Translations under genes and position numbers: made by a program
The notes under the pieces: generated by a model
Told to the model about the DNA's origin: nothing
Databases searched by the model: none
Seen by the model: only the letters and a program-made list of their open reading frames with translations
Shown here: positions 1-32,666 of the stretch, piece after piece
Layout of the letters: the number at the start of each line of letters is the position of its first letter
How positions within the stretch are numbered: position 1 is the first letter of the stretch
DNA from: a bacterium
Lineage (GTDB): Bacteria; Margulisbacteria; Marinamargulisbacteria; JABGVJ01
Assembly: GCA_018646105.1 (NCBI GenBank)
Contig: JABGVJ010000096.1
Location: forward strand, 1 to 32,666
DNA: 32,666 nucleotides
Direction of reading: 5' to 3'

Positions 1-1
1 A

Positions 2-133
2 AGACCGGTAGTAATTGATTGCAAAATTGAACGGGAAGAAAATGTGTACCCGATGGTTCCTCCAGGAAAAGCGCTTCAGGATATTATTATCGCGAATGAG
101 GAGTGCGATACTGGTTTTCAACCAGGGGATTAA
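2..133 (+). CDS. ilvB: Acetolactate synthase large subunit, C-terminal end (partial)
   Basis: Only the last 43 codons are in the window; the gene enters from the left edge and ends at TAA 131-133. The visible peptide begins [20 protein letters not shown] and continues PGKALQDII. This is the typical C-terminal signature of the catalytic subunit of acetohydroxyacid synthase (thiamine-diphosphate enzyme, first shared step of valine, leucine and isoleucine synthesis). The family match rests on this short tail, so another ThDP enzyme of the same superfamily is possible but less likely. It converges with ackA, 52 nt away. Confidence 0.75.
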
Positions 134-185
134 AGACTCGCTCCGGTAATTCGTGATAGCCGCTTCGTTTCAGCCGAGCATCTAG

Positions 186-1436
186 TTATTTTAAAAATGA
201 ATAGGCGTATTTGGTATGGTCTGTGTATTTGTGTTCTAAAATAGCTGCTACATCTTCGATAAATACTTGTTCTTCGTTGGTAGGAATAACATAAACCTTG
301 ATTCTGGAAGCTGGGGTGGATATTTCTATTTCTTTAGGGTTTCTAAACGCGTCCTCATTTTTTGCGGAGTCTAAAATAATACCCATTTCCTCTAAACCTT
401 CTAAACATTTGTCGCGTAAAAGTGGTGAGTTTTCGCCTACTCCGCCGGTAAAAACCAAGGCGTCCGTATGCCCTAAGACGGCCATGTACGAACCTATATA
501 CTTTCTCAAATAATAGGCTTCAATTTCAATAGCTAATTCGCATAGTTTGTCGTTAGCGGCAGCGCCATCTTCGATGTCTCTACGATCCGCATATTTGGTA
601 GTAATACCTAAAACGCCACATTGTTTATTTAAAATGCCATCCATTTCTTGAGGGGTAACACCTAATTTTTCTTGCATTATTAAAGGAATAGCCGGATCTA
701 TATTACCGCTACGGGTACCCATCACAATACCTTCCAAGGGAGTTAGTCCCATAGAGGTGTCTACAGAAATACCATTTCTAATAGCACACATAGAAGCCCC
801 ATTTCCTATATGCGCCGTAATAATATTGCAATTAGCTGCTTTTTTTCCGAGATTAACGGCTGCTCGTTTGGATACATATAAATGGCTGGTGCCATGAAAA
901 CCATAACGACGAATAGCGTGGTCATGATACCAATTATATGGAACAGGATAAATATAAGCTTTGGGCGGCATGGTTTGATGAAAAGCCGTATCAAAAATCA
1001 CAACCTGCGGTACATCTGGTAAAATCTTTTGAGCGGCCTTAATACCAATAAGATTTGCAGGGTTATGTAACGGAGCTAAATGAGAAACAGCTTTAATCGC
1101 CTCTAAAACCTGATCTGTAATAAGTTCGCTTTTAACAAAATTTTCGCCTCCATGTACTACACGATGGCCTATAGCGCTAATTTCTTTTAGATCTTTAATG
1201 ACGGCTAGCTCCCCTTTAGCTAAAACTTTTAAAATTAAGCTAAGTGCTATCTCATGGTTATTACAAGCATATTCTATTTTATGTTTTTCATTAGTTTGAC
1301 TATTTTCATGGACAATTAGTGAATGATCTAACCCTATTCTTTCCACTACACCTTTAGCCATAACTACCTGATTAGTCCAATCATATAATTGATATTTGAC
1401 TGAAGAACTGCCACAATTTAAAGCTAATATTTTCAT
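186..1436 (-). CDS. ackA: Acetate kinase
   Basis: This 416-residue protein interconverts acetyl phosphate + ADP and acetate + ATP. It is cytoplasmic and is the last step of acetate fermentation. The N-terminal MKILALNCGSSSVKYQLYD is the ASKHA-fold signature of acetate kinases. HRVVHGGENF (about residues 92-101), FDTAFHQTMP (about 148-157), RRYGFHGTSH, TAHIGNGASM and the C-terminal FTGGVGENSP follow in the expected order. Length is slightly above the usual 400. The ATG is preceded by AAAGGAG. It lies 20 nt downstream of pta and is the last gene of the rpmH-to-ackA minus-strand run, so the two acetate-forming enzymes are probably co-expressed. Confidence 0.97.
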   Translation of the reverse strand: MKILALNCGSSSVKYQLYDWTNQVVMAKGVVERIGLDHSLIVHENSQTNEKHKIEYACNNHEIALSLILKVLAKGELAVIKDLKEISAIGHRVVHGGENFVKSELITDQVLEAIKAVSHLAPLHNPANLIGIKAAQKILPDVPQVVIFDTAFHQTMPPKAYIYPVPYNWYHDHAIRRYGFHGTSHLYVSKRAAVNLGKKAANCNIITAHIGNGASMCAIRNGISVDTSMGLTPLEGIVMGTRSGNIDPAIPLIMQEKLGVTPQEMDGILNKQCGVLGITTKYADRRDIEDGAAANDKLCELAIEIEAYYLRKYIGSYMAVLGHTDALVFTGGVGENSPLLRDKCLEGLEEMGIILDSAKNEDAFRNPKEIEISTPASRIKVYVIPTNEEQVFIEDVAAILEHKYTDHTKYAYSFLK

Positions 1437-1456
1437 TTGAAGCTCCTTTATTTTTT

Positions 1457-2449
1457 TTATTTTTGAATAGCGGTAATCGCCGCAACATTAACAATATCCT
1501 CAACACTACAACCACGAGATAGATCATTCATTGGTTGCGCTAACCCTTGAATAATCGGACCTATGGCTTTGGCATCGGCAAATCTTTCTACTAATTTATA
1601 TCCTATATTGGCGGCATCAAGATCTGGAAAAATTAAAGTGTTCGCATAACCAGCTACGCTACTATGAGGGGCTTTTCTTTGAGCAATGGCAGGAATAAGT
1701 GCTGCGTCTAACTGCATTTCTCCGTCTACGAGCAAGTCTGGTTTTTTGGTTTGTAAAATCTTTAAGGCCTGAATTATTTTTTCAGTATCAGGATGCTGCG
1801 CGCTACCTTTAGTAGAAAAGGATAGTAAAGCTACTTTTGGATCTACATTTAAAAAAGCAGCACAACTTTGGGCAGAAGAAATGGCAATATCGGCTAATTT
1901 TCCCGGATCCGGATTAGGGTTGACGGCACAATCAGCAAATACTAAAAGTCCTTGCTCTCCAAATTCTTTCTTGGAAGTTTCCATAAGAAAACAACTAGAC
2001 ACGACCTTTAGGCCATGTTTTAAACCGATGACCTGAATAGCGGCTTTTAAAACATCGGAACTCTTATTTTGAGCACCGGCAACCGCGCCATGGGCAAAGC
2101 CTTTTTTGACAAGCATGGCCCCAAAATAAAGAGGGTTTTGCATTGTAGATAAAGCTGTTTGTGGCGTAATCTCTTTACCTTTGGCTTGACGCATTTGGTA
2201 AAATTCCGTAGCAAAATCAGCTAAATAAGGATTTTCTTTGGGATCCATAATCTGACAATTAAGTTCTATCTTTTTTTCGGAAGCCATTTTTTTAATTTGA
2301 TGAGGAGTGCCCAGGATAATAACTTGAGCAATTTGATTTTGCGTGATTTGGGAAGCAGCTTCAAGTGTTCTGAAATCAGCGCCTTCCGGGAAAACCAAGG
2401 TTTTCTTTTTTTGTTTAGCTTTTTTACTAATAATTTCTATGAACGACAT
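1457..2449 (-). CDS. pta: Phosphate acetyltransferase
   Basis: At 330 residues this is the short, single-domain form of phosphotransacetylase, without the N-terminal DRTGG/BioD-like regions of long enterobacterial Pta. It converts acetyl-CoA + phosphate to acetyl phosphate + CoA. Recognisable parts are [17 protein letters not shown] near the N terminus, [13 protein letters not shown] and [19 protein letters not shown] in the middle, SCFLM and [11 protein letters not shown] (Ser/Cys core), and [12 protein letters not shown] in the C-terminal half. The ATG has AAAGGAG about 11 nt upstream. It sits 15 nt after mnmE and 20 nt before ackA, so it supplies the acetyl phosphate that AckA uses for substrate-level ATP synthesis. 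Confidence 0.96.
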
Positions 2450-2464
2450 TATATATAGACTCCT

Positions 2465-3844
2465 TTATTTACCAACACAAAATCTAGAAAAAATACCGTC
2501 TAAAACTTCTTCGGTAATTTCTTCGCCTGTAATCTCCCCCAAATTTAAGATAACATTTTTTAAATCAATCGCCAAAACATCGTCCTCAAAACCCTGGTTT
2601 AAATGTTTTTTTAAAGAACGCAACTGTTTTTCTATTTTTTGAAAACAAGCTATTTGCCGAACATTACAAATTAGATCTAAATCCTGATACGCGTACTTTT
2701 TTACAAAATCATTTAATAACTTGGCCTTGAGTTGATCGATACCCTGATTATATTTAGCAGAAATGGGTAACACATCAACATCCGGCAATGTGACATACTG
2801 AAGAGGGTCCTTTAATTTATTGGTTTTAAGATCAGTTTTATTAATCAAAAGATAAGTTTTTTTATTTGCGGCTTTTAGCGCTTTATGAAGATGCTGATCT
2901 TCTGCGGTAAAGGCGCGGGTTTGATCTAAAACCCAAAGTACGATATCTGCTTTTCGGATTAAGGGGGCAAGGTATTTAATACCGGTTTGTTCGACAATAT
3001 TATGAGCTTTACGGTATCCCGCTGTATCAAAAAATTCAAATAAAATCCCGTCTAGTTCTAGCTGGGCGTTAATAAAATCGCGCGTTGTGCCAGGTAGCGC
3101 CGAAACAATAGCTCTGTTCTCACCTAAAATCATATTTAAAAGAGAAGATTTACCAGTATTGGGTTTGCCTAAAATAAGCGTCTTAATACCATCTGAAACA
3201 TAAGCCCCGTAATCTTTATTTTTTAAAACTTGGTGTACAAAACTCTGGGTATCTTCTATAACTTTAAGAAAAAAAACATGGTCTAGTGCTACAACTTCGT
3301 CTGGAAAATCAATAGAAGCTTCGATCTGTTCTAACAAGACTATTAGTTGGCGACGAACTTTAGAAATATGTTGAAAAAGTTTTCCTTGTAAATGATTAAG
3401 AGCAACTAAATGAGCTTTCTCACTTTTAGCATGAATAAGATCAATAATAGATTCTGCTTTGGTTAAATCGATTTTACCATTAAGAAAAGCTCTTTTAGTA
3501 AATTCTCCTTTACCTGCTAAACGACATCCTTGAGCTAAAACCAAATTTAAAACGGATTTAAGAATAAGATAGCCACCATGACAATGAATTTCTACAACCT
3601 CTTCACCTGTAAAAGAGTGGCCTTTAGTAAAAAAAACTACACATACTTCATCTAAAACATTTTTGGTTTTAGAATTTACAATATGCCCATGATAAAGATA
3701 GCGCGGAGTTATAAGATCTGGCCCCTGAAAAATATTAGTAAGAACAGGAAAGGATTTTTTTCCGGAAAGCCTGATAATCCCTACCCCGCCTATGCCGGGA
3801 GGTGTAGCGATAGCGGCAATAGTATCAGAAAAATTAGCTTTCAT
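2465..3844 (-). CDS. mnmE: tRNA uridine-5-carboxymethylaminomethyl modification GTPase MnmE
   Basis: This 459-residue GTPase normally works with MnmG to modify U34 of certain tRNAs. The N-terminal folate-binding domain begins with DTIAAIATPPGIGGVGIIRL. A helical domain carries an inserted Ras-like G domain with G1 GKPNTGKS (226-233), G2 around PGTTRD (251-256), G3 DTAG (273-276) and G4 NKTD. The protein ends in FCVGK, keeping the C-terminal Cys (456) of the family; most members have FCIGK. The start ATG overlaps the 3' end of jag by 11 nt, suggesting translational coupling. The jag-mnmE order is typical of bacterial origin-proximal clusters. Confidence 0.96.
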   Translation of the reverse strand: MKANFSDTIAAIATPPGIGGVGIIRLSGKKSFPVLTNIFQGPDLITPRYLYHGHIVNSKTKNVLDEVCVVFFTKGHSFTGEEVVEIHCHGGYLILKSVLNLVLAQGCRLAGKGEFTKRAFLNGKIDLTKAESIIDLIHAKSEKAHLVALNHLQGKLFQHISKVRRQLIVLLEQIEASIDFPDEVVALDHVFFLKVIEDTQSFVHQVLKNKDYGAYVSDGIKTLILGKPNTGKSSLLNMILGENRAIVSALPGTTRDFINAQLELDGILFEFFDTAGYRKAHNIVEQTGIKYLAPLIRKADIVLWVLDQTRAFTAEDQHLHKALKAANKKTYLLINKTDLKTNKLKDPLQYVTLPDVDVLPISAKYNQGIDQLKAKLLNDFVKKYAYQDLDLICNVRQIACFQKIEKQLRSLKKHLNQGFEDDVLAIDLKNVILNLGEITGEEITEEVLDGIFSRFCVGK

Positions 3845-4463
3845 TTAGAGCGTCAATAACGATATGGCGTTCTCTTCCTTCTCCAACACTAAAAGATTTT
3901 ATTTCTTGATCGTCTTGAAACAACATATGAATTTCTCGTCTTTCCGCCGCATTCATAGGTTCCAATTCTACTTTGGTTTTATTTAACTGGGCGTATTTAG
4001 CACTTCTTAAGGCATTGCTTTTTAAAGATTCAAGCTTACGGTATTTATAATCGTTGGCATCAATTTCTAATCTAATAGGTTGGGCGTATTTTTTGTAAGC
4101 CATCGCGTTTATAATAGTTTGAAAAGCGTGTAAATGAGCCCCGTCTTTACCAATAATTCTACCTGTTTCTTTTTCGTTAGTAATCTCGAGATACATTTTC
4201 CCCTGTTTGTTCTTAGCTATAATCTTGCTTCCTGAAATACCAGAAGCCTCTAACATCTGCTGCATTTTTTCCTGACAAAAGCTGACAATTTCCGGACTGT
4301 ATTTAGTACTGTCCTGATCTTCTGATTCTTCTGTAGTACGGGTATCTTCATTTTGTTTTTTAGATAAAGCAAATTCTCTTTGTTTTACATCTTCGCTAGT
4401 ATCATAATTTTTCTCGGCTCTCTTAAAAAAACTAAAAAACTTTTTCTTATTTTTATCTTCCAT
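3834..4463 (-). CDS. jag: Jag/KhpB-type KH-R3H RNA-binding protein
   Basis: This protein has 209 residues from the ATG at 4463. It carries a KH domain with GRIIGKDGAHLHAFQTIINA (GxxG loop at GKDG), then an R3H domain with the R-x3-H pattern in AERREIHMLF. Such proteins bind RNA and are linked to envelope growth and to the neighbouring YidC. I chose the ATG because GGAAAGG lies just upstream; an in-frame TTG five codons earlier (4478) has no comparable site. The usual N-terminal Jag_N domain is not recognisable. Instead the first 50 or so residues are a charged linker starting MEDKNKKKFFSFFKRAEKN. yidC ends 16 nt upstream of the chosen start. Confidence 0.88.
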   Translation of the reverse strand: MEDKNKKKFFSFFKRAEKNYDTSEDVKQREFALSKKQNEDTRTTEESEDQDSTKYSPEIVSFCQEKMQQMLEASGISGSKIIAKNKQGKMYLEITNEKETGRIIGKDGAHLHAFQTIINAMAYKKYAQPIRLEIDANDYKYRKLESLKSNALRSAKYAQLNKTKVELEPMNAAERREIHMLFQDDQEIKSFSVGEGRERHIVIDALNES

Positions 4464-4479
4464 TGTTTTCCTTTCCAAT

Positions 4480-5136
4480 CTATTTATGTGTTTTTAGAAT
4501 ATACATTTGCTGTACAGTAGAAATCATCTGAGACACAGCCCAATAAAGCAATACGCCAGCTGGTAATTTAAGACAAATAACAAAAATTACTACGGGCATA
4601 ATAAAGAGCATGGTTGACTGATGCGCCGCAACGGTGCCTTGCGTCATAGATATTTTTTGAGATAAAAACGTAGTGATGGCGATAACTAATGGTAAAAGCC
4701 AAGTCCCGTCTGGTTGACCTAGATTAGCAAGCCAAAAAGAAAACAAGCCGGGATTAACACCCTCATGACTAATCATGACATTAAAAGCCTCACTGTTCAT
4801 CGTGTAAAACAAAGCAAATAGAAAGGGAAGCTGAATTAAAAGTGGTAAACAACCACTTAAAGGATTAACTTTGTTTTCTTTCCAGATTTTCATCATTTCC
4901 TGTTGAAGTTTATCTGGTTCTTTTTTATGTTTGGCCTGGATTTCCTTGATTTTAGGTTGTAGTTTCTGCATAACGTGCATAGCTTTAAATTGTTTGTGTG
5001 TTAAAGGATAAAATAAAAGCTTCACGATCAAGGTAAGTAAAATAATAGCGATCCCATAATTAGGGGAAATATTATTATAAGAAAAATTTAAAAACGGCAT
5101 CATGAAATTATCTACTAAATATGTAATTGGATTCAT
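4480..5136 (-). CDS. yidC: YidC/Oxa1-family membrane protein insertase
   Basis: This 218-residue integral membrane protein inserts and folds inner-membrane proteins, alone or with Sec. Hydrophobic segments lie at about 26-45, 94-114, 147-158 and 178-208 (the last probably two helices). The first is followed by the conserved PLTHKQFKAM loop. Lys39 (TLIVKLLFYPL) occupies the hydrophilic-groove position where many homologues have Arg. It is the short form, lacking the large periplasmic P1 domain of proteobacterial YidC, and it has no lipobox. The ATG overlaps the yidD stop (ATGA). Order rnpA-yidD-yidC-jag is the conserved arrangement. Confidence 0.94.
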   Translation of the reverse strand: MNPITYLVDNFMMPFLNFSYNNISPNYGIAIILLTLIVKLLFYPLTHKQFKAMHVMQKLQPKIKEIQAKHKKEPDKLQQEMMKIWKENKVNPLSGCLPLLIQLPFLFALFYTMNSEAFNVMISHEGVNPGLFSFWLANLGQPDGTWLLPLVIAITTFLSQKISMTQGTVAAHQSTMLFIMPVVIFVICLKLPAGVLLYWAVSQMISTVQQMYILKTHK

Positions 5137-5378
5137 TTTTGTTCCTTTCTAGAACTTATAGATTTAGATTCAACCAATAGGTCTACCCCTCCAGGATGAA
5201 AAGGATGACATTTGGAAATTCTTTTTAGACCTAACAAAAAACCTTGTTTTAAGCCAAAGCCTTCTACGGCTTCTACCATATATTGAGAACAAGTAGGATA
5301 AAAACGACAACGTGGTTTCAAAAAAATTGAAATATATTGTTGATAAAATTTAATTAATAGTATAAAAAGCTTTTGCAT
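5133..5378 (-). CDS. yidD: Membrane protein insertion efficiency factor YidD
   Basis: This 81-residue protein has the complete family signature: CRFYPTCSQYMVEAVEGFG, then a Lys/Arg stretch and CHPFHPGGVDLL with the third conserved Cys. YidD assists YidC-dependent membrane insertion and associates with the inner membrane through an N-terminal amphipathic region, here MQKLFILLIKFYQQYIS. Its stop overlaps the yidC start by 4 nt, and it begins only 4 nt after the rnpA stop, so rnpA, yidD and yidC are almost certainly translated from one message. Confidence 0.95.
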   Translation of the reverse strand: MQKLFILLIKFYQQYISIFLKPRCRFYPTCSQYMVEAVEGFGLKQGFLLGLKRISKCHPFHPGGVDLLVESKSISSRKEQK

Positions 5379-5382
5379 TTTT

Positions 5383-5748
5383 TTAAGACTGTGTAAGTTG
5401 TAAACAGTTGTATTTCCTTAATAATTTGATAATTTCTTCATTTAATTGATTGAAATCGGCTTCGCCTGTCCTTTTTTTTGCCACAAAAATAAAATCATAA
5501 TCATTTACTATTGCATATTGATTGTGCCTAAATATCTCTCTTAATCTTCGTTTACAATAGTTGCGGTAAACTGCTCCTCCTATTTTTTTACTAGCAACTA
5601 AAGCAATTTTTCTTGTCCCACAAAAAGCTTTAGCATAATAAATACGTACATAACTATTTTCTATTCTCGAAGAGTTAGAAAACAAATATTCAAAATGTTT
5701 TTTTAACTTTATATTATACTTTTGTTTTAATGTAAATTTTTTAGTCAA
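5383..5748 (-). CDS. rnpA: Ribonuclease P protein component
   Basis: This 121-residue basic protein is the cofactor of the RNase P ribozyme that removes 5' leaders of pre-tRNAs. The RNR signature is intact as RNYCKRRLREIFR, preceded by KIALVASKKIGGAVYRN. The N terminus KFTLKQKYNIKLKKHFEYLF matches the usual start region of RnpA. The start codon is TTG (5746-5748), only 5 nt after the rpmH stop and without a clear Shine-Dalgarno site, so translation probably depends on coupling to rpmH. The next in-frame ATG would destroy the fold. Confidence 0.94.
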   Translation of the reverse strand: MTKKFTLKQKYNIKLKKHFEYLFSNSSRIENSYVRIYYAKAFCGTRKIALVASKKIGGAVYRNYCKRRLREIFRHNQYAIVNDYDFIFVAKKRTGEADFNQLNEEIIKLLRKYNCLQLTQS

Positions 5749-5753
5749 CTTTA

Positions 5754-5888
5754 TTATAAGGCTAACTTATGACGGCCTTTTCTTCTTCTAGCTTTAATAA
5801 GTTTTCTGCCCCCTGGTGTTTGCATTCGGTGTAAAAAACCATGGGTTCTGCTGCGTTTTCTGTTGCTTGGTTGATATGTTCTTTTCAT
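5754..5888 (-). CDS. rpmH: Large ribosomal subunit protein bL34
   Basis: This 44-residue, extremely basic ribosomal protein begins [19 protein letters not shown], followed by RRKGRHKL near the end, the textbook bL34 sequence. Start ATG is at 5888 with AAGGA about 9 nt upstream; the stop is TAA at 5754-5756. It is the first gene of the minus-strand operon and sits about 110 nt downstream of a strong promoter at 5996-6024. In most bacteria dnaA lies just upstream on the other side of oriC. Here the upstream neighbour is a PASTA-domain protein instead. Confidence 0.97.
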
Positions 5889-5995
5889 GCTCTTATTCCT
5901 TCTTATGAGTCTGGCGTAAAACTACCGTTCCGCCCAAATTCGTGATTATGAAACAACCTGTTGTTGTAACCTTTTTAGACTTTTAGTTCCTTAGT

Positions 5996-6024
5996 ATTAT
6001 ATAGTGATTGAATAGGGAAATCAA
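5996..6024 (-). promoter_or_regulatory. Sigma-70-like promoter for the rpmH operon
   Basis: On the minus strand TTGATT (6019-6024) is separated by exactly 17 nt from a perfect TATAAT (5996-6001). About 107 nt of leader follow before the rpmH ATG. Nothing else in 5889-6045 looks like a gene, and I see no DnaA-box cluster there. Confidence 0.75.
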
Positions 6025-6045
6025 GGTTATACTGGGATGATAAAA

Positions 6046-7719
6046 TTATTTTATAATCACCTGGGTTCTAGCTGCTAAGATGCCATTAAAATAGACTTCC
6101 AGATATCCTCCTGTCTCTAACTCATACTCTAATTCAACGGTTTCAGATGGCAACAATGATTGTTGATATAACGAAGTAATCTTTTGGTCTTTAAGATACG
6201 AAATTTCAATATTTTGGACAGGCCAGGTCGGTAAAACTGATAAAGAAATAACCACCTGCTGTTTTTTGAGTTCGGAGGGAACCTGACTATCCAATAGTGA
6301 CGGAAAAAATAATTCTACCGGGAATCCTTTGCTAATAACCAACGAAACTGATTCGCTACTTTTAATAAAATTATTTGGGGTGGGTGTCTGTTCCAAAATT
6401 AAACCTTTTTGTGAAACATAAGAATATTCTTCCTGTTCTACAACTAAATCAGCCTCTGGTAAAATCACTTGCGCCTGAGCTAAAGATTTACCCTTTAAAT
6501 CCGATACCTGAATTTCGGACTGGCCTTTAGAAATAAAAAGTTTGATTACCCGGTCTTGTTTGACTTCCCGTAAAGGAGCGGGCTTTGTATCAACGACAAA
6601 ATTAGCTGAAACTGTAGGATGGGGCATCTCCCCGCCCAGAATGGCTTTTAATTTATGGTCACGTAAAACAGCTACGGCTTTTTCCTGAGATAAATTACGT
6701 ACGTCCGGAACTACGGTCAATGGAATAGCATTTAAATATTTAAGAGACATCACATACATAAATAAGAAAACAAAAAAAAGAGTCAAAATCAAAGCAATGG
6801 TTTTAAACCTAATAAAAAAGGCTTGTTGTTTTTTCTTTTCAAGATCTTTTTTTAAGGCTTCTAAAACCACGTTTTCTAAAGCAGGATCATATTGAGCGGA
6901 AAGTTTTTGTAAGTCATCCGGATGCGCGTAAATTTGAGCTAACTCTGTAAAAGTAGAAATACGCTGTTGCGGATTTTTTAATAAACAGAAAAAAATAAGT
7001 TGACGCCAAAATTCAGGCATGTGCGAATAGTGAGGGGGAGGGAAAACAAAATCTTTTATAAGCTCTTTTTTCATATCAGAGATAGTTATTTTTTCTAAAT
7101 AAGGTAGCTGTTGGGTAAACAGAAAATAAAGTATCACGCCAAATGCATAAACATCACTAGCCGTAGAATATTTTTGATATTGCAAAAACTCAGGGGCAAA
7201 AAAAGCAAGGTTGTCCAAAACATTTACTTGGGCAACATGGGATTTAATGATTTCTAAAGGTAAAAAAGGATGCGCTATTTTTAAATTAAGGTTTTGATCC
7301 AGATAAATATTAACTAAATTAAGCGAACCGATGATAAATTGTTTTTCGGCTGTAGCCTGCCCTGCCGCAATCAACTGCGTAGCAAGAGTCGCGATTTGCG
7401 AAGTTGCCAGCGGCGCTGCTGTGGCCAAAAATTTATCTAATCTTATAAACTCTTTGGAAAAGGCATTAATCACAAAAAAACTTTGCCCATCATAATGGCA
7501 ATCCAACACGGTAAAAAAACGGGGATCTGTAAAAGCAATCAATTTTTCCGTAGCGGCGATAAGCCTGGCTACTAAAGTGGGTGTTAAATATTCGGTTTTA
7601 TATTGTTTAATAAGTAAGACTTGCTGGTTTTGAAGGTTAAGCCCCTGATAATTATAGGAAATAATATCTTCGGATATGAGTTCTGTGATTTGATAGGTAT
7701 CTTTAATGATGTTTTTCAT
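6046..7719 (-). CDS. PASTA-domain membrane protein with a kinase-like domain lacking catalytic residues (predicted pseudokinase)
   Basis: This 557-residue protein is built like a PknB/Stk1 Ser/Thr kinase: a cytoplasmic kinase fold (about 1-275), a basic juxtamembrane stretch, one transmembrane helix (about 305-326), two PASTA repeats (about 333-399 and 400-465) and a C-terminal beta-rich region (466-557). The kinase half keeps the beta-3 Lys (VLLIK, K38), the APE motif (175-177), SDVYAFGVILY and the late Arg (NPQQR). The catalytic HRDxKPxN is IGSLNLVN (130-137), so the catalytic Asp is Ser132 and the Lys is Asn134. DFG is HPF (150-152), and there is no glycine-rich loop. It is therefore probably catalytically dead but may bind muropeptides outside and partners inside. 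It starts 2 nt after uvrA, with AAAGGAG inside the uvrA 3' end. Confidence 0.85.
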   Translation of the reverse strand: MKNIIKDTYQITELISEDIISYNYQGLNLQNQQVLLIKQYKTEYLTPTLVARLIAATEKLIAFTDPRFFTVLDCHYDGQSFFVINAFSKEFIRLDKFLATAAPLATSQIATLATQLIAAGQATAEKQFIIGSLNLVNIYLDQNLNLKIAHPFLPLEIIKSHVAQVNVLDNLAFFAPEFLQYQKYSTASDVYAFGVILYFLFTQQLPYLEKITISDMKKELIKDFVFPPPHYSHMPEFWRQLIFFCLLKNPQQRISTFTELAQIYAHPDDLQKLSAQYDPALENVVLEALKKDLEKKKQQAFFIRFKTIALILTLFFVFLFMYVMSLKYLNAIPLTVVPDVRNLSQEKAVAVLRDHKLKAILGGEMPHPTVSANFVVDTKPAPLREVKQDRVIKLFISKGQSEIQVSDLKGKSLAQAQVILPEADLVVEQEEYSYVSQKGLILEQTPTPNNFIKSSESVSLVISKGFPVELFFPSLLDSQVPSELKKQQVVISLSVLPTWPVQNIEISYLKDQKITSLYQQSLLPSETVELEYELETGGYLEVYFNGILAARTQVIIK

Positions 7720-7721
7720 AG

Positions 7722-10529
7722 TTATTTATGAGCTCCTTTATTGGTCAACTCAAAAAATTGCGCTAAAAACTGTCCTGTATAAGAGGTCTTGATCAAAGCC
7801 ACTTCTTCTGGCGTGCCTGCTGCTATGAGATAGCCTCCTGCATCTCCGCCTTCCGGGCCTAAATCAATAATATAGTCTGTGGTTTTAATAACATCCAAAT
7901 TGTGTTCTATGACAATAACCGTATTACCGGTATCAACTAATTTATGTAGTACTTTAAGTAATTTTTTAATATCCTCAAAATGTAACCCCGTAGTAGGTTC
8001 GTCCAACAAATAAAGGGTTTGACCAGTACTTCTTTTACTTAATTCTTTAGCTAACTTAATTCTTTGCGCTTCTCCCCCACTAAGTGTGATTGCGCTTTGA
8101 CCAAGTGTGATATAACCTAAACCAACCTCTAACAAGGTTTTTAACTTATTAGCTATCTGCGGGATATGCGTAAATACTTCCGACGCTTCTTCTACGGTCA
8201 TGTTTAAGACATCATTAATATTATATCCTTTATATTTCACTTCCAAGGTTTGTTCATTGTAGCGTTCGCCCTTACAAACATCACAGGTCACATATACGTC
8301 TGGTAAAAAATGCATTTCGATTTTGACCGCGCCTCCTCCTTGACACGCTTCACAACGTCCGCCTTTAACATTGAAACTAAAACGCCCTGGTTTATAACCA
8401 CGTATTTTAGCATCTCTGGTCATAGCAAAAAGCTCGCGAATAGGTGTGAAGGTATTCGTATATGTAGCAGGGTTGGAGCGCGGGGTTTTACCAATAGGCG
8501 ACTGATCAATAGTAATTACTTTGTCTAAATATTCCAAACCTTCTATTTTGACAAATTTACCAGGAATATGTTTTCTTTTATAAAAATGTTTAGTTAAAAT
8601 TTTATGTAATACATCATTAACTAAAGAGCTTTTACCTGACCCGGAAACCCCGGTAATGCAAATAAATTTACCTAGAGGAAAAGCAATATCCAAATTTTTC
8701 AAATTGTTCTCATGTGCACCAAATAATTTTAAATATTTTTGTTTTTTATTTTTTCTTCTGGTACTTGGAATTTCGATTTGTTGCGTTTTGTTCAAATATT
8801 GACCAGTTAGAGATTGAGGCGCTTGCAAAAGATCATCTACGGTTCCGGCAAAAATGATTTCGCCACCATGCTTACCTGCTCCCGGGCCAATATCGACAAC
8901 ATAGTCTGCGCAACGGATCATCTCCTCATCATGTTCAACAATGATCAGAGTATTGCCTAGCTCTTTTAGCTTTTGCAAGGTGGTAATCAAACGTAAATTA
9001 TCGCGTTGATGCAAGCCAATACTTGGTTCGTCTAAAACATAAAGCACGCCGGTTAAGCCTGACCCGATCTGCGTAGCAAGGCGTATACGCTGAAATTCCC
9101 CACCGGATAAAGTCAGAGATTTACGGGACAAACTAAGATAATCAAGACCAACGTTTTGTAAAAAACCAAGCCGTTCTATAATTTCTTTTAAAATAAGATG
9201 CGCTATTGCTTTTTCTTTGGGGGTTAATTTTAAATCCCGTATAAACATCGATAGAGCGGAAATGCTCATATCGCTAATGTCCGCAATATTTTTATCCGAT
9301 ATTTTAACGGCAAGCGCTTCTTTTTTGAGACGTTGTCCCTGACAATCCGGACAAATATTAGCGCTCATTAAACTACGAAAATACATACGCATGCCTTCCG
9401 ATTGAGTCTGATAATACCTTCTTTTTAAATTAGGTATTATGCCTTCCCAAGAGTATCCGCTGGTACCGTCCTCGTAATTGCCATACATTAAAAGATCAAA
9501 TTGTTTAGTGGTCAATTTTTTAATCGTAGTCTCTAAAGAAAAACCATAGCTATGCGCGACCTCTTCGAAACGGTGACCATAATAAGTATCGTCCAGATTA
9601 AAGCTTTTTCTGGTCGCTGCTCGAATAGGCAGTTCGTAATCTTCGATAATAAGATTAGGATCAAAATCAAAACGTTCTCCTAAGCCATTACATTTCTCAC
9701 ATGCTCCATAAGGAGAATTAAAAGAAAATAATCTAGGACTAATTTCCGCGATACTTAAATTGCAATTTGGACAATTGAAATTTTCAGAAAATAAGACCGC
9801 GAGTAATGTGTCGGATATCTGAACCTGGACCAGGCCTTTGGTTTGGGTTAGCGCGGTTTCCAGGGATTCAAAAATACGTTGCTCGTTTTCCGAATTAATA
9901 GTTAAACGGTCAACCACGATTTCCAAAGTATGTTTTTTGTTTTTGTCTATTTTCTCGTTAAATTCGTCTAAACGGTAAACAGTACCGTCTAGTCTAATAC
10001 GATGAAACCCATCTTTTTGAATTTTACTAAGTAGATCTTTAAACTCGCCTTTTTTAGATGCAATCACGGGCGCTAAAATAGTTATAGGACTTTCTGCTGG
10101 CATATTCATTACCTGTTCAAATATTTCCTGCAAACTTTGGCGCTGAATGAGCCGGCCACATTGATAGCAATGCGCCTGGCCAATGCTGGCATAAAGCAAA
10201 CGCAGATAATCCATAATTTCGGTTACTGTGCCCACGGTAGAACGCGGGTTATGCGAAGCGCTTTTCTGATCTATAGAAATGGCTGGGGATAAACCGCTAA
10301 TACTTTCCACGTCTGGCTTGTCTAATTTATCCAAAAACTGACGGGCATAGGCGCTCAAAGATTCTACGTATCTTCGTTGACCTTCGGCATAAATAGTGTC
10401 AAAAGCCAAAGAACTTTTGCCTGAACCGGAAATGCCGGTAAAGACAATCATCTGGTTACGCGGTAGTTCCAAATTAACGGATTTGAGGTTATGCACCCGG
10501 GCATTTTTGACAATAATTTGGTTAAGCAT
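7722..10529 (-). CDS. uvrA: Excinuclease ABC subunit A
   Basis: At 935 residues this is a full-length UvrA, the damage-recognition ATPase of nucleotide excision repair. It has two ABC modules: Walker A GISGSGKSSLAFDT near residue 33 and GVSGSGKSSLVND in the second half; signature motifs LSGGEFQRIRLA and LSGGEAQRIKLA; Walker B sequences VLDEPSIGLH and LLDEPTTGLH. The first-module zinc finger (CPNCN to CEKCNG) and the large second-module zinc finger (CEACQGG to CDVCKG) are intact. The ATG has AAGGAA about 10 nt upstream. It is the first gene of a two-gene run with the PASTA pseudokinase. I see no obvious LexA-type box upstream. Confidence 0.97.
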   Translation of the reverse strand: MLNQIIVKNARVHNLKSVNLELPRNQMIVFTGISGSGKSSLAFDTIYAEGQRRYVESLSAYARQFLDKLDKPDVESISGLSPAISIDQKSASHNPRSTVGTVTEIMDYLRLLYASIGQAHCYQCGRLIQRQSLQEIFEQVMNMPAESPITILAPVIASKKGEFKDLLSKIQKDGFHRIRLDGTVYRLDEFNEKIDKNKKHTLEIVVDRLTINSENEQRIFESLETALTQTKGLVQVQISDTLLAVLFSENFNCPNCNLSIAEISPRLFSFNSPYGACEKCNGLGERFDFDPNLIIEDYELPIRAATRKSFNLDDTYYGHRFEEVAHSYGFSLETTIKKLTTKQFDLLMYGNYEDGTSGYSWEGIIPNLKRRYYQTQSEGMRMYFRSLMSANICPDCQGQRLKKEALAVKISDKNIADISDMSISALSMFIRDLKLTPKEKAIAHLILKEIIERLGFLQNVGLDYLSLSRKSLTLSGGEFQRIRLATQIGSGLTGVLYVLDEPSIGLHQRDNLRLITTLQKLKELGNTLIIVEHDEEMIRCADYVVDIGPGAGKHGGEIIFAGTVDDLLQAPQSLTGQYLNKTQQIEIPSTRRKNKKQKYLKLFGAHENNLKNLDIAFPLGKFICITGVSGSGKSSLVNDVLHKILTKHFYKRKHIPGKFVKIEGLEYLDKVITIDQSPIGKTPRSNPATYTNTFTPIRELFAMTRDAKIRGYKPGRFSFNVKGGRCEACQGGGAVKIEMHFLPDVYVTCDVCKGERYNEQTLEVKYKGYNINDVLNMTVEEASEVFTHIPQIANKLKTLLEVGLGYITLGQSAITLSGGEAQRIKLAKELSKRSTGQTLYLLDEPTTGLHFEDIKKLLKVLHKLVDTGNTVIVIEHNLDVIKTTDYIIDLGPEGGDAGGYLIAAGTPEEVALIKTSYTGQFLAQFFELTNKGAHK

Positions 10530-10745
10530 TAATAGTATTCCTTATATTTAAAAAGTAAATTAAATTTTATAGGAAAAAGCGCATTTGGGCTAGTTTTGTT
10601 AACCTGTATGGATTCGCGGGGTTTATGGGAAGGTCAAAGGGGTTTTTTGAATCTGGATAGCAGCTAATAACCACACTAGGTATCAAAAAAATATCCGTGA
10701 TATAATAATATTAATAATAAAATTTAGAAAGTATTTATTAAAATC
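10530..10745. other. Divergent intergenic region between uvrA and the ABC ATPase gene
   Basis: These 216 nt separate two divergent genes and must hold both start regions. A TATAAT at 10701-10706 on the plus strand is the best -10 candidate for the ABC ATPase gene, but it has no good -35 at 16-18 nt. On the minus strand a TATAAA near 10566 could serve uvrA, again with a poor -35. No open frame of interest is present. Confidence 0.4.
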
Positions 10746-11534
10746 ATGCCCTTAAAAAATGCGAAACCAGTAATAGAATTAATTGATGTTTGTAAAATAT
10801 ATCCTTCTGGGCCAAAAGACCTTTTTTATGCCTTGAAAAATATCAACCTTACTTTAAAAGAAGGGGAATTTGTTTCTATTATTGGCAAGTCCGGTTCTGG
10901 AAAATCTTCCATGATGAATATTTTAGGGTGTCTTGATCCGGTAAAAGTAGGGACTTACCTTTTTAGTGGGGAGAATGTAAGCACTTTTCAAGATTTTGAA
11001 TTATCGGAATTGAGAAGCCAACAAATTGGATTTATTTTTCAAAGTTATAATCTATTAGATAAATATAGTTTATTAGAAAATGTAGCTTTACCTCTTAGTT
11101 ATAACAATATTGGGCGTAAGGAAAGATTTAAAATTGCGGCTGAATATTTGAAAGTAGTTGGTTTGGAAGACAGAATGAATCACAAACCAGGTGATGTTTC
11201 GGGTGGACAGCGGCAAAGAGCCGCAATTGCGCGTGCCCTGGTAAACAAGCCTAGAATTATTTTGGCAGATGAGCCTACCGGAAACCTGGATTCTAATACA
11301 GAACTGGAAATTTTAAGTCTTTTAAAGGACCTGCATCTAAAATACAATACAACTATTATTATCGTAACCCATGATGAAGCAGTGGCCCTGTATGCGGATC
11401 GCATTGTGACGCTTTTTGACGGGCTTGTGTACGCGGACGTTGATTTCACCAAAGTAGAAGCGGAATTAGAAGTTGAAAACCCAAAAGCAGCGGTCAAACC
11501 TGACCTTGAAAATAAAGAGGAACCAAAGGAATAA
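10746..11534 (+). CDS. ABC transporter ATP-binding protein, MacB/LolD type
   Basis: This 262-residue nucleotide-binding subunit has Walker A GKSGSGKS (47-54), Q-loop FQSYNLL (Gln99), signature VSGGQRQRAAIARAL (from 151), Walker B IILADEPTGNLD (171-182) and switch His209 in VTHD. The sequence style, especially GFIFQSYNLL and DEPTGNLD, is that of the MacB/LolD/FtsE group, which pair with permeases of the FtsX/MacB fold for lipoprotein sorting, peptide export or mechanotransmission. After about residue 230 there is an acidic/basic tail rich in Glu and Lys that is not part of the ATPase fold. No permease gene lies nearby in the window. The next gene starts 3 nt later, so the two are probably co-translated. 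Confidence 0.9.
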   Translation: MPLKNAKPVIELIDVCKIYPSGPKDLFYALKNINLTLKEGEFVSIIGKSGSGKSSMMNILGCLDPVKVGTYLFSGENVSTFQDFELSELRSQQIGFIFQSYNLLDKYSLLENVALPLSYNNIGRKERFKIAAEYLKVVGLEDRMNHKPGDVSGGQRQRAAIARALVNKPRIILADEPTGNLDSNTELEILSLLKDLHLKYNTTIIIVTHDEAVALYADRIVTLFDGLVYADVDFTKVEAELEVENPKAAVKPDLENKEEPKE

Positions 11535-11537
11535 AAA

Positions 11538-11984
11538 ATGGTCTTTAACTGGTTATTTAAACAAAAAATTAAAACAAATACAGCTCCAAAAAAAAGTGAA
11601 GTGCCTGTTGCTGACCAAAAAGAAAAACAACAAAAAAAACTTCCCTTGCAAATTCTAGTATATTGCCAACCAAAACAAGAGAAAATTTTACAAGGGTTTG
11701 ATCCAAAATATTTTGCTTTCACTTTTGCTAATACAAAACATACAATTATGGAAGAACTTGCTAAACCAGAATATAGTGGGTTTTTATTTGATGGCGAATA
11801 TGCTGTTGAAGAAGCTTATAATGTAGTAAAACTAGTACGTGAAAAGAAAAAAGAACCTGAGTACAAACTAATTCTTATGGCCTCTCAAATTAAGCGTAGC
11901 CACTGGCTGGAATTCTTGAAACTGAGAATAAGCGATATTGTAACCATGCCCCTAACAGAACAAAAACTAAAAGTCTTTTTTTAA
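11538..11984 (+). CDS. Hypothetical protein with a degenerate response-regulator receiver-like domain
   Basis: I do not recognise this 148-residue protein as a named family. The first 35 residues are a Lys/Gln-rich linker. From about residue 37 the pattern resembles a CheY fold: hydrophobic strand LQILVYC, strand ending in FLFDGE with Asp85 where the phospho-acceptor would lie, strand KLILMAS with Ser116 at the Thr/Ser position, and IVTMPLTEQKLK at the end. The invariant Lys of the KP motif is Met137, so it would be a non-canonical or pseudo-receiver. The ATG has AAAGGA 8 nt upstream and starts 3 nt after the ABC ATPase stop, which suggests a shared function. The fold assignment is inference from pattern only. 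Confidence 0.5.
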   Translation: MVFNWLFKQKIKTNTAPKKSEVPVADQKEKQQKKLPLQILVYCQPKQEKILQGFDPKYFAFTFANTKHTIMEELAKPEYSGFLFDGEYAVEEAYNVVKLVREKKKEPEYKLILMASQIKRSHWLEFLKLRISDIVTMPLTEQKLKVFF

Positions 11985-12111
11985 AACTGTTTAAACTCCG
12001 AGTTTTCTGATTTAAAATTTAGGCCTCCCCTCTCACTAGCGTCCAGGGGGAAACCTTGTGCCGTGAGGTTTAAAGATGCCTCTCAAATCTGAATGGATAC
12101 CAAAAGTTATA
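11985..12111 (+). terminator. Tandem hairpins downstream of the receiver-like gene
   Basis: Two adjacent inverted repeats occur: CCCCT (12027-12031) with AGGGG (12045-12049), and AAACCT (12051-12056) with AGGTTT (12066-12071). They could end the ABC ATPase transcript, though no strong T-run follows. The loop of the first contains CACTAGCGTCC, which recurs at 31837-31847. Confidence 0.35.
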
Positions 12112-12141
12112 TTAACTATTATATTTTTTTAGGTTTATAAT
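12112..12141 (+). promoter_or_regulatory. Probable promoter of the lipoprotein / secreted-protein pair
   Basis: TTAACT (12112-12117) is followed after 18 nt by TATAAT (12136-12141). A second TATAAT sits at 12145-12150 without a good -35. The first gene starts at 12193. Confidence 0.5.
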
Positions 12142-12192
12142 CTATATAATGAGTTTAAGACTCAAAAAATCTAGGAAAGGAGCCGAAACTAA

Positions 12193-12333
12193 ATGAAAAA
12201 AATAAAGTTATTAGCTATCATCATGGTCTTTTTTGCTTTGATTGTAGCAGGTGGATGTAGTAGTACTAGTTCCAGCAGTGGAAGTAGCTCTACCAGTACT
12301 TCTAGCGGTACAATTTCCGGTAATGCTAAATAA
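12193..12333 (+). CDS. Small Ser/Thr/Gly-rich lipoprotein
   Basis: This 46-residue product starts with a lipoprotein signal peptide, MKKIKLLAIIMVFFALIVAG, followed by a lipobox-like VAGGC with Cys22 as the acylation site. The mature part is only 25 residues and almost entirely Ser, Thr and Gly (it begins CSSTSSSSGSSSTST). Nothing in it suggests catalysis. The ATG is preceded by GAAAGGAG. It ends 24 nt before the secreted 561-residue protein, whose own AAGGAGG overlaps the gap, so the two probably form one operon. Low-complexity mature regions of this kind often act as spacers or glycosylation-prone stalks, but here that is only a suggestion. It is similar in length to entericidin-like small lipoproteins, with no sequence reason to equate them. 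Confidence 0.75.
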   Translation: MKKIKLLAIIMVFFALIVAGGCSSTSSSSGSSSTSTSSGTISGNAK

Positions 12334-12357
12334 AGAAAGGAAGGAGGCTTATATATA

Positions 12358-14043
12358 ATGAAATCTTTTAAAACGAAAATCTTTTTATCTTTTTTAACTC
12401 TTATATTAGTGGCGTTTACAGTTTCGCCTATTATGGCAAGTTTGACGCCAGGAGAATCCTATACAGTAATTTTAGAACAAGTAAATAGTGATGGAACATT
12501 AACTGAAAAAAGCACGAGTTCGGTAGCAGCAGATGCTAATGAAAAAATAGATTATGCTTTTACAAATGTGCCTACGCATGACGGTGACGGCGTGAATTTT
12601 TTAGTTATTACTGTTAAAACTGAGGCAGGAACCGTATTAAGTAAAGGGTTAGTGCCTGCGCCAGCGCAAAATACGACTACTAAATTAGGGGCTAATGCTT
12701 TATCTACAACTCAAACTAAATCAATTTTAGAGGGTTTTGCGGCTAATAGTACAGACGATCCTATTTATGCGTCTTTTGGCTTTGTAATTACCAGAAGTCC
12801 GGAAATAACCGATGCTGATATTACTAATATTGCTCTAGGTGGTGGCGCGGTTATACTAGGTACGGGTGGTTATGTAGCTACCTTAGAAGAATTGTGTACA
12901 ACGGCACAAATGACCGCTTTTAAAAGTGCCTTGATTTATAATGCTACAGAAGGTACAAGTTCTTTGGCTAATTATACAGAAGCGTTCAACGATGCTGTAG
13001 CTCTTACGGATACGACTGCAGCTGACAATGAAATGGCTAAAGCCAGCGGCTCAATTATGGCCGACATTTTTATGGATGCGGCGGAAAAAGCAGGTGTAAA
13101 ACTTGAATATATTTTAATTGCTTTTGATGCTACTGGTTATAAAGTAGAAGATAATGAAAATATGATGGCCATATCCACTGCGGTAATGAATAACATGAAT
13201 GCCGCTGTTTCTTCTTTTATGACACGAATTGCAGCAACTAAAGTCCAAAAGAAATATACAGCAGCGCTAACCGTTCTAGAGGCTAGTGGTACGCAAGTAA
13301 CCAACTTTAATGCAGCGGTCAGTACAATGGTTAGCTCTCAGGAAGACATAGACACTGAATATAGTGGTTATTTTATGGATCCAGAAGGATATTTGGATGA
13401 CCATCCTGAACTAGATGCTACAGCTATTCAAACAGCGTTAAACACAGCTTTTACAAGTATTTTCACTACTTTCCAAGCTGATATTGAATCTAGTGATGCG
13501 GAAATTACCAGCATGAGAGCAACAATGGCTACTGCATTTAATATCACGGTAGCCGAGTTGATTAGTTCTTCTGGGAACCCACCAATTGGCAGAACTTATA
13601 AAATGGAAATGACTGCGCCTGGTGAAACACCGGATCTACAAAACTGGCCTATTCCAATCACTGTAGTTCATAGTTGGGTAGCAAATATTATTGCTAATGG
13701 CGGAAGTATTTCATATACTAGAGATACTTTGGCTATTCCTAGCATGATGCAACAATGGATGTCTACTAGGCATGATTTCACGGAAGGTGGAACACCTGCT
13801 TCTTTTGCGGCCCTTATGGGAATCAGAGAAGATGTGGAAATTATCCAAATGACTAAATTCAGCTTGTATGAAGAAGGCGGCAGACCTGATCAAGCAGTAG
13901 AAAAAGCAGGTAAAGAAGCATTCGTCACTCGTCTAGTAGCTACAATGGCTCGAATCACTGGAACTACTGATGGAACAACTGAAATTAGCGAAGCGCAGAA
14001 AAAAGCGTTGATTGCTTTGATGGTAGAGCCTAATCTACATTAA
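12358..14043 (+). CDS. Secreted protein of unknown function
   Basis: This 561-residue protein has a clear Sec signal peptide (Lys-rich start MKSFKTK, hydrophobic core to about residue 22, likely cleavage after IMA at 27). The mature protein begins with a beta-rich part (about 28-110, ESYTVILEQVNSDGTLTEKS and onward) with an apparent small carbohydrate-binding or Ig-like pattern. A long Ala/Thr/Met-rich, probably helical region (about 175-430) follows, then a C-terminal part with ITVVHSWVANIIANGG and MMQQWMSTRHDF. There is a single Cys (180), no C-terminal anchor and no repeat long enough to call. AAGGAGG precedes the ATG. It follows the small lipoprotein by 24 nt and is followed by a strong hairpin at 14047. 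I do not recognise the family; a cell-surface or extracellular role is all that can be inferred. Confidence 0.8.
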   Translation: MKSFKTKIFLSFLTLILVAFTVSPIMASLTPGESYTVILEQVNSDGTLTEKSTSSVAADANEKIDYAFTNVPTHDGDGVNFLVITVKTEAGTVLSKGLVPAPAQNTTTKLGANALSTTQTKSILEGFAANSTDDPIYASFGFVITRSPEITDADITNIALGGGAVILGTGGYVATLEELCTTAQMTAFKSALIYNATEGTSSLANYTEAFNDAVALTDTTAADNEMAKASGSIMADIFMDAAEKAGVKLEYILIAFDATGYKVEDNENMMAISTAVMNNMNAAVSSFMTRIAATKVQKKYTAALTVLEASGTQVTNFNAAVSTMVSSQEDIDTEYSGYFMDPEGYLDDHPELDATAIQTALNTAFTSIFTTFQADIESSDAEITSMRATMATAFNITVAELISSSGNPPIGRTYKMEMTAPGETPDLQNWPIPITVVHSWVANIIANGGSISYTRDTLAIPSMMQQWMSTRHDFTEGGTPASFAALMGIREDVEIIQMTKFSLYEEGGRPDQAVEKAGKEAFVTRLVATMARITGTTDGTTEISEAQKKALIALMVEPNLH

Positions 14044-14046
14044 GCT

Positions 14047-14090
14047 TTAATTATCATCTTCCCGGCTTTAGCTGGGAAGATGATAATTAA
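14047..14090 (+). terminator. Long perfect hairpin after the secreted-protein gene
   Basis: A 20-bp stem (14047-14066 with 14071-14090, one G-T wobble) closes a 4-nt TTTA loop. It begins 4 nt after the stop codon of the secreted protein. There is no T-run on either strand, so it may act as an mRNA 3'-end protector or processing site rather than a standard intrinsic terminator. Confidence 0.75.
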
Positions 14091-14113
14091 CAAAACTAAA
14101 AAGGAGTAATAAA

Positions 14114-14254
14114 ATGACAGCAGAAAAAAAATGCGGAAAAAAAACAGAAGTATATTCTAGAGTAGTTGGTTTTTATAGACCAGTAGAACAATGGAATAAA
14201 GGCAAACAAGAAGAATTTACAGATCGTACAACTTATAAATGTGAAGTTGTATAA
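14114..14254 (+). CDS. Free-standing glycyl-radical C-terminal domain of anaerobic ribonucleotide reductase (NrdD-like)
   Basis: This 46-residue protein matches the extreme C terminus of class III ribonucleoside-triphosphate reductase: TEVYSRVVGFYRPVEQWNKG, then KQEEFTDRTTY. The RVVGFYRP segment corresponds to the glycyl-radical loop (RVCGY-type), with Gly19 as the presumed radical residue. In full-length NrdD this segment follows about 550-700 residues and a Cys-rich zinc site; here only Cys7 and Cys43 remain. It has its own AAGGAG 8 nt before the ATG and a stop codon, so it is a genuine small gene, not an in-window fragment of a larger frame. It may act like YfiD-type spare parts for oxygen-damaged glycyl-radical enzymes or as a separate subunit of a split NrdD. 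Confidence 0.75.
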   Translation: MTAEKKCGKKTEVYSRVVGFYRPVEQWNKGKQEEFTDRTTYKCEVV

Positions 14255-14340
14255 AACTCCTAAATAGTTTAATTTCTGGAGGATAACGCTTAAAAGGTTT
14301 GAGTTTTTATCATCTAGTACAAAGGCAAAATAATAATTAA

Positions 14341-14493
14341 ATGAAAATAAATAAGAAACAAAAATATCGTAAAAAATGGTGGCAAAATAGCTTGATGTAT
14401 ATTGCGGTGACTTATGTTTTTGCATTATGGCTAATCTTACTCGGTCTCTTAGCTATTAATCTTTTGGGACTTGCCTCTCAAGATAGTTTATAA
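14341..14493 (+). CDS. Small single-pass membrane protein, unknown
   Basis: This frame encodes 50 residues: a strongly basic N terminus (MKINKKQKYRKKWWQ), one long hydrophobic helix at about 18-45 (SLMYIAVTYVFALWLILLGL and on), and a short polar tail ending SQDSL. The positive-inside rule puts the N terminus in the cytoplasm. The upstream ribosome site is weak (AAAGG about 15 nt before the ATG), and no homologue is recognised, so it could be a chance frame. The basic-then-hydrophobic layout and its place after other small genes argue for a real gene. Confidence 0.45.
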   Translation: MKINKKQKYRKKWWQNSLMYIAVTYVFALWLILLGLLAINLLGLASQDSL

Positions 14494-14520
14494 GAATATG
14501 TATCTACGGATACCCCCCCA

Positions 14521-14550
14521 TTGAATTAGAAGATATTATTCTGTTATAAT
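14521..14550 (+). promoter_or_regulatory. Sigma-70-like promoter for rpmE-prfA-prmC
   Basis: TTGAAT (14521-14526) and a perfect TATAAT (14545-14550) are separated by 18 nt. The rpmE ATG lies 86 nt beyond the -10 box. Confidence 0.65.
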
Positions 14551-14635
14551 GATACGGATTTCGTAGTAAGCTGCGAAATATTTAAATTTAAAGTTTAGGC
14601 TAAAGTATGGCCAGATAAATAAAGGGAGCTCTATA

Positions 14636-14950
14636 ATGGTAAAGAAAGAAACAGATAATAAGGATAAAAAAGTGGACCCTAAAAACAAGGGTGCCAAGCC
14701 AAATACAAATAACAAACCAAAAAAAGAAACCAAAAAAAACAAAATTAAAACAACAACATATCATAATATAGTGGCTACCTGTGCTTGTGGTGCGGAATTT
14801 GAAATGGGTTCTACTTTGGATAAAATCAGAGTTGATATTTGCTCAAATTGTCATCCTTTTTACACTGGCGAAAATAAAATTCTGGATACTGAAGGTAGAG
14901 TAGAAAAATTTAAAAAACGTTCTCAGTATCAAAAAAAAGCTAAAGCTTAA
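14636..14950 (+). CDS. rpmE: Large ribosomal subunit protein bL31 with an N-terminal Lys-rich extension
   Basis: The C-terminal two thirds are a zinc-type bL31: CACGAEFEMGSTLDKIRVDI, CSNCHPFYTGENKILDTEGR and VEKFKKR. The four zinc-ligand cysteines are 49, 51, 69 and 72. Usual bL31 proteins have about 66-75 residues and begin just before HNIVATCACG. This one has 104, because about 37 residues rich in Lys, Asn and Pro (MVKKETDNKDKKVDPKNKG and on) precede the fold. The extension looks real: the ATG has AAGGGAG at good spacing, and no alternative start with a ribosome site lies closer to the conserved core. bL31 bridges the ribosomal subunits. prfA follows after 89 nt. Confidence 0.93.
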   Translation: MVKKETDNKDKKVDPKNKGAKPNTNNKPKKETKKNKIKTTTYHNIVATCACGAEFEMGSTLDKIRVDICSNCHPFYTGENKILDTEGRVEKFKKRSQYQKKAKA

Positions 14951-15039
14951 CTTTTTTCCCTTACCAATGTATCGCGTGAAAGCTTGTGAGTCATCAAAAG
15001 TGCATCTTGGTATGATGCGTATGCTGTGAGGATATTCAA

Positions 15040-16098
15040 ATGCTAGAAAAATTTATGGGATTAGAAGAACAATTTCAACGCTTAGAAGAAAAAATGAGCG
15101 ATCCTGATTTAATGCGAGATAGAAGTGCCTATCAGAAAATAGCAAAACAACATGCTGATTTAAAAGAAATTATAGAAGAATTTCGTAAATACAAAAAAAT
15201 AGAACAAGATATTACAGAAGCCAAGCAATTACTTAAAGACCCAGACTTTAAAAATTTAGCGCAAGAAGAATTAGATACCCTGGAAACAGAAAAAGAACGA
15301 ATTAAAAACGAACTCACGACCTTTCTTCTTCCTAAAGATCCTAATGATGATAAAAATGCCATTCTAGAAATACGCGCTGGTACGGGGGGCGAAGAGGCCG
15401 CTCTTTTTGCGTATGATTTGTATCGTATGTATATGAAGTATGCAGAATCCAAAAACTGGAAACTGGAAATATTATCGGAAAACATAACCGGAATCGGAGG
15501 GTTAAAAGAAGTAATATTTATCATATCTGGTAAAAAGGCTTATGGAAACCTGAAATATGAAAGTGGTATTCATCGGGTTCAACGCGTTCCTGAAACAGAA
15601 TCTTCCGGGCGTATTCATACATCAGCGGCTTCTGTGGTAGTTTTTCCTGATGTGGCCGAAGAAATAGACATTGAAATTGATCTAAAAGAATTACGTATTG
15701 ATACATATCGTTCTTCCGGGGCAGGTGGCCAGCATGTCAATAAAACAGATTCTGCGGTTAGAATCACACATTTACCTACAGGAGTGGCTGTAGCATGTCA
15801 GGATCAACGTTCACAATTTCAAAATAAAGAAAAAGCAATGCGTGTTCTAAAAACCAGGCTTTATGATAAAAAACTACAAGATGAAAAAGGGTCTGAAGCA
15901 GAGGCACGCAAAATACAAGTAGGGTCTGGGGACAGGTCTGAAAAAATTAGAACCTATAATTTTCCGCAAGGCCGCGTAACTGACCATCGTATAAATTTAA
16001 CTTTACATGCTTTGGATAAAATTCTGAACGGGTCTTTAGATGAAATAATCGAGGGATTAGCAACTGCGGAAAAAATAAATAAAATGAAAAACCAGTGA
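15040..16098 (+). CDS. prfA: Peptide chain release factor 1
   Basis: This 352-residue class I release factor has the catalytic GGQ at 229-231 within SSGAGGQHVNKTDSAVRITH. The RF1 form of the stop-recognition loop is present: VPETESSGRIHTSA, i.e. a P-x-T tripeptide (184-186) where RF2 has SPF. It should read UAA and UAG. The N-terminal helical domain (about 1-100) and GTGGEEA at about 114-120 are normal. GAGGA precedes the ATG. Its TGA stop overlaps the GTG start of prmC, which encodes the enzyme that methylates the Gln of this GGQ. Confidence 0.97.
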   Translation: MLEKFMGLEEQFQRLEEKMSDPDLMRDRSAYQKIAKQHADLKEIIEEFRKYKKIEQDITEAKQLLKDPDFKNLAQEELDTLETEKERIKNELTTFLLPKDPNDDKNAILEIRAGTGGEEAALFAYDLYRMYMKYAESKNWKLEILSENITGIGGLKEVIFIISGKKAYGNLKYESGIHRVQRVPETESSGRIHTSAASVVVFPDVAEEIDIEIDLKELRIDTYRSSGAGGQHVNKTDSAVRITHLPTGVAVACQDQRSQFQNKEKAMRVLKTRLYDKKLQDEKGSEAEARKIQVGSGDRSEKIRTYNFPQGRVTDHRINLTLHALDKILNGSLDEIIEGLATAEKINKMKNQ

Positions 16099-17006
16099 CA
16101 ACTTATTTTGATTTGTATAAAAAAGGAGAAAAACTTCTTTTAGCTACAAAAAATGAAGAGGCTGCGTTAGAAAGTAAATTATTATTATTAGATACGTTTA
16201 ATTTTTCACAGACAAAATTTTTAGCTAAGCTCAAACTAACAATTACAAATAAAACCCGCCTAAATATATTTTTAAGTAAAATTAAACAACGGCAAAAGAA
16301 AATCCCTTTAGCTCATATCTTAGGAAACGTTCATTTTAGAAATAACGTTTATAATATTAAGCCAGGGGTTTTTATACCGCGACCTGAAACAGAACTTTTG
16401 GTAGAAAAAATTACGCAAGTCATTCATAAAAACAAGCTTGATCCATCTGAAACAAACTTTTTTGAATTCGGGTTTGGTTCAGGCGTGATCAGCATTGAGG
16501 TGGCTTTGGCCTACCCTCATTTAAAAAATATGTACGCCTGGGACAAAAGCAAAAAAGCCTATAAAACAGCGCACGAAAACGCTCAAAGATTAGGGGCCCA
16601 AAACATAAATTTTATTTATAAAGATTTTTTTAAGGATTGGGATTTTTTTAAAACAATTGCGCAAAATGAGAAGCTTAATATTTTTGTATCAAACCCGCCT
16701 TATATTCCAGACTCGCACATTAGGGATTTACAAACAGAAGTTAAAAAACATGATCCTAAAGCTGCGCTTAAAGGGGGGGATGACGGTTTGAAAATTTACA
16801 AACGTCTTTTTAAACTTTTAAAATCAGTTGAAGGTTATTTTCTTTTTGAGTTTGGTATCGATCAACAAGAAGGATTAACCCAATTACTGCAAAAATATGG
16901 TTATGCTAATTTTACATTTTCTGATGATTATAGTGGGATTCCCAGGGTGTTGTTGATCCAAAATTTAAGAGGTCAACAAAAACCTGAGTCTTTGGAAGCA
17001 ACTTAA
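16095..17006 (+). CDS. prmC: Release-factor glutamine N5-methyltransferase
   Basis: This 303-residue SAM-dependent methyltransferase modifies the Gln of the release-factor GGQ motif. The N-terminal helical substrate-binding domain (about 1-90) leads into IKPGVFIPRPETELLVE, the SAM-binding strand FEFGFGSGVISIEVAL (about 123-138; canonical DLGTGSG, here with Glu and Phe changes) and the catalytic NPPY at 200-203 (VSNPPYIPDS). The C-terminal part ends in a basic tail. The start codon is GTG at 16095-16097, overlapping the prfA stop by 4 nt, the usual prfA-prmC coupling. Confidence 0.95.
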   Translation: MTTYFDLYKKGEKLLLATKNEEAALESKLLLLDTFNFSQTKFLAKLKLTITNKTRLNIFLSKIKQRQKKIPLAHILGNVHFRNNVYNIKPGVFIPRPETELLVEKITQVIHKNKLDPSETNFFEFGFGSGVISIEVALAYPHLKNMYAWDKSKKAYKTAHENAQRLGAQNINFIYKDFFKDWDFFKTIAQNEKLNIFVSNPPYIPDSHIRDLQTEVKKHDPKAALKGGDDGLKIYKRLFKLLKSVEGYFLFEFGIDQQEGLTQLLQKYGYANFTFSDDYSGIPRVLLIQNLRGQQKPESLEAT

Positions 17007-17010
17007 ATCT

Positions 17011-17040
17011 GCTTACGCAGCGGCGTTAGCCCAGCGAAGC
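17011..17040. terminator. Hairpin between convergent prmC and acetyltransferase genes
   Basis: GCTT and CGC (17011-17018, one bulged A) pair with GCG and AAGC (17034-17040), with an inner GGC-GTTA-GCC hairpin at 17022-17031. It starts just after the prmC stop and overlaps the last codons of the convergent gene. A bidirectional terminator is likely, although T-runs are absent. Confidence 0.4.
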
Positions 17041-18066
17041 CCCCCCTAACATAGACTCTATTGAGCTGCTCTTTTCAGATGTTTTTGTAGGAATGGTAGT
17101 CCAGATATTAAAATCTTCCAAGCCAGTTTTACGACGAATTAAATCTAAGCCTATGCTTTCGCTACCGGCTCTTTGATAATATTTTTCTAACGTGCCACTA
17201 AGTTCAAAGCCTAATCTATGAAAAATGAGATTGGACCCAAACACGGTAGCCCGCGCCTCGGCAAAAACCAAATCTATATCAGCTTCGATATCCACTGTCT
17301 CGTAAAGACACCGAGTCAAATGAGCGGCAAGATTTACACCTTGATGCTTTTTATGCGTAGCAATCCTGCCGATCTCACAAACGGTTAACTTTTGTGACCC
17401 AATAGGGATAGACGCTCTTTCCTCAGCGGCGATAGCTACAATGTGTTTAGATTTGCTCTCACGCGCTACATAAACAATAGAATTTTGAAAATTACCTTGA
17501 AAATTCTCTGGTGTAATATCATAGCTTTGGTAAACGCTAGTATAAATGTCGATAATATCCTGGATGTCTTGAGGCGTAGCCTGAACGGCTTTTAAGCGCT
17601 CCACTGTATAACCGGAATCTATGGGTCTGATGGTGCAATTCTTAGCCTGCACGTCCTGCAAAAGGGATTGTCTTTTCTCTAATATATTCCGGTCATTTGC
17701 ATCCGCCATTTCGTCCCGCATAATTCTAACATAAATAAGACTCTGGTGAGCAAATGCGTCTTGCAGATTGATACGAGCCTCGATAACAGCGGAAACACCG
17801 CAATCTAAAGCCAACGTATCTCCTAACTGATAATCTAAGCTAGAATCTATAATATACCTCCCCATTAACCGAGGCATATTATGAGCATTCAATTGTTGAA
17901 AGCCCTCCTCTAGCACAGCTTTTAAAGCTACGGCATTAGCATAAATGTCCGTAGAAAAATAGCGAATATGCCTATTTCCTTTATCAACCTCATACTTCCC
18001 AATTAAACCAATATTACTAATACATTCCTGTGGCGGTCTTAACGCTACTATTTTTAAATTCAACAT
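17026..18066 (-). CDS. GNAT-family N-acetyltransferase, substrate unknown
   Basis: Of 346 residues from the ATG at 18066, the C-terminal half (about 150-330) is a GNAT domain: IVAIAAEER, CEIGRIATHKKHQGVNLAAH (230-249), which fits the acetyl-CoA pyrophosphate-binding motif with a variant Q-G-x-N-L-A, and EARATVFGSNLIFHRLGFE. The N-terminal 150 residues do not match a domain I recognise. The layout (large N-terminal extension plus GNAT) resembles the lysine acetyltransferase AblB group only loosely, and no aminomutase gene is nearby. An in-frame TTG at 18171 would extend it by 35 basic residues and overlap the opposite gene's leader, so the ATG is preferred although its ribosome site (GGGGG) is poor. 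It converges with prmC. Confidence 0.7.
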   Translation of the reverse strand: MLNLKIVALRPPQECISNIGLIGKYEVDKGNRHIRYFSTDIYANAVALKAVLEEGFQQLNAHNMPRLMGRYIIDSSLDYQLGDTLALDCGVSAVIEARINLQDAFAHQSLIYVRIMRDEMADANDRNILEKRQSLLQDVQAKNCTIRPIDSGYTVERLKAVQATPQDIQDIIDIYTSVYQSYDITPENFQGNFQNSIVYVARESKSKHIVAIAAEERASIPIGSQKLTVCEIGRIATHKKHQGVNLAAHLTRCLYETVDIEADIDLVFAEARATVFGSNLIFHRLGFELSGTLEKYYQRAGSESIGLDLIRRKTGLEDFNIWTTIPTKTSEKSSSIESMLGGASLG

Positions 18067-18247
18067 TGAATTATGGCCCCCGTTTTTGTATACTTGTTTT
18101 GTTATTTTAGCAACACATTGTTTTTCTAATAACAATTTGGTTAGTTTAATAAAAAAAGCGTTACTTGTCAACTATGGGATTTTAATGGAAAATAAAGGTT
18201 ATAATATTTTCGACGTACGCTTAGCTACGAAACATAGAGAGAAAAAT

Positions 18248-18922
18248 ATGAAATTAGAAAAAATTTCAGATTATGTAAACCAATATTTAGAAAAACAGCC
18301 TTTTATAGAAGAGGCTATGCGGAAAAAAATCATTAATTATGCTAACTTAGCGCAATTAATAAAACCAGAATTGGAAAAAGAATTAGCTAAAAAGGCAGCG
18401 CCCGCAGCAATCGTGATGGCCTTAAGACGTTATGCTCAAAAAACAGGTCGCGCTACAAAAACTTTTCCTCAAGTACATTTTGAAGAAGATACAGATATTA
18501 GAATGCGTTCTGATCTCCTAGAAATCACGCTTATTAAATCCGAAGAAATGCAAAATGAGATAAAAAAAACATATAAATTAATTGATTTTAAAAAAGAAGA
18601 TTTTATTACCCTAGTTTATGGTTTACACGAAATAAGCATGATTACAAATCAGAAATATGAACAAAGATTATTAAAGGTATTTGCCGACCATAAAATTAAA
18701 TTTATTTTAAAAAACTTGTCTAGTTTAACGATTAATATTCCAGATGACTCCTATGAATCCGTGGGTTTATTTTATCTTTTTACACGCGCCTTGGCCTGGG
18801 AAAACATCCAAATAGTAGAAATAATTTCGACTTTCAAAGAAATGTCTTTTATTCTTAATACACCAGATATTCCACAAGCTTTTGCGGCGATTAAAAAGGT
18901 GATTAATGAGTATCGTAAGTAG
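18248..18922 (+). CDS. ACT-domain-like protein, unknown function
   Basis: This 224-residue soluble protein has an N-terminal helical, winged-helix-like part (about 1-65: ISDYVNQYLEKQPF, YANLAQLIKPELEKEL, APAAIVMALRRYAQ). Two ACT-like beta-alpha-beta units follow at about 85-165 and 165-222. The second is clearer (ESVGLFYLFTRALAWENIQI, VEIISTFKEMSFIL, AFAAIKKVIN). Proteins with this layout, a wHTH-like start and tandem ACT units, occur as uncharacterised regulators in archaea and some bacterial phyla. A longer frame begins at 18086, but the ATG at 18248 is where similarity-like structure begins. A TATAAT at 18200-18205 lies upstream of it, so a start at 18086 or 18185 would be outside the transcript. 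Confidence 0.65.
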   Translation: MKLEKISDYVNQYLEKQPFIEEAMRKKIINYANLAQLIKPELEKELAKKAAPAAIVMALRRYAQKTGRATKTFPQVHFEEDTDIRMRSDLLEITLIKSEEMQNEIKKTYKLIDFKKEDFITLVYGLHEISMITNQKYEQRLLKVFADHKIKFILKNLSSLTINIPDDSYESVGLFYLFTRALAWENIQIVEIISTFKEMSFILNTPDIPQAFAAIKKVINEYRK

Positions 18923-18951
18923 GTCGTTCTGCCGGAGTTAAAAGCTGCCCC

Positions 18952-20442
18952 TTATTTACAAATAGGAAAGGCGATAACATCCCGAATAGATTGTGCACCG
19001 GTCAAAAACATCATCATCCGGTCTATGCCCAGCCCTACACCACTCGCCGGAGGCAAACCGGCTTCAATAGCTTCCACAAACCGTTCATCCATAGGCGTTG
19101 CTGTTTCTAATCCAGCACGCAGTTTTTGCGCCTGATCTTCTAATAGGCAACGTTGCTCAACCGGATCATTGAGTTCGGAATAACCGTTACCAATTTCAAC
19201 CCCCTTAACAAAAGGTTCGAACCTCTCAATAAGTTCTGGATTTTGACGATGCGCTTTAGAAAGGGGGGAAGATTCTTTGGGAAAATCAATTACAAAAGTA
19301 GGTTGAATAATTAATTTTTCACAGAATTCTTCAAAAAGAAGTATAATTAAGCTATCTTTACTAACTTTACTGAAATCTAAGTCTTCTTCCAGAGTAATTT
19401 TTTGGACTTTCATTTGGGCTAAGATTTCGTCTTTGGTTAAATTCTCAACATCAATTTCCAGTTGTTGTTTGATAAAATCGGTCATTCTAACCCTAGGCCA
19501 AGGAGCCTTGAAATCTAATTCTTGGCCGTCATACACAACCTTAGTAGTGCCGTTTACGGTTTTAAAAACATATTCATATAAATCTTCGGTTAATTTCATG
19601 GTATCGTGATAATCAGCGTAGGCCAGATAAAATTCCATAGAAGTAAATTCCGGATAATGAGTACGATCTATACCTTCGTTACGAAAAGATTTGCCAATGT
19701 TATAAACACGTTCAATGCCACCTACCATAAGTCTTTTTAAATATAATTCCGGAGAAATGCTTAAGTAAACTTGCATATCAAGCGCATTAACTTTAGTGCT
19801 AAATGGTTTAGCTTCCCCACCCCCATATTTTGTGTCTAATAGTGGGGTTTCGATTTCCACAAATCCTTTTTGATCCATAAAGTTACGAATGAGCTTAGTA
19901 GCCAAAGCTCTTTTTAGAAAAGTTTCTTTGACTTCTTTGTTCATAATCATATCTAAAGAGCGGTGCTTATAGCGTAATTCTTTGTCCACAATACCATGAA
20001 ATTTTTCAGGTAACGGGCGGATCGATTTAGTTAAAATAGTAAAATTTTGCGCTCTGACTGTAATTTCCTCGGTCCTGGTTTTGAAAACAGTACCTTCTAC
20101 GCCAATAATGTCGCCTACATCTACTTTTTTGAATAGCTCGTAGCTTTCTTCTCCCACTTGTTTTTGGCCAAAATAAATCTGAATATCGCCGCTTTGATCA
20201 GCCAAGTTTAAAAAAGTGGATTTTCCCATATTGCGTAAAAGCATGACTCTTCCTGCTACTTTTACAATATCTGTATCTTGATATTTTGCGAAATTGTCTT
20301 TTATTTCTAAGGCTTTATGTGTCGGATCGTAGGTATAGGGATAGGGATTAATACCTGCTTTTTTTAAGGCGTTAACTTTCTCGATTTTTTTCTCGATAAT
20401 ACTATTGGTAGTAACTTCAGTTTCTGCTTGATGATTTTCCAT
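18952..20442 (-). CDS. lysS: Lysyl-tRNA synthetase, class II
   Basis: This 496-residue protein charges tRNA-Lys. The N-terminal OB-fold anticodon-binding domain (about 60-150, VAGRVMLLRNMGKSTFLNL, GDIQIYF) is followed by the class II catalytic core. Motif 1 region KGFVEIETPLLDTKYGGGEA, motif 2 FRNEGIDRTHYPEFTSMEFY and motif 3 GLGIDRMMMFLTG near the C terminus are all present. RSLDMIMN and VFKTRTEEITVRA are also typical. AAGGGG lies upstream of the ATG. It is 49 nt downstream of trxB and the last gene of the PBP1A-trxB-lysS run, with 29 nt to the convergent ACT-like gene. Confidence 0.97.
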   Translation of the reverse strand: MENHQAETEVTTNSIIEKKIEKVNALKKAGINPYPYTYDPTHKALEIKDNFAKYQDTDIVKVAGRVMLLRNMGKSTFLNLADQSGDIQIYFGQKQVGEESYELFKKVDVGDIIGVEGTVFKTRTEEITVRAQNFTILTKSIRPLPEKFHGIVDKELRYKHRSLDMIMNKEVKETFLKRALATKLIRNFMDQKGFVEIETPLLDTKYGGGEAKPFSTKVNALDMQVYLSISPELYLKRLMVGGIERVYNIGKSFRNEGIDRTHYPEFTSMEFYLAYADYHDTMKLTEDLYEYVFKTVNGTTKVVYDGQELDFKAPWPRVRMTDFIKQQLEIDVENLTKDEILAQMKVQKITLEEDLDFSKVSKDSLIILLFEEFCEKLIIQPTFVIDFPKESSPLSKAHRQNPELIERFEPFVKGVEIGNGYSELNDPVEQRCLLEDQAQKLRAGLETATPMDERFVEAIEAGLPPASGVGLGIDRMMMFLTGAQSIRDVIAFPICK

Positions 20443-20491
20443 TTTTTATCCCCTTTTCCAGATTGAGTTTGCCATAAATCCTGCTATTTTG

Positions 20492-21427
20492 TCAAATTTG
20501 TAGATAGCGTTCTGCTTCTAGGGCGGCCATACAGCCTGAACCCGCGGCCACAATAGCTTGGCGATAAACATGGTCCTGCACATCGCCGGCGGCAAAAACC
20601 CCGGGAATATTAGTCATCGTAGAATTGGGTTTAGTAACAAGATAACCTGTCTCATCCATTTCTAACTGACCTTTAAACATTTCGGTATTGGGTTTATGAC
20701 CGAGAGCATAAAAAAGCCCGGCTACGTCTATGGTTTCCAGTTTATTGGTCTGATTGTTTCTGATTTTTAAATGAGTTATTTTTTTGCCGTCACCTAAAAT
20801 CCCGGCTAATTCTGTATGCCACATAATTTCAATTTGAGCATTATGAAATGCTTTGGCCTGCATTGTTTTGGAGGCTCTGAAAACATTTCTTCGAACAAGC
20901 ATAGTTACTTTGCGGGCAAATTTAGTTAAATATAAAGCTTCTTCAATAGCTGTATCTCCGCCGCCGATCACGACCAAATGTTGATTTCTAAAAATGGGTA
21001 AACCGCCGTCACAAACCGCGCAAGCAGAAACTCCTTTTTGCCAATACTGATCTTCACCTTTGGCTCCTAATCTTTGCGCAATAGCGCCATTGGCGATAAT
21101 TAAAGTTTTGGTTTCGTACGTGCCGGAACTGCTAACAACCCGAAAAGGATTTACGTCCAACTCTACTTTCTCGACGGTTTCGGTCAAAATTTTAACGCCA
21201 CTTTTAAGGGTTTGTTCTCTCATTTTAAACATTAATTCCAGACCACTTACCCCATCAGGAAAGCCTGGAAAATTGTGAATATCCGTAGTTGTTGTTAACT
21301 GTCCCCCCGCAGCAATACCGCCAGCCATTAATCCTTCAAACATTAAGGGTTTCAAATTAGCCTGACCGGCATATATGGCAGCTGTCTGGCCCGCTGGTCC
21401 AGATCCAATAACAATTAAATTTTCCAT
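20492..21427 (-). CDS. trxB: Thioredoxin reductase (NADPH-type fold)
   Basis: This 311-residue flavoprotein has FAD motif VIGSGPAGQTAAIYAG (6-21), the redox-active CAVC (Cys136, Cys139; most homologues have CATC), the pyridine-nucleotide motif VVIGGGDTAIEEALYL, and the C-terminal FAD motif GVFAAGDVQDHVYRQAIVAA. It reduces thioredoxin and maintains cytoplasmic thiols. GAGG is upstream of the ATG. PBP1A ends 13 nt upstream, so both are likely on one transcript, though the functional link is not obvious. Whether it uses NADPH, NADH or ferredoxin cannot be told from the sequence read here. Confidence 0.95.
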   Translation of the reverse strand: MENLIVIGSGPAGQTAAIYAGQANLKPLMFEGLMAGGIAAGGQLTTTTDIHNFPGFPDGVSGLELMFKMREQTLKSGVKILTETVEKVELDVNPFRVVSSSGTYETKTLIIANGAIAQRLGAKGEDQYWQKGVSACAVCDGGLPIFRNQHLVVIGGGDTAIEEALYLTKFARKVTMLVRRNVFRASKTMQAKAFHNAQIEIMWHTELAGILGDGKKITHLKIRNNQTNKLETIDVAGLFYALGHKPNTEMFKGQLEMDETGYLVTKPNSTMTNIPGVFAAGDVQDHVYRQAIVAAGSGCMAALEAERYLQI

Positions 21428-21440
21428 GAAAAATACCTCA

Positions 21441-23588
21441 TTACATGTTAAAAAAATCTAAAATCGTATTTTCTGATTCTGTATCTTTTTCTTTTTTAGT
21501 TGTAATTTTTTTATAATTTTCCCGAGTATCTTGAATAGTAGGTTCGGACCCTTTCCAATATTTTTCAGTAGTCACATATTCTGGATTACTAATTTCTGAA
21601 GCCAAATTACCGGTTTCCCAGTTAACTTCTTTTGAAACCAAACCATGTGGTCTAGGAAAATCCTGCGGCGAGATTTTTTTCAAAGCTTCACGCATAAAGT
21701 TTTTCCACATAATAGCTGGTATCCAGCCGCCGGTAACGTTGCGCATCGGAGTATTATCATCATTACCAACCCACGTAGCACAAACCAGTTGCGGTACATA
21801 CCCTATAAACCAAGCGTCTTTATAGTCTGAAGTGGTGCCTGTTTTTCCAGCCATAGGACGTGGTAGTTTAGCCCCTTTACCTGTCCCATAGTTCACGACG
21901 CCTTTCATCATTTCCACTAAAACGGCAATTAAATTTTTATCATAAACTCTAGTTTCTCTAATGCGATGTTTATACAAAGGGATACCGTCACGATCCTCAA
22001 TTTTAAGAATACTAATAGGTTTTACTCTAATACCATTATTGGCAAATACGCCGTAGACGCTGGTGATCTCCACCATCGTGACTTCTTTGGCACCTAGGGG
22101 AAGGGACAAGATAGGCATCAAAGGAGAGGTAATACCTAATTGACGGGCAGTTTCTACAACTGCTTTAGGAGAAACCATATCGTTTAATTTAATAGCGACA
22201 ACATTTATAGATCTTTCCAAAGCTTTTCTCATAGGAATATTACCTAAAAACTTTTCGCCATAATTATGCGGAGCATACGGACCTTCGGTAGTATTGAAAG
22301 TTATCGTGCTATCTTCAATAAAAGTACCTGGCGAAAATCCTTTTTTTAAAGCGGTTAAATAAACAAACGGTTTAAAAGTGGAGCCTGGCTGGCGTTTAGC
22401 TTGCAAGGTACGATTAAATTGGCTAACGGAAAAATCCGCGCCTCCTTGCATGGCTTTGATGTAACCGGTCCTGGGGTCAAGCGCCAACAAGGCGGCTTCA
22501 TTATAATTTAAACTAGGTACCTTTTCTCCTTTGATCCAATAAGGACGATTACCCAAATCAATAGCTTCTTGAACTACTTTTTCGGCTTGTTCTTGCAGAT
22601 GGTAATCTAAGGTTGTATATACTTTCATACCTGAAGTATAAGTAGATACTTCTCCATACATATTAATCAATTGTTCAATAATATGGATAGTAAAATAAGG
22701 AGCTTTGTATCTAAATTTTTTACGGCCAATTAATTGTAATTTTTCCTCGTACGCTTCTTCAACTTGTTCTGGTGTAAGAATGCTTAGTTTGGCCATTCTG
22801 TCCAAAACCAGTTTTTGTCTTTTTTTAGATAAAGTGAAGTTTTTTAAGGGGCTATATAATTCAGGTCCTTTTAACATCCCTACCAACATAGCAGCTTCGG
22901 CAGTTGACAAAGATAGAGCATTTTTACCGAAGTATAAATGAGCGGCTGACTCTATCCCATAAGCATTATGTCCCCAATAAACCTGGTTGAGATACATTTC
23001 CAAAATTTCTGATTTAGTATATTTTCTTTCAATTTGAATAGCCAAAATAATTTCAGCTAATTTACGAACTAATTTTTTTTGTCTGTATAAAAAGAGATTT
23101 CGGGCTAATTGTTGAGTTAATGTACTGCCGCCTTGAACAAAGCTACGCGCTTTAATATCTACCCACAAGGCCCGTAAAAGGCCTTTAATATTAATACCAT
23201 GATGTTCATAGAAAGCAGTGTCTTCCATAGCAACAACGGTTTTTTTAAGATTGTCTGAAATTTTTTCTAAAGGAATAAGAATCCTGTTTACTTCCTGATG
23301 TAACTCAGCAAGAATAACGCCGTCTGCGCTATAAATTTTGGTGGTTTCTGCAGGAATATAAGTACTAATAGTATCAACAGCTGGAAGATTTCTAGATATT
23401 TGAAAAAGCAAAATCCCCATAATCGCACTAGAAACAGAGCCTACTAGTAATAAAACTATTAAAACTTTTTTAGCGTAAAACCATAATTTTTCTCTCTGCG
23501 ACCTTTTGGCTTGATAGGAAGCGCCAACAGATCTTTTTGAGGAAGATTTGGATAATTTGCCAATACCTCGTCTAGATCTAAATATCAG
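21441..23588 (-). CDS. Penicillin-binding protein 1A, bifunctional class A PBP; start probably CTG
   Basis: From the proposed CTG start at 23588 the protein has 715 residues: a basic cytoplasmic tail (about 1-41, beginning IFRSRRGIGKLSKSSSKRS), one transmembrane helix (about 42-63), a glycosyltransferase domain with catalytic Glu122 (VAMEDTAFYEHHG) and GGSTLTQQLARNL, and a transpeptidase domain with Ser403-x-x-Lys406 (PGSTFKPF), SIN (460-462) and KTGTT (from 582). It polymerises and cross-links peptidoglycan at the outer face of the inner membrane. The first ATG (23420) lies inside the transmembrane helix and lacks a ribosome site. Between it and an upstream in-frame stop there is no ATG, GTG or TTG. 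AAAAGGAG stands 9 nt before the CTG. ATA or ATT just after it are alternatives. Confidence 0.93.
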   Translation of the reverse strand: MIFRSRRGIGKLSKSSSKRSVGASYQAKRSQREKLWFYAKKVLIVLLLVGSVSSAIMGILLFQISRNLPAVDTISTYIPAETTKIYSADGVILAELHQEVNRILIPLEKISDNLKKTVVAMEDTAFYEHHGINIKGLLRALWVDIKARSFVQGGSTLTQQLARNLFLYRQKKLVRKLAEIILAIQIERKYTKSEILEMYLNQVYWGHNAYGIESAAHLYFGKNALSLSTAEAAMLVGMLKGPELYSPLKNFTLSKKRQKLVLDRMAKLSILTPEQVEEAYEEKLQLIGRKKFRYKAPYFTIHIIEQLINMYGEVSTYTSGMKVYTTLDYHLQEQAEKVVQEAIDLGNRPYWIKGEKVPSLNYNEAALLALDPRTGYIKAMQGGADFSVSQFNRTLQAKRQPGSTFKPFVYLTALKKGFSPGTFIEDSTITFNTTEGPYAPHNYGEKFLGNIPMRKALERSINVVAIKLNDMVSPKAVVETARQLGITSPLMPILSLPLGAKEVTMVEITSVYGVFANNGIRVKPISILKIEDRDGIPLYKHRIRETRVYDKNLIAVLVEMMKGVVNYGTGKGAKLPRPMAGKTGTTSDYKDAWFIGYVPQLVCATWVGNDDNTPMRNVTGGWIPAIMWKNFMREALKKISPQDFPRPHGLVSKEVNWETGNLASEISNPEYVTTEKYWKGSEPTIQDTRENYKKITTKKEKDTESENTILDFFNM

Positions 23589-23605
23589 TTAAATCAACTC
23601 CTTTT
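23588..23605 (-). promoter_or_regulatory. Shine-Dalgarno site that points to a CTG start codon
   Basis: On the minus strand AAAAGGAG (23598-23605) is followed after 9 nt by CTG (23586-23588), in frame with PBP1A. The codon immediately before the CTG is TAA, so the gene cannot extend further. Confidence 0.65.
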
Positions 23606-23629
23606 TGTTTTTTTTAAACAATTTTGTTT

Positions 23630-23658
23630 ATTATACAATTACCGCGGTTTTTTTTTAA
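23630..23658 (-). promoter_or_regulatory. Promoter of PBP1A-trxB-lysS
   Basis: On the minus strand TTAAAA (23653-23658), a 17-nt spacer and a perfect TATAAT (23630-23635) precede the CTG start by about 40 nt. It is back to back with the tRNA-Leu promoter at 23686-23714. Confidence 0.6.
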
Positions 23659-23685
23659 GTCTTTTTATACTTTACGCAGACTTGC

Positions 23686-23714
23686 TTGTCATATCTGGTG
23701 TCTCATAGTATATT
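23686..23714 (+). promoter_or_regulatory. Promoter of tRNA-Leu and pgsA-pssA
   Basis: TTGTCA (23686-23691) and TATATT (23709-23714), 17 nt apart, end 17 nt before the tRNA 5' end. No other promoter is evident before the phospholipid gene. Confidence 0.7.
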
Positions 23715-23731
23715 TATGTCCATAAAAAAAT

Positions 23732-23822
23732 GCCGAGATGGTGAAATTGGTAGACACGACAGACTTAAAATCTGTTGCTGTTTTAAAGCAGCGTGCCGGT
23801 TCAAGTCCGGCTCTCGGCACCA
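23732..23822 (+). tRNA. tRNA-Leu (anticodon UAA), CCA encoded
   Basis: The acceptor stem is GCCGAGA paired with TCTCGGC, followed by discriminator A and an encoded CCA (23820-23822). The anticodon stem CAGA/TCTG closes the loop CTTAAAA, giving anticodon TAA. A long variable arm with GCTG...CAGC marks a class II tRNA. The T arm contains GGTTCAAGTCC. Length is 91 nt with CCA. Confidence 0.95.
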
Positions 23823-23846
23823 CCACCTATATTGGTACAAATTAAT

Positions 23847-25193
23847 ATGAAAATAAAAATCCAAAAAAATCTAGCTAATTTAATTACTTTGACTAGGATT
23901 TTAGGTGTTACGCTAATTTTCTGGGTTACCCCTTATAAAACAAATTTCTGGCAATTGATTGCCGTTAGTATTTTTGTCCTCATTTGCACAACTGACTTTT
24001 TGGATGGATGGGTAGCTAGAAAATTAAATATCGTAACTAACTTAGGAAAAATACTAGACCCTTTGGCAGATAAAATCCTGGTCTTGATTTTTTTGCCGCT
24101 CTTAGAAATGCAAGTCATTACTTCTTTCCCGGTTTTTATTATTTTAGCTAGAGAATTGGCTATAATGGCTCTGAGAATAGCCTCTGCAAAAGACGGCACT
24201 ATTATCGAGGCAAAACTTTCTGGAAAAATTAAAACCGCGATCACTTTACCTGTATGCGCATTGCTTTTTGCTCGCGTACCTGTAACAGAAGTAAGTAACT
24301 TACCTTTAATTTTAACCCCTTTAAATGAGTTGCGTCGTTTTATTTTTATGTGGCCTAGCTGGGTTTTTAATACGTTAATTTGGTTTACCGTATTAATTAC
24401 GGTTTGGTCTTTTCTGGATTATTTTGGTAACTTTATGTGGCAAAAATTTGTACGAAAAACAGGAGGCGATGAAAAAAAAGCTAAACGCCTTCTTTTTGCA
24501 ATTATACCGAATACTTTTACTACCCTTAATTTAATTTGTGGCATATCCGCTGTTTTTTTGGCTTGGATAGGATTCTATCATTTCGCGGTCCTTTTAGTTA
24601 TTTTGGGGATTTTGTTTGATGCCGTTGATGGTTCTTTAGCCAGAAAACTGGATGCTGTTTCCAAATTTGGAGCTAAACTTGATTCTAAAGCTGATTTTGT
24701 GAGTTTTGGGATAGCTCCATCCATTATAATTTATAAAATATTATCTGAAACTAATGGGATCCCTTTATTCTGGGGGATATTTTTGGCTTTAACTTATTAT
24801 GGGGCCATACAATATCGATTGAGTCGTTTTGATAAAGGTGGTCATTCACCTTATTTTGAAGGACTGCCTTCGCCGATAGGTGCCTCTTTGGTTTTAATTG
24901 CGGCAGTATCTAATCTTTTGTCCAGTGTTGTCTTTTTTGTACCTATTCTAATTCTGGTAGAAATATTAATGATATCGCGTATTCCATATGCTCATTTTGA
25001 AATAGCTAGTAAAAAAACTTTTTTTAAATTTTTAAAAATCCCGCTAATTATTGTGCTGTTATTAACAATATTTAATCTCTTAAAAGTAGATTATGTGCGC
25101 TATATTTATATTTATGAAATATTGTTCGCCCTAATTTGTCTTTATGTTTTAACACCAGTATTTTCTTATTTTGTACCTACAGAAAAAAAATAA
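23847..25193 (+). CDS. Fused phosphatidylglycerophosphate synthase and phosphatidylserine synthase (PgsA-PssA)
   Basis: One continuous 448-residue frame holds two CDP-alcohol phosphotransferase domains. The first (about 1-190) begins KNLANLITLTRILGV as in PgsA and has the full metal-binding motif: D50, D53, G54, A57, R58, G67, D71, D75. The second (about 208-448) begins FAIIPNTFTTLNLICG as in PssA and has the motif again at D258, D261, G262, A265, R266, G275, D279, D283, with PssA features VSFGIAPS and YFEGLPSP. The two would make PG-phosphate from glycerol-3-phosphate and PS from serine, both with CDP-diacylglycerol, at the inner membrane. Many hydrophobic helices are present in each half. 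The ATG is 24 nt after the tRNA-Leu; an upstream in-frame ATG at 23793 lies inside the tRNA and was rejected. No strong ribosome site is seen. Confidence 0.88.
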   Translation: MKIKIQKNLANLITLTRILGVTLIFWVTPYKTNFWQLIAVSIFVLICTTDFLDGWVARKLNIVTNLGKILDPLADKILVLIFLPLLEMQVITSFPVFIILARELAIMALRIASAKDGTIIEAKLSGKIKTAITLPVCALLFARVPVTEVSNLPLILTPLNELRRFIFMWPSWVFNTLIWFTVLITVWSFLDYFGNFMWQKFVRKTGGDEKKAKRLLFAIIPNTFTTLNLICGISAVFLAWIGFYHFAVLLVILGILFDAVDGSLARKLDAVSKFGAKLDSKADFVSFGIAPSIIIYKILSETNGIPLFWGIFLALTYYGAIQYRLSRFDKGGHSPYFEGLPSPIGASLVLIAAVSNLLSSVVFFVPILILVEILMISRIPYAHFEIASKKTFFKFLKIPLIIVLLLTIFNLLKVDYVRYIYIYEILFALICLYVLTPVFSYFVPTEKK

Positions 25194-25206
25194 TTAACGC
25201 CAAGAC

Positions 25207-25557
25207 TTAAAAAATATTTTCGAGATGATCTACGACCTGTCTGTTTTCCACAATAACAAGATCAAAGCGTGCTTGTGCATTATCTAAATGATGACGTGCA
25301 AGATACCAAAGTGCGGTTTTGCGTAAATGCTTTTTTTTAGAAGGTGTAATAGCTTCTAATGGATGAACTAAACTATGCGGTTTGTACGTTTTAACTTCTA
25401 CAAAAACAATAGTTTGATCCTGGGCTTTTGCAACAATGTCAATTTCACCAAAATGACTATAGTAATTTTGAGCTAGAATAAAATAATGTTGAGCGCGCAA
25501 ATATTGAGCCGCTGTTTCTTCACCGGCCCGGCCAATTTCTCCTGATATTTTCCCCAT
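25207..25557 (-). CDS. YraN-family (UPF0102) nuclease-like protein
   Basis: This 116-residue protein has the restriction-endonuclease-like core of the YraN family: GRAGEETAAQYL at the start, GEIDIVAKAQ with the conserved Asp, and IVFVEVKTYKP with the E-x-K pair. The exact reaction of the family is not established; a Holliday-junction or repair-linked nuclease role has been proposed. It starts 1 nt inside the rnhB stop (TAATG) and ends 13 nt from the convergent phospholipid gene. The rnhB-yraN pairing is common in bacteria. Confidence 0.9.
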   Translation of the reverse strand: MGKISGEIGRAGEETAAQYLRAQHYFILAQNYYSHFGEIDIVAKAQDQTIVFVEVKTYKPHSLVHPLEAITPSKKKHLRKTALWYLARHHLDNAQARFDLVIVENRQVVDHLENIF

Positions 25558-26132
25558 TAAAACAACTCCAGCTGTTTGGTTAAATTAAAAGTCCGACGAT
25601 GTATTGAACTTTTACCAAATTTTAGAATTTGTTCATAATGAAACGCGGTCCCGTAACCTTTGTTTTGCTGAAATTGGTATTGGCTAAAATGGGTGTGTAG
25701 TTTACACATAATCTGATCACGAACTACTTTAGCTACAATAGATGCCGCAGATATACAGGGCACCTTAGCGTCTCCTTTAATAATAGTTTGAATATCTTCA
25801 TAACCGGGTATTTGTGGTTTTCGATTGCCATCAATTAAAATTCTGTCCGGAGATACTTTTTTCAAAGAGAGAACAGCTCGCTTGATAGCCAACATCGTGG
25901 CATTTAAGATATTTAAACGGTCAATTAAAACCTGATTGACGATACCAATCCCTATGGCCCTAGAATGCTCCTTTAAATGCAAATAAAGGTGGTGTCTTTG
26001 AGTTTCTGACAGAGTTTTGGAATCTTTGTATAATGAGCTTTCCGGATGGTCTGGGTCTAAAATGACAGCGGCAGCCACCACAGGCCCGGCTAAAGCTCCT
26101 CGTCCAGCTTCATCTACGCCTGCAATTAACAT
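25557..26132 (-). CDS. rnhB: Ribonuclease HII
   Basis: At 191 residues this is a normal-length RNase HII, which cuts RNA in RNA-DNA hybrids and starts ribonucleotide excision from DNA. MLIAGVDEAGRGALAGPVV carries the catalytic Asp7-Glu8 of the DEAGRG motif. The next acidic residue is in RILIDGNRKP, and AASIVAKVVRDQ with NKGYGTAFH gives the GYGT-type C-terminal region. No clear Shine-Dalgarno site is seen before the ATG. fabF ends 19 nt upstream, so it probably rides on the fab operon message. Confidence 0.95.
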   Translation of the reverse strand: MLIAGVDEAGRGALAGPVVAAAVILDPDHPESSLYKDSKTLSETQRHHLYLHLKEHSRAIGIGIVNQVLIDRLNILNATMLAIKRAVLSLKKVSPDRILIDGNRKPQIPGYEDIQTIIKGDAKVPCISAASIVAKVVRDQIMCKLHTHFSQYQFQQNKGYGTAFHYEQILKFGKSSIHRRTFNLTKQLELF

Positions 26133-26151
26133 CTATTTTTCGACAGGTTCA

Positions 26152-27390
26152 TTACGAATAATTCTTGAAAATAATTACCGCGTTATGCCCTCCAAATCCC
26201 AGGGAAGTTGATAAAGCATAATTGATTTTTTTAGTTTTAGCCTTATTCGGCGTATAATCCAAATCACATTCAGGATCTGGGTGCTCATAATTAATAGTGG
26301 GAGGAATAAGTGAATGTTGCATGGCTAAAACGCAAGCAATTCCTTCCAAAGCACCGGTTGCTCCTAAAAGATGCCCGGTCATTGATTTGGTGGAACTAAT
26401 GCTTAATTTATAAGCATGAGGCCCAAAGGAGGTTTTTATAGCCATGGTTTCATATTTATCGTTAAGCTCTGTAGATGTACCGTGGGCATTAATATAATCT
26501 ATATCTTGTGGTTGAATACCAGCATCTCCGATAGCCGCCGCAATAGCACGTGAAGCACCTTCTCCACCAGGAGCCGGAGCTGTAAGATGATGGGCATCAC
26601 CGCTGGCACCAAAGCCTACTACTTCGGCATAAATTTTAGCTTTTCTTTTTAAAGCATGTTCAAGTTCTTCAAAGATAAGTATAGCCGCACCTTCGCCCAT
26701 GACAAACCCGTCTCTCTCGGCATCAAAAGGACGCGAGGCTTTCTGGGGATCGTCATTACGTTTGGATAAAGCTCTAGCAGCACAAAAACCCGCTAAACCT
26801 AAAGGTGTAACAGCCGCTTCGGCACCACCTACAATCATAGCTTGAGCATCGCCACGCTGTATGGTCTTAAAAGCGTTACCCATAGCATTTGTAGAAGAAG
26901 CACAAGCTGTAACCGTACAACTATTAGGACCTTTAGCACCTGTTTTGATAGAAACAATACCAGCTGCCATATCTGAAATCATCATTGGGACCGTAAACGG
27001 ACTAACTTTGGAAGGGCCTTTTGCCGATAAGGTTTTAGCTGTTGCTTCCAAAATTTCAATACCACCGATACCGCTACCTATTTCAACACCGATGTTTTCA
27101 GCTTCTGGGGCAATGTCTAATCCTGAGTCTTGTACAGCTTCCACTGCCGCGTTTACTCCAAACAAAATAAAACGCGCTGTTCTGCGAACTTCTTTTTTAT
27201 CAAAACAATCTGCGGGTACAAAATCTTTCACACAACCTGCAATTTGGGTAGTGTATTCTGAAACATCAAACGTATTTATTTTGTCTATGCCTGATTTGCC
27301 TGCTTTTAAAGCTTTCCAAAAATCTTCGACATTGTTGCCAAGTGGGTTAACAGTACCTATGCCTGTAATAACTACTCTATTTTTAGCCAA
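26152..27390 (-). CDS. fabF: Beta-ketoacyl-ACP synthase II
   Basis: This 412-residue condensing enzyme elongates acyl-ACP with malonyl-ACP. The catalytic triad is Cys163 (TVTACASSTNAMG), His303 (INAHGTSTELND) and His340 (STKSMTGHLLGATG). The start is TTG at 27388-27390, with AGGAGG 8 nt upstream, and no better start exists nearby. It follows acpP by 33 nt, the usual acpP-fabF order, and precedes rnhB. Product and carrier are thus encoded side by side. Confidence 0.97.
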   Translation of the reverse strand: MAKNRVVITGIGTVNPLGNNVEDFWKALKAGKSGIDKINTFDVSEYTTQIAGCVKDFVPADCFDKKEVRRTARFILFGVNAAVEAVQDSGLDIAPEAENIGVEIGSGIGGIEILEATAKTLSAKGPSKVSPFTVPMMISDMAAGIVSIKTGAKGPNSCTVTACASSTNAMGNAFKTIQRGDAQAMIVGGAEAAVTPLGLAGFCAARALSKRNDDPQKASRPFDAERDGFVMGEGAAILIFEELEHALKRKAKIYAEVVGFGASGDAHHLTAPAPGGEGASRAIAAAIGDAGIQPQDIDYINAHGTSTELNDKYETMAIKTSFGPHAYKLSISSTKSMTGHLLGATGALEGIACVLAMQHSLIPPTINYEHPDPECDLDYTPNKAKTKKINYALSTSLGFGGHNAVIIFKNYS

Positions 27391-27423
27391 AACCCGTCCT
27401 CCTATTTTTTTAGTGCGTTTTTT

Positions 27424-27672
27424 TTAGCTAGGGTGATTAAAGATATAGTCTACAGTCTGAGCGACAGTAGTTAGTTTTTCAGCGTCTTCATCAGCAATTT
27501 CCGTGCTAAATTCCTCTTCTAAAGCCATAACTAATTCTACAGTATCTAGAGAATCAGCGCCTAAATCTTCTGTATAAGAAGCTTCTTTAGTAACTTCGTC
27601 TGCGGCAACGCCTAGTTGTTCTACTATAACTGCTTTTACTTTTTCAAATACTTCCTTTTCTGATAATGCCAT
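27424..27672 (-). CDS. acpP: Acyl carrier protein
   Basis: This acidic, helical protein of 82 residues carries acyl chains on a phosphopantetheine arm. The attachment motif is DSL with Ser41 in [18 protein letters not shown]. The ATG has AAGGAGG at good spacing. It sits 79 nt downstream of fabG and 33 nt upstream of fabF. Confidence 0.97.
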
Positions 27673-27751
27673 TATAAATTTCCTCCTTATTTTTTTTCAT
27701 CTTAACTTGTTTAAAAAATGTATCAAAGATTCTATTCTTAATCAAGGTTTT

Positions 27752-28492
27752 TTACATTACCATGCCTCCGTCAACCTTAATAACTTGTCCTGTTACATAG
27801 GCTGAAAGGTCGGCCGCTAAAAACAACGCTATGTTAGCAACATCTTCGGGTTCGCCTAGTTTTTTTAACGGAACTAGATTCAAAAGGTTATCGATATACT
27901 CTTTAGGCAAAGTTTCGATCATTTTGGTATTGATAAAGCCAGGAGCGATAGCGTTACACAAAATTCCTTTAGAACCGTATTCTTTAGCAATGCTTTTGGT
28001 AAAACCAATAATCCCGGCTTTTGAGGCCGCATAATTAGATTGCCCTGCATTTCCCATCACGCCGACAACTGAAGCTATATTAATAATTCTACCACCTTTG
28101 TTTTTAAGCATTGGTCGTAAAACAGCTTTGCTGCAATTAAAAACAGAATTTAAATTTATCTCAATAACTTTTTGCCATTCTTCCGGAGTCATTCTTAATA
28201 AAAGATTGTCTTTAGTAATTCCGGCATTATTAACCAAGATATCAATTTTACCAAACTCGGCTATAACGCGAGCTGCTAATTTTTGAGTTTCCTCAAAGTT
28301 TGAAACATCTGTTTTGACACCTAAAGCACGTACTTTATATTTTTCGGTTAAACTTTGAGCTGCCTGGACACTGCTTTCTTCTGAAATATCGCAAATAACT
28401 ACGTGACAACCTTCCTTGGCAAATTTTTCAGCAATGCTATAACCAATGCCTCTTCCTGCTCCTGTAATGAGCGCAACCTTGTCTTTTAACAT
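27752..28492 (-). CDS. fabG: 3-oxoacyl-ACP reductase
   Basis: This 246-residue short-chain dehydrogenase carries out the NADPH-dependent first reduction of fatty acid elongation. The nucleotide motif is GAGRGIG (11-17), NNAG is at 88-91, and the catalytic Ser141, Tyr154 and Lys158 (YAASK) are in place. The C terminus GQVIKVDGGMVM is typical. AAGGAGG precedes the ATG. It is 19 nt after fabD. No fabZ or enoyl reductase gene is seen in this cluster, so those steps must be encoded elsewhere. Confidence 0.95.
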   Translation of the reverse strand: MLKDKVALITGAGRGIGYSIAEKFAKEGCHVVICDISEESSVQAAQSLTEKYKVRALGVKTDVSNFEETQKLAARVIAEFGKIDILVNNAGITKDNLLLRMTPEEWQKVIEINLNSVFNCSKAVLRPMLKNKGGRIINIASVVGVMGNAGQSNYAASKAGIIGFTKSIAKEYGSKGILCNAIAPGFINTKMIETLPKEYIDNLLNLVPLKKLGEPEDVANIALFLAADLSAYVTGQVIKVDGGMVM

Positions 28493-28511
28493 AGATTTCC
28501 TCCTTTTTTAA

Positions 28512-29426
28512 TTAATCTAACTTCTGCGCGTCTTCCAAAGTAGACACGCTATAAATTTGAGTATCTGACAAGGTTTTTTTTATTAAACCTGTTAATACTT
28601 TACCTGGCCCACATTCAATAAAAAAATCTACTTTGTTTTTTAAATAATGAAGAGAATCCACCCAAAAAACAGGCGACTTAATTTGTAATGATAAATTTTC
28701 TTTTAGTTTTTGGGCCTTAGTTTCCGGCTGAGCTGTACGATTAAGAATAATCGGGATTTTACTATCTTCAAAAGGAATATCTTCTAAATACCGGGCGAAT
28801 TTTGAGGCTGCCGAAGACATTAAAGGCGAATGAAAAGCCCCGCTTACAGGTAAAGGAATTACTCTTTTAGCGCCTTGTTCTTTTAAAGTTTCACTAGCTG
28901 CTCTAACCCCTTCTTTTTCACCAGAAATTACTATCTGGCTTGGGCTGTTGTAATTAGCAATAACGACCGGATAATGCTCATATGGGGTCAAAACTTCCTT
29001 GAGCTTAGCACTGTCCATACCCAAAACAGCGGCCATGGCAGATCGATCACTAGCAAAAGAAGCGGCCATAAATTCTCCACGTGCTTTGATAATCTTTAAA
29101 GCATTTACCAAATCAAAAGCGCCGGCGATATAACAAGCTGTGACTTCCCCTAAACTGTGTCCGGCCACAAAATCTGGTTGATATCCTTTTTTGGCTAAAA
29201 ACCTAGCTAAACAAACAGAGGTTAAAAAAATACCGGCTTGGGTATTTTCGGTTTTTTTCAAGTCTTCTTCCGGTCCCTGGAAACAAAGTGCTGCTATATC
29301 CCGACCCAGTATCTCTTGGGCTTGATCAAAAATAATTTTGGCCTCAGGAAAATGAGTGTAAAGGTCCTGCCCCATACCTACGTATTGGGACCCCTGTCCT
29401 GGAAAAACAAAAGCTTTTTTAGACAT
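28512..29426 (-). CDS. fabD: Malonyl-CoA:ACP transacylase
   Basis: This 304-residue enzyme moves malonyl from CoA to ACP. The nucleophile is Ser91 in GHSLGE, the partner His199 is in SGAFHSPLM, and the oxyanion-loop Gln is in FPGQGSQYVGMG at the N terminus. AAAGGA lies upstream of the ATG. It is 8 nt from the fabH stop, consistent with a shared message. Confidence 0.96.
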   Translation of the reverse strand: MSKKAFVFPGQGSQYVGMGQDLYTHFPEAKIIFDQAQEILGRDIAALCFQGPEEDLKKTENTQAGIFLTSVCLARFLAKKGYQPDFVAGHSLGEVTACYIAGAFDLVNALKIIKARGEFMAASFASDRSAMAAVLGMDSAKLKEVLTPYEHYPVVIANYNSPSQIVISGEKEGVRAASETLKEQGAKRVIPLPVSGAFHSPLMSSAASKFARYLEDIPFEDSKIPIILNRTAQPETKAQKLKENLSLQIKSPVFWVDSLHYLKNKVDFFIECGPGKVLTGLIKKTLSDTQIYSVSTLEDAQKLD

Positions 29427-29434
29427 TTTCTGTT

Positions 29435-30460
29435 TTATCCTTTCTTAATACCGCCCCATCTGATAATATTCGAGGCCCATGTAAAGCCTCCTCCAAATCC
29501 GACTGATAACAGTAAACTATCTTCTTTTATTTTACCTAAACTCACGGCTTCTGCCAAAGCAATAGGAATAGAGGCGGAGGAAGTATTGCCGTATTTTTGA
29601 ATATTAATATAGACCTGATCTTTTTTGAGACCAAGTTTTTTGCGAGCATATTCAATAATTCTTAAATTGGCTTGATGTGGCACCATATAATCGATGTCTT
29701 TGGAGGTTAAATTAACTTTTTTCAAAGTATTTTCAATCGTGGGAATGATACTATTAATAACTACTTTATAAAGAGCCTTACCATTCATAAATACAAAATG
29801 GGATTTATCTTTTAACATTTCGGCTGAGAACGGTTTTTTAGAACCGCCTCCTTTGGTGATTAAGATATCTCCTTCTGCACCATTAGCATTTAAATCCGAA
29901 GCTAAAATACCGTAACCTTCACTTACTTCGGACACTACCACAGCGCCTGCTCCATCGCCAAAAAGGATACAGACAGAACGGTCTGTCCAATCCACATATT
30001 TTGACAAACAGTCAGCGCCAATAACTAAAATGTTTTTAGCAAAACCCGTACCAATAAACTGAGCCGCTGTTGTAAGGGCATAATTAAACCCTGTACAAGC
30101 TGCCGAAACATCAAAAGCACCAACTTTTTTTATACCTAATCTATCCTGCACTAAACATGCAGTAGAAGGAAAAAGAGGATAATCAGGAGTAGTAGTGGCT
30201 ACAATAACCAGGTCTATTTCTTGAGGAGTGAGACCGGCATTATCTAAAGCTGCTTGACCAGCCTTGACGGCCAGGTCAGCGGTTCCCATACCAGGCTCAG
30301 CGATCCGGCGTTCTTTAATACCAGTTCTTTCGGTAATCCATTTGTCAGACGTGTCCAAGCCTAGCTTAACAAAATCTTCGTTAGTTACAATTTTATCAGG
30401 TAAAGCTTTACCGACACCAATAATACCCGCTGATTTTAAAATTGTTTGTTTATTCTGCAT
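29435..30460 (-). CDS. fabH: Beta-ketoacyl-ACP synthase III
   Basis: From the ATG at 30460 it has 341 residues. It starts fatty acid synthesis by joining acetyl-CoA to malonyl-ACP. The triad is Cys122 (VSAACTGFNYAL), His262 (VPHQANLRI) and Asn292 (YGNTSSASIP). A TTG two codons further upstream (30466) is also in frame, but the ATG is preferred. It overlaps the plsX 3' end by 11 nt, so it is probably translationally coupled. Confidence 0.96.
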   Translation of the reverse strand: MQNKQTILKSAGIIGVGKALPDKIVTNEDFVKLGLDTSDKWITERTGIKERRIAEPGMGTADLAVKAGQAALDNAGLTPQEIDLVIVATTTPDYPLFPSTACLVQDRLGIKKVGAFDVSAACTGFNYALTTAAQFIGTGFAKNILVIGADCLSKYVDWTDRSVCILFGDGAGAVVVSEVSEGYGILASDLNANGAEGDILITKGGGSKKPFSAEMLKDKSHFVFMNGKALYKVVINSIIPTIENTLKKVNLTSKDIDYMVPHQANLRIIEYARKKLGLKKDQVYINIQKYGNTSSASIPIALAEAVSLGKIKEDSLLLSVGFGGGFTWASNIIRWGGIKKG

Positions 30461-31439
30461 AAGCAATCTTTTCTACCATGTTAGTCTCAACTGCTTGTTG
30501 AGCTATTTTGATAGCATTTTTAATAGCCTTGGCCCGGGATTTACCATGCGCAATAATGGTTACCCCATTAATGCCTAACAGAGGTGCTCCGCCAATTTCT
30601 TCATAATCAACATCTTTTTTAAATCTTTTTAAGGCTGGAGCCAATAACAAAAGAGCGATTTTAGCTATTACCGAAGTTTTCCATTCTTTTTTAAAAAAAT
30701 CAAAAACTAAGCCAATTACGCCCTCGCCAAATTTCAAGAGCACATTACCCACAAACCCGTCACAAACTACAACGTCAGCTTTATTACATAAGGCTTCTTT
30801 GCTTTCAATATTGCCAATAAAATTTAAAGATGAATTTTTTAAAAGATCATAAGTAGCTAAAGTCAAGGCGTTGCCTTTATCTGGTTCTTCGCCAATATTT
30901 AACAAGCCAACTCTAGGATTATCAATACCTAAAATTAATTTACAAAAAAAAGTTCCCATAACAGCAAATTGGTAAAGAAATTTAGGTTTACAGTCAACAT
31001 TAGATCCCATATCTAACATTACAAAAGGTTTTTTATGAATGTTGATCACAGTAGCAATCGCAGGTCGATCTATATTCTTTATTCTGCCTAATACTAATGT
31101 AGAGGTTGCCATCACAGCGCCGGTATTGCCGGCTGAAACAAAAGCGTCAGCTTTTTTTGCTTTTACTAAATTAAGTCCTACCCTAATAGAAGAATCCGGC
31201 TTTTTTTTAAAAGACTGCGCAGGAGACTCGCCCATTTCCACAATCTGAGTGGCGTTTTTAATAGTAATTTGAGGATACTTAAAAAAGTCGCCTATAGACG
31301 CTATCTTCTTTTTAAGAAGAGTTTCCGGGCCAACCAAAATAATTTTTACTGGGAAAGCTTTGACTGCTTCTAAGGCACCCTTAAGGATTTCCTCTGGAGC
31401 GTGGTCTCCGCCCATAGCATCTAAAGCTATTGTTATCAA
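30450..31439 (-). CDS. plsX: Phosphate acyltransferase PlsX
   Basis: This 329-residue enzyme makes acyl-phosphate from acyl-ACP for the PlsX/PlsY route to lysophosphatidic acid. It begins MITIALDAMGGDHAPEEILK, the family hallmark, and contains FVSAGNTGAVMA, ATVINIHKKPFVMLDMGSN and DVVVCDGFVGNVLLKFGEG. Order rpmF-plsX-fabH-fabD-fabG-acpP is the common bacterial one and links phospholipid start-up with fatty acid synthesis. The gene starts 3 nt after the rpmF stop. Confidence 0.97.
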   Translation of the reverse strand: MITIALDAMGGDHAPEEILKGALEAVKAFPVKIILVGPETLLKKKIASIGDFFKYPQITIKNATQIVEMGESPAQSFKKKPDSSIRVGLNLVKAKKADAFVSAGNTGAVMATSTLVLGRIKNIDRPAIATVINIHKKPFVMLDMGSNVDCKPKFLYQFAVMGTFFCKLILGIDNPRVGLLNIGEEPDKGNALTLATYDLLKNSSLNFIGNIESKEALCNKADVVVCDGFVGNVLLKFGEGVIGLVFDFFKKEWKTSVIAKIALLLLAPALKRFKKDVDYEEIGGAPLLGINGVTIIAHGKSRAKAIKNAIKIAQQAVETNMVEKIAYAE

Positions 31440-31442
31440 AGT

Positions 31443-31661
31443 TTACCCCTTTTTCTGCTTTTCTGTTTCTGTTTCTTTTTCTTTTATCTTCAGCGCTATG
31501 ACCTGACGGCCTTTATATTTACCGCAGTCTGGGCAAGCTCTATGAGGTACAATAAGGCTACCGCATTCCGGGCACGCCTGTAGATTAGGGGCCTCGATTT
31601 TAAAATAGGCTTTTTTAATTCTTTTTTTAGACTTAGATCTTCTTTTTTTAGGAACTGCCAT
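31443..31661 (-). CDS. rpmF: Large ribosomal subunit protein bL32
   Basis: The 72-residue protein begins MAVPKKRRSKSKKRIKKAY and has a zinc ribbon of CPECG and CPDCG. The C-terminal tail is longer and more Lys/Glu-rich than usual (KIKEKETETEKQKKG). The ATG has GAGGAG upstream. It is the first gene of the fatty acid operon. Confidence 0.96.
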   Translation of the reverse strand: MAVPKKRRSKSKKRIKKAYFKIEAPNLQACPECGSLIVPHRACPDCGKYKGRQVIALKIKEKETETEKQKKG

Positions 31662-31758
31662 ATTACTTAATCTCCTCTTTGTTAAACTTCAAATGCAATT
31701 CAAAATATGTGAGTTTACATATACGTTATTTTTTTACGTTTGCTTGAAAACAAATCAA

Positions 31759-31787
31759 ATAATAAATAGATACACGGTTTTTGTCAA
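31759..31787 (-). promoter_or_regulatory. Strong promoter of the rpmF-plsX-fab operon
   Basis: On the minus strand a perfect TTGACA (31782-31787) is followed after 17 nt by TATTAT (31759-31764). The rpmF ATG is about 98 nt downstream. I see no FapR-like operator. Confidence 0.8.
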
Positions 31788-31820
31788 ATCAGTTGGGGCT
31801 TGCTGTCTCGCTCTTTTCAG

Positions 31821-31930
31821 AGGGGAAGGAGCTCCCCACTAGCGTCCGAGAAAACGCCCTCTCCCCCTAGCCCCCTCTCCCGTGGAGAAGCTATCGAATT
31901 TCTCAGTAAGGCTATAGTCGGGAGAGGGGG
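31821..31930. repeat. GC-rich palindromic repeat element
   Basis: The block contains a short hairpin GGGGA/TCCCC (31822-31826, 31833-31837), the shared word CACTAGCGTCC (31837-31847) and a perfect 12-bp inverted repeat CCCCCTCTCCCG (31871-31882) with CGGGAGAGGGGG (31919-31930). The loop of 36 nt can itself pair GAGAA with TTCTC. Base composition stands out against the AT-rich surroundings. It resembles small dispersed palindromic elements of the CCCTCTCCC type. Confidence 0.65.
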
Positions 31931-31976
31931 AATTTATAATTTTAAAATTATGCTTGTACTAGGTGCAAAATCAACT

Positions 31977-32004
31977 TTATCAACCTGGTAAGGCATGGTA
32001 TAAT
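31977..32004 (+). promoter_or_regulatory. Extended -10 promoter of eno
   Basis: TTATCA (31977-31982), a 16-nt spacer and TATAAT (31999-32004) preceded by TGG, i.e. an extended -10, stand 26 nt before the eno ATG. AAAAAGGAGATAAAAA gives the ribosome site. Confidence 0.7.
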
Positions 32005-32027
32005 TTTTAGTTAAAAAAAGGAGATAA

Positions 32028-32666
<639 letters not shown>

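Follow-up and report, generated by a model that had tools for sequence, protein, structure and literature searches.

A conserved single-chain fusion of PgsA-type and PssA-type CDP-alcohol phosphotransferases in a class of Margulisbacteria

The fused gene and its two motifs

The window, the whole stretch of 32,666 nucleotides of contig JABGVJ010000096.1 that was analysed, hosts an open frame of 448 codons plus stop (23847-25193, + strand), devoid of internal stops, which is here called a pgsA-pssA fusion gene. A longer listed ORF begins at the GTG at 23793. Because this codon falls inside a tRNA-Leu(TAA) gene (23732-23822, + strand), the ATG at 23847 is taken as the start. The tRNA gene resides outside the fusion, 24 nt upstream, and bounds the ORF at its 5' side. 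A conserved linkage of the two was considered and rejected, as no tRNA-Leu was found within 1.5 kb of the fusion in 23 relatives of the same class. About 1 kb past the end of the fusion, the opposite strand carries fabF, fabG, fabD, fabH and plsX-like genes (26152-31439, - strand), which have been named from reading their translations only.

Membership of the CDP-alcohol phosphotransferase (CAPT) superfamily is defined by the motif DG(X)2AR(X)8G(X)3D(X)3D and by a match to Pfam PF01066. Both features occur twice in the fused protein. A preliminary description of this DNA had read two complete motifs in one uninterrupted frame, and translation and Pfam agree with it. Motif 1 (D50..D53..D71..D75; 23994-24071, + strand) reads DFLDGWVARKLNIVTNLGKILDPLAD from D50 to D75, motif 2 (D258..D261..D279..D283; 24618-24695, + strand) reads DAVDGSLARKLDAVSKFGAKLDSKAD from D258 to D283, and PF01066 matches each half separately with 106 and 65 bits, above the gathering cut-off of 22. 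All eight aspartates are invariant in the 19 fusions that could be aligned.

The motifs mark two domains, one spanning residues 7-197 (23865-24437, + strand), the other residues 220-439 (24504-25163, + strand), connected by a short Lys/Arg-rich linker (residues 197-219; 24435-24503, + strand). Seven K/R and three D/E are found in the region 190-222. Related CAPT structures have six helices (PMC8633023), and both the even helix number and the basic linker fit a junction which plausibly lies on the cytoplasmic side of the membrane.

Assignment of the halves to different subfamilies

The halves were profiled alone as residues 1-202 and 203-448. The first scores 118.3 bits to the pgsA model TIGR00560 (cut-off 109.1), the next family reaching 58 bits. 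Its closest solved structure is S. aureus PgsA (PDB 7drj, E = 4e-21), which is also its Foldseek counterpart, and resemblance to the S. aureus enzyme (PDB 7drj/7drk) extends to motif and length. The best model for the second half is the pssA model TIGR00473, with 99.1 bits, just under the cut-off of 107, followed by archaetidylserine synthase, an enzyme of the same head-group chemistry, with 92 bits. The whole protein is above both cut-offs (TIGR00560, 123.8 bits; TIGR00473, 122.1 bits), and both models match in 19 of the 19 aligned fusions. The solved structure closest to the second half is the M. jannaschii PSS (MjPSS; PDB 7b1k/7pow, E = 4e-15).

An AlphaFold2 model of the fusion, built from the alignment of the class, has mean pLDDT 87.2 and pTM 0.74. 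When compared by Foldseek to the PDB, PSS structures come first (top match 7pow, TMt 0.82), followed by PgsA structures, and nothing else is matched at E <= 0.001. Two short strands in the model, 336-338 and 380-382, resemble those described for MjPSS. In the archaeal enzyme D62, S63, D66 and F105 hold the catalytic serine, R101 and R104 form a pair of arginines close to the active site, and activity is killed by the R101E change and halved by R104E (PMC8633023). These residues of the serine and anion sites, D62, S63, D66, R101, R104 and F105, align to D279, S280, D283, R324, R327 and F328 of the fused protein. Position 280 is either S or T among aligned fusions, and the other five residues are invariant. 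The last three are part of the sequence RLSRF (24816-24830, + strand), in which R324, L325, R327 and F328 never vary, so that the RLxRF motif is invariant in the 19 aligned fusions. In a phylogenetic tree each half forms one clade, the first with PgsA, the second with PssA.

By profile, structure, Foldseek and tree alike the first half is a PgsA, as judged from its sequence. Assignment of the second half to type II PssA, with which it shares motif, RLxRF, the two short strands, best profile and best structure match, is supported by the combined evidence, on which it has to rest because the isolated half is slightly under the pssA cut-off. The PgsA-like and PssA-like labels of the preliminary description are thus retained, as profiles, structures and Foldseek all point to different best subfamilies for the two halves.

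A tandem duplication of one CAPT gene could mimic two subfamilies, and PF01066 is indeed common to the halves, which also show a weak BLAST match to each other (E = 1e-6). Yet by profiles, structures and tree each half lies nearer to a subfamily of its own than to its partner, the two are not sisters in the tree, and the two genes are found separate in two genomes of the phylum (G001 and G031). The probability of such an origin is practically negligible. It may alternatively be supposed that the halves use other acceptors, the first as a CDP-alcohol cardiolipin synthase, or the second as a phosphatidylcholine or inositol-phosphate synthase. The first half also scores to the CAPT-type ClsA model NF053678 (58 bits), and the second to a phosphatidylcholine synthase model (45 bits), but these values are far under the respective cut-offs of 240 and 400, and under those obtained with PgsA and PssA, and the first half cannot be ranked as a ClsA. 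In addition, if the first half were not a PgsA the assembled genome would have none, and the serine-site residues of MjPSS are retained in the second half. A change of acceptor in either half is therefore very improbable.

A continuous junction, conserved within the class

The preliminary description had warned that a stop between the halves might have been removed by a sequencing error. According to this view, adjacent pgsA and pssA genes would be read as one through a lost stop or a frameshift. The junction holds a run of eight A (24472-24479) and, in the +1 frame and in this genome only, an AGGAGG sequence followed by ATG (24461-24471), which could be taken as hints in this direction. However, the same frame is open in 20 genomes, and relatives align in frame through the junction almost without gaps, which contradicts the loss of a stop or an indel. 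Close pairs of fusions differ across the junction mainly at third codon positions, with no indels; over residues 191-220, differences at first, second and third positions are 1:1:11, 3:0:12 and 8:1:12 in three such pairs, as expected of a translated and constrained segment. No conserved internal start with a Shine-Dalgarno sequence was detected. An internal restart yielding a separate PssA was also considered, and rejected since the AGGAGG-ATG and the A run are out of frame and confined to this genome. The fusion is real and conserved in the class, and is not an assembly artefact, the odds of the latter being vanishingly small.

The same architecture, which the preliminary description had proposed to look for in related genomes, is encoded by a single ORF in 20 of the 27 genomes of the class, in proteins 37-57% identical to that of the window. 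Recurrence of the same frame in 20 genomes places a two-domain frame far beyond chance. In four more genomes of the class (G008, G011, G017, G020) an N-terminal piece of the fusion runs into a contig end, and the missing C-terminal piece of G008 sits at another contig end. PF01066 found no match in G006 and G021, assemblies 66% and 55% complete, respectively. Separate pgsA and pssA genes are present within the class only in G001. There, pgsA lies in the order rimO-pgsA-cinA-recA (names from reading translations), and pssA adjoins psd. A recA-like frame is found just downstream of pgsA also in other members of the phylum that were checked, and none was seen within the 1.5 kb flanks of the fusions. 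PgsA is normally a separate protein, encoded near recA in the phylum members checked, whereas the PgsA half described here is fused and outside the recA context. Similarly, type II PssA is normally a separate protein, encoded beside psd in G001 and G031, but makes up the C-terminal part of the fusion. In the remaining 47 genomes of the phylum, the A1 profile revealed standalone pgsA genes or nothing, pssA being restricted to G031, where it again adjoins psd. The simplest history would be that the two genes were joined once within the class, at a place other than the ancestral pgsA site.

The spread of the fusion beyond the phylum was monitored in samples of two other phyla. At E <= 1e-60, a loose threshold when compared to the 1e-160 or better of full or nearly full fusions, none was found in a sample of 145 genomes (centre locus titled Verrucomicrobiales), or in one of 379 genomes (centre locus titled Myxococcota). 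Among the matches listed for the A1 profile in wider genome contigs are ordinary PgsA genes, and a scan of viral contigs gave two weak CAPT matches only. The preliminary description knew of no well-described example of the pairing, and no published description of a PgsA-PssA fusion was found in the titles and abstracts listed, a coverage outside which most subscription journals fall.

Predicted activities at the CDP-diacylglycerol branch point

The genome of the window (1.56 Mb in 120 contigs, 90% complete) hosts one CdsA-type gene (PF01148, contig C103). No PF01066 match other than the fusion was found in this 90% complete assembly, and separate pgsA or pssA genes, which the preliminary description had suggested to search for, are missing from it. 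Among PGP phosphatase families, PgpA was searched and not found. Similarly, psd (PF02666, TIGR00163) was not found in the same 90% complete assembly, either because of an assembly gap, or because PS may be the end product. No psd match was obtained in five other genomes of the class either, all from incomplete assemblies. The gene was found in most members of the class; of nine outside genomes searched, G031 alone gave a match. In the genomes of the class in which both were found, fusion and psd reside on different contigs.

The fused protein is most plausibly a bifunctional integral membrane PGP/PS synthase, made of an N-terminal PgsA, a short linker and a C-terminal type II PssA; from the sequence evidence, a probability of about 85% is assigned to this reading. 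Both halves would be active. CDP-diacylglycerol would be supplied by the CdsA-type gene, and used along with a divalent metal by each half. The first half would transfer to glycerol-3-phosphate, to give PGP and then PG, the second to serine, to give PS and, where psd is present, PE.

Alternatively, only one activity may have been kept, the other half being a pseudo-enzyme with a structural or regulatory role as dimer partner. Solved CAPT structures are dimers (PMC8633023), and the second half evolves faster than the first, as the end branches leading to the protein of the window measure 0.49 and 0.24, respectively. Yet all the catalytic aspartates of both halves, as the Arg and Phe residues typical of PSS, are invariant in the aligned fusions, psd tracks pssA among the relatives checked in the phylum, and the assembled genome offers no second CAPT gene that could provide the missing activity. 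Loss of one activity is accordingly considered improbable.

In a bifunctional synthase, the two branch-point activities would be carried by one polypeptide, which would hold their copies in constant proportion and give them a common location and a common expression signal. The preliminary description had proposed that a fusion would fix the ratio at 1:1. This holds for the enzyme copies, but not for lipid flux: the PG:PE flux would still depend on the kinetic properties of the two sites and on the supply of acceptors. What the fusion fixes is the enzyme copy ratio. Channelling of the shared substrate, which had also been suggested, does not apply in its usual sense, because PgsA and PssA reactions are parallel, and not sequential. 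Coupling, shared localisation or co-regulation of the two activities are the options to consider instead. A more elaborate scenario can be imagined, in which the halves pack as an intramolecular pseudo-heterodimer, and occupancy or product of one site alters the other. The protein would then act, throughout the class, as a homeostat for the ratio of anionic to zwitterionic lipids at the CDP-diacylglycerol branch point. This scenario is speculative and rather unlikely.

Natural fusions including a CAPT membrane domain are known. In IPCT-DIPPS and AF2299 (PDB 4mnd, 4o6m) the partner is a cytosolic domain. The partner in IPCT-DIPPS makes the CAPT substrate, and the steps are sequential. In contrast, the PgsA-PssA fusion joins two CAPT domains which compete for one substrate in parallel steps. 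Both enzymes of the branch are in one chain, kept across most of the class. The fusion therefore offers a natural system in which to study how the proportion of these two lipid types is set by the cell, and the protein a suitable tool to assess whether enzyme coupling constrains the lipid ratio. In synthetic membranes, the gene might also serve as a one-gene module for producing lipids of the PG and PS/PE types.

Given the distribution of pssA and psd, PS/PE synthesis by the pssA-psd route may be missing from the greater part of the phylum. Additional CAPT genes occur in four genomes (G002, G010, G014 and G024), and score neither as PgsA nor as PssA above cut-off. Those of the fusion-bearing genomes G014 (L159), G024 (L158) and G010 (L160) are divergent, and under every NCBIfam cut-off. 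The extra gene of G002 (L157, 577-1788), which may belong to another head-group pathway, is PssA-like, and is directly followed by a small cytidylyltransferase-like frame.
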